Source: Bacteroidales bacterium (GTDB lineage: Bacteria; Bacteroidota; Bacteroidia; Bacteroidales; JAADJA01). Taken from it: DNA of 64,000 nucleotides. A model generated the notes under the pieces. The model saw only the letters and a list, made by a program, of their open reading frames with translations, did not search any database and was not told where the DNA came from. The position numbers and the translations under genes were made by a program. How positions within the stretch are numbered: position 1 is the first letter of the stretch; each line of letters begins with the position of its first letter. Location of the stretch: positions 1-64,000 of the forward strand of contig JAIOZL010000008.1 of assembly GCA_021740645.1 (NCBI GenBank), written 5' to 3'. Of the stretch, positions 1 through 64,000 are shown one piece after another.

Positions 1-120
1 TTGCCTTTTAGTATAATTACCGGTGCTAAGTTCGGCTAAAACTTTCAACTTGAAAGCTTCACTGTAACGTCTTAAAACTTGATCATTTTTATACATATCT
101 ACATCATTTTGTGTAGACAT
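1..120 (-). mobile_element. N-terminal fragment of an IS3-family OrfA-like transposase, truncated by the window edge
   Basis: Reverse complement of 1-120 reads MSTQNDVDMYKNDQVLRRYSEAFKLKVLAELSTGNYTKRQ, typical of an IS3 OrfA HTH N-terminus. Upstream on the same strand, TGACCCGTCCTAAAAA (about 136-121) resembles an IS3-type terminal repeat. Confidence 0.65.
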
Positions 121-268
121 TTTTTAGGACGGGTCAAAATTTGCTATAATGGTTTGCGCTATGCCCAGTAAGGGATTTCGTAGCAATTCCGTTTCAATTT
201 ATTACTAATTTTCATTTCTTGATTTACCTTTCAATATAGCACTAGAACCCTTTTTGGGTATAGCTTTT

Positions 269-1552
269 GTTAGCAGGCGTATTTATTTCTTAATCCCTGT
301 TTCTTCGCTCCATTTTATCAATTCATCTAATGGTTTATCAAGCGTATATTCTATTGGTCTCAAAGAGCCTGTCCATTTTGTGTATCCTTCTAATTCAAGA
401 ACTCCTAAAATCATTCTAATTTTATATTCTTCCGCTTTTCCTTTAAAAACACGATTTGGAGATAATTCTTGGTTTTCTAACATCTGAAAAATGGTATCAT
501 TATTAATTACGTTTTGCTCCTGAAAAGCTTTAATGATTTTGGAGATAATTGTCTTAAAATGATCGATGGGACAACTATGTTCATAGGGATTTTCTTCTCT
601 AGCTGTGGCAAAAAGAGAAGTTCCACGTATTTGCCATTTATAATATTTTGTTCCTACTGTTCTTTCTACTTGTTCATCTGTCGTGGTAGCATCTGCTTGT
701 GCTTCTGTTTGCTCTGTAATATCTGTTTTAACTGTTGCAGTTACAGGCTTGATACTAATTAACTGTGATATTTGAAAAAATGTATTTGATAAGTCTTTTT
801 TTTCTAAAGTGAAAACAAATTTGTTATTATCAATTTCAGAAATTGCATTTATAAATGGTATCTTAAGAAGTTGAATAATATTTTCTATATCTTCCAATTC
901 TATTTCAAGTTCTTGTATTTTTTCTCTTCCTGCTAAGCTTTCAAATGTAAAATATCCAAGTCGAGTGTTTTGAAGCTTTTCAATCTCTTCTATAATAGTT
1001 TTAAATTTTTCTAAGAAACTGCGTCTGACGTGATTTTGACTTAACAAGTCATCTACTTGCTCAGTTAAATAGCCCGCTTCCGCAAATAAATCTTTTAGCT
1101 CTAAAAGAGTAAATGGATATTTTGAATGAGCTTCTAAAATCTTAATCAACTCATCTGTTGTCAATAAACTAACATCATATTCTTGTGCTCTTTTTTCAAG
1201 ATTTCCCCCTGCAAAACCTGGACCAGCAACAACTACAAAATTTGAATTATTTTTTTCTTTATGGTCTTTAAGTGATAGCCAATTTATTTGTGCATCACTT
1301 ATTTTGTCATTTTTGCTTGTTTTGCCATCAACATCTACTTTGTAGCTTTCTTTTCCAATATTTGCAGTGAGTAGAACATCAGTATCTCCCTTTCCACTTA
1401 TTGTCTTGGCTTGATAACCTAAAAATTTAAAAGCTTCAGCCAAAATTAATTCATATTCAGTTGGTGCGTCACTCTTATTTTGAGTGTCTTTTAGGTTTTG
1501 AATAATTTCTTCTAATGTCATAATTGTTGTCTTAATTCATATGCCTGCTAAC
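269..1552. repeat. Perfect 10-bp inverted repeat GTTAGCAGGC (269-278) / GCCTGCTAAC (1543-1552) bracketing the 283-1521 ORF
   Basis: Direct reading. Extended form is GTTAGCAGGC[G/A]TAT on both sides. Confidence 0.75.
283..1521 (-). CDS. Putative PD-(D/E)XK nuclease (FokI cleavage-domain-like N-terminus) with an uncharacterised C-terminal region
   Basis: 412 aa ORF. GDTDVLL...YKVDVDGK fits a D-x(n)-DxK core, followed by FVVVAGPGFAGGNLEKRAQEYDVSLLTTDELIKIL, similar in layout to the FokI nuclease domain. Confidence 0.5.
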   Translation of the reverse strand: MTLEEIIQNLKDTQNKSDAPTEYELILAEAFKFLGYQAKTISGKGDTDVLLTANIGKESYKVDVDGKTSKNDKISDAQINWLSLKDHKEKNNSNFVVVAGPGFAGGNLEKRAQEYDVSLLTTDELIKILEAHSKYPFTLLELKDLFAEAGYLTEQVDDLLSQNHVRRSFLEKFKTIIEEIEKLQNTRLGYFTFESLAGREKIQELEIELEDIENIIQLLKIPFINAISEIDNNKFVFTLEKKDLSNTFFQISQLISIKPVTATVKTDITEQTEAQADATTTDEQVERTVGTKYYKWQIRGTSLFATAREENPYEHSCPIDHFKTIISKIIKAFQEQNVINNDTIFQMLENQELSPNRVFKGKAEEYKIRMILGVLELEGYTKWTGSLRPIEYTLDKPLDELIKWSEETGIKK

Positions 1553-1726
1553 CTGTTTATATCGCTAAATTACTACTTTTTTTCATCGTTTTTTATACTT
1601 TGGCGTTCTTGGTTTGAAGGTGGTTACAAAATCATGTCACCCTTTGACAGGCATCGCATGATAAGGGAATAAAAGAGCTATCGGTATATGTTACTGGATA
1701 ATGTAAGTAGCTTACAAGGGGGAAAT

Positions 1727-2035
1727 TTATTTTAATAAACAGGCCTGGTATTCAGGATGGCGGTCGATGTAAATACGCACGGCAGAACATGCCGGGATGA
1801 TCTCAAACTTATTTTCCATGGCCCAGTCTAATCCTTCTTTTATGATTTCTTTGGCAAGGCCCTTGCCCCTTAGTTCCTCCGGCACCCAGGTATGGGTAAA
1901 AACCACAGTAGAGGGATCATACACTTCATATTCCATATAGGATTCTAGGCCTTCGGTTAAGGTAAAAAATTTATTTCCGGTGTGTTGTACCATCCTGTTT
2001 TTCTTCTTGTTTTTGTAAATTAAAACCTTTTGCAA
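1727..2035 (-). CDS. GNAT-family N-acetyltransferase, YjdJ-like
   Basis: VFTHTWVPEELRGKGLAKEIIKEGLDWAMENKFEIIPACSAVRIYIDRHPEY motif. Confidence 0.85.
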   Translation of the reverse strand: MQKVLIYKNKKKNRMVQHTGNKFFTLTEGLESYMEYEVYDPSTVVFTHTWVPEELRGKGLAKEIIKEGLDWAMENKFEIIPACSAVRIYIDRHPEYQACLLK

Positions 2036-2125
2036 TGCTATGAAATGTTTACTTATTTTGGTAAGAAATTGTTACTTATTTGAGGAATTTTTACACATGT
2101 AAGATCCCTCCCAGAAATCGGGATT

Positions 2126-2521
2126 CTATTTTCTTTCGGTGCTGAGGAGTTTGATGTTGTACTTGTCCTGCACAAACTTAAAAAACCAAAAAAGCTGGTA
2201 TTCCACATCCAGGCCATAATCTACCTGCCAATCGTAATCAATCTGGTAATCGTAAGGGAAATCTGACATGGGGGCCAGCACCCTATGGTTCCATTCGCTG
2301 ACATACAATTTGTTGAAGTTTTTATAATATTCGAGGGAATGAAATTCAACCGGCCTGCGGTTGGTGGCTACCCAGGAATCGTAACCCGGTTCGGCTATCA
2401 TTATTTGATATTCTGTTGTATCCATTCCGGAGGCTTCCGCTTCAGAAATGACAAGGGACTTTGAGCTATGGCATCCTATAAAAAGTAAAAAGGCCAGGAG
2501 GTATAAACTTAAACGTATCAT
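2126..2521 (-). CDS. Small lipoprotein, DUF6146-like
   Basis: Lipobox LLFIGC; Trp/Tyr-rich VSEWNHRV...YDYQIDYDWQVDYGLDVEYQLFWFFKFVQDKYNIKLL. Confidence 0.55.
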   Translation of the reverse strand: MIRLSLYLLAFLLFIGCHSSKSLVISEAEASGMDTTEYQIMIAEPGYDSWVATNRRPVEFHSLEYYKNFNKLYVSEWNHRVLAPMSDFPYDYQIDYDWQVDYGLDVEYQLFWFFKFVQDKYNIKLLSTERK

Positions 2522-2578
2522 TGGTTTGTTTTGATAGATAACGTTTTAAATACCGTAATATTCTTTCTTTAATTCCGA

Positions 2579-3403
2579 TCAGGGAATATCAAATCCATAC
2601 GTGCTATGCAGTTCTTCCGCCGTAAAATATTCAATGTTTACCTGGTCCATAACTACATCCGTTATCGGTTTTTGATTGGCATCCACAGGCACCTGGGAAA
2701 TAGCATACACTACATCCAGCCCTTCAAACACCATCCCGAAAACGGTATAATTTCCATTCAGGCCCGGTTCCCCATTTTGATCGCTTACCATATAAAACTG
2801 TGAACCGTTCGATTCTTTATCGGGGTTCACATTATCGGCAAGGCGGGCAGCGCCCACTGCCCCATAGGCATGGTTTAGGCCCGGAACGATCTCTGCAGGA
2901 ATGGTATATCCGGGGCCACCATAACCGGTTCCGTCAGGGTCGCCCCCCTGGATCACAAAGTCCTGGACCACCCTATGAAAAATCAGTCCATCATAAAAAG
3001 CCTGACCCGCCAAATCCAGAAAATTTGCCCGGTGCAAAGGGGTATTGTGGTAAAGCCAAAACCGGACAGTTCCAAAACCGGTATTCATTTTTATGGTAGG
3101 ATAACTAAGGGCAATATAGACCGAATCCTCCTCAGAACTGCTGCATGAGCTTACAACTACCCAATAATGGCCTGTAGTATCCACGGTGATCTTTTGGGTT
3201 TTTTCTCCAGTCGACCATAAATAGGTCATGCCTGAAATACCGGCATCGAGCTCCAAAGAAGTTCCCTCCTGGATAACCTGGTCGGGGCCAAGGTCGATGG
3301 TGAAGGGCTCACTGCAAGGTTCTTCTTCTTCCTTTTTATTGCAGGAAACCAATATCAATCCTGCAACTGCGAAATAAAATACGTATTTATACATGTTAAA
3401 CAT
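2579..3403 (-). CDS. Cyclophilin-type peptidyl-prolyl cis-trans isomerase lipoprotein with an N-terminal Ig/PKD-like domain
   Basis: FHRVVQDFVIQGGDPDGTGYGGPGYTIPAEI and GSQFYMV cyclophilin motifs; lipobox LILVSC. Confidence 0.9.
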   Translation of the reverse strand: MFNMYKYVFYFAVAGLILVSCNKKEEEEPCSEPFTIDLGPDQVIQEGTSLELDAGISGMTYLWSTGEKTQKITVDTTGHYWVVVSSCSSSEEDSVYIALSYPTIKMNTGFGTVRFWLYHNTPLHRANFLDLAGQAFYDGLIFHRVVQDFVIQGGDPDGTGYGGPGYTIPAEIVPGLNHAYGAVGAARLADNVNPDKESNGSQFYMVSDQNGEPGLNGNYTVFGMVFEGLDVVYAISQVPVDANQKPITDVVMDQVNIEYFTAEELHSTYGFDIP

Positions 3404-3497
3404 TAGTATCCGCTTGAATTATTTTTGAAATGATTGAAAAAGAAACATTATAAAAATAGCATAAATCTGTGAATCTGTGGCTACTGAATGAGCTGTT

Positions 3498-4922
3498 TTA
3501 TTTCCTTAAAAAACCGGTAGATAAATTGAACCAGTTTTGAGGCTCCCTTTGGATCATCCAAAACATCAGTTTGGTAAAAAACCAGGGATAGGCCCTGAAC
3601 AGCCTGAATATAGCGCCGGATTCTACCGTAAAACGGGCCTCCAGTTTATTTCTGATTTTAAATAATTCTTCTGCCGACAAATACCTGGTTCTGACGTTGG
3701 CCGCATAATGATTGTATTTGGTATAATCTGTCAGGTTGGTGATCAGGCCTTCTTTTATGAGGTCTTCCCGCAATTCAGTTTTTAAATGCGGTGTAAGGAT
3801 ATTAAACAACTGAAAGTCGATACCGATTTTTTTGGCAAAATTAAAATTCCTTACCAGGTCTTCTTCTTTGTCATCAGGATTGCCAAAGATAAACCCACCT
3901 ACCACAAGAATGCCGTTTTGTTTTAGTTCTTTTACTACCTGTTCCGTATCAGCAGTGGTCAGCTGATTACTTTTTTGCATGAACTCCAGGTTATCATCCG
4001 ATGCATTTTCTATCCCAAGGAAAACGGTTTTTGTACCCGATTCCGCCAATGCTTTTGCTAATCCCGGATTCTGTTTAAAGCCCCTTACACTTGCCTGCAC
4101 CGAAAAGTGTAAATCAAGCTTTGCTTTTTTTATGGCATCACTCAGTTCGATCAAACGTTTCCCATCAATGGTAATGTTATCATCGGTAATAAAGATAGAA
4201 CGGGCCCCATAACGTTTGGCATCTTCCAGGTCGGTAATGATACGGTCGATCGTAAATTTACGGAACGACTTTCCATACATATGGCGGATACTGCAGAAAT
4301 TACAGCTATACACACAGCCTCTTGAGGTTTCAATTACATCTCCCTGCCTGCCCAGCATATGAAAACCTTTTTTATAAATCCGGGCTGACCGCAAAGGTAT
4401 TTTGATATCCTCCGGTGCCATTAGCTTTTCAGGCCGTGGATTATGAAAAAAAGTTCCATTACGCCTGTATGATAGTCCCGGAACATGTTCAAAATCCTGT
4501 TTATGCAACAGTGCTTTCATAAACGCATTAAAAGGCAGCTCTCCTTCCCCATTGATCAGGAAATCGATGTTTTTCATATCCTCACTCTGGATGATGGTTT
4601 CGCTATCGGCGGTCACATGATAACCACCCATTACGATCTTCACCTCATTGGAATATTGCCTCACCACTTCGGCAAGCCCTAAGGCTGTCTGGTATTGAAA
4701 ACTCATGGCCGTTAAGCCTACTACATGGGGTTTAAATTCATTTAGAACCTTTTGAAGCTCTTTATGGGGGTTCCTGTCTTTTACCACCAGGTCGGCGATT
4801 TTTATTTCACACAATCCCTCATCCACATTGGCAGCCAGTGAAGCCAGGTTCAGGCTGGGTATCTTAGTCAGGCGATTAAAGCCCATTACTGTGCGGGGAT
4901 TGCCTACGAGTAATACTTTCAT
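3498..4922 (-). CDS. B12-binding domain-containing radical SAM protein
   Basis: CVYSCNFCSI (CxxxCxxC) with an N-terminal cobalamin-binding-like domain (VGLTAMSFQY, VMGGYHVT). Confidence 0.9.
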   Translation of the reverse strand: MKVLLVGNPRTVMGFNRLTKIPSLNLASLAANVDEGLCEIKIADLVVKDRNPHKELQKVLNEFKPHVVGLTAMSFQYQTALGLAEVVRQYSNEVKIVMGGYHVTADSETIIQSEDMKNIDFLINGEGELPFNAFMKALLHKQDFEHVPGLSYRRNGTFFHNPRPEKLMAPEDIKIPLRSARIYKKGFHMLGRQGDVIETSRGCVYSCNFCSIRHMYGKSFRKFTIDRIITDLEDAKRYGARSIFITDDNITIDGKRLIELSDAIKKAKLDLHFSVQASVRGFKQNPGLAKALAESGTKTVFLGIENASDDNLEFMQKSNQLTTADTEQVVKELKQNGILVVGGFIFGNPDDKEEDLVRNFNFAKKIGIDFQLFNILTPHLKTELREDLIKEGLITNLTDYTKYNHYAANVRTRYLSAEELFKIRNKLEARFTVESGAIFRLFRAYPWFFTKLMFWMIQREPQNWFNLSTGFLRK

Positions 4923-4967
4923 ATTTATTTTCTTAGTTCAACCATTAAAATCACCCTCTTGTTTTTA

Positions 4968-5729
4968 TTATTCCATCTCTACCACAACCGGGCAATGGTC
5001 CGAATGTTTTGCCTGGGGTAAAATTACGGCTCTTATTAATTTATCCTCTAAAGGCACTGCCACCATATTATAATCGATACGCCAGCCCAGGTTTTTTGCC
5101 CGGGCATTGGCCCGGTAGCTCCACCAGGAATAATGGTGGGGTTCCTTGTTAAAATACCGGAAAGAATCAATAAAGCCTGAATCAATAAATTTTCCGAGCC
5201 ACTCCCTTTCTTCGGGTAAAAAGCCTGAGTTTTTTGCATTTCTTACAGGGTCATGAATATCAATCGGCCGATGGCAAATATTGTAATCTCCCGAAATTAC
5301 CAGGTGAGGAATTTTTTTCTTTAATTTTTCGATATAAACATAAAAATCCTCAAGCCACAACATTTTAAAAGCCTGTCGTTCGTCCCCACTTGAACCCGAA
5401 GGATGATACACACTAATGACTGAAAAACCTTCATAATCTGCCCTGATTACCCGGCCTTCCCTGTCGTATTTTTCAACTCCCATTCCATATTCTATATGTT
5501 TTGGTTGAAGTTTACTTAATATAGCCACACCACTGTAGCCTCTCTTTTCAGCTGAATGGATGTAAACCTGGTATCCCATTTCTTCAAATATCTCTGAAGG
5601 GATTTGATCGGGTTGGGCTTTTGTTTCCTGTATGCAGACGATATCGGCATCGGTGCTTTTCAACCATTCGGGAAAACCTTTGGTAATGGCTGCCCTTATT
5701 CCGTTTACGTTGTAAGTGATTATTTTCAT
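4968..5729 (-). CDS. xth: Exodeoxyribonuclease III
   Basis: MKIITYNVNGIRAA, IQETKAQ, GDYNICHRPID, SDHCPVVVE. Confidence 0.93.
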   Translation of the reverse strand: MKIITYNVNGIRAAITKGFPEWLKSTDADIVCIQETKAQPDQIPSEIFEEMGYQVYIHSAEKRGYSGVAILSKLQPKHIEYGMGVEKYDREGRVIRADYEGFSVISVYHPSGSSGDERQAFKMLWLEDFYVYIEKLKKKIPHLVISGDYNICHRPIDIHDPVRNAKNSGFLPEEREWLGKFIDSGFIDSFRYFNKEPHHYSWWSYRANARAKNLGWRIDYNMVAVPLEDKLIRAVILPQAKHSDHCPVVVEME

Positions 5730-5809
5730 CTCTTAAAATGCGAAATTAGTTTTTTTTGGGTAATCATGAATTTTCAACAAGACAGAAATTGATTAATTGA
5801 AATTTGATG

Positions 5810-5817
5810 TAAATTCG
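5810..5817 (+). promoter_or_regulatory. Near-consensus Bacteroidetes -7 box (TAAATTCG) 7 nt upstream of the ClC start codon
   Basis: TAAATTCG compared with TAnnTTTG. Confidence 0.35.
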
Positions 5818-5824
5818 CAGCTTT

Positions 5825-7600
5825 ATGGAAAGGCAAAATATCCTAGAACGGTTTATTCAATGGCGGATGAAACACATCAGCGACAGGCAGTTTATGCTTA
5901 TACTGAGTGTGGTAATCGGGTTGAGCGTGGGGTTTGCAGCGGTTGTTATTAAAAACACTGTTCACTTTATAAGCTATTTATTAACAGCAGGATTTGCTAC
6001 GCAATACCAAAATTATTTATATTTTGTATATCCGGCTTTAGGTATCCTGGCTGCAGTACTGATCATAAAGTTTGTGATCAAGCAGCATGTAGGGCATGGT
6101 ATACCCAGTGTATTGTATGCCAAATCAAAGACCAATGGCCTGATCAAACCCCATAATATGTATTCCTCAATAATCACTTCAGCTTTGACAGTAGGATTTG
6201 GAGGATCAGTCGGATTAGAAGGCCCGACAGTGGCTACAGGTGCTGCTATAGGTTCGAATATTGGCAGAGTACTTCATTTGAATTATAAGCAGATCACTTC
6301 ATTATTGGGTTTTGCATGTGCAGGTGCAATGGCTGCTATTTTTAAAGCACCCATTGCTGCTATTGTTTTTGCCATGGAAGTAATTATGCTTGACCTTACC
6401 ATGTCGGCCCTGGTGCCCCTACTTACAGCTTCAGTTACGGCAGCATTAACCTCTTACTTTGTGTTTGGAATGCAGTCGCTATACACCTTTGAATTGAATG
6501 ATAAATTTCTCCTGAGTCACGTACCCTATTTTATTCTTTTTGGGATTCTCGCCGGATTGGTTTCCGTTTATTTTACCAAAATGTATATGGCGATAGGGAC
6601 ATTTTTTGATCGAATAAAGGCATGGTATTATAAAGTTATGATAGGTGGGGTGATGCTTGGAATCCTTATTTTCTTCTTCCCCTCACTTTACGGCGAAGGC
6701 TATACTGCTATTAATTCCTGCCTGGATGGAGACTATAGTTATGTGTATGATAACAGTATCTTTTATTCATTTAAAGATAATTTCCTGGTAATTACCGGGC
6801 TCATCCTGGTCATTGTATTGCTTAAAGTAATTGCTACTTCCATTACCTTCGGGAGTGGGGGTATTGGGGGAATATTTGCCCCATCCCTTTTTATGGGAGT
6901 AAATACCGGTTTATTTTTTGCTAAAGCCACTAACTACTTAAACCTGGGAAACCTCTCTGAAAACAATTTCGCACTGGTAGGTATGGCAGGACTTATTGCC
7001 GGGGTTATTCATGCCCCTTTAACAGCAATATTCCTTATTGCCGAAATTACAGGGGGGTATGGGCTTTTTATGCCGCTGATGATCGTGGCCACCATTTCGT
7101 ATGGAACGGCGAAATTGTTTAGTGCCAATTCTGTCTATACCATTCAGCTTGCTAAACGCGGGGAACTCATCACGCATCACAAAGACAAAGCCTTGTTGGC
7201 TTTAATGAAAATTGATTCACTGATTGAAACCAATTTTACGACCATTAAACCCGATGCCACCTTGCGCGACCTGGTAAAAGCAATTTCTGATTCACAACGA
7301 AATATATTCCCCGTTGTGGGTGAAAATCAAAAATTCCATGGCATTATTATCATGGATCAGGTAAGGCATATTATGTTCAATTCGGAATTATACGATACTA
7401 CCTATGTGCGAAACCTAATGTTTACACCCACAAATACAGTGGACGTTCATGACCCCATGGAGGAGGTTGCCGGTAAGTTTCAGCACTCAGGTAAATTTAA
7501 CCTGGTAGTACTGGATAATGGCAGGTATCTGGGCTTTGTTTCAAGAGCCAATGTGTTCTCTAAGTACAGGGAAATGCTCAAAGATTTTTCTGAACATTAA
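5825..7600 (+). CDS. ClC-family chloride channel/antiporter with C-terminal CBS domains
   Basis: GHGIPSV, GGSVGLEGPTVATGAAIGS, GSGGIGGIFAPSLFMG motifs; two CBS-like repeats at the C-terminus. Confidence 0.93.
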   Translation: MERQNILERFIQWRMKHISDRQFMLILSVVIGLSVGFAAVVIKNTVHFISYLLTAGFATQYQNYLYFVYPALGILAAVLIIKFVIKQHVGHGIPSVLYAKSKTNGLIKPHNMYSSIITSALTVGFGGSVGLEGPTVATGAAIGSNIGRVLHLNYKQITSLLGFACAGAMAAIFKAPIAAIVFAMEVIMLDLTMSALVPLLTASVTAALTSYFVFGMQSLYTFELNDKFLLSHVPYFILFGILAGLVSVYFTKMYMAIGTFFDRIKAWYYKVMIGGVMLGILIFFFPSLYGEGYTAINSCLDGDYSYVYDNSIFYSFKDNFLVITGLILVIVLLKVIATSITFGSGGIGGIFAPSLFMGVNTGLFFAKATNYLNLGNLSENNFALVGMAGLIAGVIHAPLTAIFLIAEITGGYGLFMPLMIVATISYGTAKLFSANSVYTIQLAKRGELITHHKDKALLALMKIDSLIETNFTTIKPDATLRDLVKAISDSQRNIFPVVGENQKFHGIIIMDQVRHIMFNSELYDTTYVRNLMFTPTNTVDVHDPMEEVAGKFQHSGKFNLVVLDNGRYLGFVSRANVFSKYREMLKDFSEH

Positions 7601-7616
7601 TTTACCAGAAAACAGA

Positions 7617-9542
7617 TCATTCCTTTTCTTTAATCTTTCCGTAAATCTCCTGGATCTCTTCCCTTATTGTTGTTGAATCCCATGCATGATCTGCATCATG
7701 GATAGGCTGTTGCTGTTCGGTTAGTAAAATATTCTCAAGCTGCTCCGAAAACTTTCTTGCTTCAGTGATGTACTTGGTATCATCATCTTTCCAGAGTTTA
7801 TGCAATTCTTTCATCACCATTTCATCGTGATGTTTAAAGGTTTTAGCCAGGCGGTGAGCCTGGTAATTATTATAACCCAGTTCAATCATTGCCTTCATTC
7901 CCAAATCGATTGCAGAATCATAAATTTCCATTCGTTTTGATTCTACCTTTAAATCTTCCAGCTCAAATGAATGGCGGATATCTACTGCCCGTGCAAATAC
8001 TTTGAGGTTTGGGTATTTCATTTTTACATGGGCCACCAGTTCATTGATCATCTCCCTTTGCTCCATAGCAACTACTAATACTTTTGCCCGTCCTGCACCG
8101 GCAATTTCAACCAGGTCGGGCCGTGTAGCGTCTCCATAATATACCTTAATCCCAAACTTTCGCAGTACCTGAATATTATTTGGATTGTCGTCGAGAATGG
8201 TTGTTTGTATTCCATTAGCTTTTAAAAAACGGCCCAGGACAACTCCAAACCTACCAAACCCTGCGATAATGACCGGGTTATCTTTTTCTTCCACATCATA
8301 CACTTTTTCTTTATTGGCGGTTTTCTCATAAAATGGCTGGATTACCTTTTCATTGAGAATTAGTAACAGCGGGGTTAGTAACATGGATAATGCAACAATA
8401 ATAAGCAACATACCTGAAGTTTCCGAATCAAAAATTGCATTCTGTGTACTAAAAGAAATCAATACAAAAGCAAACTCACCAGCCTGTGCCAGGGCAAAAG
8501 CGGTCAGCATCTCCTGGCCGGATTTTAATCCAAAACGTTTTCCCAAAAAATAAAGGATAAAAAATTTCACTGCCATTAATGTTGCCACAATTCCCAATAT
8601 CGTCCCCGGACTATCAAACAAAATGTGAAAGTCGATACTAGCCCCCACAGCAATAAAAAACAGGCCAAGAAGCAAACCTTTAAAAGGCTCGATGTCAGAC
8701 TCCAGCTCATGCCGGTATTCATTATCGGCAAGTACTACACCTGCAAGGAAAGTACCAAGTGCAGGCGATAATCCAACAGCATCCATAGCTACGGCTATTC
8801 CGATAACCAATAACAAAGCCGCTGCCGTAAAAATTTCCCTTAAACCGGTAGTGGCAATAAAACGAAATAAATAGCGTGCTAAATAACGTCCTGAGCCAAT
8901 GATGACCGCTACTACACCAATGATAATCAGTACCTGCTGCCAGCCGGGCAATGATGCAACACCACCTGCTTCATGCCCTGTATCAGCATGAATTAAATCT
9001 GATGCCAGACCCAGGTCAACCTGGTTCGCCATTAAAGGCAGTATGGCAAGAATAGGGATTACGGCTATATCCTGAAACAAGAGTACAGAAAAACTACCCT
9101 GGCCTCCCTGCGTTTTAAGCAGGCCCTTTTCAGCAAGGGTCTGAAGTACGATGGCTGTAGAGGACAAAGAAAGGATTAATCCAACTGACACAGACTGGTA
9201 GATATTTAATCCAAGAAAATAGGCGATAGTTCCGATCACTAACACGGACAGTACTACCTGCAATCCGCCAAGGCCAAAAATTGACCGTCGCATTTTCCAC
9301 AGGAGTGAGGGTTTAAGTTCAAGGCCTATGAGGAAAAGCATCATCACCACACCAAACTCAGCAAAATGCATGATATCTTCGCCTTCGTTTCCAACCAGTT
9401 TCAAAATATATGGGCCAATAAAAATTCCAGCCAATAAGTATCCCAATACCGATCCAAATCCCAGGCGTTTGGCTATGGGAACCGAAATTACCGCTGCCGA
9501 AAGGAATATTAAAGCCTGGTAAAAAAAGGTTTGTTCATGCAT
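7617..9542 (-). CDS. Monovalent cation:proton antiporter-2 (KefB/KefC type) with TrkA-N domain
   Basis: SLSSTAIVLQTLAEKG, ALGTFLAGVVLADNEYRHELESDIEPFKGLLLGLFFIAVG, then the Rossmann motif VIIAGFGRFGVVLGRFL. Confidence 0.92.
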   Translation of the reverse strand: MHEQTFFYQALIFLSAAVISVPIAKRLGFGSVLGYLLAGIFIGPYILKLVGNEGEDIMHFAEFGVVMMLFLIGLELKPSLLWKMRRSIFGLGGLQVVLSVLVIGTIAYFLGLNIYQSVSVGLILSLSSTAIVLQTLAEKGLLKTQGGQGSFSVLLFQDIAVIPILAILPLMANQVDLGLASDLIHADTGHEAGGVASLPGWQQVLIIIGVVAVIIGSGRYLARYLFRFIATTGLREIFTAAALLLVIGIAVAMDAVGLSPALGTFLAGVVLADNEYRHELESDIEPFKGLLLGLFFIAVGASIDFHILFDSPGTILGIVATLMAVKFFILYFLGKRFGLKSGQEMLTAFALAQAGEFAFVLISFSTQNAIFDSETSGMLLIIVALSMLLTPLLLILNEKVIQPFYEKTANKEKVYDVEEKDNPVIIAGFGRFGVVLGRFLKANGIQTTILDDNPNNIQVLRKFGIKVYYGDATRPDLVEIAGAGRAKVLVVAMEQREMINELVAHVKMKYPNLKVFARAVDIRHSFELEDLKVESKRMEIYDSAIDLGMKAMIELGYNNYQAHRLAKTFKHHDEMVMKELHKLWKDDDTKYITEARKFSEQLENILLTEQQQPIHDADHAWDSTTIREEIQEIYGKIKEKE

Positions 9543-9543
9543 G

Positions 9544-10155
9544 CTAATTGTTTTTTTTCTTCAACTCATGCAAATCATTCATGTACTTATGTTTCATGAT
9601 TTCATCAAGATCAAATATATTGTCCCTTAAGGCAATTAATACTTTTTTATAACTCCCGGCATGTGTATTATGATCTTCCGGAGTGATCAAATGTGTGCCA
9701 TGAATGACAAAAGGTGGAAGATATTCCATTTTACACAAAGTAACCGTTCGTTCAAATGGCACCAGGTACTGTCTTATAGTGTACTGATTAAATCCTCCTG
9801 GCTGGTATGCATCCTGGCTACCCCCTGTGGTAATGGCTGTCATTACTTGTTTTCCAACCAATGAATTTCCTTTGCTTCCGTATGCAAACCCATGCTCCAA
9901 AACCAAATCAATCCATTCCTTTAAAATAGATGGTGCACTTTACCAATAAAATGGATGATGCCAAACGATAATGTCATGTTCAAGCAACAATTGCTGTTCA
10001 CGTTGTATGTTGATATTAAAATCAGGATATTGATCGTACAAATTGTGAAAAGTGATTCCCTCAATGTCCTTTACCAATTCTATCATCTTATTGTTTATCC
10101 TTGATTTGTGAAGGACAGGATGAGCAAATAAGATTAATATTTTATTATGAATCAT
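9544..10155 (-). pseudogene. KefF/KefG-like NAD(P)H oxidoreductase gene interrupted by one in-frame TAA (9940-9942)
   Basis: ORFs 9940-10155 and 9544-9906 are in the same frame. Continuous translation: ...[54 protein letters not shown]... Confidence 0.85.
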
Positions 10156-10214
10156 TTAATTTAGCCCTTTTAGTATTTGGTTAAAAAACACAAAGTATGG
10201 CTTAATGTTCAAGC

Positions 10215-10235
10215 AAAGGAACCTGAAGTTCCTTT
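10215..10235. other. Perfect 8-bp stem, 5-nt loop hairpin (AAAGGAAC ctgaa GTTCCTTT)
   Basis: Direct reading, intergenic, upstream of the kefF/G-like gene; no U-tract follows. Confidence 0.5.
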
Positions 10236-10494
10236 CCAATGTTTTCTTCATTTATTTTCGCAACATCTGTATTTAAATTGCTTATAAATTAGGAACCTGA
10301 TGCATCGGCAAGCTATTTTCAGATTGTCTATCCCGGGCAAGGGATATTGCACTGTTCGTGAAGCTTAGCGAGTGGAGGATTAAATAAAATAGTATGAAAT
10401 TATAATATTTAATTTTTTGTTTTACTTTGATTATTGGTAGGTAAGGAAATAATAACGGAATTTTTTATAATTTTCGAAACAATTAGAGCCCGAA

Positions 10495-10749
10495 ATGGAA
10501 GAACCCTATTGTCCAAATATACGTACTTGTAAACTGGTAAACGAAGAAGGTTTTACCGGTGACGAGATTCAAAGAAAAAAATATATTGAGCAGTATTGCT
10601 TTACGGAAAACCCAAAATGGTTTGAATGTAAAAGGTATATGACCAAATCAGAACTAAATTTTTGCCCTGATTTTGTGCTGCCCGATACGGAATTATCTAT
10701 TGATGAGATCATGGATAAATTTGATAACGAAACTTTTAATTTAGAATAA
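10495..10749 (+). CDS. Small Cys-containing protein (possible Fe-S or metal-binding), head of the dsrC-like cluster
   Basis: CPNIRTC...YCFTENPKWFECKRY Cys pattern; co-directional and 19 bp before dsrC-like. Confidence 0.6.
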   Translation: MEEPYCPNIRTCKLVNEEGFTGDEIQRKKYIEQYCFTENPKWFECKRYMTKSELNFCPDFVLPDTELSIDEIMDKFDNETFNLE

Positions 10750-10768
10750 TCACTAACACGAGATAACA

Positions 10769-11086
10769 ATGGCAACACTTGACATAGACGGAAAAACATT
10801 TGAGGTGGATGGCGATGGTTTTTTAGCAAAGCCCGAAATATGGAACAAAGAGGTAGCTGCATTAATTGCTAAATACGATGGAATTGGTGAAATGAATGAG
10901 AAACACTGGGCAATCATTGATATTATCCGCAATAGTTACGAAGAAAAGGGTATGGCACCAATGATCCGGACAATATGTAAAGAAACCGGACTCCGTCTTC
11001 GCGAGATTTACGAACTATTTCCACTGGGGCCTGCTCGTGGAGCCTGTCGTGTGGCCGGTTTACCTAAACCCGATGGTTGTGTTTAA
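10769..11086 (+). CDS. dsrC: TusE/DsrC/DsvC-family sulfur carrier protein
   Basis: C-terminal arm GPARGACRVAGLPKPDGCV has both DsrC cysteines (C-x10-C); N-terminal DGDGFLAKPEIWNKEVA. Confidence 0.92.
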   Translation: MATLDIDGKTFEVDGDGFLAKPEIWNKEVAALIAKYDGIGEMNEKHWAIIDIIRNSYEEKGMAPMIRTICKETGLRLREIYELFPLGPARGACRVAGLPKPDGCV

Positions 11087-11101
11087 TTTAATCCTGTAAA
11101 T

Positions 11102-11719
11102 ATGATGTGGTTTCAGTGGCTTGCCTTGGCTGCCATATTGATCTGTACGATAAGTTGCTTGTTTCATTTCTTTCGATTGCTCAGGTTGGGTAAACCCAGG
11201 GATTATTCTCAGCAAAGAGGGAACATTGGATCAGCGGTCAGGTATTCATTTACCGGAGCAATGAGCCCTGCCAGTAAGGAATCAGCATTTTTATATCTCC
11301 CTACATATACGGCCGGAATCTTTTATCATATTGGAACTTTTCTTTCGATAACAGTACTTGCACTTATGCTTCTTCAAATCTTTCCGGTTTCCGCAGGGTT
11401 ATGGGTCGCAATTATTTTGGGAATTACTTCTTTAAGTGGAATTGCCATCTTTATTAAACGCCTAAATAAGAAAGAACTTCGTGCACTTTCCAACCCGGAC
11501 GATTACATTTCTAATATGCTGGTTACCCTGTTCCAGGTATTTACAGTAATGATACTAATATTCCCTGATTTTGAAATGGCCTATTATGTCACGGCCAGTT
11601 TGCTCTTTTTATACTTACCAATAGGAAAACTAAAACATACTGTTTATTTTTTTGCTGCCCGTTACCATCTTGGGTTTTTCTTTGGATGGAGAGGAATATG
11701 GCCACCTAAAGAAGGATAA
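11102..11719 (+). CDS. Membrane cytochrome b-like subunit (NarI/DsrM/TmcC-like)
   Basis: Multi-TM protein with His residues in helices (LFHFFR, IFYHIGTFL, KLKHTVYFFAARYHLGFFFG); directly upstream of the HdrD-like gene. Confidence 0.75.
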   Translation: MMWFQWLALAAILICTISCLFHFFRLLRLGKPRDYSQQRGNIGSAVRYSFTGAMSPASKESAFLYLPTYTAGIFYHIGTFLSITVLALMLLQIFPVSAGLWVAIILGITSLSGIAIFIKRLNKKELRALSNPDDYISNMLVTLFQVFTVMILIFPDFEMAYYVTASLLFLYLPIGKLKHTVYFFAARYHLGFFFGWRGIWPPKEG

Positions 11720-11720
11720 C

Positions 11721-13040
11721 ATGGAGAGACCAACACAAGAAAAGATAAAAAAAGGGCTTGAGGTACTCAATGATAAAGCAGATAGTAAGCTTTTAACCCA
11801 CATGAACAGTTGCGTGCATTGCGGCTTATGTGCAAAAAGCTGTGTTTATTACAATGCAAATCCAGAAGCAAAATTTATCCCGGCCACGAAAGTTGATTTG
11901 GTAGCCTCAATTTACAGGCGGTATAATACCTTAAGCGGTAAATTTTTACCAGGTCTGGTCGGCGCCCGGGAACTTGATGAAAAAACAATGGATGAAATGG
12001 TGGACCTGCTTTTTGGTGCATGCACGATGTGCGGCAGATGTGTGAAGCATTGTTCTGTGGGGGTAGATATCAGTTATGTGGTTAGAAAAGGTAGGGAAAT
12101 GTTATCCAATATGGGCCTTGTTCCGGAATCCCTTCAATCTACTATTAACTCTGCACTGGAAACCGGAAACAACATGGCCATACCAACAGAGGAATTTGTA
12201 GAAACCCTTCAATGGCTCGAGGAGGATCTTCAGTTTGAAGTGAATGATGACAACGCAGAAATCCCCCTGGATCAAATGGGTAAAGATGTACTTTATACCC
12301 TTAACCCCAGAGAACCGAAATTCTTTCCACTTTCAATTTCGGCCATGGCTAAAGTATTCCATGTGGCAAATGAAAGCTGGACCATTTCCACAAAAATGTA
12401 CGATGTAACCAATTATGCATATTATTCAGGGAATCTGGAAGAAGCTGCAATAATTGCCCTTCGGCTGCATGACGAAATGGAAAACCTGGAAGCGAAAACC
12501 TGCGTTTTGGCTGAATGCGGTCATGGCTCACGAGCCTTCAGATGGGAAGGGCCGAATTATATAAAAAAAGAATATCCTTTTGAGGTTATTTCCTCTGTGG
12601 AGCTATTAGCAAAATATCTCAGGAATGGAAGAATAAAGACAAACCCTGCTTTGATCACCGATAAAGTTACATTGCATGATCCTTGTAATTTGGTTCGAAG
12701 TGGTGGTATTTGCCAGGAGCAAAGATATATCCTTGGAAAATGCGTGACTGATTTTGTAGAAATGACACCCCACGGTATCGACAATATTTGCTGTGGTGGA
12801 GGTGGTGGCCAGTTGGCCATGAGCGAATACAACGAAAGAAGAATGGCCATTGGCAAACTTAAAGCGGAACAAATTAGAGCAACGGGTGCTAAGATCGTAG
12901 CAACGCCATGTCATAATTGTGTAGATCAGCTTACCCAGCTTAATGTCACCTACAAGCTCAACATTCAAATCAAAACTTTGTGTGAAATTGTGGCAGATGC
13001 TATTGTTTTAGAAAATCAAACTGAAAATGAAGAAAGCTAA
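11721..13040 (+). CDS. HdrD/DsrK/TmcB-like Fe-S protein with two 4Fe-4S motifs and CCG domains
   Basis: CVHCGLCAKSC, CTMCGRCVKHC, HDPCNLVRSGG...CCGGGGGQLAMSEYN...TPCHNC. The supplied ORF start (11652) overlaps the previous gene; ATG 11721 (MERPTQEK) is the likely start. Confidence 0.88.
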   Translation: MERPTQEKIKKGLEVLNDKADSKLLTHMNSCVHCGLCAKSCVYYNANPEAKFIPATKVDLVASIYRRYNTLSGKFLPGLVGARELDEKTMDEMVDLLFGACTMCGRCVKHCSVGVDISYVVRKGREMLSNMGLVPESLQSTINSALETGNNMAIPTEEFVETLQWLEEDLQFEVNDDNAEIPLDQMGKDVLYTLNPREPKFFPLSISAMAKVFHVANESWTISTKMYDVTNYAYYSGNLEEAAIIALRLHDEMENLEAKTCVLAECGHGSRAFRWEGPNYIKKEYPFEVISSVELLAKYLRNGRIKTNPALITDKVTLHDPCNLVRSGGICQEQRYILGKCVTDFVEMTPHGIDNICCGGGGGQLAMSEYNERRMAIGKLKAEQIRATGAKIVATPCHNCVDQLTQLNVTYKLNIQIKTLCEIVADAIVLENQTENEES

Positions 13041-13123
13041 TTTTATTCTTTGCTAAATAATGCAAATGACAAACGAATGATGGGTAATAAATTTGAAAAC
13101 TGAATAACAAAAACAACAGGAAT

Positions 13124-14284
13124 ATGAGTGACTTAATATATTTAGACAATTCAGCGACCACCTTTCCCAAACCTGAAGTGGTGTATGACTTCATGAGCGA
13201 TTTCTATCGTAAACATGGGGTCAACCCAGGCCGGTCCGGTTTTGATGCGGCTATCGAAACAGAAGAAATAGTGCATTCAACCCGTAAGATGCTTGCCGAC
13301 CTTTTTAACGGGGATGACCCTAACCGCTTAACCTTTAGCTATAATGCAAGTGATTCATTAAACATGATCATACAGGGACTAGCCGAAAGGGGGGATCATA
13401 TTATTACCACTTTTCTTGAACATAATTCAGTGCTTCGCCCATTGCATCATCTTCAAATAAATGGGGTGGCTGAGATTACTCATATTCCATTTGATGAAAA
13501 TGGGTATGTAAACCCCGATGATTTTAAAAAAGAAATGAAATCCAATACCAAAATGGTTGTGGTTAACCATAGTTCCAATGTTATTGGCACCATTCAACCA
13601 CTTGCTGAAATCGGCAGGATTTGCAAGGAAAAAGGGGTAATTTTTGTTGTAGATGCCAGCCAGAGTGCCGGTGCTATTCATATCGACATGAAAGCGATGG
13701 GTATTGATGTGGTGGTATTTACGGGCCATAAATGCCTGATGGGGCCAACCGGTATTGGAGGATCTTATGTGATGGAAAATGTCCCTGTAAAATATACCCG
13801 GTTTGGAGGAACTGGTGTACGTTCAGCGGTAAAAACCCACCTGGAAGAATTTCCCTACAGGCTTGAATGTGGAACCTTAAACATTGTGGGTGTTGCAGGA
13901 TTGAATGCCGGTGTAAGCTGGGTTAATGAACAGGGAATGGAAAACCTGCATAAAAAAGAAATGGCTTTGTGGACCAAACTCAGAGATGCTTTTCATCAGA
14001 TAGAGGGCGTGATAACCTATTGTGCAAATAACAACAAGGATCAAAACCCGGTGCTCTGTTTTAATGTGAAAGGTTTTGAAGCCGGCGATGTGGGAACCAT
14101 GCTGGATGTGGATTACAATATCGCGACACGAACAGGATTACATTGCGCACCAAAAGTACATGAAGGAATAGGTACATTTGATATTCACGGAACTGTACGG
14201 ATGAGTGTAGGACCATTTAATACCGAAGATCACATCAATCAGGCAATAGCAGCGGTTAAAGAAATCGCCTCTATCCGGAATTAA
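13124..14284 (+). CDS. Class V PLP-dependent aminotransferase / cysteine desulfurase-like (EF2568-type)
   Basis: YLDNSATTFPKP, VDASQSAGAIHIDMKAMGIDVVVFTGHKCLMGPTGIGG, RTGLHCAP...GTVRMSVGPFNT. Confidence 0.88.
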   Translation: MSDLIYLDNSATTFPKPEVVYDFMSDFYRKHGVNPGRSGFDAAIETEEIVHSTRKMLADLFNGDDPNRLTFSYNASDSLNMIIQGLAERGDHIITTFLEHNSVLRPLHHLQINGVAEITHIPFDENGYVNPDDFKKEMKSNTKMVVVNHSSNVIGTIQPLAEIGRICKEKGVIFVVDASQSAGAIHIDMKAMGIDVVVFTGHKCLMGPTGIGGSYVMENVPVKYTRFGGTGVRSAVKTHLEEFPYRLECGTLNIVGVAGLNAGVSWVNEQGMENLHKKEMALWTKLRDAFHQIEGVITYCANNNKDQNPVLCFNVKGFEAGDVGTMLDVDYNIATRTGLHCAPKVHEGIGTFDIHGTVRMSVGPFNTEDHINQAIAAVKEIASIRN

Positions 14285-14312
14285 AACTTATTATAATTTA
14301 TTCGGGATAGAA

Positions 14313-15431
14313 TTAATTCAATCCTTCCCACCATTCTTGAAACGTATGGGTAGTATCATCAAGAAAAACTTTTTGACCTATTATGGGGGTTATAAGGTTC
14401 AAACCAACATCTTCATTTAACCTGGAAATTTCTTTTAAGGGCTCATCCCATGGATGTTCAGCTAAAGTAAATTTTCCCGAATGTACGGGAAAAAGTCTTT
14501 TAGCCTTCAAATCCTGACTTGCCTGAAGCACCTGCCCGGGAGTCATATGGATTAGGTTCCACTTTTCATTATATTGTCCATTCTCTAATATAGCCAGATC
14601 AATTGAACCGAATTTATCACCTATTTCCTTAAAATGAGTATCGTAACCACTGTCACCACCAATATAAATTTTGAGAGTGGGTGCTTTAAGAAAAATGGAT
14701 AACCAAAGTGATTTATTCCGCACTAAACCCCTTCCTGAAAAATGACGTGCCGTTTTTGTACTAATGATAAAACCATCACCAAGCTCTTCGGTTTCATCCC
14801 AATCTTTCTCAGAAATTTTACCTGCATCATATCCCCATCGCTCAAAATGCGCCCCAACACCTAATCCACAAATTACCTTATTGATTTTAATCTTAAGCTT
14901 TTTTATTGTTTGATAGTCAAGGTGATCAAAATGATCGTGCGTAATGATTAGATAATCAATTTCAGGAATATCCTCAGCAGTATAAACATCTGTTCCTTTA
15001 TAGGCTTTACCAAAAAAAGAAACCGGTGATGCCCTTCCACTTAAAACCGGGTCGACCAGTATTTTTTTCCCATCGATTTGCATGAAGTAGGATGAGTGTC
15101 CGAACCAAACCAAAATGTTTTCTTCAGGATTTAAGTTTAAAAGATCTGTTTTGGTTGAGGGTAAAATATCGGTTGGATTCAGTCGGGGTTTTTTCTTCAG
15201 GAAAAAGTCATACATCTGATTAAAAAAAGATTTGTCTGTCGTTATCATCCGTGTAGGACTTACATTCTTAAACTCGCCATCTTGAAAGTTTGGTGAATTT
15301 TGAAAGGATAGAGTTTGATCTTGATCAGGCAACTTCCCAAACTGCGGATGCTGAATAAAAAGCCAGGTTCCAGTGGCAAATACACTAATTACTATTAACG
15401 TGATTATCATTATTTTTTTTAATTTTCTCAT
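14313..15431 (-). CDS. MBL-fold metallo-hydrolase, NAPE-PLD-like
   Basis: WFGHSSYFMQIDGKKILVDPVLSGRASP, ITHDHFDHLDY, HSGKFTLAEHPWDEPL. Confidence 0.88.
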   Translation of the reverse strand: MRKLKKIMIITLIVISVFATGTWLFIQHPQFGKLPDQDQTLSFQNSPNFQDGEFKNVSPTRMITTDKSFFNQMYDFFLKKKPRLNPTDILPSTKTDLLNLNPEENILVWFGHSSYFMQIDGKKILVDPVLSGRASPVSFFGKAYKGTDVYTAEDIPEIDYLIITHDHFDHLDYQTIKKLKIKINKVICGLGVGAHFERWGYDAGKISEKDWDETEELGDGFIISTKTARHFSGRGLVRNKSLWLSIFLKAPTLKIYIGGDSGYDTHFKEIGDKFGSIDLAILENGQYNEKWNLIHMTPGQVLQASQDLKAKRLFPVHSGKFTLAEHPWDEPLKEISRLNEDVGLNLITPIIGQKVFLDDTTHTFQEWWEGLN

Positions 15432-15572
15432 TGGTCATAATTAAACTTGTATTATCAACATAGACTACCGGTTCTTGTTCATGCAAGATGGAAGAAACCA
15501 AAACTACATAAACTAATCACAAGAACTTTTTGGTTTGTGAGAACTAAACTTGACATATCGATGAAAGTTAAG

Positions 15573-15580
15573 TATTTTTG
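15573..15580 (+). promoter_or_regulatory. Bacteroidetes-type -7 box TATTTTTG with upstream TTGAC (15550-15554)
   Basis: TTG-N20-TATTTTTG, upstream of the 15646 lipoprotein gene. Confidence 0.55.
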
Positions 15581-15645
15581 ATAATTCAAAAATCAATAGC
15601 TACACATTCTACATTTTTTAAATTCTTATATTAAAAATATCAACT

Positions 15646-16245
15646 ATGAAAACCACAAAGTTTTTTTATTTCTTTCTTATCCTGGCAATGACGATAAGCT
15701 GTAGTAAAAAGGACGATGAAAATGACACAAATGATACACCGGGTATTCTGGGGGCTGTTGGGAACAACTGGCATATAAAACTGGATGGCGTGGCTGATTT
15801 AACTGCTGAAATAATTGCAAAAGAAGGGAATGTTTCTACCGTTCAGGTTTCCTACGGAAAACTAAGTATAAAAGAAGTAAAATTTGGCAAAATCGGAAAT
15901 GAGATAGTGGACTACGTTTACAGCGACGGGGATGTTGCCGAACCTTTTACGATGGTAAAATTTGATGCTACTGTAGGAGATTCATATGGGGCCACCATTG
16001 ATGGTGTTTACCACTATCGTGAGGTTTTCGAAAAAGAAAGCTATTATATTGATGCCTTAGGTAAAACAATTGAAACCATTGGGATTTATGAATGGATACC
16101 CTATGAAACGCCATCCACCTATTTTGGCTTAACTATCCGCTCGATATACTGGTACTGGCATCCCGTTTATGGTTTGGTATGCGTTGAATTTACAACCGAA
16201 GAAGGAGATTTTTATGAAGTAGTTTTTGTAAACATTGATGTATAG
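15646..16245 (+). CDS. Hypothetical lipoprotein
   Basis: Signal/lipobox MKTTKFFYFFLILAMTISCSKK. Confidence 0.75.
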   Translation: MKTTKFFYFFLILAMTISCSKKDDENDTNDTPGILGAVGNNWHIKLDGVADLTAEIIAKEGNVSTVQVSYGKLSIKEVKFGKIGNEIVDYVYSDGDVAEPFTMVKFDATVGDSYGATIDGVYHYREVFEKESYYIDALGKTIETIGIYEWIPYETPSTYFGLTIRSIYWYWHPVYGLVCVEFTTEEGDFYEVVFVNIDV

Positions 16246-16267
16246 AATTATTTTCGTAAAGATTTTT

Positions 16268-16275
16268 TAACTTTG
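16268..16275 (+). promoter_or_regulatory. Bacteroidetes-type -7 box TAACTTTG upstream of the M48 gene
   Basis: Matches TAnnTTTG. Confidence 0.45.
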
Positions 16276-16285
16276 GTCAAAATTA

Positions 16286-17107
16286 ATGGCCATGAAAAAA
16301 CATTTTTCGTTAATTCTTACAATTGTTTTATTGTTTGGATGTACCACCGTCCCCATTACCGGCAGAAAACAATTATCAATAATTCCTAATAATCAAATTC
16401 TTCCCTTAAGTTATACCAGTTATCAGGATGTATTAAAGGAGAGTAAGCTTTCGACAGATACCGAAAAAGTTCTAATGATAAAGAAGGTAGGTTCAAGAAT
16501 TCAAAATTCAGTGGAACAATTTATGGCTAAACATGATATGGCCGACCAATTAGAGGGATATGACTGGGAATTTAACCTCATTGAAGATAATGTATTGAAT
16601 GCATGGTGCATGCCAGGAGGAAAAGTAGCATTTTATACCGGTATACTACCAGTCTGTCAGGATGAAGCAGGGGTGGCTGTTGTAATGGGGCATGAAGTAG
16701 CCCATGCCATTGCTAATCATGGCCGGGAAAGAATGAGTCAGGGATTAATCCAGCAAATGGGAGGAATGGCTTTAGCCATTGCCATACAAGATAAACCTGA
16801 AGAAACCCAGGCCTTGTATTACACGGCCTACGCCATAGGATCTACTTATGGGGCAATATTACCCTATAGCAGGTTGCATGAGTCAGAATCAGATAAACTT
16901 GGATTGATTTTTATGGCCATGGCTGGTTATGACCCCACTGAGGCACCCAAATTCTGGGAGAGGATGGCTGCTGCTACCGGTGGACAGGAACCACCGGAAT
17001 GGTTGTCGACACACCCTTCTCACTCCAGCCGTATTGAAGATTTGAAGGCCTATATTCCCAAAGCGATGAAATACTATCAACCCACCGCAGGAACCATAAA
17101 AAGATAA
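16286..17107 (+). CDS. M48-family metallopeptidase lipoprotein (Oma1/LoiP-like)
   Basis: GHEVAHAIANHGRERMSQ (HExxH), CTTVPITGRKQLSIIPNNQ, ESESDKLGLIFMAMAGYDP, STHPSHSSRI. Confidence 0.92.
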   Translation: MAMKKHFSLILTIVLLFGCTTVPITGRKQLSIIPNNQILPLSYTSYQDVLKESKLSTDTEKVLMIKKVGSRIQNSVEQFMAKHDMADQLEGYDWEFNLIEDNVLNAWCMPGGKVAFYTGILPVCQDEAGVAVVMGHEVAHAIANHGRERMSQGLIQQMGGMALAIAIQDKPEETQALYYTAYAIGSTYGAILPYSRLHESESDKLGLIFMAMAGYDPTEAPKFWERMAAATGGQEPPEWLSTHPSHSSRIEDLKAYIPKAMKYYQPTAGTIKR

Positions 17108-17135
17108 GGAACAGGGTTTAAACCTAAAATTTTAA

Positions 17136-18734
17136 CTATTTAATTATAAGTTTTTCCGACCGGAGAAAACTTCCCGCATCATTGTAAAAGTTTAAAATAT
17201 AAACCCCGGGTTGAAGGTTCTTTAAATTAAGAAGAGTATCTTTTGTTTTATCCAGCTCGAATGTTTTTAACCTTTCTCCATGAATGGTAGCCACTTCAGC
17301 GTAAGCATAGGGCAAAGAATGATTGAATTTTAAAGTTTGATTTTCCAGAAGTGGATTGGGATAAAGGTGTAAAGTCCCACCCTGATATTTATCAATTGGG
17401 GCATTTACCGTTAGGGTATCTATGCATAATACAGTTTGGTTATAGGCCACATTATTTACCGTTGTATTAGCTACCCCTAATCCGGGTGAAAGGCAATAAA
17501 TATATGGAGAGTTGACCTCCGGGTTATAGATTCCTACTTCAGGCATATAATCCATTTCATTGCATCCACTGTATCCATTCTTATCAGTTTTTATGAGGTA
17601 AAAATCACTTCCTGAAGTCCCAAAACTATTTGTACCTCCCCGGATAAAAATGGTACTATCTGCATTAATGATAAAATCAATGTTCCCATTTTGAGTATCC
17701 TCCGCATAACCTCCGTAGGCTTTAGCCCAGTTAATATTACCCTGGGCATCGGTTTTTATCAAGCTGGCATCCCGGTTGCCAAACCCATAACTGGCCGTGA
17801 TGGCCCCTATTAGTAAACTTCCATCGTCAAGAACCTGAATACTCTTGGCCATATCAAAATCGTTCCCGCTCCAAATCTTGCTCCAAACAGGATTGCCATC
17901 CCCATCCGTTTTTAAAAGGATCATATCGTAGTTTCCATTCCCCATTTTATCAATTCGGCCTACGGAAAAAATATCTCCATTTTCATCTTCCGCCGCATGA
18001 TATAGTAAACCAAAACCTGTGTCATTATAAGTTTTGGCCCATAAAAGGTCACCGTTATTATTTATTCTTAATAAACTGGCGTATCCAAAATTATTGGTAA
18101 ACTCTAATCTGCCGCAAAGTAAAAAATCACCATTATCCAGTTCAATAATATTATATAGCCAGTCATTTTCAGGGCCTGTTCCATAAGACCTTACCCATTG
18201 TAAATTACCATCACTACTAATTTTTGCAACCATCATTTCCTTGGCACCGGCTCCTATTGAACTGGTAGTGGCTGCTATCAGAAAATCACCTGTACTGCTT
18301 TCAACAATTACTTTATAGGCATATTCCCAATCTCCAAAACCCAGGGTTTTCGACCAGAGCAAATTCCCATCAATATCTACCATCAAAAGGTAAATACTCC
18401 CTGTGCTTTCATCAAAACTTTGGGTTCCGCCAACGATAAAATAATTACCCTCAAAGGTTTTCGTAATATTTAAGGCCATATCGTCACCATAGCCACCATA
18501 GGTTTTAGCCCACATTAAATTGCTTAACGAATCGATCTTTACCACCAATGCATCCGCTATACCCTGGCCCAGTTCGGCATCCAGGCCAACCATCATTAAA
18601 CCACCATCATCCGTTTTGACAAAATCATATAAAATATCATCTGTATTGGCGCCATAGGTTTGCTGATATACCACCTGGGCGTTTATTTGATGGATAAAGA
18701 ATAAAAAAGTGAGGGTAAAAAAGAAAGGTCTCAT
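17136..18734 (-). CDS. Secreted beta-propeller-like repeat protein with T9SS type A sorting domain
   Basis: Repeats of the form GG...D.Y.IKTD..GN..W.K.YGG; C-terminal LYPNPLLENQTL...GVYILNFYNDAGSFLRSEKLIIK. Confidence 0.85.
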   Translation of the reverse strand: MRPFFFTLTFLFFIHQINAQVVYQQTYGANTDDILYDFVKTDDGGLMMVGLDAELGQGIADALVVKIDSLSNLMWAKTYGGYGDDMALNITKTFEGNYFIVGGTQSFDESTGSIYLLMVDIDGNLLWSKTLGFGDWEYAYKVIVESSTGDFLIAATTSSIGAGAKEMMVAKISSDGNLQWVRSYGTGPENDWLYNIIELDNGDFLLCGRLEFTNNFGYASLLRINNNGDLLWAKTYNDTGFGLLYHAAEDENGDIFSVGRIDKMGNGNYDMILLKTDGDGNPVWSKIWSGNDFDMAKSIQVLDDGSLLIGAITASYGFGNRDASLIKTDAQGNINWAKAYGGYAEDTQNGNIDFIINADSTIFIRGGTNSFGTSGSDFYLIKTDKNGYSGCNEMDYMPEVGIYNPEVNSPYIYCLSPGLGVANTTVNNVAYNQTVLCIDTLTVNAPIDKYQGGTLHLYPNPLLENQTLKFNHSLPYAYAEVATIHGERLKTFELDKTKDTLLNLKNLQPGVYILNFYNDAGSFLRSEKLIIK

Positions 18735-19013
18735 GATATTTTTTTAGGTTAAAAAATGGCCATTTAAACATATTCTTGCAAATTGTGTTGATTGACCACG
18801 TTCTGTTTTGTTTTGTAAAGCAAAAATACGAAAAGTATTGGGAATAGTAGCAACCTATTATTCCATATATTATTATTTTTTATAAGTCTGACTTATCAAA
18901 TTTTAAAAGAATCAAAATCTTTTGATAAAAGGACAATAATTTTTATAACTATATTTACAAATAATTTCAGGAATATATAATCATAAGTTTAATTAATCGA
19001 AGAGGAACTTACT

Positions 19014-19406
19014 ATGTTAAAAGAATTCAAACAATTTGCTATGCGCGGCAGTGTCATCGACATGGCAGTAGGTATTGTAATCGGTGCAGCCTTTGGAAAA
19101 ATAGTTGCATCTTTTGTAACTGATATTCTTATGCCACCCATTGGATTATTACTTGGTGGGGTAGATTTTTCAGACATTTTCCTAACCCTAAAAGCAGCAA
19201 GCGGAGATGATCCGGCAGTTACAATGAATATTGGTTTATTTGTCAATATTGTCATTGAATTTATCATTGTGGCTTTTGCAATCTTTTTAGTAATAAAAGG
19301 AATGAACTCGATGAAAAAGAAAGAAGAAGCCAAACCTGCTGAACCACCAAAGCCCAGCGAAGAGGTTACTTTATTGAAAGAGATTCGTGACGCTTTAAAA
19401 AAGTAA
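19014..19406 (+). CDS. mscL: Large-conductance mechanosensitive channel
   Basis: [51 protein letters not shown]. Confidence 0.95.
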
Positions 19407-19432
19407 ATCTGCTTATCTAGCATAAATTTTTT

Positions 19433-19462
19433 AACCCGGGGATTGATCTTCGGGTTTTTTTA
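19433..19462 (+). terminator. Rho-independent terminator after mscL
   Basis: AACCCG...CGGGTT stem followed by a T-run. Confidence 0.75.
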
Positions 19463-19595
19463 TACTCTAGTATCTAATGTCTTTCCCTGCTATGCAATTG
19501 GTTTTCATATCCAAAAGACGTCTATTTGTCTTTAACTAATAATTTATTAAACCTATCCCCGGTTTTCTCCTAATTCGAAAACAAGATAATATTAT

Positions 19596-19646
19596 ATGAA
19601 AACGATTACTCCAATTCTATTGCTCCTGGCCCTCATTGTTTCGTGA
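19596..19646 (+). pseudogene. Relic lipoprotein signal peptide with TGA at the expected lipobox Cys codon
   Basis: ATGAAAACGATTACTCCAATTCTATTGCTCCTGGCCCTCATTGTTTCGTGA = MKTITPILLLLALIVS*. Confidence 0.4.
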
Positions 19647-19729
19647 TACAGCAAAATATTACTACATCAAAGATTATTCGATCTCTTTAAGATGCATTAA
19701 AGATTAAGAGGAACCTATAAAATTATTCC

Positions 19730-22249
19730 CTACCAGGTTGGACTGATTTGATTCAGGCATAGAATTTTTAATTCTTTTGAAAAACCGGGTATTTCCTGAT
19801 TCGTTAAAAATTGAACTTTTTTTGGAACTCCTGGCATAAGGTCAAAATAGTTATCAGAGAAAAAGCCCTCATGTGATGTTGAGAGATAAACGTTTTTTGC
19901 AAGTTTATCCGAACGGAGCTCAATTACATAAGCAGCATCAGCTTTCGTAACTATATGCAAAATAGTAGCTTCGGGTAAATCAAGATTTTTGGAAGAAGAG
20001 AAATAAATGAAATTTTCGGCCATTACCTTATCTTCAATCTTTAATTCAGCATGTAATAATTGATTGGATTTGTTGAACCCATCCGAGGTTTTTTCAAAAT
20101 AGATTTCACTGGAATTTGCAGGTAAATTAACCGCTGTTGTTTCTTCCCAAATCTTATTTCCATCTACGTCCAAAAGTTTTATTGCTAAATTCCCTGTTAC
20201 ATTTTGAAGCTTATCGGAAACGATATACAGCTTTACTTTTTCATTTTCTTCTTCAAAAGAAATTAAAATATCTTCATAAGCCTTTTTTGCAAAATAATGC
20301 AAGGCCTTCCACCGATTATAATAATCCACACTTGACCAGGAAATAACCGGCCAGCAATCGTTCAACTGCCAGTACAATGTTCCCATACAATCAGGTTTTG
20401 CCCTTCGATGGGCTTCCAGTGCGGTTTTTATTCCATATGCCTGAACCAACTGACTGATATAAATGTATTGTTCAAAATCATCCGGCACAGGATAATCCCG
20501 AAGCATGTATGCCTGAATTAATTCCATACCTCTGGGATGTTTTTGATGATTCTTTAAGCTTGCTGAAGCGAGATTTAAATCATCGGCAGAAAGACATGAA
20601 TCTAATGTTTTCAAATCCGGAAATGCCTGGAACCCATATTCAGTCATAAATCGTCCAACTTTATCTTCATATATTTCAAATGGCTCTTCGCCCCACCATA
20701 CACCCCAGTAATGCATATCACCAGAATATTTAGCCTCCTCATGTCCCCAGCCTATTTTAGGAGAAGAAGGCCAGTAAGCCCTTTGAGGATCATATTTTTG
20801 GATTACATTTGGCAATAAACCCTCAAAAAGTTTTAAATAACTTTCCCAGGCTTCCAGGGAATCTGAGGGAGAATATTCTAGTGATTTTTGCCATCCCCAG
20901 TTAAACCACCCCTCATTGACTTCATTATTGCCGCACCAGATAGCTATTGAAGGATGATTGCGAATGCGCTTAACATTTTGGATAGCCTCTTGCTCCACAT
21001 TTTTTAGAAATGCCTCATCCCCTGGATACAGGTTGCAGGCAAACATAAAGTCCTGCCAAACTAAAATTCCCATTTCATCACATAAATTATAAAAGATATC
21101 TTCTTCATAAATTCCCCCACCCCAAACACGGAGCATATTCATATTGGCATCCACTGCAGATTGAATCGTTTGCTTATACTTTTGATCTGATACAAGGGGA
21201 AGGAAATTGTTCTGCGGGATATAATTGGCCCCTTTCATAAACACCGGCTGGCCATTTACTTTAAAATAAAAGCTTTCGCCTATGGTATCAGCTTCCCTAA
21301 TAAGCTCAACTTCCCTGATACCGATTCGTTCACTTTTCTTCGACAAATAGTTTGATGTCTCCAGTTCAAAGGATAGGTCATATAAATACTGTTCGCCCAA
21401 ACCGCTGGGCCACCATAAAACCGGATCGTTTATTACAAAATCTACTGAAATGCTATTTTGGCCTTTCTTTAGTTCTATATCATTTTCTACAAGTTCAAAT
21501 CCTTTGTTTTCCAAAATAATGGCCAATTCAGCTTTCGTATTTTCAGAAGCAACAATTTCTATATTGGCGGAGAAAAAAGCTTCAGATTTATTCCTTTCCT
21601 TTTGTACTATTTGTATGTTATCAATTCTTGCTTCTTCCCATGTTCTAATATAAACCGGGCGCCATATTCCACATGTTAAAAATTTAGGGCCCCAGTCCCA
21701 ACCATAATGATAAGGAGCCTTTCGGGTAAATCCCCGCATGTCAGGAAGACTATATTCCAGCTTGTCTGCCTTCATCTTTTCAATCTTTTCAGGGGCTAAA
21801 AACCGGATGATTAATTCATTATTATTTTCTTTAATCAAGCTTTTTATATTCACATTCCAACTTCTGAACATATTATCAGCAAACAGGATATTTGAATCAT
21901 TTAAATATACCTCAGCATAGGTATCAAGTCCTTCAAAAACCAGTTCAATATTTTGTTTGTCTATGATTTCATCACCGGCAAAGGAGGTTTTATATTCCCA
22001 ATCCGACTCACCTATCCACTGCAAATTATTTTCATTATTGGCAAAATAAGGATCCTCAATAATACCATTATTCAAAAGGTGTGTATGAATAACACCAGGG
22101 ATAGTTGCTGAAAACCATACACTGGAATCGGTATTTTTAAATTGCCAATTATTTAAAGCTTGAATTTGAATATGCTCTTTCCTGGTGCAGGAAAAGAGAT
22201 GGAGTAAAACGACTATTATAACAAGGGCAGAAAAAATCTTTTTCATCAT
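19730..22249 (-). CDS. Glycoside hydrolase family 2 beta-mannosidase-like lipoprotein
   Basis: WQFKNTDSSVWFSATIPGVIHTHLLNNGIIEDPYFANNE, YHYGWDWGPKFLTCGIWRPV, IWCGNNEVNEGW, FMTEYGFQAFPD. Confidence 0.93.
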   Translation of the reverse strand: MMKKIFSALVIIVVLLHLFSCTRKEHIQIQALNNWQFKNTDSSVWFSATIPGVIHTHLLNNGIIEDPYFANNENNLQWIGESDWEYKTSFAGDEIIDKQNIELVFEGLDTYAEVYLNDSNILFADNMFRSWNVNIKSLIKENNNELIIRFLAPEKIEKMKADKLEYSLPDMRGFTRKAPYHYGWDWGPKFLTCGIWRPVYIRTWEEARIDNIQIVQKERNKSEAFFSANIEIVASENTKAELAIILENKGFELVENDIELKKGQNSISVDFVINDPVLWWPSGLGEQYLYDLSFELETSNYLSKKSERIGIREVELIREADTIGESFYFKVNGQPVFMKGANYIPQNNFLPLVSDQKYKQTIQSAVDANMNMLRVWGGGIYEEDIFYNLCDEMGILVWQDFMFACNLYPGDEAFLKNVEQEAIQNVKRIRNHPSIAIWCGNNEVNEGWFNWGWQKSLEYSPSDSLEAWESYLKLFEGLLPNVIQKYDPQRAYWPSSPKIGWGHEEAKYSGDMHYWGVWWGEEPFEIYEDKVGRFMTEYGFQAFPDLKTLDSCLSADDLNLASASLKNHQKHPRGMELIQAYMLRDYPVPDDFEQYIYISQLVQAYGIKTALEAHRRAKPDCMGTLYWQLNDCWPVISWSSVDYYNRWKALHYFAKKAYEDILISFEEENEKVKLYIVSDKLQNVTGNLAIKLLDVDGNKIWEETTAVNLPANSSEIYFEKTSDGFNKSNQLLHAELKIEDKVMAENFIYFSSSKNLDLPEATILHIVTKADAAYVIELRSDKLAKNVYLSTSHEGFFSDNYFDLMPGVPKKVQFLTNQEIPGFSKELKILCLNQISPTW

Positions 22250-22308
22250 AAAACAAAGTTAAGTTTTAGGAAACAAATTATGCGAAAAAGATTTCTATTT
22301 AACAGACT

Positions 22309-22863
22309 TTATAAAAAAATCAGAAACAAGATTGGAATAATAATACCGGCCACGATGTATATTCCACCCCGTCCCCAGGCTCCTTTTTTTCCGCGGACCA
22401 TAAAAATAGAAGTAATTGCTAAAAGGATCAATGCCCCGGCGAAAATATCTGAAAACCACATCCACCAGCTATTGGGGTTGTAGTGTAAAAAGTTCACCTC
22501 ATAAAACACTTTACGCTTCTTTAAGTATTCAGCACGGCCTCGGCCATTGTCGGTATTGACTAGTACCGATGATCCCCCTTTTAAAAAAATCTTCAACAGC
22601 CCGGGCTCCGGGAAGTAATGACTTTTATAGTTTCTGCTATCATCTATTTCATCGAGAAGTTTTAAAATATTATCTTTTACATTAACGGTTCTTTCCAAAG
22701 GAATATCCGTTGTAAAATCATTTAATTTGACTACATAATTTGGATTCCAGTCGTGTAAATGGTTTAAGGCAATCCCGGATAAACCATATATAATTGACGC
22801 ACCGATAAAAAAATAACCGATATCCCGGTGTAATATCCGACTCCACTTCCGCAGTAACTTCAT
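22309..22863 (-). CDS. PepSY-associated transmembrane protein
   Basis: RKWSRILHRDIGYFFIGASIIYGLSGIALNHLHDWNPNY; several TM helices. Confidence 0.8.
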   Translation of the reverse strand: MKLLRKWSRILHRDIGYFFIGASIIYGLSGIALNHLHDWNPNYVVKLNDFTTDIPLERTVNVKDNILKLLDEIDDSRNYKSHYFPEPGLLKIFLKGGSSVLVNTDNGRGRAEYLKKRKVFYEVNFLHYNPNSWWMWFSDIFAGALILLAITSIFMVRGKKGAWGRGGIYIVAGIIIPILFLIFL

Positions 22864-22964
22864 AGTAAAATATAACTAATGGTTTTTAAAAAATCAACCG
22901 GGAACTCTAAACGATAATGATCGATTAAAACTCCCGGCTGAGATATCATTTCATTCAAACTAAA

Positions 22965-23525
22965 TTAAATCTCTTCCTCTTGGGCTTCTTCCTTTGCCTG
23001 CTCCACGATCAATGAAACATACTCAATGCTGTAAAAAGAAAGGTGATCAGTCTCGGCCGTTGCCATAGAATCGCGATACCATTGAATTTCTTCCATTTTA
23101 CGGGCATACAGTTCGTCTTCAGTTTCACCTTTCGAATGACTTTTAATATTGTCTTCTTCCATTTTCAAACAGTAAGCTTCATCCACGCGGAATTCTCTAA
23201 CAATACCGGTAACTAAAACGCTACTTCCAATGAGTGATTCATCAAACCTTTCATCAGATTCAACATGCACATCACCATCATCAGACACCAGGAATAATTT
23301 TTTTCCACCATGCTTGCAAACATGGTCAACTAAACCAGCTACCTTCACTTCTTTGTCTACAAACTCAGCTGCTTTGGCATCAAATTCTCCCAGATTTATT
23401 TGAGGAGCAATGTATTCGGTTTCTTCAACTACCATTGTAGATTCTGAATCCGATTTTCCGGCATCGCCTGCACATGAAGCAAATATGGCCGGAATAGCAA
23501 TCATAAATAAGAATTTTTTGATCAT
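22965..23525 (-). CDS. Lipoprotein with OB-fold-like domain, hypothetical
   Basis: Lipobox AIFASC; KEVKVAGLVDHVCKHGGKKLFLVSDDGDVHVESDERFDESLIGSSVLVTGIVREFRVDEAYCLKMEED. Confidence 0.65.
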   Translation of the reverse strand: MIKKFLFMIAIPAIFASCAGDAGKSDSESTMVVEETEYIAPQINLGEFDAKAAEFVDKEVKVAGLVDHVCKHGGKKLFLVSDDGDVHVESDERFDESLIGSSVLVTGIVREFRVDEAYCLKMEEDNIKSHSKGETEDELYARKMEEIQWYRDSMATAETDHLSFYSIEYVSLIVEQAKEEAQEEEI

Positions 23526-23759
23526 TTTTTTTATTTTAAGTGGTTCTATTTAATTCCCGATTAAACTTTTCGGTTTATCGAAGCAAAATAATCAGGCTAT
23601 CTTACTGTTTTATAGACTCGAAAGCATAGCTTTTTGCTTGTGACAAAGATAATATTAATTAAAAAACTTCCAAGTAAAATCTAATTTAGAATGATTTAGA
23701 ATAATAAAGTTTCAAAATTATACATTTAGCTGATTTTACACATGAAATACGAATAAATG

Positions 23760-23767
23760 TATCTTTG
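23760..23767 (+). promoter_or_regulatory. Bacteroidetes -7 box TATCTTTG immediately upstream of mutS2
   Basis: TAnnTTTG match inside the over-extended ORF start; the next ATG (23772) is 4 nt downstream. Confidence 0.55.
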
Positions 23768-23771
23768 CGAG

Positions 23772-26222
23772 ATGATTTATCCCCGGGATTTCGAGAAAAA
23801 GGTTGAATTTGATGTAATCAGAAAATTACTTCATGACAACTGTTTCAGTCCGATGGGAATGGAATATGTTGAAAAAATGAAGTTTGAGACTCAATTTAAA
23901 AAAATTGATCTCCTTCTTGATCAAACCAGCGAATTCAAAAAGATCATTGAAGAAGGGAAATCATTTCCTTCGACTGACTTTTATGATTTAAGGCAAGAAC
24001 TTCATCGAATATCTACAGCAGGGACTTACATTTTCCCCGATCATCTTTTTGACCTCAAATCCACCCTGGAATCCATCACTGAAATCATTCGTTTTATTCA
24101 AAACAATGCCGATAAAAACATTCCCAGGATTCTTCACATAGCAGATAGAATATATATTGATCAACAAATACTGCAAATGGCAGTGAAGATAATTGATGAC
24201 AGGGGAGAAATAAAAAATACGGCCTCCGCAGTTCTTCAAAATTTAAGAAAACGGATAGCCGAAAAAGAAAAAGCAGCGGATAAGAAAATTGCCCAAAAAC
24301 TTAAAGAGGCAAAAAAATCAGGGCTGGTAGCTGATGATGTAGAAATCGCTATCCGCGACGGACGACAGGTAATACCTCTTCCAGCCTCCCATAAGCGGCA
24401 AATACAGGGATTGATCCTGGATGAATCGTCTACTGGTCAAACTGTTTTCCTCGAACCAAAAGAAGTACTTGAAATCAATAATGAAATTAGAGAACTTAAA
24501 GGAGCGGAGAGACGGGAGATCATTAAAATTCTTAAAGGGGCCACAGACGAGTTAAGGCCTTTTATCCCGGACTTGTTGAATGCCTACCAGGAACTTGGAT
24601 TGCTCGATTTTATCAGGGCAAAGGCAAAACTGGCAAACACCTTTAAAGGGATTAAACCCAACCTTAATGAAAATAGTGGTTTTAACTGGATACATGGAGT
24701 TCACCCTATTCTATTCATTAATCATCAGAAACAAAATAAAAATGTCGTTCCTCTTGATATACTATTAGATAAAGAAAATCGCGTTTTGGTTATTTCAGGC
24801 CCCAATGCAGGAGGAAAATCAGTTTGTTTAAAAACAGTTGGAATTCTCCAATATATGCTGCAATGCGGCCTCTTAATCCCTGTTGAAGAAGGTTCTGTTT
24901 CAGGCATATTCAAAAATATTTTTATCGATATTGGCGATGAACAATCTCTCGAAAATGATTTAAGTACCTACAGTTCTCACTTGCTAAATATGAAAAACCT
25001 GGTACTTAATGGGGATGAAAATACCTTGTTTCTTATTGATGAATTCGGAACGGGTACCGAACCTCAACTTGGTGGTGCTATCGCCGAATCAATACTCGAA
25101 AAGCTAAACGAATTAGGATGTTATGGTGTAGTAACTACACATTATTCAAACCTAAAATTGCTTGCAAAGCAGGGAAATGGTATCATCAATGGTGCGATGC
25201 TATTCGATACCAATATAATGGAACCTCTTTATCAATTGGTTATCGGAAAACCCGGTAGTTCATTTGCTTTTGAAATAGCCCGAAAAATAGGTTTTCCTAA
25301 AATCCTTTTAAAGAACGCTGAAAAGAAAACAGGCAAAAAACAACTTGATTTTGATCAACAATTACAGCAGTTGGAAATTGAGAAAAATGAGTTGGATAAA
25401 AAGAAGCAGGAATTTGAAGTTGCCGACAAATTCCTTGTGGAACTAACTGATAAATACGAAAACCTGAAAAATGACCTTGAGGACAAAAAAAATAAGATTA
25501 TTTCAGATGCTCGCGAAGAAGCCTTTCAGTTGCTTCAATCTTCAAATAAACTCATCGAACATACCATCAAAGAGATAAGGGAATCGCAGGCTGAAAAGGA
25601 AAAAACTCAAAAATTGAGAAAGGAGATGTGGGAAGAAAAAGAAAAAATCAAAAAACAAATGCCGGATAAAAAAAAGAATGCCGGACAAAATGAAGAAGAA
25701 AAATCAGGGAAAAAAGAAACGCAAAAGTCTCAGGAAATTAAGCTAGATGGTAAGATCAGAACAGGGGATTTCATTAAGATCCCTGAACAGGAAATATCCG
25801 GAGAGGTATTATCTGTTTCAGGAGATGAAGTTATTATTGGTTTCAATAATGTAAAGTTTAAAACCCAGTTAAATAAAGTGGAGAAAATAAACCCTAAGAA
25901 GATGAAGAAACAGCTGTCTGATATTCGTAAAACGGTATATTCAGGAATCCTTGAAGACTTAAATGACAAACTGACAAACTTTAATTTTCAATTGGACGTG
26001 AGAGGGATGCGAGGGGAAGATGCACTATTAAAAGTTAAACAATATATTGATGATGCTTTGTTGTTAAACATCCGGGAGGTGAAGATATTACACGGAAAAG
26101 GACATGGCATCCTGCGCTCTTTGATCCATGATTACCTGAAAACCTTATCCGAAATAAAACAATTTAAAGACGAACATATTGAGCGGGGTGGCCATGGAAT
26201 TACGTTGGTGATACTTAAGTGA
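23772..26222 (+). CDS. mutS2: MutS2-family endonuclease/recombination inhibitor with Smr domain
   Basis: VISGPNAGGKSVCLKTVG Walker A, LFLIDEFGTGTEPQLGGAIAESIL, C-terminal LDVRGMRGEDAL...LHGKGHGILR. Start moved from 23757 to 23772. Confidence 0.93.
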   Translation: MIYPRDFEKKVEFDVIRKLLHDNCFSPMGMEYVEKMKFETQFKKIDLLLDQTSEFKKIIEEGKSFPSTDFYDLRQELHRISTAGTYIFPDHLFDLKSTLESITEIIRFIQNNADKNIPRILHIADRIYIDQQILQMAVKIIDDRGEIKNTASAVLQNLRKRIAEKEKAADKKIAQKLKEAKKSGLVADDVEIAIRDGRQVIPLPASHKRQIQGLILDESSTGQTVFLEPKEVLEINNEIRELKGAERREIIKILKGATDELRPFIPDLLNAYQELGLLDFIRAKAKLANTFKGIKPNLNENSGFNWIHGVHPILFINHQKQNKNVVPLDILLDKENRVLVISGPNAGGKSVCLKTVGILQYMLQCGLLIPVEEGSVSGIFKNIFIDIGDEQSLENDLSTYSSHLLNMKNLVLNGDENTLFLIDEFGTGTEPQLGGAIAESILEKLNELGCYGVVTTHYSNLKLLAKQGNGIINGAMLFDTNIMEPLYQLVIGKPGSSFAFEIARKIGFPKILLKNAEKKTGKKQLDFDQQLQQLEIEKNELDKKKQEFEVADKFLVELTDKYENLKNDLEDKKNKIISDAREEAFQLLQSSNKLIEHTIKEIRESQAEKEKTQKLRKEMWEEKEKIKKQMPDKKKNAGQNEEEKSGKKETQKSQEIKLDGKIRTGDFIKIPEQEISGEVLSVSGDEVIIGFNNVKFKTQLNKVEKINPKKMKKQLSDIRKTVYSGILEDLNDKLTNFNFQLDVRGMRGEDALLKVKQYIDDALLLNIREVKILHGKGHGILRSLIHDYLKTLSEIKQFKDEHIERGGHGITLVILK

Positions 26223-26233
26223 TATATTGGCAT

Positions 26234-26241
26234 TAACTTTG
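26234..26241 (+). promoter_or_regulatory. -7 box TAACTTTG upstream of the thioredoxin pair
   Basis: TAnnTTTG match in the intergenic gap. Confidence 0.4.
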
Positions 26242-26273
26242 ATAGTGTATAAGTCTAAAAAATTAAAGTAATT

Positions 26274-26603
26274 ATGATAGATACATCAAAACCTCTGCAT
26301 CTAAATTACCCTAACTTCGATACAGTTGTTCAAAACTCAACTATACTGGTTGATTTCTGGGCTGAGTGGTGCGGGCCTTGTAAGGCGCAGGATCCCATTC
26401 TGGAAGAATTAGCCGGAGAATTGGAAGGTAAAGTACTTATTGGTAAAGTGAATGTAGATGACAACAGGACACTTGCAAACAAATATGGTGTAATGAATAT
26501 CCCAACAATGATCCTTTTTATAAATGGGGAAAGGATTCACCATTTTGTGGGTGTGCAGTCAAAAGAAAGAATTCTTCATATATTAAACTCAAAAATAAAA
26601 TAA
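26274..26603 (+). CDS. Thioredoxin
   Basis: VDFWAEWCGPCKAQDPILEELAGEL. Confidence 0.92.
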   Translation: MIDTSKPLHLNYPNFDTVVQNSTILVDFWAEWCGPCKAQDPILEELAGELEGKVLIGKVNVDDNRTLANKYGVMNIPTMILFINGERIHHFVGVQSKERILHILNSKIK

Positions 26604-27038
26604 ATGATCCTTTACGAAGCAGGTGGCGGTAGCGTTATTATTTATATCCTTTCAGGAGCTATAGTAGGATATTTTTTATATAGCTTTTTTATTGCTAAAA
26701 AAAGAATGAATGCACCCCCATCCGAAAACATTAAAATCCTGACGGATAGTACATTTGAAACAACCATTAAAAATGGAGTTAGCCTGGTAGATTTTTGGGC
26801 AGCCTGGTGTGGTCCGTGCAAAGTTCAGGGGCCCATTGTGGATGAAATTGCCAATGAAATAGGCGAAAAAGCAAATATCTGCAAACTTGACATAGATAAA
26901 AACCAAAGAACAGCAACCAAATTGGGGATTCGGAATATTCCTACACTTATACTTTTTAAAGACGGTAAACCTGTGGATAAATTTGTTGGGGTGAAACCCA
27001 AAGGTGTATTAATGAAGGCTATAAATCAACACATTTAA
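26604..27038 (+). CDS. Membrane-anchored thioredoxin
   Basis: N-terminal TM IIYILSGAIVGYFLYSFFIA, then VDFWAAWCGPCKVQGPIVDEIA. Confidence 0.9.
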   Translation: MILYEAGGGSVIIYILSGAIVGYFLYSFFIAKKRMNAPPSENIKILTDSTFETTIKNGVSLVDFWAAWCGPCKVQGPIVDEIANEIGEKANICKLDIDKNQRTATKLGIRNIPTLILFKDGKPVDKFVGVKPKGVLMKAINQHI

Positions 27039-27044
27039 ATCAGC

Positions 27045-27320
27045 ATGAAAGAAGGAAAGTTAAATTTGTTCAATAAAAAAATCGGAAAAATTCGGTTGAT
27101 ATCGGCTTTGGGATTAGTAGTGGGTGCAATTGGTGGATACCTGTATTATAGCCAAATTGGTTGTGTTTCCGGAACTTGTGCAATTACTTCCAATCCATGG
27201 ATGAGTACGGCATGGGGAGCAGCTTTTGGTTATTTGGTTTTTGATATGTTCAATGGTAAAAAGAAAAATGAAAGCACTCCAACAGCCCCAGTTGATGATA
27301 AGTTAACTACCATGAAATAA
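27045..27320 (+). CDS. DUF6132-like small membrane protein
   Basis: LGLVVGAIGGYLYYSQIGCVSGTCAITSNPWMSTAWGAAFGYLVFDMF. Confidence 0.75.
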   Translation: MKEGKLNLFNKKIGKIRLISALGLVVGAIGGYLYYSQIGCVSGTCAITSNPWMSTAWGAAFGYLVFDMFNGKKKNESTPTAPVDDKLTTMK

Positions 27321-27352
27321 TTTGAATTCTTAATCCATGGGGTTAATTATAT

Positions 27353-27997
27353 CTATTTTTTAGAAAGTGGGTCTAGGTTCAACATTCCTGACAAAAGGTT
27401 ATAAAGGATTGGAAGTTCTTGTTTAAAATTTTCAGGCTTTTCAAAAAAGTTCTCCATAGCTACTGCAAAAAATTCCTGTTCATTAAATTGGGCATACCTC
27501 CTGAATATTTGTTTTGCCCAACTTCTTTTAGAATATTATTGCTCCTGACATAAGGCAACCATCGAACAAATTCAGGCTAAATCCTCATCGTAACGGTTTT
27601 TAAAATGATCGATAAACGTAGCGTGTGCTAATTCATGATAGGCAAGATTGAGGGCATCATTATCTTTCGAAAATCCATATAGTAAATCTTTGCATGAAAA
27701 TACAATTACCCCGGTACCATTAGTTTCAGCTTTTGTCAGGGCTTTCGAGAATTTAGAATAAAACTCTCCGGGATATAGAATAATTGTATGAAAAGTCGAA
27801 AGCATATATTCTTTAAGTCCGAAACTAATCTGTATTGCTGTAGCCGCAATATATAATTTCATTTGTAATGTAATTTGCAAATTTTCTCTTGATTCAAAAT
27901 TTTTGTCCTTCAAAAAACGTAGCAGTCTTTTACCAAAAACATACTTATTTGGCTTGGAAAGTTTCCTGTAAAACTCAAAATTATTATTTAGAATCAT
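27353..27997 (-). pseudogene. MtfA-family (M90) zinc metallopeptidase with two compensating frameshifts
   Basis: NALNLAYHELAHATFIDHFKNRYDEDLA, then in another frame EFVRWLPYVRSNNILKEVGQNKY, then back in the first frame FRRYAQFNEQEFFAVAMENFFEKPENFKQELPILYNLLSGMLNLDPLSKK*. Confidence 0.82.
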
Positions 27998-28186
27998 ACT
28001 GTATCTGGGTGGAAGTCCATATCCCTCAAAAAGAGAAAAGTTTGAAAATTCATCCCTTACATCAAAAGGTTTACAAGAAAAGATAATTTTGAAAAGTAGA
28101 ATATTGCATAAATTGTAATAATAGCAATATATACACAGAAATCAATGAGTAAAAAATCTGATTCCATCTTGCGGATTATGGATTTA

Positions 28187-28537
28187 TCATGAAATTATTG
28201 TTTTGCGTAATTTTTTAGGCATGTTCGATACGACCAGGTCATACGATTCATCCGTCCACTCCTTTAAAATGTTATCTGCAATTGAACCGTCAATTATAAT
28301 CGTATTCCAATGCCTTTTACTCATGTGATAACCAGGCAAAACATTAGGATACTTCCCTCTTAGCTCTATAGCTTTTTCAGGGTCACATTTCAGATTAATA
28401 CTGAAATCACTTTCCAGGTCAGTTAAGGCAAACATCTTTCCAAGAACCTTAAAAACCAGGGTAGTTTCATCAAATGGAAATGACTCCGTAACTTCTTTTT
28501 TACTAAGGCAATACAACCTAAACTCTTCGATATTCAT
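28187..28537 (-). CDS. MmcQ/YjbR-family protein
   Basis: FRLYCLSKKEVTESFPFDETTLVFKVLGKMFAL...GYHMSKRHWNTIIIDGS. Confidence 0.9.
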   Translation of the reverse strand: MNIEEFRLYCLSKKEVTESFPFDETTLVFKVLGKMFALTDLESDFSINLKCDPEKAIELRGKYPNVLPGYHMSKRHWNTIIIDGSIADNILKEWTDESYDLVVSNMPKKLRKTIIS

Positions 28538-28733
28538 TAATTATTTTTTTCAAAAATAACACATATTCACATAAACTTAATTTTAGGAACTAACATTGTT
28601 TGTATATTTGCCGGCTGATCAAAAAAAGCGAAGCATGTTTTTATCTGGCAATAAAATACTGCTTTTCAACATTTTACGATCAGTGTTAACAAGTATTGGC
28701 TCGAGGAATATTGTAATTGGTATTTATTTAGAT

Positions 28734-28741
28734 TATTTTTG
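28734..28741 (+). promoter_or_regulatory. -7 box TATTTTTG upstream of the carboxyltransferase gene
   Basis: TTG (28711) - N20 - TATTTTTG; implies a 5' UTR of about 115 nt. Confidence 0.45.
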
Positions 28742-28862
28742 CACGATATTGGGGAAAATTGTTCTTTAATATTTGTTCTTCACTAATTTAAAATATCAGG
28801 AGCGATACCTGGCAGGGAGACTTCCCTGGAATAAAATTATTTGAAAACAAAAAATTCAAACT

Positions 28863-30410
28863 ATGGGCTTGAAGCGTAAAACAGCTGACCTGAAAAAGAG
28901 AATGCGCGAGGCAGTTAAGGGGGGAGGTTCTCAGGCAATCAAAAAGCAAAAGGCCATCGGTAAAAAAACTGCCCGAGAAAGAATTCTATCCATTTTAGAC
29001 CCTAAATCTTTTCACGAATATGATATGTTTGTTGAGCATTCAGGTAAAGATTTCGATATGGATAAGAAATTTTTACCAGGTGATGGTGTGATTACTGGTA
29101 CAGGAACAATCATGAGTCATCCAGTATGTATATATGCTCAGGACTTTACAGTTGCCGGGGGATCATTAGGTTGGGCACATGCGAAAAAGATCACCAAGAT
29201 CATGGATCATGCAATGAAGCTAAAAATCCCGATCATTGGGATTAATGATTCTGGTGGAGCCCGTATACAAGAAGGCGTTAACGCCCTTGCAGGTTACGGT
29301 GAGATTTTTTACCGGAATACTAGGGCATCTGGTGTTATTCCGCAATTGTCAGTTATTTTGGGCCCTTGTGCAGGAGGTGCAGTTTATTCTCCAGCCCTCA
29401 CTGACTTTGTGTTTGTTGTAGACCAGGTTTCTAAAATGTTTATTACTGGACCTGAGGTTATAAAAACTGTGCTTGGTGAAGAAATCAGCATGGAGGAATT
29501 AGGAGGTGCAAGGGTACATTCTGAAATAACCGGTAATGCGCATTTTTATGCAGATAGTGAGGAAGAGTGCTTCGGACAAATAAAAGAATTGATTAGTTAT
29601 ATCCCCTGGAATAACGAAAGAAAAGCTGCTACTTTTCCTAAAAAACCACCCAAGGCCCGCCTGTTTAATATCGACGAAGTTATACCCGCTGACCCCAGAC
29701 AACCTTATGATGTCAGGCATGTGATCCGATCTATTTCAGATGATTCTGAATTTTTTGAAGTGCAGGAACTTTTTGCTGCAAATATCGTCATAGGTTTTGC
29801 CCGGATTGCTGGACAAACCGCAGGATTTGTAGCCAATCAACCTTTAGTATTAGCGGGTGTATTAGATGTGGATTCTTCGGATAAAGCCGGCCGTTTTATT
29901 CGTTATTGCGATTCCTTTAATATTCCGCTGGTAACCTTGGTTGATCTTCCTGGATATTTACCTGGGATTGACCAGGAACATGCAGGTGTAATCCGTCATG
30001 GAGCCAAAATGCTATATGCCTACTCTGAAGCTACAGTTCCAAAGATAACTGTAATTATGCGAAAAGCTTATGGTGGAGGTTATATTGCTATGTGCTCCCA
30101 TCATCTTCGTGCTGATTTCGTGTGTGCCTGGCCAACCGCAGAAATCGCAGTAATGGGACCCGAAGGAGCCGCCAATATTATTTTCAGGAATGAAATAAAA
30201 AATTCTGAAAACCCGGATGAAACCAGGAAACAGAAGATTAAAGAATACAAAGAAAAATTTGCAAATCCATATGTGGCAGCAGCTTATGGATACATCGATG
30301 CTGTAATAGAGCCTAAAGAAACAAGGAGCTTTTTAATCCATGCTCTTGAAATTTCAAGTCAGAAATCGGAGACAGGACCACAAAGAAAACATGGTATACC
30401 ACCATTTTAA
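28863..30410 (+). CDS. Acyl-CoA carboxylase carboxyltransferase / methylmalonyl-CoA decarboxylase alpha-like subunit
   Basis: GGGSQAIKKQKAIGKKTARERI, GINDSGGARIQEGVNALAGYGEIF, GPCAGGAVYSPAL, GLPGYLPG-like VDLPGYLPGIDQE. Confidence 0.93.
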   Translation: MGLKRKTADLKKRMREAVKGGGSQAIKKQKAIGKKTARERILSILDPKSFHEYDMFVEHSGKDFDMDKKFLPGDGVITGTGTIMSHPVCIYAQDFTVAGGSLGWAHAKKITKIMDHAMKLKIPIIGINDSGGARIQEGVNALAGYGEIFYRNTRASGVIPQLSVILGPCAGGAVYSPALTDFVFVVDQVSKMFITGPEVIKTVLGEEISMEELGGARVHSEITGNAHFYADSEEECFGQIKELISYIPWNNERKAATFPKKPPKARLFNIDEVIPADPRQPYDVRHVIRSISDDSEFFEVQELFAANIVIGFARIAGQTAGFVANQPLVLAGVLDVDSSDKAGRFIRYCDSFNIPLVTLVDLPGYLPGIDQEHAGVIRHGAKMLYAYSEATVPKITVIMRKAYGGGYIAMCSHHLRADFVCAWPTAEIAVMGPEGAANIIFRNEIKNSENPDETRKQKIKEYKEKFANPYVAAAYGYIDAVIEPKETRSFLIHALEISSQKSETGPQRKHGIPPF

Positions 30411-30452
30411 GTTAGTTTTCTTTTTCTTCTCTTTCCTTAAAATTGAAAATTT

Positions 30453-30800
30453 ATGGATAATCATGTAAATGACATTCTAACAAACAAGAAACGGATGAAC
30501 TACAAATCTCTTCTCATCGAAAACATTAAATACAGAACCCTTTTAACTGAAAAATACAAGCAGCGAAAACCCTTTGAAAAAAAGAATGAAAAAATCATGA
30601 CCGCATATATACCGGGAAGCGTTCGTGAAATCTTCGTGAAACCTAATAAAAAAGTTCAGATAGGGGATAAATTGCTGGTATTGGAGGCAATGAAAATGAA
30701 AAATGAAATACTTGCCCCAATAAGTGGAGTCATCAAATCAATTCACGTTTCAGTAGGTGACAAATTAAGAAAAGATGACCTTATTCTTGAATTCAAATAA
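30453..30800 (+). CDS. Biotin carboxyl carrier protein
   Basis: VLEAMKMKNEILAPISGVIKSIHVSVGD biotinylation motif. Confidence 0.9.
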   Translation: MDNHVNDILTNKKRMNYKSLLIENIKYRTLLTEKYKQRKPFEKKNEKIMTAYIPGSVREIFVKPNKKVQIGDKLLVLEAMKMKNEILAPISGVIKSIHVSVGDKLRKDDLILEFK

Positions 30801-30834
30801 TCTGGAATCTACTTCTTAATATCAAGTTCACCGT

Positions 30835-31335
30835 ATGACTTATTTCTCAAAAATAATAATTATTGGACTGTTGTTTATGCAAACAACGGGTTTCGGACAG
30901 GATTATCATTCTGATGAGGAGGACTATGATTTCCTGACCGGGTTAGTCAGCAGAGATCAGCTTCAATCTGGTAAATTTGGGGAGTACTTTTCACAGAACT
31001 ACAAAGATTATCAGCCGGATAATGAAATAATTCAGAATCTAAAAAACACCATTTTTACTCATAAAATTCAAATTATTATGGCCACCTGGTGCCACGACAG
31101 CCAGGAACAGGTTCCGCGTTTTTATAAAATCCTCGACCAACTCGATTATAATACGAACTTCGTGGAGATAATCTGTGTGGATAGGAATAAAGAAGTTTCT
31201 GGTTATAACCTTGAAGCACTTGATATAGAGAGAGTCCCCACATTTATCTTTTACTCTGATGATGCAGAAAAAGGCCGGATCATTGAAACTCCTCAAACTA
31301 CTCTTGAATTTGATTCCTATTCCATTTTAAAATAG
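30835..31335 (+). CDS. Thioredoxin-fold protein with atypical CHDS motif
   Basis: IIMATWCHDSQEQVPRFYKILDQL...VPTFIFY (cis-Pro). Confidence 0.8.
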   Translation: MTYFSKIIIIGLLFMQTTGFGQDYHSDEEDYDFLTGLVSRDQLQSGKFGEYFSQNYKDYQPDNEIIQNLKNTIFTHKIQIIMATWCHDSQEQVPRFYKILDQLDYNTNFVEIICVDRNKEVSGYNLEALDIERVPTFIFYSDDAEKGRIIETPQTTLEFDSYSILK

Positions 31336-31377
31336 TAATTTTGAAAATCAATTAATCCCAATAAGATATTACGGATT

Positions 31378-32223
31378 ATGAAAATTTTTCAAGCAAGTAA
31401 TGAGATAAAGGACTACCTCTTTCCTATTTTAAAAGACGGAAAAAGTATTGGGTTTGTGCCCACTATGGGTGCCTTGCATGAAGGACACCTTTCATTGATA
31501 ACGGAGGCTAAAGAGGAAAACAATTTAGTAGTTTGCAGCATTTTTGTGAATCCAATTCAATTCAATAATAAGGAGGATTTAAAGAAATACCCACGCACAC
31601 ACGAAACTGATATCCAAAAGCTTAAATCCATTAATTGCGATGTATTATTTATGCCTTCAGAGGAAGAAATGTACCCGGAGGCTCCAACGGAAACCTTTGA
31701 TTTTGAAGGCCTCAATAAAGTATTGGAAGGCAAATTCAGGCCGGGACATTTTGAAGGTGTTACCATTGTAGTAAAAAGATTATTTGAAATTGTAAACCCC
31801 ACAAAAGCATACTTTGGGATAAAAGATTACCAACAAATGTTAATCATTCATAACCAGGTTAAGAAATTAGGCCTGGGCGTTGAAATTGTTCCTTGTTCAA
31901 TTATCCGTGAAGAAAATGGCCTGGCCATGAGTTCCAGAAATGAGTTATTAAGTCCGGTTGAAAGAAAACAAGCATCTATATTATACGAAACTCTTAAATG
32001 GGTAAAAATCCGCTCAGGCTTTGCTACTATTGAAGAAATTAAGCAACAAATAAGATTACAATTTAAAAAGAATAAATTCGTTGAACTCGAATACTTTGAA
32101 ATTGTTGATATGTATACCTTAAAATCACTTAACAGGTGGGCTGAAAGCAATAACATTATTGCATGTATTGCAGCCAATGTTGGGAATGTAAGGCTAATAG
32201 ATAATATTATATTATTTTCTTAA
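31378..32223 (+). CDS. panC: Pantoate--beta-alanine ligase
   Basis: GFVPTMGALHEGHLSLI, FVNPIQFN, YFGIKDYQQ, MSSRNELLS. Confidence 0.96.
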   Translation: MKIFQASNEIKDYLFPILKDGKSIGFVPTMGALHEGHLSLITEAKEENNLVVCSIFVNPIQFNNKEDLKKYPRTHETDIQKLKSINCDVLFMPSEEEMYPEAPTETFDFEGLNKVLEGKFRPGHFEGVTIVVKRLFEIVNPTKAYFGIKDYQQMLIIHNQVKKLGLGVEIVPCSIIREENGLAMSSRNELLSPVERKQASILYETLKWVKIRSGFATIEEIKQQIRLQFKKNKFVELEYFEIVDMYTLKSLNRWAESNNIIACIAANVGNVRLIDNIILFS

Positions 32224-32228
32224 TTTTG
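32221..32228 (+). promoter_or_regulatory. -7 box TAATTTTG overlapping the panC stop, 7 nt before the panD ATG
   Basis: TAnnTTTG match. Confidence 0.45.
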
Positions 32229-32235
32229 CACAACT

Positions 32236-32586
32236 ATGCACATTGAGGTATTAAAATCGAAAATCCACCGGGCTACTATTACTGAGTCTGACCTGAATTA
32301 CATCGGTAGCATTGGTATCGATGAAGATTTAATGGAGGCGTCTCAATTAATTGAGAATGAAAAAGTACATCTATATAATATTACCAATGGTGAGCGATTG
32401 GAAACATATGTAATAAAAGGCAAAAGAGGTTCTGGTATTATATCTTTAAACGGAGCAGCTGCAAGGAAAGCAGCGGTGGGCGACCAGATTATTATTGTGT
32501 CATACGCTTCAATGGATTTTGAAAAAGCCAAATTGCATAAACCAATCATCCTGTTTCCCGATGATCAAAATAAAATAAATCATTGA
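32236..32586 (+). CDS. panD: Aspartate 1-decarboxylase
   Basis: [46 protein letters not shown]. Confidence 0.96.
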
Positions 32587-33608
32587 AGAAAAAACTTTTA
32601 GATTTTTTTAAAATCATTTTTTTTCTCAGCCTTGGTATATTCTTCATATGGCTGTTTATGCATAACTTAAGCCCGGAAGAAAAAAAAGACATTTATTCGT
32701 CTTTCCTTCGCGCAAATTACTGGTGGGTTTTTTTATCAATTCTTATCGGAATATTTAGCCATATTAGCAGAGCCATAAGATGGAAACTCCTTCTGGAACC
32801 AATGGGATATAATCCGGGAATAAAAAATACATTTTTTGCTGTGATGATCGGCTATTTTGCAAATATGGCTTTACCTCGCCTCGGAGAAGTAACTCGTTGC
32901 GGTATACTGGCAAGATACGAGAAAATACCTATGCAAAAGTCATTTGGGACCGTAGTGACTGAAAGAGGGCTTGACCTGATTAGTTTAACCATCGTTTTTT
33001 TGTTAAACTTTGTTATCCACCTCGATAAACTTAGCCTGTTTAAACATAGTAAACTCTACCTTAACATGAAGGACAAATTAAGTGGTGTTGAAAACCCCGG
33101 GATTTATTACTGGATGTTTTTAGGCATCGTAATTATACTTCTTTTTTTGCTTTTTAAATTCAGACATAAAATTTCTCATTTTACTTTTTACAAAAAAATA
33201 AGGGAGATAATACTTGGCTTTGTTGAAGGGCTTAAATCTTTGATTAAAATTAAAAAGCCCTTCTGGTTTATTTTTCACTCAATCAATATTTGGATAATGT
33301 ACTGGTTAATGACCTGGGTGGTCTTTTTCAGTATTCCTGAAACCAGTCACCTGGGTGGGTCAGTAGGCTTGGCAGTATTGGTTTTTGGATCAATCGGGAT
33401 AATAATTGTTCAGGGTGGAATTGGAATTTATCCCTGGATCGTAGCTGAAATATTAGTACTCTTTCAGGTTATTGGAACTAAAGGTTATGCCCTTGGATGG
33501 CTGCTTTGGACTGGTCAATCACTTATGATCGTAATATTCGGACTTCTATCCATGATATTGTTACCCATGTTAAACCTCAGGAAAAATGGAATTCAACCAG
33601 CTCAATAA
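32583..33608 (+). CDS. Lysylphosphatidylglycerol synthase TM region / YbhN-family flippase-like protein (TTG start)
   Basis: [44 protein letters not shown]. Confidence 0.88.
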
Positions 33609-34077
33609 ACAGAAAATACACCAGTCTGATCAATTAGATTCTTTACTTGCCTACTGGAAGTTTAAGAACTACAAAATAGTTTTTACCAATGGTTGCTTTG
33701 ATATTATACACCTCGGCCATATCGACTATTTATCTAAAGCCCGATCCCTGGGCAACTTGTTGGTTATAGGTTTAAATACTGACCAATCTGTAAGGCAATT
33801 AAAGGGAGAAAACAGGCCTGTTAATGACCAGTTAGCGAGGGCTGAAATTCTTGCATCATTTTCATTTGTGGATGCAGTGATCTATTTTGATGAAGAAACT
33901 CCATATAACTTAATTAAAAAAGTTCAACCTGATATCCTGGTGAAAGGAAGTGATTATAAAGCAGAAGATATAGTGGGTTACGATATTATTAATGCCAAAG
34001 GAGGTAAAGTAATTACTATTGATTTCCTGGAAGGGTATTCCACTTCGGGAATAATTAACAAGATAAAATCATTTTAA
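33586..34077 (+). CDS. rfaE2: D-glycero-beta-D-manno-heptose 1-phosphate adenylyltransferase
   Basis: [34 protein letters not shown]. Confidence 0.93.
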
Positions 34078-34087
34078 AATTACGAAT

Positions 34088-35455
34088 ATGGCAAAGTCGA
34101 AAAGCGTTTTCTTTTGCCAAAACTGCGGAGCCCAGTCAGCAAGATGGATCGGCCGTTGCCCCTCTTGCAATGAATGGAATACCTATGTTGAAGAAATTAT
34201 CCAAAAAGAATCTGAGAAGAATAAAAACCCAGTCGCATCTCAAAATAAAAGACCTGAACCGGTCAAAATTTCAGAGATTGAAAGCGGTAGGGAAGAACGG
34301 GTAAATTTAATTGACCAGGAATTAAACAGAGTACTTGGTGGGGGTTTGGTAAAAGGCTCCCTGGTTTTGGTAGGAGGAGAACCTGGCATTGGGAAATCCA
34401 CTTTACTTTTACAGGTCGCCCTAAAACTCAGGAATATTAAAGTTTTATACGTAACCGGGGAAGAAAGCGAACAGCAAATAAAGCTGAGGGCAGGGAGGAT
34501 TGGCAGTGAAAATGACGATTGTTATATCCTGGCTGAAACAAACACGCAGCATATCTTTCAGATGATAGAAAAGCTTACTCCCGACATGGTAATTATTGAT
34601 TCCATTCAAACGCTTTTTACCGATTACCTTGATTCTTCTGCAGGCAGTATATCGCAAATCAGGGAATGTGCTGCCGAATTTCAGAAATATGCTAAAATTA
34701 CCAATACTCCTGTCTTCTTGATAGGACATATTACTAAGGAGGGCTCTCTGGCAGGGCCAAAATTACTCGAACATATGGTGGACACAGTCCTTCAGTTTGA
34801 GGGAGAGAGGAATTATGGTTACCGGATTTTAAGAGCTGCAAAAAACCGTTTTGGGTCTACCTCAGAACTGGGTATTTATGAAATGCAGAATACCGGACTT
34901 AGGGAAGTATTAAATCCTTCGGAGATATTACTTTCTAACAGGGATAATAATTTAAGCGGGATTGCAGTAGCTTCGATGGTAGAAGGGGTCCGTCCCATGA
35001 TGATTGAAACACAGGCCCTGGTGAGTTCTGCTGCGTATGGAACTCCCCTCAGGTCTTCTACTGGCTTTGATGCGCGCCGGCTTAATATGTTGTTGGCCGT
35101 TCTTGAAAAAAGGAGTGGTTTCAGGCTAGGTGCAAAAGATGTGTTTCTGAATATTGCTGGAGGAATAAGAGTGGACGACCCTGCTATTGACCTGGCAGTT
35201 ATTGCTTCCATTTTATCATCCAGTGAGGATATTGCAATCGACCAAAACATTTGTTTTGCCGGAGAAGTGGGTCTTTCAGGAGAAGTGAGGGCTGTAAATA
35301 AAATTGAGCAACGGATAGCTGAAGCCAATAAACTTGGAATGGAGCAAATTTTTGTTTCTAAATACGGGTTAAAAGGATTCCAAAAATCAAATTTTAATAT
35401 TGAGATTATTCCGGTCGGAAAAGTCGAGGAGGTATTCAGTAAATTATTTGGATAA
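34088..35455 (+). CDS. radA: DNA repair protein RadA
   Basis: N-terminal zinc finger CQNCGAQSARWIGRCPSC, Walker A GGEPGIGKSTLLLQ, KNRFGSTSELG, Lon-like C-terminal region. Confidence 0.96.
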   Translation: MAKSKSVFFCQNCGAQSARWIGRCPSCNEWNTYVEEIIQKESEKNKNPVASQNKRPEPVKISEIESGREERVNLIDQELNRVLGGGLVKGSLVLVGGEPGIGKSTLLLQVALKLRNIKVLYVTGEESEQQIKLRAGRIGSENDDCYILAETNTQHIFQMIEKLTPDMVIIDSIQTLFTDYLDSSAGSISQIRECAAEFQKYAKITNTPVFLIGHITKEGSLAGPKLLEHMVDTVLQFEGERNYGYRILRAAKNRFGSTSELGIYEMQNTGLREVLNPSEILLSNRDNNLSGIAVASMVEGVRPMMIETQALVSSAAYGTPLRSSTGFDARRLNMLLAVLEKRSGFRLGAKDVFLNIAGGIRVDDPAIDLAVIASILSSSEDIAIDQNICFAGEVGLSGEVRAVNKIEQRIAEANKLGMEQIFVSKYGLKGFQKSNFNIEIIPVGKVEEVFSKLFG

Positions 35456-35485
35456 AAAAACCCTGACGAAGCAAGCTTGTCAGGG
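35452..35485 (-). terminator. Rho-independent terminator for the minus-strand gene at 35508
   Basis: Minus strand reads CCCTGACAAGCTTGCTTCGTCAGGGTTTTTTTA. Confidence 0.8.
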
Positions 35486-35507
35486 CATTCAAAGTGATTA
35501 ATTTTCT

Positions 35508-35735
35508 CTAATTCAAAATCTTTTTTCTTAAGGTCATTATCTTTTTAGTGCCATAAGCAATACCTAATGTAAGCATAAATATTAATCCTCCACCAATTGG
35601 TGAACCTCCACCCACAGGGTTTCCTCCTGTTGGATCTCCACCCGGATCTGGTGGTGCATCAGCAAATACTTGAGCACTTACCACTAAGGCTAAAACAATT
35701 AGAACTACTGCTGTTTTTATGACAATTTTTTTCAT
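35508..35735 (-). CDS. Small secreted/surface protein: signal peptide, Gly/Pro-rich linker, C-terminal TM and basic tail (PID-CTERM-like sorting signal)
   Basis: MKKIVIKTAVVLIVLALVVSAQVFADAPPDPGGDPTGGNPVGGGSPIGGGLIFMLTLGIAYGTKKIMTLRKK. Confidence 0.75.
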   Translation of the reverse strand: MKKIVIKTAVVLIVLALVVSAQVFADAPPDPGGDPTGGNPVGGGSPIGGGLIFMLTLGIAYGTKKIMTLRKKILN

Positions 35736-35813
35736 CGTAAAAGGTTTTGTCTTGTTAAAAATATTTATCCAAAATCCCCATTATTAATCTTCCTGCATCA
35801 ACCTGACAAGCTG

Positions 35814-35821
35814 CAAAGATA
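35814..35821 (-). promoter_or_regulatory. -7 box (minus strand TATCTTTG) for the 35508-35735 gene
   Basis: Plus strand CAAAGATA = TAnnTTTG on the minus strand. Confidence 0.5.
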
Positions 35822-35915
35822 ATAAATAATTTATTTAGTTATTAAAAATAAAAAAAAATATCAGCTGCCTGTTGTTTAAAAATAAACCATCGGATTAATA
35901 ATGAGTCATTGTTTG

Positions 35916-36860
35916 CTACTTGCCGGCAAATTTATATGATAAGCCTACTGAAAGTAGTTGCTTGATTTGTGTTCTAGGCCCAATATTTCCATCTTTATCC
36001 ATAACCGGTGTATCATGATCATAAACCATTTGTAACCCAAAGTTGGCTGAAATCCAATCGTTCACTTTCATATTGATCATTGTATCCCAGTTTACATCAA
36101 CGTTTTGAGGATCCTTAAGATAATCAGAAAACAATTCAAGCTTGGTACTCAAATTGACATTCTTAACAATGTCTTTTACAAATAAAAATCTGAAATATGC
36201 GCCCATCTCGAATTTGGATTTTTCACCATCTGTTAATTTTTTAGTCAAATCTGGATTTCCAAGGCTGTCAGCTTCATAGGTTGCACCTTCTACTCCAAAC
36301 GATCCTGCATCGGCTAAATCCTGGTCATTGACGATGATCCATTTTGCAGTAGCCGGAGAGAAATAGAATGACAAATATTCCTTAGGCCGGTATTCCATTC
36401 CAGGGCCAATGGAAATATAAGCAGGTGCCAGAAAATTAGAAATCTTAACCTTTCCAATTGTTGGATCACCATCATGATAGTTATAGCCTTCAGCAAATTG
36501 AGTTTTAAAATTAAAATTCGCCGAATAGTACCAGACTTCAGAAGCCTGGTAACCATAAATAGACTGCAAATCAATTTTGTCTTCCGATTTGCGGTAGTCC
36601 TGAACACCCGTTTTCGTTTGACCATAAGCTAAACCGAGCATAGTTTCCCATTTTGCTTTTCCTTTAATATATCCGGCATAATAATTAAATATACCGTTCA
36701 TAGTAATGTTATTTTCCCCACCGGGAGCCCAGTTAGTAAAAGATGTTTGAGAAAACATTAATGAAATATCTCCTCTTCTTTTCCATGATGTGTCAGCATC
36801 CTGGGCAATTACAACACTCGTTAGAAGCAAGCCTGTAAAAAATAATAAAATCTTAGTCAT
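35916..36860 (-). CDS. DUF3078-like outer-membrane/porin-like protein
   Basis: WKRRGDISLMFSQTSFTNWAPGGENNITMNGIFNYYAGYIKGKAKWETMLGLAYGQ. Start moved to MTKILLFFTG (36860) because the longer ORF overlaps the upstream mscS-like gene. Confidence 0.87.
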   Translation of the reverse strand: MTKILLFFTGLLLTSVVIAQDADTSWKRRGDISLMFSQTSFTNWAPGGENNITMNGIFNYYAGYIKGKAKWETMLGLAYGQTKTGVQDYRKSEDKIDLQSIYGYQASEVWYYSANFNFKTQFAEGYNYHDGDPTIGKVKISNFLAPAYISIGPGMEYRPKEYLSFYFSPATAKWIIVNDQDLADAGSFGVEGATYEADSLGNPDLTKKLTDGEKSKFEMGAYFRFLFVKDIVKNVNLSTKLELFSDYLKDPQNVDVNWDTMINMKVNDWISANFGLQMVYDHDTPVMDKDGNIGPRTQIKQLLSVGLSYKFAGK

Positions 36861-36891
36861 AACTTTAAATTTATTGGTAATAATATTTGTT

Positions 36892-37710
36892 TTATTTCGA
36901 ATTATATACATGTACATCTGTTTGCGGATATGGAATTGAGATACCCTCTTTATCAAAAGCTTTTTTCACAAGTTCATACATATCAAAATTAATAGCCCAG
37001 TAATTGGAAGCCTCTGACCACACCCTGACCACTAGATTAACAGAACTATCCGCCAGTTCTGAAACAGCAATAAAAGGGGCAGGATCAGTAAATATTCTCT
37101 TATCCGCTTTAATTATCCCTTCAATAACTGCTTTTGCTTTGTCAATATCATCCGTATATCCAATCCCAAAAGTAAAGTCAACACGCCGGTGAGGCTCCGT
37201 TGAATAATTGGTTAATGAGCCGGTTGAAAGTCCTCCATTCGGGATAATAACCGTTTTGTTGTCAGGTGTTTTGAGTATAGTGTTGAATATATGAATCGCG
37301 CTTACAGTTCCCGAATACCCCTGGGCATCAATATAATCACCTACTTTAAAAGGTTTAAAAATTACCAGGATAACACCTCCGGCAAAATTCTGTAACGTAC
37401 CTGACAGGGCCATACCAATGGCAAATCCAGCGGCTGCAAGAATTGCCACAAAAGAAGTCATTTCAATTCCAACCATACTGATTACTGTAATGATCAGCAG
37501 AATTTTTAAGGAGATTCCGAATAAGGATTTTAAAAACTGGCCAAGAGTGGGATCAAAATTTCTCTTTTCAAAATTCCGGTCCATGGCTTTCAGGATTAAT
37601 TTTATAATCCACAAACCAACAAGCAATGTGACAATGGCTATTAATAGTTTCAATCCGTATTTGACGGCCAATTCATAAACCATGGTTATAATTCCCTCAA
37701 TGTTTTCCAT
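36892..37710 (-). CDS. Small-conductance mechanosensitive channel (MscS family)
   Basis: AAAGFAIGMALSGTLQNFAGGVILVIFKPFKVGDYIDAQGYSGTVSAIHIFNTILKTPDNKTVIIPNG. Confidence 0.94.
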   Translation of the reverse strand: MENIEGIITMVYELAVKYGLKLLIAIVTLLVGLWIIKLILKAMDRNFEKRNFDPTLGQFLKSLFGISLKILLIITVISMVGIEMTSFVAILAAAGFAIGMALSGTLQNFAGGVILVIFKPFKVGDYIDAQGYSGTVSAIHIFNTILKTPDNKTVIIPNGGLSTGSLTNYSTEPHRRVDFTFGIGYTDDIDKAKAVIEGIIKADKRIFTDPAPFIAVSELADSSVNLVVRVWSEASNYWAINFDMYELVKKAFDKEGISIPYPQTDVHVYNSK

Positions 37711-37909
37711 AAGAATAATTGTGTTTTTGTTTTAACTTTTATGTCTTTCAGGAGATTGTTTTAATATCTTTTTTTTACGATAATGCGAATCCAGTTCCAA
37801 ATGAATAGGATGATTTATCTTGAATTTTTACTACTACCTGAAATTTATTCACTAAAAATAATAAATATTTCTTAATTCAGCTCTCATAACAAAGTTTTTC
37901 CCAATTTGT

Positions 37910-37917
37910 TAAATTTG
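37910..37917 (+). promoter_or_regulatory. -7 box TAAATTTG 4 nt upstream of the tilS ATG
   Basis: TAnnTTTG match. Confidence 0.5.
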
Positions 37918-37921
37918 CATA

Positions 37922-39253
37922 ATGAAAAACAGGTTTTTGGACTTCATTGCCTCTCAAGATTTATTTAATGACAAAGATACTATACTTATCGGATTAAGTG
38001 GAGGTATAGATAGCATGGTGATGGCCAACTTGTTTTTTCAGACAAAAAAAAAAATTGTCATTGCCCATTGTAATTTCCAATTAAGAGGGTTTGAATCTGA
38101 TAGGGATGAAAAATTCGTAATTGATTTTTGTGCCCAAAATAATATCCCCTGTTTTACCAGGTCTTTTGATACAAAAGATTATGCAAAAATCAATAATCTT
38201 TCAATACAAATGGCTGCCCGTGAATTGCGGATTAATTGGTTTGAAAAGCTTTTGGAAGAACACGGGTTTACCTACTATGCTACCGCCCATCATCTTGATG
38301 ACCAGATCGAGTCTTTTTTCATCAATTTATTAAGGGGAACAGGAATTGCAGGACTACATGGAATTTTACCTAAACAAAACAAGGTGATACATCCCATGCT
38401 TTTTACCACCCGGACTGAAATAGCTGAATATGCCAATTTACAAAATATAACCTTTAGAGAAGATAGTTCGAATAGCAAAACGGATTATACAAGAAATAAA
38501 ATCAGACATCAATTACTTCCAGTTATTAGCCAGGTAAATCCTGATGCTAAAAGTATAATTACTGATAATATTTATAGGTTTAGGGCTATAGAAAACATTT
38601 ACCAGCTAAAAATTAAGGAATTGGAAGCAAAAATTGTTTCTAAACAAGGCAAAAATATTCGAATATCTTTTCATGAATTATTCAGTTTACCAGAAAAAAC
38701 AACTGTTCTTTATGAAATAATTAAACAGTATGGTTTCAACTTTGCCCAGGCTACAGACATCACCGGGTCGCTGGAATCAATTGCAGGAAAAAAATTTTTA
38801 TCGGGCACACACCAACTTATTCGCGACCGGGAATATTTTATTATTGAAGAAATCTCTATTGATGAAAATGATCAAAATACTTATATTATCTCCGAAGGTA
38901 GCCCGGAATTAAAATATCCAATGGAAATAGAAATCTCCATTATGGAAAATAATTCTGATCTAAAAATCTCAACAGCAAAAAACGTAGCTTCATTTGACCT
39001 TCAAAAAATCACTTTTCCACTTCAGATTAGAAAATGGAAGAAAGGCGACCATTTTTATCCTTTTGGGATGAAAGGGAAAAAACTAATCAGCGACTATTTT
39101 ATTGACCAGAAGTTATCACTTTATGAAAAGCAAAAAATTTGGTTACTCACTTCGCAGGGTGAAATTCTATGGGTTATTGGGTATAGAACGGATAATAGGT
39201 TCAAAGTTTCTGGCTCAACCAAAAATATTATTCGGTTTACGCTGAAAAATTGA
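37922..39253 (+). CDS. tilS: tRNA(Ile)-lysidine synthase
   Basis: IGLSGGIDSMVMANLF P-loop, ATAHHLDDQIESFFINLLRGTGIAGLHGI, RNKIRHQLLPVI. Confidence 0.94.
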   Translation: MKNRFLDFIASQDLFNDKDTILIGLSGGIDSMVMANLFFQTKKKIVIAHCNFQLRGFESDRDEKFVIDFCAQNNIPCFTRSFDTKDYAKINNLSIQMAARELRINWFEKLLEEHGFTYYATAHHLDDQIESFFINLLRGTGIAGLHGILPKQNKVIHPMLFTTRTEIAEYANLQNITFREDSSNSKTDYTRNKIRHQLLPVISQVNPDAKSIITDNIYRFRAIENIYQLKIKELEAKIVSKQGKNIRISFHELFSLPEKTTVLYEIIKQYGFNFAQATDITGSLESIAGKKFLSGTHQLIRDREYFIIEEISIDENDQNTYIISEGSPELKYPMEIEISIMENNSDLKISTAKNVASFDLQKITFPLQIRKWKKGDHFYPFGMKGKKLISDYFIDQKLSLYEKQKIWLLTSQGEILWVIGYRTDNRFKVSGSTKNIIRFTLKN

Positions 39254-39326
39254 CAATTTTGGTATACGATTTTGAACCATTAACCTTAAAAATTCATAAA
39301 AATAAGTACTGAATTTTTGAAATAAT

Positions 39327-39334
39327 TACCTTTG
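39327..39334 (+). promoter_or_regulatory. -7 box TACCTTTG overlapping the over-extended ORF start of the dsbD-like gene
   Basis: TAnnTTTG match. Confidence 0.4.
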
Positions 39335-39403
39335 CTGCTTCGTACAACTTTGAAGCATACACAGGTGTCTAGCTATTTTATTTACAGGGGTAAAAATAAT
39401 ACC

Positions 39404-41542
39404 ATGAAAAAACAACTTTTCTTCTTAGGGATCATCCTTTTACAATCATTTTTTAGTTTTGCAGAAATTCTTGAACCGGTTAAATGGGCCTATGAAAGCA
39501 AACAAATCGAAGGAAACACTTATGAGTTAACGTTTAAAGCTTCTATTGATAGGACCTGGCACTTATATTCACAAAATGTTCCGGAAGGCGGGCCTGTTAA
39601 AACTTCCTTTTATTTTTATGAATTAAACGGGTTCACTTTAGCAGAAGACGTTCAGGTAATTGAAGAAGAATCATTCACTGAAGAAAACAATATGGATTAC
39701 ATTGTTTTGTTTAGTGAACCAAAGGGCCACGAAGAAAACGATCCAAACTTCAACATGATTGTAAAGTATTTTGAAGAAGAGGCTGTTTTTAAGCAAACCA
39801 TCCGGTTAAATTCCTCTGACCCCCTTACTGTTACCGGATATATATACTTCATGTGTTGCGATGATTCCCGCTGTTTACCTCCGGCAGAAGTTGAGTTTGA
39901 GTTTTTATTCAACGGAGCCACCCCTACCCTCTCTGCACAAACAAACAGCGGTGAAGGCGCTGCCCTAATTGAGGTAGAAACTATAGGCGAATTGGGGGAG
40001 ACAGTTGATGCGCAGCCAAAATATAAAAGAACAACTGAAATCATTAAAGACAAATCAGTCCTTGTAAATGATCTTTCCAATAAATCACTGTGGGAACTCT
40101 TTTTCTTTTCTATCCTGGCCGGACTTGCAGCAATTTTAACCCCCTGTGTTTTCCCCATGATTCCGATGACCGTAAGCTTTTTCATGAAAGACCCGGATAA
40201 AAAATCACATGCTAAACTTCAGGCTATAGCTTTTGGAATCTCTATCATACTTATTTATACCATAGTCGGGACTCTTATAGCCGTTACTCTGGGTGTGAAC
40301 TTTGCCAACTGGCTTAGCACACATTGGATTCCAAACGTATTATTTTTCCTGATATTCGTAATATTTGCAGCTTCATTTTTTGGCATGTTTGAAATTACAA
40401 TGCCAAGCTGGATGATCAATAAATCAGATGCTAAAGCGGATAAGGGGGGTATAACGGGATCATTCTTCATGGCTTTTACACTAGTGTTGGTTTCCTTCTC
40501 TTGTACCGGTCCGTTAGTTGGTCTAATTTTAGTTGAAGCCGCCGGAGGAGCTTGGCTTGAACCCATTGTAGGTATGCTTGGTTTTTCAGTCGCTTTTGCC
40601 CTGCCCTTTACATTATTTGCTTTTTTTCCTTCCTGGATGAATAAACTTCCTAAATCCGGGGGTTGGCTCAATTCAGTGAAGGTGATCTTAGGATTTATCG
40701 AACTTGCATTAGGCCTTAAGTTTTTAAGTGTGGCGGATCAAACCTATCATTGGGGATTGCTCGATCGTGAGATTTACCTTGCGCTCTGGATCATCATTTT
40801 TGGACTGATGGGATTGTATTTATTAGGAAAGATCAAGTTTTCGCATGACAGCGATGTAAAATTTATTAGTGTACCACGCCTTTTCCTGGTAATTATCACC
40901 TTTACGTTTGTGGCATACCTGATTCCCGGGATGTTTGGAGCACCTTTAAAAGCACTTTCAGGCTATCTTCCACCAATGGCTTCCCACGATTTTGATTTCA
41001 ATGAAATATCCAGAAGAAATGCAATGACAGTAGCCGGAGTAAAAAACGAATCATCCATTTGTGAAAAGCCTATGTACAGCGAATTCCTTCACCTGCCGCA
41101 TGGACTTAAGGGATACTATGACTATGGCCAGGGCCTGGGTTGTGCACAAAAACTTGACAAACCAATATTTATTGACTTCACCGGACACGGATGCGTAAAC
41201 TGCCGTGAAATGGAAGCTAATGTTTGGTCCGATCCAAAAGTTTTGGATTTACTAAAAAATGAATTTGTTGTGATAAGCCTTTATGTAGATGATAAGACAC
41301 CTTTACCAGAATCAGAATGGGTGCTTTCCTCTGCAGATAATAAACTTAAAAAATCTATTGGAAAGGTTTATGCCGACCTTCAGATTTATAATTTCAATGT
41401 AAATGCTCAGCCCTATTATGTTTTGCTTAACCATGATGGCGGATTGCTGGCACAACCTCGTGCCTATGACCTGGATATTGAAGCTTACGTTGAATTCCTG
41501 GAGGGTGGCCTCGAGATGTTTAAAAACGACAAACACCTTTAA
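39404..41542 (+). CDS. dsbD: Thiol:disulfide interchange protein DsbD-like
   Basis: N-terminal domain with CCDDSRCLPP; TPCVFPMIPMTVSFF; SCTGPLVG; C-terminal thioredoxin GHGCVNCREME. Start set at MKKQLFFLG (39404), after the signal-like N-terminus. Confidence 0.92.
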   Translation: MKKQLFFLGIILLQSFFSFAEILEPVKWAYESKQIEGNTYELTFKASIDRTWHLYSQNVPEGGPVKTSFYFYELNGFTLAEDVQVIEEESFTEENNMDYIVLFSEPKGHEENDPNFNMIVKYFEEEAVFKQTIRLNSSDPLTVTGYIYFMCCDDSRCLPPAEVEFEFLFNGATPTLSAQTNSGEGAALIEVETIGELGETVDAQPKYKRTTEIIKDKSVLVNDLSNKSLWELFFFSILAGLAAILTPCVFPMIPMTVSFFMKDPDKKSHAKLQAIAFGISIILIYTIVGTLIAVTLGVNFANWLSTHWIPNVLFFLIFVIFAASFFGMFEITMPSWMINKSDAKADKGGITGSFFMAFTLVLVSFSCTGPLVGLILVEAAGGAWLEPIVGMLGFSVAFALPFTLFAFFPSWMNKLPKSGGWLNSVKVILGFIELALGLKFLSVADQTYHWGLLDREIYLALWIIIFGLMGLYLLGKIKFSHDSDVKFISVPRLFLVIITFTFVAYLIPGMFGAPLKALSGYLPPMASHDFDFNEISRRNAMTVAGVKNESSICEKPMYSEFLHLPHGLKGYYDYGQGLGCAQKLDKPIFIDFTGHGCVNCREMEANVWSDPKVLDLLKNEFVVISLYVDDKTPLPESEWVLSSADNKLKKSIGKVYADLQIYNFNVNAQPYYVLLNHDGGLLAQPRAYDLDIEAYVEFLEGGLEMFKNDKHL

Positions 41543-41607
41543 CAGTTTTTTAACAAAATTGACTGTTTGCCAACACCTTTCTGGCTTTGCGGTTAAGCAG
41601 AATGCTT

Positions 41608-41615
41608 TATTTTTG
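41608..41615 (+). promoter_or_regulatory. Bacteroidetes promoter: TTTG (41586-41589) - N18 - TATTTTTG
   Basis: Good match to the TTTG / TAnnTTTG consensus, upstream of the ATG at 41635. Confidence 0.6.
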
Positions 41616-41634
41616 ATGAAATAATTATATTGCT

Positions 41635-43374
41635 ATGAAACAACTTTTATCATCACCTCAAACTTTCATATTTGTCTTTCTGATCATTTTCTCTTTTCAA
41701 ATGAATGCCCAATTGTTTGTGGACATTAATGCCGGATTGGTCAATCTTGAAAATAGCTCGGTTAGCTGGGGAGATTATGATAATGATAAAGATATGGATA
41801 TTCTTATATGTGGTAAAAGCTCAGGAGGTTCTTTTTTAACAAGGATTTATAAAAATGACGGGGGATTATTTACAGATATTAATGCAGGTTTAAGTGGAAT
41901 AAATATGGGGGTAGTGCAATGGGGTGATTATGACAACGACGGCGACCTTGATATTTTGGCGACCGGAGAAAATCTGGAACAAACAGCTATTATTTATCGG
42001 AATGATAATGGGATATTTTCGAGCATACAGCTTGATTATTTTGATGGTTTTAGTTTTGCATGCTGGGGAGATTATGATAACGACGGCGACCTTGATGCAT
42101 TTATAACAGGGAATTGGAATTCTGTTTTATACAGAAATGATGGTCAGGATCAATTTATTGATTCCGGGAACGAGTTTACCATGATGAACAGTGCGAAGGC
42201 AGATTGGGGAGATTATGACGGGGATGGAGACCTCGACTTACTTCTCACTGGCGATACAGGGGGGGGAATGAAAATGTATCTCTATGTCAATGAAAACAAC
42301 GGCTTCACCCCCCAGGAACTTGCGAATATGGGATTAAGCGCCGGCTCAGTCCAATGGGGGGATTATGACAGCGATGGGGATCTGGATATCCTGATCATGG
42401 GTTTTAACGACTGGGTTGAGCCTCAGGCATATATATACAGAAATGACGAAAATTTGGCTTTTGTAAACATCTATGCAGGTTTAGCCCCTGTGGCAGTGGG
42501 CAACGCCATGTGGGCTGATTATGACAACGATGGGGACCTGGATTGCGCTCTAACCGGAAAACTTTCAGGATGCGGAGTGTTTGCAACAGAAATATACCGC
42601 AACGATGGAAATGACTATTTCAATAGTTTAAATGCGGGTATCGCTGATGGAGAGTACAGCTGTTTAGCCTGGGGCGATTACGACAACGACACAGACCTTG
42701 ATCTGATTGTTGCGGGCAGCTCATATTCAGGTGGCCCTTTTACAAAGATCTACCGAAACGATGCAGCTCTTCCTAACTTCCTGCCAGAACCACCTCAAAA
42801 TCTTTATTATGATTTTGCTGATGACAGAACAATTTTGAGCTGGGATGCAGGAAGCGATCTTCAAACACCTGTCAATGGATTAACTTACAATATTCGTATT
42901 GGTACTGAGTCGTTAAGTTGCGATAATCTTTCTCCTATGGCTCATATGGATAATGGGTACAGAAAAATTGTTAAAGCTGGAAACACATCAAGGTCTAATA
43001 GCTGGATGGTTGAGGGGCTGATACCAGGACAAACCTATTACTGGAGTGTCCAAACTATTGACAATACCTTTGCTGCCTCTGAATTTTCTGATGAACAATC
43101 TTTTGTTTACAGCATTACCGGAATTACTAAAACATCAAATCTTAATGAAGAGTTATTTTATCCCAATCCTGCAAAAGATGTTATTTATATTAATTCAATG
43201 GTTGATTTAAAGGGTACAAGTATAAAACTATTTACACACTCCGGTGAAATAATCAGGCAGGAGGCGCTTAACGCCAATAGACAAATAAATATTTATGACC
43301 TCAGTCCTGGCTTGTACTTTTTACAACTATCATCGGAACCTACTCAAATGCTAAATAAACTGATTATCAGATAA
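41635..43374 (+). CDS. Secreted FG-GAP/VCBS seven-repeat beta-propeller protein with fibronectin-like region and T9SS type A sorting domain
   Basis: Seven WGDYDNDGDLD-type calcium-loop repeats; C-terminal LFYPNPAKDVIYIN...LSPGLYFLQLSSEPTQMLNKLIIR. Confidence 0.9.
   Translation: MKQLLSSPQTFIFVFLIIFSFQMNAQLFVDINAGLVNLENSSVSWGDYDNDKDMDILICGKSSGGSFLTRIYKNDGGLFTDINAGLSGINMGVVQWGDYDNDGDLDILATGENLEQTAIIYRNDNGIFSSIQLDYFDGFSFACWGDYDNDGDLDAFITGNWNSVLYRNDGQDQFIDSGNEFTMMNSAKADWGDYDGDGDLDLLLTGDTGGGMKMYLYVNENNGFTPQELANMGLSAGSVQWGDYDSDGDLDILIMGFNDWVEPQAYIYRNDENLAFVNIYAGLAPVAVGNAMWADYDNDGDLDCALTGKLSGCGVFATEIYRNDGNDYFNSLNAGIADGEYSCLAWGDYDNDTDLDLIVAGSSYSGGPFTKIYRNDAALPNFLPEPPQNLYYDFADDRTILSWDAGSDLQTPVNGLTYNIRIGTESLSCDNLSPMAHMDNGYRKIVKAGNTSRSNSWMVEGLIPGQTYYWSVQTIDNTFAASEFSDEQSFVYSITGITKTSNLNEELFYPNPAKDVIYINSMVDLKGTSIKLFTHSGEIIRQEALNANRQINIYDLSPGLYFLQLSSEPTQMLNKLIIR
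41773..42702 (+). repeat. Seven intragenic tandem repeats (GATTATGAYAAYGAYGGNGAYCTNGAT-like core, 141-159 bp spacing)
   Basis: Cores at about 41773, 41926, 42070, 42211, 42361, 42517, 42676. Confidence 0.85.
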
Positions 43375-43415
43375 GAAATTAATAATTCCTTAATTTTTAA
43401 CTTTATAACAATATT

Positions 43416-43423
43416 TACCTTTG
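43416..43423 (+). promoter_or_regulatory. -7 box TACCTTTG upstream of the GAPDH-like pair
   Basis: TAnnTTTG match. Confidence 0.45.
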
Positions 43424-43503
43424 TACTCGTTATTTAGGTAGTATCTGAATTATTTGTTAGATATTAACCTTAAATCATTTATCAACAATTATATAATAAA
43501 ATA

Positions 43504-44517
43504 ATGGACAGAATTAGATTAGGATTAAAAGGATTCGGAGAAGTCCCCAGGCATCTATATCGGATGTGCATAGAGGATGAACGGATTGAAGTAGTAGCGA
43601 TTTCAGATTTAGGAAGTCCTGAGATTCTTTCCTACTTAGTAGGAGCTGAAACAAAAGGAAAACAAATAGCCAGGGTTGAAGGCAATTTCCTGGTATCAAA
43701 AAATGGCAAAGCCAGATTTATAGGCGGTGGAGAACCCGGAAAAATTCCATGGGATATGTTTGATGTGGATATTGTAGTGGATGGAACATGGCGTTACCGG
43801 TCAAGAGAAGATATGCAGAAACATCTGGATGCTGGTGCAAAGAGGGTAATGCTAACCTCCGTACCTACTGATATTATTGACCGAACGGTAATTGCTGGTA
43901 TTAATGATCATACCCTTTTGGCTACCGACCAGCTTGTATCCGCAGGTTCAGCCACAACAAATGCTGGTGCTCTGATGCTAAAAATACTTTCAGAGAGCTT
44001 TGGCGTAGAATATGCCATGCTTACTACCGTTCACTCATATACTTCTGACCAACCGCTTCGCGACAGAGCTGGTTCAGATTTCAGGAGAAGTCGCTCAGCA
44101 GCAGAAAATATTATCCCTGTAGATACCATCGCTCCAAACTGGATTGAATTTATTATGCCTGAACTGGAAGGAAAAATTGCTGGTACTGCACTCAACGTGC
44201 CTGTTCCTAACGGATCTTTACTCGATCTGACAAGTATATTAAAAAACAAAACCAGTAAAGAAGATGTACATGCTGCTATGAGAGAAGCTGCAAAAAAATA
44301 TCCTCACTTGATTCAAGTACAGGACGACCCGATAGTTTCTACAGATGTGGTAGACAACAGTCATTCAGTAGTGTATGATTCCAAGGCTACGCTTTTATCA
44401 CCTGGCAGAATGGTTAAAACATTAACCTGGTATCACAGTGCTTTTGCTATGGCTGCGCGTATTAAAGAGTTAATTCTGGCTTATGACGAAGCCGATAAGA
44501 AAGGAGGTGTAAAATGA
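43504..44517 (+). CDS. GAPDH-fold paralogue without the catalytic cysteine (probable non-catalytic or neofunctionalised)
   Basis: Colinear with the downstream gap product, but SNASCTTNC -> SAGSATTNA, RVPVPDGS -> NVPVPNGS, TTTGAAK -> VDTIAPN, WYDNEWGYSNR -> WYHSAFAMAAR. Confidence 0.9.
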   Translation: MDRIRLGLKGFGEVPRHLYRMCIEDERIEVVAISDLGSPEILSYLVGAETKGKQIARVEGNFLVSKNGKARFIGGGEPGKIPWDMFDVDIVVDGTWRYRSREDMQKHLDAGAKRVMLTSVPTDIIDRTVIAGINDHTLLATDQLVSAGSATTNAGALMLKILSESFGVEYAMLTTVHSYTSDQPLRDRAGSDFRRSRSAAENIIPVDTIAPNWIEFIMPELEGKIAGTALNVPVPNGSLLDLTSILKNKTSKEDVHAAMREAAKKYPHLIQVQDDPIVSTDVVDNSHSVVYDSKATLLSPGRMVKTLTWYHSAFAMAARIKELILAYDEADKKGGVK

Positions 44518-45515
44518 GAGTAGCTATAAATGGATTTGGAAGAATTGGCCGTTCGGTATTCAGAATTTTAAATAAAAGGAACGATATCGAAGTAGTGGCA
44601 ATTAATGACTTATTTGATAATGAGGTATTAGCCTATTTATTAAAATATGACTCGGTTATGAAAGGTTTCGGACAGGATATTAAACTGGAAAACGACCTTT
44701 TAATCACTCCACACGAAAATGTGAAGATGCTTGCTATTAAGGATCCTAAATTATTACCCTGGAAAGAATTGGGCATTGATGTAGTGGTAGAAGCTACGGG
44801 AATTTTCCGTTCACGTGAATCTTTACAACCCCATTTGGATGCAGGGGCAAAAAGGGTGATATTAACGGTTCCGGCAAAAGATGAAATTGATTATACGGTA
44901 GTTATTGGTGTAAATGAAGAAGGACTAAAACCAGCGCATAAGATCGTTTCCAACGCAAGTTGTACAACCAACTGCCTTGCTCCTATGGCCAAAGTCCTAC
45001 ATGATAATTTCGGTATTGTAGAAGGCTTAATGACTACTACGCACGCTTATACCAATGATCAGCGCCTGGCTGATGTACCACACAAAGACTGGCGTCGGGG
45101 AAGAGCTGCTGCTGAAAATATTATCCCAACCACCACCGGAGCTGCCAAAGCAGTTGGTATGGTAATTCCTGAGTTAAAAGGCCGACTCGATGGGATGGCC
45201 TCAAGGGTTCCCGTTCCTGATGGGTCAATTGTAGACCTGGTTGTGGAACTTGCTAAAGATGTGACTGTAGAAGACATTCATGCCGCAGTTAGAATAGCAG
45301 CGAATTCGGAAAAAATGAAGAATGTGCTGCTTTATTCTGAAGACAAATTGGTTTCTTCTGACATTGTGGGCAATTCTTATTCATCAATTTATGACCCTGA
45401 ATTTACTAAAGTTCTGGGCAACCGAATCGTTAAAACCCTAAATTGGTACGACAATGAATGGGGATACTCAAACCGGGTGGTAGACCTGATAGGTTTATTT
45501 ATGAAATTTGAATAG
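44514..45515 (+). CDS. gap: Type I glyceraldehyde-3-phosphate dehydrogenase
   Basis: INGFGRIGR, SNASCTTNCLAP, TTTHAYTNDQ, TGAAKAVG, SRVPVPDGS, WYDNEWGYSNR. Confidence 0.97.
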   Translation: MRVAINGFGRIGRSVFRILNKRNDIEVVAINDLFDNEVLAYLLKYDSVMKGFGQDIKLENDLLITPHENVKMLAIKDPKLLPWKELGIDVVVEATGIFRSRESLQPHLDAGAKRVILTVPAKDEIDYTVVIGVNEEGLKPAHKIVSNASCTTNCLAPMAKVLHDNFGIVEGLMTTTHAYTNDQRLADVPHKDWRRGRAAAENIIPTTTGAAKAVGMVIPELKGRLDGMASRVPVPDGSIVDLVVELAKDVTVEDIHAAVRIAANSEKMKNVLLYSEDKLVSSDIVGNSYSSIYDPEFTKVLGNRIVKTLNWYDNEWGYSNRVVDLIGLFMKFE

Positions 45516-45545
45516 AATAAAGATCACTTCAGATTAAATTTTTGA

Positions 45546-45576
45546 AAAGGCTGGTTTTAGAATCAGCCTTTTTTTA
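45546..45576 (+). terminator. Rho-independent terminator after gap
   Basis: AAAGGCTG gttttagaat CAGCCTTT followed by a T-run. Confidence 0.85.
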
Positions 45577-46059
45577 TGATGCCAGATAGGTACGTTGCAA
45601 TTCCTTAACCTGTTCATAAAATTTAGGAAACATAGTCCAAAGCTCCTTATTGCACGAAGTTAGCTGGTCGCACTCAATACAACAGTTATAGTTTTTTTCA
45701 ATAACACATTTTCTTACAGTGCAATTGGTGAGAACAACCCCTTCAGGTTTATCATCATTTTTACAGCCATAACAATAGGTTTTTTCTGCTTCAAATTTTA
45801 TCCCATAACGTTCTTCAAGCTTCCAGGCTGCAAAAGCCTCCTTTTTCAATTTATTATCATTGGCCACGGATGCCTTTTTAAATTCACATTCATCCGGACA
45901 GGTATATCCGCAATAATTTAGTTTTTCAGGGTCGGGTTTTTCACCTTTCAAAACACCTCCATTAAAGGCCAGAAGAGAGGGTGATGCCATCAAAGCGCAA
46001 CAGCCGGCACATGTGGTAGAAGCTTTTTTAATAAATGTACGACGGGTAAAAGTTTTCAT
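45574..46059 (-). CDS. Tat-like signal, Cys-rich DUF3795-like protein
   Basis: RRTFIKKAS N-terminus; LNYCGYTCPDECEF, YCYGCKN, NCTVRKCVIEKNYNCCIECDQLTSC. Confidence 0.75.
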   Translation of the reverse strand: MKTFTRRTFIKKASTTCAGCCALMASPSLLAFNGGVLKGEKPDPEKLNYCGYTCPDECEFKKASVANDNKLKKEAFAAWKLEERYGIKFEAEKTYCYGCKNDDKPEGVVLTNCTVRKCVIEKNYNCCIECDQLTSCNKELWTMFPKFYEQVKELQRTYLAS

Positions 46060-46276
46060 GGTTTAAATTTATTTATGGTGTGATAAAGATATGACGGATA
46101 TATTGTAAATCGAAGCTGGGTTAACAAACTGTAATTATGGGTTTACCAATAAATTGGATACATACCCATAGTGTCGAAAGCATCTATCCATGCCCGCCTG
46201 AGGTTGATAATTGAATTATGAGTGTGGTAATAAAAAATGACAGCCCTTAATTAACAAACCAAAATTATTTTGCCAA

Positions 46277-46292
46277 TTAATTTGCAAATTAA
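46277..46292. promoter_or_regulatory. 16-bp perfect palindrome TTAATTTGCAAATTAA, candidate operator
   Basis: Overlaps the TTTG (46281-46284) of a TTTG-N20-TTACTTTG promoter-like arrangement upstream of 46332. Confidence 0.55.
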
Positions 46293-46331
46293 AACTATTA
46301 TAATTTACTTTGCATTTCAAAGTACTTTTAT

Positions 46332-46946
46332 ATGATAGAAAAATACATAGAAGACATCAAAGAAATCAAAGACATTATGAACCGATCTTCCCGGTTCGTA
46401 TCCCTAAGTGGCCTATCGGGCATAACAGCCGGTATCACGGCTTTGATTGGTGCATACATGGCACATACATTCGTTTTCGCACAAGGTAATTATCTAACCT
46501 TTGATGACCGTATCCTTTCTGCAGAACAATTTTCTTCTCTGCTATTAATAGCCTGCGGGACTATTTTTATAAGTATAGGTTTGGTAATTTATCTTACTAC
46601 CAAGGAAACAAAAAAGCGGAAGCAAAAAATCTGGGATCAGCAGACCAGGCGAATTCTTCTCAACCTGTCGATACCATTATTTACCGGGGGCATCATATCC
46701 ATGATGTTTCTTATCAGAGGTTATGTGGGTATTGTACTGCCCATGACCTTGATCTTTTATGGTATGGCACTGGTTAATGTGAGCAAATACACAATAAATG
46801 AAATAAGGAGCCTGGGGCTTATAGAAATTTTTTTTGGCCTTGCTGCTCTGCAGTTTATAAGCTATGGGCTTATCCTATGGTCTATAGGGTTTGGTGTCCT
46901 ACACATCGTTTATGGAATTATTATTAAAATGAGATATAAGTTGTGA
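46332..46946 (+). CDS. Hypothetical multi-TM membrane protein
   Basis: Several hydrophobic helices; overlaps the downstream regulator by 4 nt. Confidence 0.75.
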   Translation: MIEKYIEDIKEIKDIMNRSSRFVSLSGLSGITAGITALIGAYMAHTFVFAQGNYLTFDDRILSAEQFSSLLLIACGTIFISIGLVIYLTTKETKKRKQKIWDQQTRRILLNLSIPLFTGGIISMMFLIRGYVGIVLPMTLIFYGMALVNVSKYTINEIRSLGLIEIFFGLAALQFISYGLILWSIGFGVLHIVYGIIIKMRYKL

Positions 46947-47233
46947 AGGATATTCTGAATGACCTGGATAAAGCATTTGAAAACAGGATTCGACTGGGAA
47001 TCATGTCGGCACTTGTAGTAAACGACTTTTTGGACTTCAACAGTTTAAAAGAATTACTTGGAGTTACCGATGGCAACCTGGCAAGCCATTTGAAATCATT
47101 GGAAAAGAAAGAATATATAAACTTTACGAAGGAATTTCTGGGAAGAAAGCCCAACACAAAATACTTTTCCACCGATACTGGCAAAGAAGCATTTAAAAAA
47201 CACATCAATGCGATTGAACAATTATTAAATTAA
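46943..47233 (+). CDS. Winged-helix transcriptional regulator (PF13601-like, GTG start)
   Basis: ENRIRLGIMSALVVNDFLDFNSLKELLGVTDGNLASHLKSLEKKEYINFTKEFLGRKPNTKYFSTDTGKEAF. Confidence 0.88.
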   Translation: MKDILNDLDKAFENRIRLGIMSALVVNDFLDFNSLKELLGVTDGNLASHLKSLEKKEYINFTKEFLGRKPNTKYFSTDTGKEAFKKHINAIEQLLN

Positions 47234-47242
47234 ATAAAAATC

Positions 47243-47530
47243 ATGAAAAAAAATAAAAGACTGATTATAATATTATTTGCTTTACCCTTATTGTTATTGA
47301 TCCCATTTATCGGGATGCAATTTTCTTCAGATGTTAACTGGTCAATTTTCGACTTCCTGGTAATGGGGGCACTATTACTTGGTGTTGGACTTATGTTAGA
47401 GTTAGTATTGAGGAAAGTTTCTAAGAAAGCCAATCGTTTTGCTTTCATAGCCATTATTGTAATTGTGTTCTTACTGGTTTGGGCTGAACTGGCTGTGGGA
47501 ATATTCGGGACGCCATTTGCTGGTGCTTAA
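47243..47530 (+). CDS. Hypothetical small membrane protein
   Basis: Three hydrophobic segments; same operon as the regulator. Confidence 0.7.
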   Translation: MKKNKRLIIILFALPLLLLIPFIGMQFSSDVNWSIFDFLVMGALLLGVGLMLELVLRKVSKKANRFAFIAIIVIVFLLVWAELAVGIFGTPFAGA

Positions 47531-47595
47531 GAGGTAAAAATTAAGCATGTCCAATATTTATATTGGTTTTCCATGAATCCCATTAGCCAGGGGAG

Positions 47596-49047
47596 TTACT
47601 CATCTATGATTTCTTCAGCCTGCTCAATTTGCTTAATACAATAGTCGGTAAGGGATTTTTGCATCATTCGCTCATCACGGCTGGCCAGCTTAAGAATTTT
47701 CTCTTCAAAACTTTTCTGGTTTTTTATCAGCTCATTTTCAAGCGTTGAAATTTTTGATTGGATAGTGGCAATCCGTGAGCCATAATTTTTATCCACTTCC
47801 CTTGCATCTTTCACAAATTTTAAAAACCGGTTTTTCGGGGCAAATTCAAACACATTTTCAATGGGGTCGAAATGAGTACTAAGTGCTTTTTGATAATTTG
47901 ATACAGCAAATCCATCGGGAATTACAGCCATACCAAAATACCATTGTGTAAACGCATGCACACATGGCCGGAATGGAGAGAGCCACAATACGAAAGCAAT
48001 TTCTTTTGGCAGGTCACTCCTTAACTGGGCAACAAAACCATACTGCGTGGTATTTGAACAGATGGCACGTCCATGTTCATGGGGATTTCCTTTTATATAA
48101 TTTTCAGATTGATCATATTCACTCCCTTCATTGTGGTTACGCAACACAGTAAACAAATCTGATAGCTCAATTTTTTTCTTGGGTTTATATGAAAACGGGA
48201 ATTCTTCTTCTACTTGATATTGATCCGTAAAAAGCGTATTGATCGCACTCCAGTGCCTTACGATATTGCCCATATTTTCTAGATTGCCTTCATCACTATA
48301 TACTAACCTAAAGTTAAATTCTCCATCCTCTTCAGGATCATACCATTTCTTTTTAATCGCATAGTCCACTAAATCCGCCGAGCCATAATAGTTTTCAGAA
48401 TCAGAAAGATCAATGGTGGTGATGGTATAATAATTTGGTATTATTGCAATGTGATCATCAGGGATACGCTGGGCCACCCAATGTTTACCATATACCACAG
48501 ACAACATCCATGCTTCGTGGGCATCAGCAATACAATAGGTCCTGCCAGAAGAAGCATAACCAAACTGCTCAACCAGTGCTCCACCTATCTGAACAGCCTC
48601 ACGTGCTGTCTTTGCCCTTTCGGCCATTGCTCTGCGCAACCAGTAACCAATCCCACCATCCGTAAGTTCCGGTTTTTTCTCTCGTGACAAACAGGCATCA
48701 CTGCTAATGGTTACACCCCATTCGTTCATATAGGAATCAGAAAAATCCATCTCAGGCATTTCAAGCCACAGGTAGTTAAAGGTGGCATTAACCTGCTCCA
48801 TTATTGCACCATTTTTTAAGGTAATAGTTTCCCCGGCATTATAATTCCTGGCTGGAACCTGGTACCAGTTAACAATTCGATCGCCCCAATCATCTTCGTT
48901 ATGGGCGAACATCACTGAGCCATCAGCGGAAGCATCCTTGCCTACCAGGACTGAAAAGCAGTCGTGAGTAAAATCCGAAGTTTTCTGTGAGAAAACTACT
49001 AAAACCGAAATCAGAAAAAGACAGCTTATACCGAAACGTGCACGCAT
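47596..49047 (-). CDS. C69-family dipeptidase
   Basis: DCFSVLVGKDASADGSVMFAHNEDD after a signal peptide (catalytic Cys). Start set at MRARFGISC (49047). Confidence 0.9.
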   Translation of the reverse strand: MRARFGISCLFLISVLVVFSQKTSDFTHDCFSVLVGKDASADGSVMFAHNEDDWGDRIVNWYQVPARNYNAGETITLKNGAIMEQVNATFNYLWLEMPEMDFSDSYMNEWGVTISSDACLSREKKPELTDGGIGYWLRRAMAERAKTAREAVQIGGALVEQFGYASSGRTYCIADAHEAWMLSVVYGKHWVAQRIPDDHIAIIPNYYTITTIDLSDSENYYGSADLVDYAIKKKWYDPEEDGEFNFRLVYSDEGNLENMGNIVRHWSAINTLFTDQYQVEEEFPFSYKPKKKIELSDLFTVLRNHNEGSEYDQSENYIKGNPHEHGRAICSNTTQYGFVAQLRSDLPKEIAFVLWLSPFRPCVHAFTQWYFGMAVIPDGFAVSNYQKALSTHFDPIENVFEFAPKNRFLKFVKDAREVDKNYGSRIATIQSKISTLENELIKNQKSFEEKILKLASRDERMMQKSLTDYCIKQIEQAEEIIDE

Positions 49048-49073
49048 GATTTTAAAATTTATAATGTTTTCAG

Positions 49074-49081
49074 CAAATATA
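49074..49081 (-). promoter_or_regulatory. -7 box (minus strand TATATTTG) for the C69 dipeptidase
   Basis: Plus strand CAAATATA. Confidence 0.4.
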
Positions 49082-49112
49082 ACCAATAAATTATACGCTA
49101 CAATTTAACCAA

Positions 49113-49149
49113 TTAAAAAGTGCGGCCTGCCCGGGGCAGGTCGCACTTT
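49113..49149 (-). terminator. Strong terminator of the RND efflux operon
   Basis: AAAGTGCGgCCTGCC cgg GGCAGGtCGCACTTT; T-rich on the minus strand after the stem. Confidence 0.85.
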
Positions 49150-49178
49150 AAAAATTTATTTATCTATTTGGTATAATT

Positions 49179-52100
49179 CTACTTTTTACTGGTAAAAATC
49201 CGGATACCCCAGAGTTTTACTTTATACAATGCATGATACATTGAAGGCACTATGATCAATGTGAGGAAGGTCGCAAATGTTAATCCAAAAATGATGGTCC
49301 ATGACATTGGGCCCCAAAATGCTGCATTTGTCCCACCAAAATAAATGTTAGGTTCAAAGCGGGTAAGCATACCCTCGAAGTCGATATTTAAACCCGAAGC
49401 CAAAGGAATCAGGCCCAGGATAGTAGTAATTGCTGTAAGAAGTACCGGACGTAACCTGGTTTTCCCTGCCTCCACAATACAATCAACCGATTCATCTAAT
49501 GGCAGATTACCCCTGGCTTCAATTCCCAGTTCCTTACGTTTGCGCATTTTCAGGAGATTGATATAATCAATAAGTACAATGGCATTATTTACAACGACAC
49601 CGGCGAGGGAAACAATTCCAATACCGGTCATAATAATTACAAAATCCATTTTAAAAGTTCCCAATCCTCCAAACACACCGATAGTGCTCAACACCACACT
49701 AAAGAGAATAATACCTGGTTTTACAATTGAATTAAATTGGGTTACCAGAATAATAAGCATTATTGAGATGGCAATAAGCAATGCCCTGACCAGAAATTCA
49801 GCTGATTCGGCTTGCTCCTGCTGTTCACCGGTAAACTCATACTTATATCCTTCAGGCATTTCAAAGTCATTTAGCAATGTCCTGATCTCATTGTTCACGG
49901 TGGTTGCATTATAGCCTTCAATTACATTGGACCAAACGGTAACCACACGAGAAAGGTCTTTACGCATAACCGATCCATAAGTAGTGCTGTATTCAATATC
50001 AGCAACTGCGGATATCGGAACCTGGATAATCTTTCCATTTGAGGCGCTTCTAAAGGTAATTCTTTGATTAAGCAGTGCTGAAATATCGTTACGATAAACC
50101 TCCTTTAATCGAAGCTGGATGGGGTATTCATCTTCACCAATTTTAAAGTCAGAAATTTCTTTCCCAAACAAGGCAGTTCGCAGAGTGGTGGCTATCTGAT
50201 AGGTCGAAAGGCCAAACATCCTGGCTTTATCACGGTCGATGTGAACGATCATTTCAGGTTTTCCCACATCCAAATCAATTTTTAAGCCTTCAATTCCTTC
50301 AATATGGCTGTTGTTGATGAACACTATCATGGAGTCAGATAATCCAAGCAGTTTATCAAAATCTTTACCACTGATCTCAATATTAATGGGCTTACCTGTT
50401 GGTGGCCCGTTACTTTGCCGGTCCACGGTTACATCCACACCGGGGTATTTGTGAATTAGGCTATCCGCAAACATCTTGAGGTAACCAGAAGTATTTCTTC
50501 CTCCTCTATACTCATAATCAATAAAGGACACTGTGATTAATCCACGATTTGGACCACCCGACTTTCCGGAAAATCCTTCATTTTCTCCTACTGCACCTTT
50601 TCCTACAATTGTTACAAGAGATTTTAATAAGTCCTGGTTATCATCCAGCAAATGATAGATATCGTCCTCCATTTTTTTCATTATTCCATCTGTCACATCG
50701 ATATCCGTTCCAATAGGCAATTCTGCTATTACATTTATAAAATCAGGATCAGCTACCGGGAAAAATTCTACTTTGGGGTTTCGTGCAAAATAAAAAACGA
50801 TTGTCAGGATCAGCAAAAGGAAAGTACCAAATACAAAATATTGGGGATTCCGTTTACGCATTACAAACTTCAGGGTGCGCAAATATGTATTTTCAAGCCA
50901 TACCAAAAATTTTTCCTGAAACCATTTTGATATTCTGTATAAAATGAAAATATTGAGAATACCCACCACAGCAAATATAGCGAGCATATTAGCCAGGAAG
51001 TAAACTTTAGCGATATAGAATAATATGGCCAATCCACCCATAATCCCAGCTACCCTGAGGGATCGTTTAATCCTGGGAGGTGGGTTCTGGTCGCCATATC
51101 GTATGTATGATGATGAAACAACAGGGATAATGACCAACGCAACAAATAATGAAGAAGTAAGCACGATGATCAATGTAATCGGCAAAAACTTCATAAACTC
51201 ACCCATCATGCTATCCCAAAATATGAGTGGGAAAAAAGCTGCAAGTGTTGTAGCCGTGGATGAAATGATCGGCATCGCAATTTCTCCAACTGCTTTTTTA
51301 GCGGCCTCATATTTAGAATATCCCCGGTCAATAAAACGGTAAATATTCTCCACCACCACGATGGCGTTGTCCACTAACATACCCAGGGCAAGGATCAATG
51401 AAAACAATACGATCATATTGATGGTTGTTCCCATCAATCCAAGAATCATAAATGACAAGAACATGGAGGCCGGGATGGCCAGGCCAACAAATAGTGCATT
51501 GCGAATACCCAGGAAAAAGTAGAGAACCAGCAATACAAATAGTACACCCATGATAATACTATTCTCCAGGTTACTCAGCTGCTTCTTAATCATATCCGAC
51601 TGGTCGTTTGTAATCGTAATGTTCAGGTTTTGAGGGATAAGATTTGACTCGCGGGCATTTTCCAGAATCTCAAAGATCTGGTAGGTAGCATTTAATAAAT
51701 TTTCTCCACCTTTTTTAACTACCTGAAGTGTAACTACATTCTCTTTGTTTAGTCTTGCATAACTGTCTGGGTCTTCAAATCCATAAATTACATCAGCCAC
51801 ATCACGGAGATATACCACATCTTGATTTTCATGCTTGATGACAATATCCTTCATTTCGCTTATATGCTCAAATTCTCCGATTACCCTGAGCGTTCGTCTT
51901 GAACCACCAATCCTAAGATCGCCACCTGACATAGAAACATTTTCTGATGCAATCGCATTTTCAATGTCGGTAAAACTCAGTTCATAAGAAGCCAGTTTAT
52001 AAGGATCGACATTTATCTTAACTTCCCTATCATTTAGCCCGGTGATTTCAACTTTTGAAATCTCAGAAATCGGTTCTATTTCATCTTCCAGGAATTCAGC

Positions 52101-52610
52101 ATAATATTTCAGCTCATTTACGCTGTAATCCCCTGACAGGTTAATATTGATGATCGGGAATTCAGAAAAGTCAATATCTGTTATTTGCGGGTCTTCAAGC
52201 AGGTCATTTGGCAATTCCCTTTTCGCTTTGTCTACAGCATCTCTCACTTCCTGCAAGGCCACATTTATTTCAATGCCTGTATTGAATTCCACGAAAATCA
52301 CTGAAACATCCTGAAGTGAATTTGAAGTGATCTTTTTAATTCCCCTGATCGACTCCAGTTCTTTTTCAATAGGCCTGGAAATTAAGTTTTCAATATCCAC
52401 TGGTGGGTTCCCAAAATAAAAGGTCTGCACCATCACCGTAGGAATATAAATATCCGGAAAAAGTTCTTTTGGTAACGATTTATAACTGATGTAACCAAAT
52501 CCCAGGATAATAAACAACAGTAAGAAAATGGTATTTTTATTGTTAAGCGCAAAGGTGGTAAGTTTAAATTCCCTGCTAACTTTTTCGTCTTTTTGAATTT
52601 GATTTTCCAT
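49179..52610 (-). CDS. RND-family efflux transporter permease (AcrB/MMPL-type)
   Basis: 1143 aa; LPKELFPDIYIPTVMVQTFYFGNPPVDIENLI, LGMLVDNAIVVVENIYR, GVVVNNAIVLIDYIN. Confidence 0.96.
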   Translation of the reverse strand: MENQIQKDEKVSREFKLTTFALNNKNTIFLLLFIILGFGYISYKSLPKELFPDIYIPTVMVQTFYFGNPPVDIENLISRPIEKELESIRGIKKITSNSLQDVSVIFVEFNTGIEINVALQEVRDAVDKAKRELPNDLLEDPQITDIDFSEFPIININLSGDYSVNELKYYAEFLEDEIEPISEISKVEITGLNDREVKINVDPYKLASYELSFTDIENAIASENVSMSGGDLRIGGSRRTLRVIGEFEHISEMKDIVIKHENQDVVYLRDVADVIYGFEDPDSYARLNKENVVTLQVVKKGGENLLNATYQIFEILENARESNLIPQNLNITITNDQSDMIKKQLSNLENSIIMGVLFVLLVLYFFLGIRNALFVGLAIPASMFLSFMILGLMGTTINMIVLFSLILALGMLVDNAIVVVENIYRFIDRGYSKYEAAKKAVGEIAMPIISSTATTLAAFFPLIFWDSMMGEFMKFLPITLIIVLTSSLFVALVIIPVVSSSYIRYGDQNPPPRIKRSLRVAGIMGGLAILFYIAKVYFLANMLAIFAVVGILNIFILYRISKWFQEKFLVWLENTYLRTLKFVMRKRNPQYFVFGTFLLLILTIVFYFARNPKVEFFPVADPDFINVIAELPIGTDIDVTDGIMKKMEDDIYHLLDDNQDLLKSLVTIVGKGAVGENEGFSGKSGGPNRGLITVSFIDYEYRGGRNTSGYLKMFADSLIHKYPGVDVTVDRQSNGPPTGKPINIEISGKDFDKLLGLSDSMIVFINNSHIEGIEGLKIDLDVGKPEMIVHIDRDKARMFGLSTYQIATTLRTALFGKEISDFKIGEDEYPIQLRLKEVYRNDISALLNQRITFRSASNGKIIQVPISAVADIEYSTTYGSVMRKDLSRVVTVWSNVIEGYNATTVNNEIRTLLNDFEMPEGYKYEFTGEQQEQAESAEFLVRALLIAISIMLIILVTQFNSIVKPGIILFSVVLSTIGVFGGLGTFKMDFVIIMTGIGIVSLAGVVVNNAIVLIDYINLLKMRKRKELGIEARGNLPLDESVDCIVEAGKTRLRPVLLTAITTILGLIPLASGLNIDFEGMLTRFEPNIYFGGTNAAFWGPMSWTIIFGLTFATFLTLIIVPSMYHALYKVKLWGIRIFTSKK

Positions 52611-52657
52611 TAATTATCTGATTTAGACATATGCGTAATAAATTACATTGTTACGAT

Positions 52658-53785
52658 TTATATCACGGTTACTTTAGCCCCATCAGAGGTTTGATTATAA
52701 CCCTCTACAATGACCAGGTCATTTTCACTTAGTCCACTGGTTACCATTGAATATCCCTGGTAAGATTTACCGATTGTAACATACACCTTACTGGCAGAAT
52801 TATTTCCCGGTAATACTTTGTAGACATATGATCCTTTAAGGTCCTGTTTTATGATCAGGTCGGGCACCAATAGTGCGTTATCCGCAGTATAATCATTGAT
52901 TTTCACTTTTGCCAGAACATTGGGTTTAATTACTCCAGACCGGTTTTCAACTTTAACCTGAACCACAAAAGTTCTGTTAGCTGGTTTCACGCTATTGCCA
53001 GTGCGGTAAACAGGTGCCTTTACTGAAATACCAGGATAAGACGGGAACTCTACATTTACCATATCACCTTTTTTAACTTTCGTAATATAAGCTTCTGATA
53101 CATCTGCATTAATGTAGAGTTGGTCGAGATTAATAAGTTGAATAGCCATCATACCGGGAATAGCCAGTTCACCTTCTTTAAGCAAGATCTCGTCAACAAT
53201 TCCGTCGATTGGCGCGGTAATATTAGCCATAGTAGCCTGCGATTTCAGGGTTTCAAGCTTACCTTCAAGTGATTCTTTGTTATTTTTAGCTGACAAATAA
53301 TCCAGCTCTGACCCTATATTTTTATCCCACAATTGTTTTTGTTTTTCATATACAGTAGTAGCTAACTCAAGCGCAGTTTCCACTTCCTTGATTGTATTAT
53401 CCGTAATACTGTTGTTGATTTTCAATAAAACGTCCCCTTTACTTACCCTTTGTCCTTCTTTGACTAAAATTTCCTTAACTTGTCCATTTATTTCCGGGCT
53501 AATAAATGCGGCATTTACCGCTTCGACAGTTCCATTGATCTCAATAAAATGATCAAAGGTTTGATACTTCAATTTTAGCACCTTAACAGGTATACCTGGG
53601 TTAGTTCCATATTCCATTGAACTAAGGGACTTCTCCAGTTCATTGATTTTCCGGTTTATGTCGGCGACTTCCTTTCTGTATTCAGAAATTTTAGTTGCTA
53701 TTTCCTCGGCACTTTTAGGATCTTTATCACCAGTGCTGCAGGAAGAAACAAAAATCACGAGGGCAAAAAATAATAACTTTTTCAT
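52658..53785 (-). CDS. RND efflux periplasmic adaptor (membrane fusion) lipoprotein
   Basis: Lipobox; INGTVEAVNAAFISPEINGQVKEILVKEGQRVSKGDVLLKI; ITAPIDGIVDEILLKEGE. Confidence 0.94.
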   Translation of the reverse strand: MKKLLFFALVIFVSSCSTGDKDPKSAEEIATKISEYRKEVADINRKINELEKSLSSMEYGTNPGIPVKVLKLKYQTFDHFIEINGTVEAVNAAFISPEINGQVKEILVKEGQRVSKGDVLLKINNSITDNTIKEVETALELATTVYEKQKQLWDKNIGSELDYLSAKNNKESLEGKLETLKSQATMANITAPIDGIVDEILLKEGELAIPGMMAIQLINLDQLYINADVSEAYITKVKKGDMVNVEFPSYPGISVKAPVYRTGNSVKPANRTFVVQVKVENRSGVIKPNVLAKVKINDYTADNALLVPDLIIKQDLKGSYVYKVLPGNNSASKVYVTIGKSYQGYSMVTSGLSENDLVIVEGYNQTSDGAKVTVI

Positions 53786-53807
53786 TTTATGTGCTTTAAC
53801 TTATATT

Positions 53808-54521
53808 TTATTCTTTAATTATTTCTATTAATTCTACTGTATATATTAATGCTGACCCTGCGGGGATGGTGTTAGCAAAAGTAACATCCCCATAAGCAAG
53901 CTCTGAAGGAATATAAAGTTCGTAAATGGATCCGGGGCTCATTAACTGAATACCTTCTGACAGCCCGGAAATAACTGTTTTAAGTCGTATACCGGCCGGT
54001 CCCCGGTCATAGGACATATCAATAACATCACGGTTCACAAACATCGCCCGATAATGAACTAAAACACTGTCGGAAGCTAATGGCTTTGGACCTTTGCCTT
54101 CTTTTAATACTTTATATTGAAGTTTACTGGGCAATTCTATTACTCCTTCTGCGTCGATGTTTTCCTCCAGAAATTTAAGGCCTTCCATTTTATTTTCTTC
54201 CAGTATACGCTTTCCTTCCTTTTCAAGCTTTATTTTAAGCTCATCATTAAATTCATCAATAAGTTCGTTTTTCACTGAATCAGGAATAAGGTTACGACCT
54301 TCCAATCCGTCAGATAAGCCTTTAAATACAGCCAGCTTATTTGCTGCAATATTTTCTTCCCTGATACTACTGCCGTAATCCAGACCAATGATATAGCTGA
54401 TGGTGTCCATCCTTGTTTCCAGCTTAATTTTTTCAGTTTTATCCGTACATGACAGCAATTGAAAAATCAGCATAAATAGGACCGCAATGCTTAATGATAT
54501 TTTATAAATCCGGTTGATCAT
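53808..54521 (-). CDS. FKBP-type peptidyl-prolyl cis-trans isomerase lipoprotein
   Basis: RMDTISYIIGLDYGSSI N-domain; LQYKVLKEGKGPKPLASDSVLVHYRAMF...ELAYGDVTFANTIPAGSALIYTVELIEI. Confidence 0.93.
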   Translation of the reverse strand: MINRIYKISLSIAVLFMLIFQLLSCTDKTEKIKLETRMDTISYIIGLDYGSSIREENIAANKLAVFKGLSDGLEGRNLIPDSVKNELIDEFNDELKIKLEKEGKRILEENKMEGLKFLEENIDAEGVIELPSKLQYKVLKEGKGPKPLASDSVLVHYRAMFVNRDVIDMSYDRGPAGIRLKTVISGLSEGIQLMSPGSIYELYIPSELAYGDVTFANTIPAGSALIYTVELIEIIKE

Positions 54522-54525
54522 GTTT

Positions 54526-55878
54526 CTAAAAGTTGACTTTGGTTAATTCCTTTTCAAGTTCTGATTTCTTGCTTAACAGGTCAAGTGTGGCCGAAAGAAA
54601 ATCAATTTGAGCAGTAAGATACTGGTTGTATGTTTGAGAAAGTTCAAGGCTGGTAGAAATTCCTTCACGATATTTAATTTCTGTTTTTTGGTAAATACGT
54701 TCAGAGTTTGTTAAAGCTAACTCCTTGTTCCTGTATATCAGGTATGAATTGCTAAATTCTGATTTCGCAGTTCTTACTTTTAGCGATAAACCTTGTTTTA
54801 ACTGATCTTCCTGAACCTTGATCTTTTCTATTTCAAGTTTAGCTTGCTGCACTTTGTACTTTCTGTATCCACTGCTAAATATGGGGATGTCCATTTGAAA
54901 TCCCAATATTTGGGTCGGGTACCATTTGCTGCCAGATGTAAAAAAGTCAAACTTATTGCGCATTGCATTTTCAGAATAATTATAAAATGCATTGATCATC
55001 GGATAATATTCTGACCGGTTTAATTTAAGATTCAGGTAAGCTATTGCTTCCTGGTTCTTTAAAATTTTATAGTCGATATGGCTATTATGATCAAACGGGC
55101 TATTTAATAAAAACTCTCTGTCAACTTCTGCAATTAATTGATCAAGGTTATCCGTAATCCTTATTTCCTCATTGGCTTTTATCCCCATTAAATACTTAAA
55201 TGTGTTGCGTGCTATCTGCATTTGATTATCAATATTAGCAATTGTGGTCCTCATATCAGAGATTAATAATTCCAACTGATCTACATCTGTATCCTCAATA
55301 AAGCCGGCTTTGTAATATTCCCGTGTTTCATAAAGCATCTTTTCCATGCTTGACAGTGTACTATCAAATACAACTTTATTTTCCTGCAATATAATTACCG
55401 GGTAATATGCCTTAGCAATTACATCTTTAATTTCAATTTCAGTTTTCTCGTATGAAGTTTCGGAAAGGCTGAGGTATGCTTGTGAAGCTTGCAGACCCAC
55501 CAGGTATTGTCCGTTAAAGATCATTTGATTTATACCTGCACTCCAGGTGGCATTGTGTTGCGTTCCGAATTTAATTTCCTCAAATTCATTAGGACTCTGA
55601 AAAAATTCTCCTGGGATCAATTGGGTTGGGATTTCAAGATAGTCGTTATAGCTTATTTGTCCACTGATCTGGGGTAGACCTGTGGCAATGGTCTCCTTAA
55701 CTTTTTTCTTTGCAATTTCAATATCTGTTAAAGCATTAATTACATCATAATTATGCTCCAGGGCATATATTTGTGCTTCCCTCAATGAAAATTCTTTCAC
55801 ATCCTGGGCATATATAGTTACTGCGCTTATATAAAAAAGAATAATAGCAATAGGTAAAAACTGGTTTCTGAATTTCAT
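54526..55878 (-). CDS. TolC-family outer membrane efflux protein
   Basis: FSLREAQIYALEHNYDVINALTDIEIAKKKVKETIATGLPQISG. Confidence 0.94.
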   Translation of the reverse strand: MKFRNQFLPIAIILFYISAVTIYAQDVKEFSLREAQIYALEHNYDVINALTDIEIAKKKVKETIATGLPQISGQISYNDYLEIPTQLIPGEFFQSPNEFEEIKFGTQHNATWSAGINQMIFNGQYLVGLQASQAYLSLSETSYEKTEIEIKDVIAKAYYPVIILQENKVVFDSTLSSMEKMLYETREYYKAGFIEDTDVDQLELLISDMRTTIANIDNQMQIARNTFKYLMGIKANEEIRITDNLDQLIAEVDREFLLNSPFDHNSHIDYKILKNQEAIAYLNLKLNRSEYYPMINAFYNYSENAMRNKFDFFTSGSKWYPTQILGFQMDIPIFSSGYRKYKVQQAKLEIEKIKVQEDQLKQGLSLKVRTAKSEFSNSYLIYRNKELALTNSERIYQKTEIKYREGISTSLELSQTYNQYLTAQIDFLSATLDLLSKKSELEKELTKVNF

Positions 55879-55884
55879 TTTCTA

Positions 55885-56514
55885 TTATAGATTGAAGTTT
55901 AACTTTGCTTTTTGTTGTTCAAAATATTTTATCCCGTTTTCATTTGATATTCCTCTGATATGGTTTTCAAACATGACCTCAAAAATATTTGAATACGAAA
56001 AATTTCGAAGGTTGTCCCCCTCAAGGGTATGAAATTCTTCTATTTTCTTAAAATATAAATGGGCCACAATTTCTTTGGTTAAATCCTGACGGTATAAGCC
56101 TTCATTTATTCCCTTTTCAAGATTTTTAATTATTGACTGGATTATTAACTCTTTCTTTTTGTTAATATAAGCGTCATAAACCTGAGGATAATATTTTCTG
56201 ATCTCAAAATTTACCATTGGGTTTATCCGGATGTGACTTTTTGTTGAGGCTTTGCTCATTTCTAACAAAACGTCAATCGCATTTAGGTTGCTCTTCTGAA
56301 GTTCTTCAATCCTGATGGCTATTTGTTCCTGCACATAATTGCTGATCTTCATTAAAAGGTCAACTTTATTTTCAACATACTTATATATCGTTTTTTTTGA
56401 TATTCCCATCATCCGGCAAAGGTCATCCATCGAGATGTTTTTTATTCCATGCTGAATGAAAACCCCATATGCTTTCGCTATAATATCATTGTATTTATCA
56501 CCCTGATCTGTCAT
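55885..56514 (-). CDS. TetR/AcrR-family regulator
   Basis: IIAKAYGVFIQHGIKNISMDDLCRMMGISKKTIYKYVENKVDLL. Confidence 0.93.
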   Translation of the reverse strand: MTDQGDKYNDIIAKAYGVFIQHGIKNISMDDLCRMMGISKKTIYKYVENKVDLLMKISNYVQEQIAIRIEELQKSNLNAIDVLLEMSKASTKSHIRINPMVNFEIRKYYPQVYDAYINKKKELIIQSIIKNLEKGINEGLYRQDLTKEIVAHLYFKKIEEFHTLEGDNLRNFSYSNIFEVMFENHIRGISNENGIKYFEQQKAKLNFNL

Positions 56515-56539
56515 ACTCTTATTAAAATTTAAGATGCGG

Positions 56540-56547
56540 CAAAAGTA
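56540..56547 (-). promoter_or_regulatory. -7 box (minus strand TACTTTTG) for the efflux operon
   Basis: Plus strand CAAAAGTA. Confidence 0.5.
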
Positions 56548-56561
56548 AACGAAAGAAACAA

Positions 56562-56591
56562 AGGAAACTAATAAATATCATTTCGTTTCCT
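56562..56591. promoter_or_regulatory. Inverted repeat AGGAAAC-N16-GTTTCCT, candidate TetR operator
   Basis: Direct reading; located next to and upstream of the -7 box. Confidence 0.45.
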
Positions 56592-56715
56592 AATATTTTT
56601 CTACCACCAAAATATTTAATAATTTATATCCCTAGAATAAAGGGTAATATAGAAGCAATAATATCTTGAAAATGTTCAATAGGAAAACAAAATTAAGGAT
56701 AGCTTAAAGAAGGCT

Positions 56716-57345
56716 TTAGCTTTTATCAAGTTCAAATTTAACTGATTTGATTTTTCTCTCAAAATAGGCTATGCCCTCTGGTTTGGCAATACTTCTTACA
56801 AGGTCTTCAAACATGACCTCAAAAAGTGTTTCAAAAGAGAATTTTTCGGGAGGAAATAATTCTGGATTATGGATGTCAATCAAACGACTCAGATACAATC
56901 TTGCAAGTAATTCAATACTTAAATCCGATCGATACATTCCCTGGTTGATCCCTTTGGTTAAGTTGATCTGAATTTTATTAAAAATAAATCCCAGCCGCTT
57001 ATCAAAATGATCCTGGTAAGTTTTTGGATATTTTTCTTTCAACCGAATGGTAATCGTAGGATTTACAAGATCAAAATCTTTAGCCACTTCTTTACTTACT
57101 GTAAGTAATATATCAATAGCATTGATTCCTTCAAAATCATGGGTGATAAATATTTCCTCAAATTTTTTACGTTCAAGTTCAAGTAATTTGATAATTAGTT
57201 CTTCTTCATCTTTAACAAATTGCAGTAACTCCTTTTGTGTAACACCCGTCTTCTTTTCAATTTCCTGAAATGAAAAATCAGTTAGTGTTTTATTACGAGC
57301 CTCGTAACGTATTCTTTTTAGCAGATCCAGAAACCTTTCGTTCAT
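56716..57345 (-). CDS. Second TetR/AcrR-like paralogue with diverged HTH
   Basis: Parallel architecture and C-terminal similarity (FEVMFEDLVRSIAKPEGIAYFERK vs FEVMFENHIRGISNENGIKYFEQQK) to 55885-56514. Confidence 0.85.
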   Translation of the reverse strand: MNERFLDLLKRIRYEARNKTLTDFSFQEIEKKTGVTQKELLQFVKDEEELIIKLLELERKKFEEIFITHDFEGINAIDILLTVSKEVAKDFDLVNPTITIRLKEKYPKTYQDHFDKRLGFIFNKIQINLTKGINQGMYRSDLSIELLARLYLSRLIDIHNPELFPPEKFSFETLFEVMFEDLVRSIAKPEGIAYFERKIKSVKFELDKS

Positions 57346-57381
57346 GGGAAGTGGTTTGTTATTTATGCCTTTAAAGGCTTA

Positions 57382-57389
57382 CAAAAATA
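57382..57389 (-). promoter_or_regulatory. -7 box (minus strand TATTTTTG) for the second TetR-like gene
   Basis: Plus strand CAAAAATA; adjacent 12-bp palindrome GCCTTTAAAGGC (57367-57378). Confidence 0.5.
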
Positions 57390-57446
57390 GGGAAATTATT
57401 ATTAGGTAGCCAAATACCATAAAATGAAGTAATTAACATTTTAGGG

Positions 57447-58121
57447 TTAGTTATCATTACCAAGCCTTGCAATAATAGTTTGGTTACCTGCCACCTTATC
57501 TCCAATTTTTACCTTTATATCAGCTTCTACAGGAAGAAAAATATCGAATCTAGAACCAAATTTAATAATTCCAATCTCGTCGCCCTGCTTAACTTTTTTT
57601 CCTTCTTTTGCATAACATACTATTCTACGGGCGACAGTACCAGCAATTTGCCTAAACATTATCTCCTCTTTATTTTCTGTTTCAATTACAACAGTCGTTC
57701 TTTCATTTTCATGCGAAGACTTTGGCTTAGAAGCTATAAAATACCAACCCTGTATATGTCTGAAATATTTAATTACCCCACCAGCTGGTGACCAGTTTAC
57801 GTGCACATTGGTTGGTGACATAAAAACGGAAACCTGTTTCCTTTTTGATTTGAAATATTCATTTTCAATAACCTCTTCAATCACCACCACTTTTCCATCA
57901 GCTCCGCATAATACAATATTTGGATCGGGAACAACAGGCCTTAAAGGATGTCGGAAAAAGCGTATTACAAATATGTAAAAGACAATACCTGCCAGATAAA
58001 GTAAATAGTGTACGAACCCATTGTGAGGAACAAATATATTGATTAAAACAACGATGGTCAGTAGAAGAAAAAATACCAATACGATAACCGGCCAGCCTTC
58101 TTTATGAATAGTGATCTTCAT
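57447..58121 (-). CDS. psd: Phosphatidylserine decarboxylase (short, archaeal-type)
   Basis: FMSPTNVHVNWSPAGGVIKY...GIIKFGSRFDIFLP (Gly-Ser self-cleavage site). Confidence 0.93.
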   Translation of the reverse strand: MKITIHKEGWPVIVLVFFLLLTIVVLINIFVPHNGFVHYLLYLAGIVFYIFVIRFFRHPLRPVVPDPNIVLCGADGKVVVIEEVIENEYFKSKRKQVSVFMSPTNVHVNWSPAGGVIKYFRHIQGWYFIASKPKSSHENERTTVVIETENKEEIMFRQIAGTVARRIVCYAKEGKKVKQGDEIGIIKFGSRFDIFLPVEADIKVKIGDKVAGNQTIIARLGNDN

Positions 58122-58127
58122 AATGGA

Positions 58128-58937
58128 TTAAACTAATTGTATATATATGAAAACTGCAGGCAAAGCAAACAGTAAACTATCAATTCGATCAAGAATCCCC
58201 CCATGACCAGGCATAATATTTCCCGACTCTTTAATTCCGGCTTTTCGCTTTAAATATGATTCGAAAAGATCACCAAATGTACCCAAAATAATAACTATTC
58301 CAGCAATTGATAACCAATCTGATAAATTAATATCCGACAGAAAAAATGACATTCCATAGGTTCCTACAAGGCTAAACAACAATCCACCTATCGCCCCCTC
58401 CCATGTTTTCTTTGGTGAAATGCCAGGTGCAAGTTTATGCTTACCAAATAAACTCCCGGTGACATAAGCTAAACTGTCATTTATCCATAGAATGATGAAT
58501 AAACCCAGTAATAAATGGAAACTAGATTCCCCAGCCTGAAAATCGAAAAGATATTGGCCTAAGGCAAGGGGAAGAGCAATGTAAACTAAGCCTAACAATA
58601 GGCCTGAAATATTTTGTTTTATACTTGTCCTGTTTAAAAAAGTAAGAGCTGAAAAGATTATTCCGAGCATTCCCATAGATATAAAAAAGACCTGAGCACT
58701 GATCCATTTAAACCCGTAAAATTGCACGATAATAAAAAAGACTAAATTAATAGTGTAATAAATGAACAGCCAGGTTATATTTTCCTTCCCCCACAACAAA
58801 TCTTTAAACTCCTTTAAACTTAGAATTAAGAATACAAATAAGAGAAAACTAAAGTAAAACTTACCAAGTAATATTGATCCCACAATCAATATCACATATA
58901 TCAAACCGGAAAGAGTTCTGGTAAAAAATAATTTCAC
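58128..58937 (-). CDS. cdsA: Phosphatidate cytidylyltransferase
   Basis: NDSLAYVTGSLFGKHKLAPGISPKKTWEGAIGG...GDLFESYLKRKAGIKESGNIMPGHGGILDRIDSLLFALP. Confidence 0.96.
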   Translation of the reverse strand: MKLFFTRTLSGLIYVILIVGSILLGKFYFSFLLFVFLILSLKEFKDLLWGKENITWLFIYYTINLVFFIIVQFYGFKWISAQVFFISMGMLGIIFSALTFLNRTSIKQNISGLLLGLVYIALPLALGQYLFDFQAGESSFHLLLGLFIILWINDSLAYVTGSLFGKHKLAPGISPKKTWEGAIGGLLFSLVGTYGMSFFLSDINLSDWLSIAGIVIILGTFGDLFESYLKRKAGIKESGNIMPGHGGILDRIDSLLFALPAVFIYIQLV

Positions 58938-59140
58938 AATAAATTGTTGGAATTTATCAAATGTTTAGCTTTCAAAGCATTCTCGGCCTGAACATATATT
59001 TCAACTTCACCAAAATGATAAGATGAATCCTTTTTATTTAAAAGAAATGTTTCTATTTCATTTTCGGTTAAAAAGCCTTTAATCATCTCAGCTTTTATGC
59101 TATCAGAAGTGCTTATTATTTTGGTCCAGTTATTATCCAT
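58934..59140 (-). CDS. DUF2007-domain protein
   Basis: WTKIISTSDSIKAEMIKGFLTENEIETFLLNKKDSSYHFGEVEIYVQAENALKAKHLI. Start set at MDNNWTK (59140), since the longer ORF start overlaps a promoter-like box. Confidence 0.85.
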   Translation of the reverse strand: MDNNWTKIISTSDSIKAEMIKGFLTENEIETFLLNKKDSSYHFGEVEIYVQAENALKAKHLINSNNLL

Positions 59141-59151
59141 TATCTTTGAGG

Positions 59152-59159
59152 CAAAATTA
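59152..59159 (-). promoter_or_regulatory. -7 box (minus strand TAATTTTG) internal to the operon, before DUF2007-cdsA-psd
   Basis: Plus strand CAAAATTA; 11 nt from ATG 59140. Confidence 0.4.
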
Positions 59160-59801
59160 GCTTCCGCTATCAATTAAAAGCAAATAAAGTTCTTTGGGTC
59201 CATGTGCCCCCATTACCAAAGTTTTTTCAATATCCGCAGTCCGGCTTGGACCTGTAATGAACGTCATCATTGAAGGTAAATGCTTCCCATATTTTTCCTT
59301 CATATGGTTTATGGCTTCTTTCAGTTCAAATACAATTTGATCAGAGCGTGCAATAACAATATGGGTTTCTGGATATACATTTAATCTTCTTCCAGAAATT
59401 TGTTTTGATGAAATGAGTATACTTCCAAACCTGGCAACCAGTAACTCACATTGAGTAATTCCTGCATCAAGCCCTAAAAGTTTTTCTTCTTCTTTAAAAT
59501 TCGGTATACCAATACTATTAAGTATTTCTATAATTTCCGGATCACGGCAAAAAATCTCCTTAAACCCTTTTTCTCTGGATAAAGATTGAAGATTTCGTTT
59601 TAATTCCTCATGGCTTTCACAATAAATAAATTTTCCACCCATTTTTGTAAATTCTTCTGCAAAAACAATATCCCTTTGTTCAGAAAAATCCTCATAGACG
59701 GAAGACTCCATATCTAGTGATGGAAAAGGGTTGTCAACTTTACTAATCAATGAGTTCCTTATTTTTTTAAGGACCTTTTCGCGGGTGGTTGTTTCTTCCA
59801 T
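59157..59801 (-). CDS. LutC/YkgG (LUD-domain) family protein
   Basis: GITQCELLVARFGSILISSKQISGRRLNVYPETHIVIARSDQIV...ITGPSRTADIEKTLVMGAHGPKELYLLLID. Confidence 0.9.
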   Translation of the reverse strand: MEETTTREKVLKKIRNSLISKVDNPFPSLDMESSVYEDFSEQRDIVFAEEFTKMGGKFIYCESHEELKRNLQSLSREKGFKEIFCRDPEIIEILNSIGIPNFKEEEKLLGLDAGITQCELLVARFGSILISSKQISGRRLNVYPETHIVIARSDQIVFELKEAINHMKEKYGKHLPSMMTFITGPSRTADIEKTLVMGAHGPKELYLLLIDSGS

Positions 59802-59827
59802 GATGTATATTTTTAAATAGCGTGAAG

Positions 59828-61915
59828 CTACTCCCTTAATAATGGCTTATCATCAACAACTGTTTCAACCTCCTCTTCATCCTCTGGCTTCGTATTCTTT
59901 TGACTCTTAGGACTCTTCAGCTTTTTTTTACCATTATTTTCTTTCAACTTTTTAACTTCCTCGGCAGCCTCTTTTTCAATTTTTATTTTTTCGTCATCAT
60001 ATGGGCGTTCTCCAAAAATTTCAACCATATCTTCTCTGAAAATAACTTCCTTTTCAAGAAGCTTCATGGCCAGCTTTACTATGTTGACTTTATTTTCTTT
60101 TACAATAGTAACAGCTCTTTTATAAGCCTCCTCCACCAGTTTGCTGATTTCCTGATCGATCAACTGGGCGGTTTTCTCACTATATGGCTTATTGAAAGAG
60201 TACTCTTGTTGACCCGTTGAGTCATAATAGGAGATGTTCCCAACTTTATCGTTTAATCCAAAATAAACAACCATGTTAAAGGCCAGTTTAGTCACTTTTT
60301 CAAGATCGTTTAAAGCGCCCGTGGATACTTTTCCAAAATTAACTTCTTCCGAGGCCCTTCCTCCCAAAGTAGCAGTCAGCTCATCAAACATTTGTTCGAA
60401 AGTAGTGATTTGTCTTTCCTCAGGAAGATACCATGCAGCACCAAGTGATTTTCCTCGAGGCACAATGGTAACTTTCACTAAGGGATGAGCATGATCAGTT
60501 AGCCAGCTAACCCCTGCATGACCTGCTTCATGATAGGCAATAACTTTTTTCTCGGCTGCAGATATAATTTTGTTTTTCTTTTCCAGTCCTCCAATGATAC
60601 GGTCCACCGCGTCTAAGAAATCTTGTTTTTCAATTTGTTTTTTATCATGACGGGCAGCAATAAGAGCTGATTCATTACAAACATTGGCTATGTCAGCCCC
60701 TGAAAACCCCGGGGTTTGTTTGGCCAGAAAATCCAGATCAACCGAAGTATCCAGTTTTAATTGTTTGGTATGTACATTAAAAATAGCCTTCCGCTCTTCA
60801 AGGTCTGGAAGCTCCACATGTATTTGCCTGTCGAATCGTCCAGCCCGCAGCAGTGCCCTGTCGAGGATATCAGCCCTGTTGGTGGCAGCAAGGATAATAA
60901 CGCCGGTATTGCTTTGAAATCCATCCATTTCGGTTAGAAGCTGGTTAAGGGTATTTTCCCTTTCATCATTTGCACCTGTCAGTGGGTTTTTACCACGTGC
61001 CCTGCCAATGGCATCAATCTCATCAATAAAAATAATACAAGGTGCTTTTTCTTTGGCCTGTTTAAATAAATCCCTTACCCGGGAAGCTCCCACGCCTACA
61101 AACATTTCAACGAAATCAGAACCAGAAATGGAAAAGAAAGGAACCTGGGCTTCACCGGCCACAGCTTTAGCAAGTAAGGTTTTCCCAGTTCCCGGAGGGC
61201 CAACCAGTAAGGCTCCCTTTGGAATTTTCCCCCCAAGATTAGTGTATTTACCAGGCTTTTTAAGAAAATCAACAATCTCCATTACCTCAACCTTAGCTTC
61301 CTCAAGGCCGGCAACATCAGTAAAATTAACATTGACCGCAGTTTCTTTGTCATAAAGTTGTGCTTTTGATTTGCCAATATTAAATATTTGGGTTCCGCCT
61401 CCGCCTCCTCTGCTCATCATTCGCATGATTACAATCCAGACTACCACAATAAATATAAGCGGTAAAACCCAGCTCAGAATCTCTCCTGACCAATTTTCTT
61501 TATTGACATTTTTAAGGTAAATCGGATCTGAGAGCCCTTTCTGTGCATTTTCTATATCTTCTTTAAAAGTATCATATGATCCAATAGTATGTTTATAATG
61601 AGGTCCAGCACCCTGGTAACCCTGTTCACGTACTTCATCATATTTCGAACTGGATAAAGCCTCTTTTTTAATATAAATTTCAGCTTCTTTACCATTTACA
61701 ACAACGATTTTTTCAATTTCCTGCTGATTAAGCATATCTTTAAGTTCGCCCCAATCAATTTCTTTTACGCCGGTTCCCCAATTTGTAAAAGTTAATGCAA
61801 TAAATATCATGGCAATAATGCCATATATCCAATAAAAATTAAATTTATTCTTTGGGAATTTCCCTTTAGGAAGACTGCCTTCTGGATCTTTTTTCTGTTT
61901 CTTATCTTCTGCCAT
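59828..61915 (-). CDS. ftsH: ATP-dependent zinc metalloprotease FtsH
   Basis: [42 protein letters not shown] (HEAGH). Confidence 0.97.
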
Positions 61916-61948
61916 TATGTCCTGCTTTTTGCTTTTTCAATGATTTAT

Positions 61949-62320
61949 TTAATCCATATTGTACTCCTTGATCTCAGCATCCGCCCACAAACTTTCAAGA
62001 TTATAAAACTTGCGTGTTTCTTCAAGAAATATATGTACAACAACGTCCACGTAGTCTAACAAAATCCATTCCGCATTTTCAAAACCTTCTTTATGCCAGG
62101 GTTTAGCCTTCTTGCTTTTCAGGGCTTCTTCCATTACTGACCCGGCAATTGCTTCCGTTTGAACTTTTGAGGTTCCATGGCAAATGATAAAATAATTACT
62201 CACTGCATTATTCAATTTTGTGAGGTTCATACTTATAATTTCATGGCCTTTCTTTTTGAGAATTCCCTCAACAATTATTTTCGCCAGTTCTGCAGATTCC
62301 TTAAATTCTTTTTTAGGCAT
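61949..62320 (-). CDS. rsfS: Ribosome silencing factor
   Basis: NYFIICHGTSKVQTEAIAGSVMEEALK...WILLDYVDVVVHIFLEETRKFYNLESLWADA. Confidence 0.95.
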   Translation of the reverse strand: MPKKEFKESAELAKIIVEGILKKKGHEIISMNLTKLNNAVSNYFIICHGTSKVQTEAIAGSVMEEALKSKKAKPWHKEGFENAEWILLDYVDVVVHIFLEETRKFYNLESLWADAEIKEYNMD

Positions 62321-62342
62321 ATATATGGGTTAAATTTATGCG

Positions 62343-62350
62343 CAAAAGTA
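62343..62350 (-). promoter_or_regulatory. -7 box (minus strand TACTTTTG) for the rsfS-ftsH operon
   Basis: Plus strand CAAAAGTA. Confidence 0.45.
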
Positions 62351-62469
62351 ATCAATTTCAACTATTAATTGATGTAAACTACACACTTAAGCGAATAAAC
62401 GTATAAACTTTTCGTTTGTTTGATAAAAAAATTTACATTAGCAAATTAATCCATCATTAAGGCTGCAAA

Positions 62470-63219
62470 TTGGGACATTTGAAAATAGGAGAACGGGTTC
62501 ATTGGTTTGATGTATTAAAATCAACAAATGAATACCTGACATTGGAATTAGATAACTATTTACCTGGTGAAGTAATCATTACACATTGTCAAAGCAACGG
62601 CCTGGGAATGGGCCAGAACACATGGGAAAGTGAAACAAGGAAAAACCTCACTTTCAGTTTTTTTCTCAAGCCAAAATCGATCACTGCCGGGCAACAATTT
62701 TTTCTGAATATTTGTATCTCGCTTGGGGTTTTTGATTTTGTAAAGGCCATTGTTCCTAACCAATTAGTGAAAGTGAAATGGCCTAACGACATTTACATCA
62801 ATGAAGGAAAAGTTGCCGGAATTTTAATTAAAAATGCCATTAGTGGTAATCAAATCATGCATACTATCATTGGGATAGGATTAAATGTAAATCAACTGGA
62901 GTTCAAAAGTGAGGTAAAAAACCCTGTTTCACTCAGGAATTTTCTTATAAGCGAATTGGATTTACAAGATTGCCTTGATAAGTTATGTGTTTCAGTGAAC
63001 CACCGAGTTGATCAGTTAGAATTTGCTTTATTTCATAAGTTAAAGAATGACTACATCGAGGCCTTGTTTGGGACAGGCGAATGGCGGCTTTATAAATACA
63101 ATAACCGGCTGTTAACAGCGACTATTAAAGGCATTTCTGAATTTGGTATGCTTAAGCTAAAGACACGTGAAGGAGAAATAATTGAAGGAGATATTAAGGA
63201 GATTGAATTTGTAATTTAA
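62470..63219 (+). CDS. birA: Biotin--[acetyl-CoA-carboxylase] ligase (TTG start)
   Basis: DVLKSTNEYL, QSNGLGMGQNTWESETRKNLTFSFFL, VKVKWPNDIYINEGKVAGILIKN. Confidence 0.94.
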   Translation: MGHLKIGERVHWFDVLKSTNEYLTLELDNYLPGEVIITHCQSNGLGMGQNTWESETRKNLTFSFFLKPKSITAGQQFFLNICISLGVFDFVKAIVPNQLVKVKWPNDIYINEGKVAGILIKNAISGNQIMHTIIGIGLNVNQLEFKSEVKNPVSLRNFLISELDLQDCLDKLCVSVNHRVDQLEFALFHKLKNDYIEALFGTGEWRLYKYNNRLLTATIKGISEFGMLKLKTREGEIIEGDIKEIEFVI

Positions 63220-63626
63220 AAGTGGGCCTCAACCACTTCCTTTAACTTACCAGCCAATAAATCCACAAAATTTTGTAACGGCCTTGAGGCCATCATCTTG
63301 AGCATAGGATTTAAATCGGCATTTAATTGAATCTGTGTTTTGGAATTCGTTTCATCAATTTCTTGCAAATTGAATTCAAGGGAGAATTTTAGAGGGGAAC
63401 TTCCCACTGCAACATAAGTAATATTTGAAAATTCTTTTTTGTTTCCTACCTCCATTTCGATAGTAGCCATTCCCTGAATAGTAAATGAGCAATGGTCAGC
63501 CGTTGATTTCCAGCTTGTAACCTGCTCCGGCATTAATCTTTCAAAGTGATTAAAATCTTCTAAAAAATGAAAGGTAAAGGCAGCGCTTTTCTCCAGTTTT
63601 ATTTCCTGGCTGGTAAAGTTTGTCAT
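63216..63626 (-). CDS. SRPBCC/START-fold-like protein
   Basis: FTFHFLEDFNHFERLMPEQVTSWKSTADHCSFTIQGMATIEM...LNPMLKMMASRPLQNFVDLLAGKL. Confidence 0.75.
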   Translation of the reverse strand: MTNFTSQEIKLEKSAAFTFHFLEDFNHFERLMPEQVTSWKSTADHCSFTIQGMATIEMEVGNKKEFSNITYVAVGSSPLKFSLEFNLQEIDETNSKTQIQLNADLNPMLKMMASRPLQNFVDLLAGKLKEVVEAHF

Positions 63627-63642
63627 GATTTAAATAAGGATT

Positions 63643-64000
63643 TTAAACGTTCCAACTCACAGGATCTTTCCTCCAGGTAATTAAAAGCTTCAGGTCACTG
63701 TCTGAAATGTAGTTACTTTCAATCGCCTGTTTTATCAGTTCATCATAATCAGATAGGGTATGAAGAATGCAACTGGCTTCAGAAAAATTTTTCAGTGCCT
63801 GTGGGAGGTTATAGCTAAAAATAGCAGTCATACCTTTTACGTCACAACCCGCACTCCTCAAAGCCTCAACCGCATTTAAACTGCTTTTCCCGGTTGACAC
63901 AAGGTCTTCAATCACAACAACTGATTGACCTGATTCATATGCACCTTCTATTTTATTCTCCAGTCCGTGAGCCTTTTCAGAAGAACGAACATATACAAAT
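63643..64000 (-). CDS. pyrE: Orotate phosphoribosyltransferase, 5' end beyond the window
   Basis: Open frame to the window edge: FVYVRSSEKAHGLENKIEGAYESGQSVVVIEDLVSTGKSS (PRPP loop) ...VKGMTAIFSY. Confidence 0.93.
   Translation of the reverse strand, partial: FVYVRSSEKAHGLENKIEGAYESGQSVVVIEDLVSTGKSSLNAVEALRSAGCDVKGMTAIFSYNLPQALKNFSEASCILHTLSDYDELIKQAIESNYISDSDLKLLITWRKDPVSWNV

Follow-up and report, generated by a model that had tools for sequence, protein, structure and literature searches.

What does a two-cysteine DsrC do in a bacterium that appears to have no sulfite reductase? The second DsrC cysteine is almost restricted to organisms bearing DsrAB (PMC3397948). The question is raised by a locus at positions 10495-14284 of the window, a 64,000-nucleotide stretch of the Bacteroidales contig JAIOZL010000008.1. 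An earlier note on this DNA had described five co-directional ORFs here, and all five are present with the same coordinates and strand (+), separated by short gaps:

10495..10749, + strand: small five-cysteine protein, 84 aa, of an unnamed family; optional first gene, defined by its conserved Cys pattern
10769..11086, + strand: two-Cys DsrC, 105 aa, of reductive-type length (PF04358, TIGR03342)
11102..11719, + strand: NarI/DsrM/HmcE-like membrane subunit, 205 aa, five TM helices, candidate cytochrome b (weak HmcE/TmcC matches, fold model)
11721..13040, + strand: DsrK/TmcB/HmcF/HdrD-like protein, 439 aa, predicted catalytic subunit (two 4Fe-4S motifs, one CCG domain)
13124..14284, + strand: cysteine desulfurase (Csd), 386 aa, TIGR01977 family (NCBIfam score, Lys203/Cys341)

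Proteins encoded at the locus

The DsrC scores well above the family cut-offs of both PF04358 (119.4 bits, Pfam cut-off 24.9) and TIGR03342 (101.4 bits, NCBIfam cut-off 53.5), and its Cys93 and Cys104 lie at the positions seen in Desulfovibrio-type DsrC, so that its description as a full two-Cys DsrC holds. It is 50% identical, without gaps, to the Desulfomicrobium DsrC 2xsj and does not have the insertion found in the oxidative-type DsrC of Chlorobi. C70, R90, C93 and C104 are present in all 81 module DsrCs; Cys70 is specific to this family and is missing in all other DsrCs compared. In a DsrC tree with few outgroups the module proteins form a single clade (support 0.87). TusE proteins have a single C-terminal Cys, whereas the module DsrC has two invariant ones, and the match to the TusE model PRK11508 (63 bits) is below its cut-off of 191. 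A one-Cys DsrC is also encoded in this genome, on a different contig, in an SQR-DUF1641-DsrC-DsrE2 cluster, and other module-bearing genomes can have such a protein as well. The presence of a single Cys in the protein beside SQR, DUF1641 and DsrE2 is consistent with the second-cysteine rule of PMC3397948.

The membrane subunit has weak NCBIfam matches to HmcE and TmcC, and a search by sequence found no solved relatives. Its AF2 model (pLDDT 88.8) has five TM helices, and the best PDB fold is NarI (probability 1.00, TM about 0.5), at an E-value of only about 0.02. H76 and H179 are essentially invariant, and H22 and H189 are semi-conserved. The subunit is likely to bind at least one heme b, and a second heme is uncertain, since H76/H179 is the only strictly conserved His pair.

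The kinship of the DsrK-like protein was judged by family scores, all of which are below the equivalog cut-offs: 298 bits for HmcF (NF045711, cut-off 750), 292 for TmcB (NF045724, cut-off 735) and 229 for DsrK (NF045796, cut-off 400). Pfam recognizes two 4Fe-4S motifs and one CCG domain, so the proposed family type stands but the plural "CCG domains" does not. The conserved cysteines are C31/34/37/41, C101/104/107/111, C322, C357-C358 and C397/C400, and the only solved relative is 9ojn, a distant Fe-S reductase. The other CCG proteins in the genome appear on inspection to be LutA-type and ETF-quinone oxidoreductase-like. No second DsrK/HdrD-type CCG protein was seen there, which makes this one the natural partner of DsrC. 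DsrK is known to bind DsrC (PMC3397948), and homology suggests both this partnership and quinone use for the DsrK-like and membrane subunits.

The Csd scores 431.9 bits against TIGR01977 (cut-off 377), confirming a class V PLP enzyme of the cysteine desulfurase type. Its catalytic residues are intact: among 65 homologues, 95% or more retain the PLP-binding Lys203 and the catalytic Cys341. The TIGR01977 model is classed as a "hypothetical equivalog", and the substrate of Csd could differ from cysteine, selenocysteine being one example.

The small protein has no Pfam or NCBIfam match, no PDB relative was found, and modelling gives no confident fold (pLDDT 55). The cysteine pattern remarked on earlier is real: C6, C12, C35, C45 and C57 are each conserved in at least 95% of 38 homologues.

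Conservation of gene order and distribution

Relatives were collected by a DsrC-based scan with one genome per species, and the best 80 of 245 were studied; the denominators that follow are the loci among these 80 whose contig reaches far enough. The membrane subunit gene comes after dsrC in 78 of 78 loci and the DsrK-like gene is kept in 75 of 75. A csd gene is kept in all 63 loci with enough downstream sequence, on the same strand in 62. Of the 75 loci with room for it, 36 have a homologue of the small ORF immediately before dsrC. The distances of dsrK and csd correlate (r=0.78, a value reached in 0 of 999 permutations), and the module genes are thus both obligately linked and co-diverging. 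Conservation of gene order across 80 loci rules out chance clustering. The earlier note had made a dedicated module depend on synteny in relatives, and there the order is essentially complete.

The hosts, according to their record labels, are Bacteroidota and Ignavibacteria, mostly metagenome-assembled, and include the cultured Butyricimonas. One host record is labelled "Clostridia", and many hosts come from sediments, with one source labelled as a sulfur spring. Butyricimonas are cultured gut bacteria and fermenting anaerobes. The distribution is patchy. Within the genus 5 of 17 genomes have the module; at class level it is rare, with 3 in 395, and a sample of 299 genomes from the phylum gave 2. 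Each count includes the genome of the window.

Some loci are longer. In about ten of the best 80 (of 245), DsrE2 comes next after csd, and eight of these go on with TusA, an MvhD-like protein, an HdrA-glutamate-synthase-beta fusion and HdrA. The extended operons that contain HdrA usually close with a QmoC-like subunit; the genome of the window has no match to a QmoC-like protein. Upstream of many extended loci are a second class V PLP enzyme, a NifX-like protein and a divergent Crp regulator. The genome of the window also holds a DsrE/TusA-like cluster elsewhere.

Absence of sulfite reductase

The genome of the window is 95.8% complete, and its whole assembly has no match to the NIR_SIR domain (PF01077); accordingly, neither dsrAB nor asrC nor an assimilatory siroheme reductase was found in it. 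The lack of sulfite reductase noted for the window therefore extends to the genome. No aprA was found at cut-off in this genome, and dsrA (TIGR02064) is above cut-off in none of 49 module-bearing genomes. The sole dsrA match in the 49 is a weak fragment, probably a contaminant, whose 1.7-kb contig bears a Chlorobi-type dsrC as well. Since the set is mostly metagenome-assembled, a single absence of dsrA is weak evidence, but 49 taken together are not.

A complete dsr pathway elsewhere in the genome had been named as the finding that would reduce the locus to an ordinary dsr satellite. The PF01077, dsrA and aprA searches found none, and the satellite reading is rejected, given a genome without NIR_SIR and 49 relatives without dsrA above cut-off. 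For the same reasons sulfite cannot be the sulfur source. The dsrC-cytb-dsrK-csd cluster is a real, dedicated and DsrAB-independent unit, and its clade, with a two-Cys DsrC but without DsrAB, is a large exception to the rule of PMC3397948. No description of the module was found in the open-access papers searched; the Bacteroidota DsrC cases in PMC10591310 and PMC6338057 are dsrAB-based.

Comparison with known systems

The DsrC-DsrMK(JOP) system of sulfate and sulfite reducers likewise combines a two-Cys DsrC with a CCG Fe-S subunit and a NarI-like DsrM-type subunit, for which the membrane protein of the module is a candidate counterpart, and the DsrC disulfide chemistry with menaquinol is presumably the same. 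The module differs in having neither DsrAB nor conserved JOP genes in its flanks, in an Fe-S subunit that falls below the DsrK cut-off, in its obligate cysteine desulfurase and in the invariant extra Cys70 of DsrC. The best NCBIfam matches are to Desulfovibrio TmcBC and HmcEF (HmcF and TmcB for the Fe-S subunit, HmcE and TmcC for the membrane subunit), but the scores are far below the equivalog cut-offs, and neither a multiheme cytochrome c nor any further Tmc/Hmc subunit is conserved in the flanks. In methanogen HdrDE, a membrane cytochrome b and a CCG Fe-S subunit reduce a disulfide in a similar layout. There the substrate is CoM-S-S-CoB, whereas the module would act on a protein disulfide, that of DsrC, with an Fe-S subunit that has one recognizable CCG domain.

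The E. coli IscS-TusA-TusBCD-TusE relay resembles the module in joining a cysteine desulfurase to a DsrC-family acceptor, and the carriers of the extended operons (TusA and the DsrE-type DsrE2) are of the same types as in that relay. Unlike the Tus relay, the module has both cysteines in its DsrC and a membrane redox partner, and no MnmA-type target is linked to it.

Proposed function

The reading preferred here, for which the chances seem about even, is that the module uses menaquinol to reduce sulfur taken from cysteine to H2S, independently of DsrAB. Csd would draw the sulfur of L-cysteine as a Cys341 persulfide, leaving alanine. The persulfide would pass to Cys104 of DsrC, either directly or, in the extended operons, via TusA and DsrE2. 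A transfer of this type has been observed in vitro with other proteins, where IscS and cysteine persulfurate the penultimate Cys of DsrC (PMC3397948). By analogy with DsrC chemistry, Cys93 may then attack the persulfide, with release of H2S and formation of a Cys93-Cys104 disulfide. DsrMK and HdrDE homology suggests that this disulfide would be reduced at the CCG iron-sulfur site of the DsrK-like protein, with electrons from menaquinol via the NarI-like cytochrome b. DsrMK(JOP) reduces a DsrC trisulfide with release of sulfide (PMC10504309, PMC6470260). The net reaction would be cysteine + menaquinol -> alanine + H2S + menaquinone. It would act as an electron sink, and might contribute to the proton-motive force provided that the quinol is oxidized on the outer face.

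The sequence leaves the direction of electron flow unfixed, and we infer the direction, the substrate and the energy yield. The constant presence of the desulfurase points to cysteine as the sulfur source, and a fermenting anaerobe such as Butyricimonas as host favours quinol oxidation over quinone reduction. The earlier proposal of a stand-alone thiol/persulfide-to-quinone module is thus retained as to the module and revised as to its direction, with flow from menaquinol to DsrC judged the more likely.

The opposite direction is unlikely, and is the rival that survives best. The DsrK-like/cytochrome b pair would oxidize a DsrC dithiol or persulfide and pass electrons to menaquinone, in an oxidation of sulfide or sulfane sulfur that also involves SQR, DsrE2 and TusA, and Csd would only prime DsrC. 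An SQR-DUF1641-one-Cys DsrC-DsrE2 cluster does lie immediately upstream of the module in 4 of the 80 loci, and on the other contig in the genome of the window. DsrE-type carriers supply DsrC in sulfur oxidizers (PMC3397948), and the sediment and sulfur spring origins of hosts would suit such a role. However, this genome has neither rDsrAB nor aprA at cut-off, and hence no known enzyme to oxidize DsrC-bound sulfur further. The module DsrC is also without the oxidative-type insertion, and a cysteine desulfurase is unexpected in an oxidation pathway.

It is rather improbable that the module is a biosynthetic relay, in which Csd and DsrC take the roles of IscS and TusE in thiolating tRNA or in making some other sulfur or selenium product, while the membrane pair only keeps DsrC reduced. 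The combination of Csd, TusA and DsrE2 with a DsrC-family protein does correspond to the parts of a Tus-type relay (PMC3397948). A TusE-type protein would have one Cys, though, whereas both are invariant here and a separate one-Cys DsrC is present in the genome. The scatter of the module within genus and class is unlike that of a core tRNA pathway, and the flanks of the studied loci show no linked gene for a biosynthetic target.

Least probable of all is a general thiol-disulfide hub of DsrC and the membrane pair, with a desulfurase that matures the clusters of the DsrK-like Fe-S protein. DsrK-type proteins do carry several clusters, and D. vulgaris DsrC, as cited in PMC10504309, serves fermentative metabolism via FlxABCD-HdrABC, so that DsrC has uses other than sulfite reduction. 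An Fe-S assembly role for csd is weakened, however, by the sufBCDS cluster on contig C28 of this genome, which is complete and includes a separate SufS. The operon has no scaffold protein, and the sulfur carriers come after csd in the extended operons.

Implications

A two-Cys DsrC is usually taken to signal sulfur metabolism based on DsrAB, and the module clade departs from this. Its hosts are oxygen-avoiding Bacteroidota and Ignavibacteria, and the conserved gene set suggests that they have a so far unrecognized route of H2S formation and electron disposal. It is conceivable, at somewhat below even odds, that the module supports an undescribed anaerobic "cysteine respiration", in which gut and sediment members of the Bacteroidota and Ignavibacteria would conserve energy by reducing cysteine-derived DsrC persulfide to H2S with menaquinol and would need no sulfite reductase. 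The cultured carriers, Butyricimonas, make the function of the module directly testable. If the preferred reading of menaquinol-driven reduction is true, anaerobes including these gut bacteria would have a quinol-linked route from cysteine to H2S that escapes surveys looking for dsrAB, asr and cysteine desulfhydrase genes. The DsrC-HdrD couple would then be a general electron-disposal device, with a role beyond that of an accessory to sulfite reduction.

Many loci without the small five-Cys ORF carry a gene for a further class V PLP enzyme of ~490 aa immediately 5' of the module's dsrC (L029:4131-5597, with equivalents at about -1500 from dsrC). This enzyme is SufS-like, at 141 bits, a score under the cut-off. 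In the window, the kefF-like flavodoxin gene adjoining kefB has an in-frame TAA (9940-9942, minus strand) where its relative in L103 reads through, and either the gene is broken or the assembly is in error.

The organism's own genome (G000) has two other gene rows:

L099 (C21:137001-153000), 4744-8404: Crp regulator, SQR-like, DUF1641, one-Cys DsrC, DsrE2
L100 (C57), 6522-9101: consecutive genes for TusA-like, DsrE, and a product that combines TusA-like and OsmC domains

The first row also occurs in other Bacteroidota (L108-L111), and it adjoins the module in L029, L056, L068 and L071. The second is followed by cobalamin-independent methionine-synthase pieces, split over two ORFs.

Two module-bearing genomes, G032 (L128, C100) and G043 (L129, C51), have aprA and Qmo-type genes and gave no match to dsrA, reflecting either MAG incompleteness or a dsrAB-free APS pathway. 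In G044, a dsrA fragment and a Chlorobi-type dsrC share one 1.7-kb contig (L086, C124), which is likely a contaminant in that MAG.

Downstream of csd, the module's cysteine desulfurase gene, lies an extended operon:

L017, L022, L029, L045, L049, L054, L056, L076: DsrE2, TusA, MvhD-like, HdrA/glutamate-synthase-beta fusion, HdrA, usually QmoC-like

Most genomes with this operon lack aprA. The extended operon includes genes for an Hdr/Qmo-like complex linked to DsrC.
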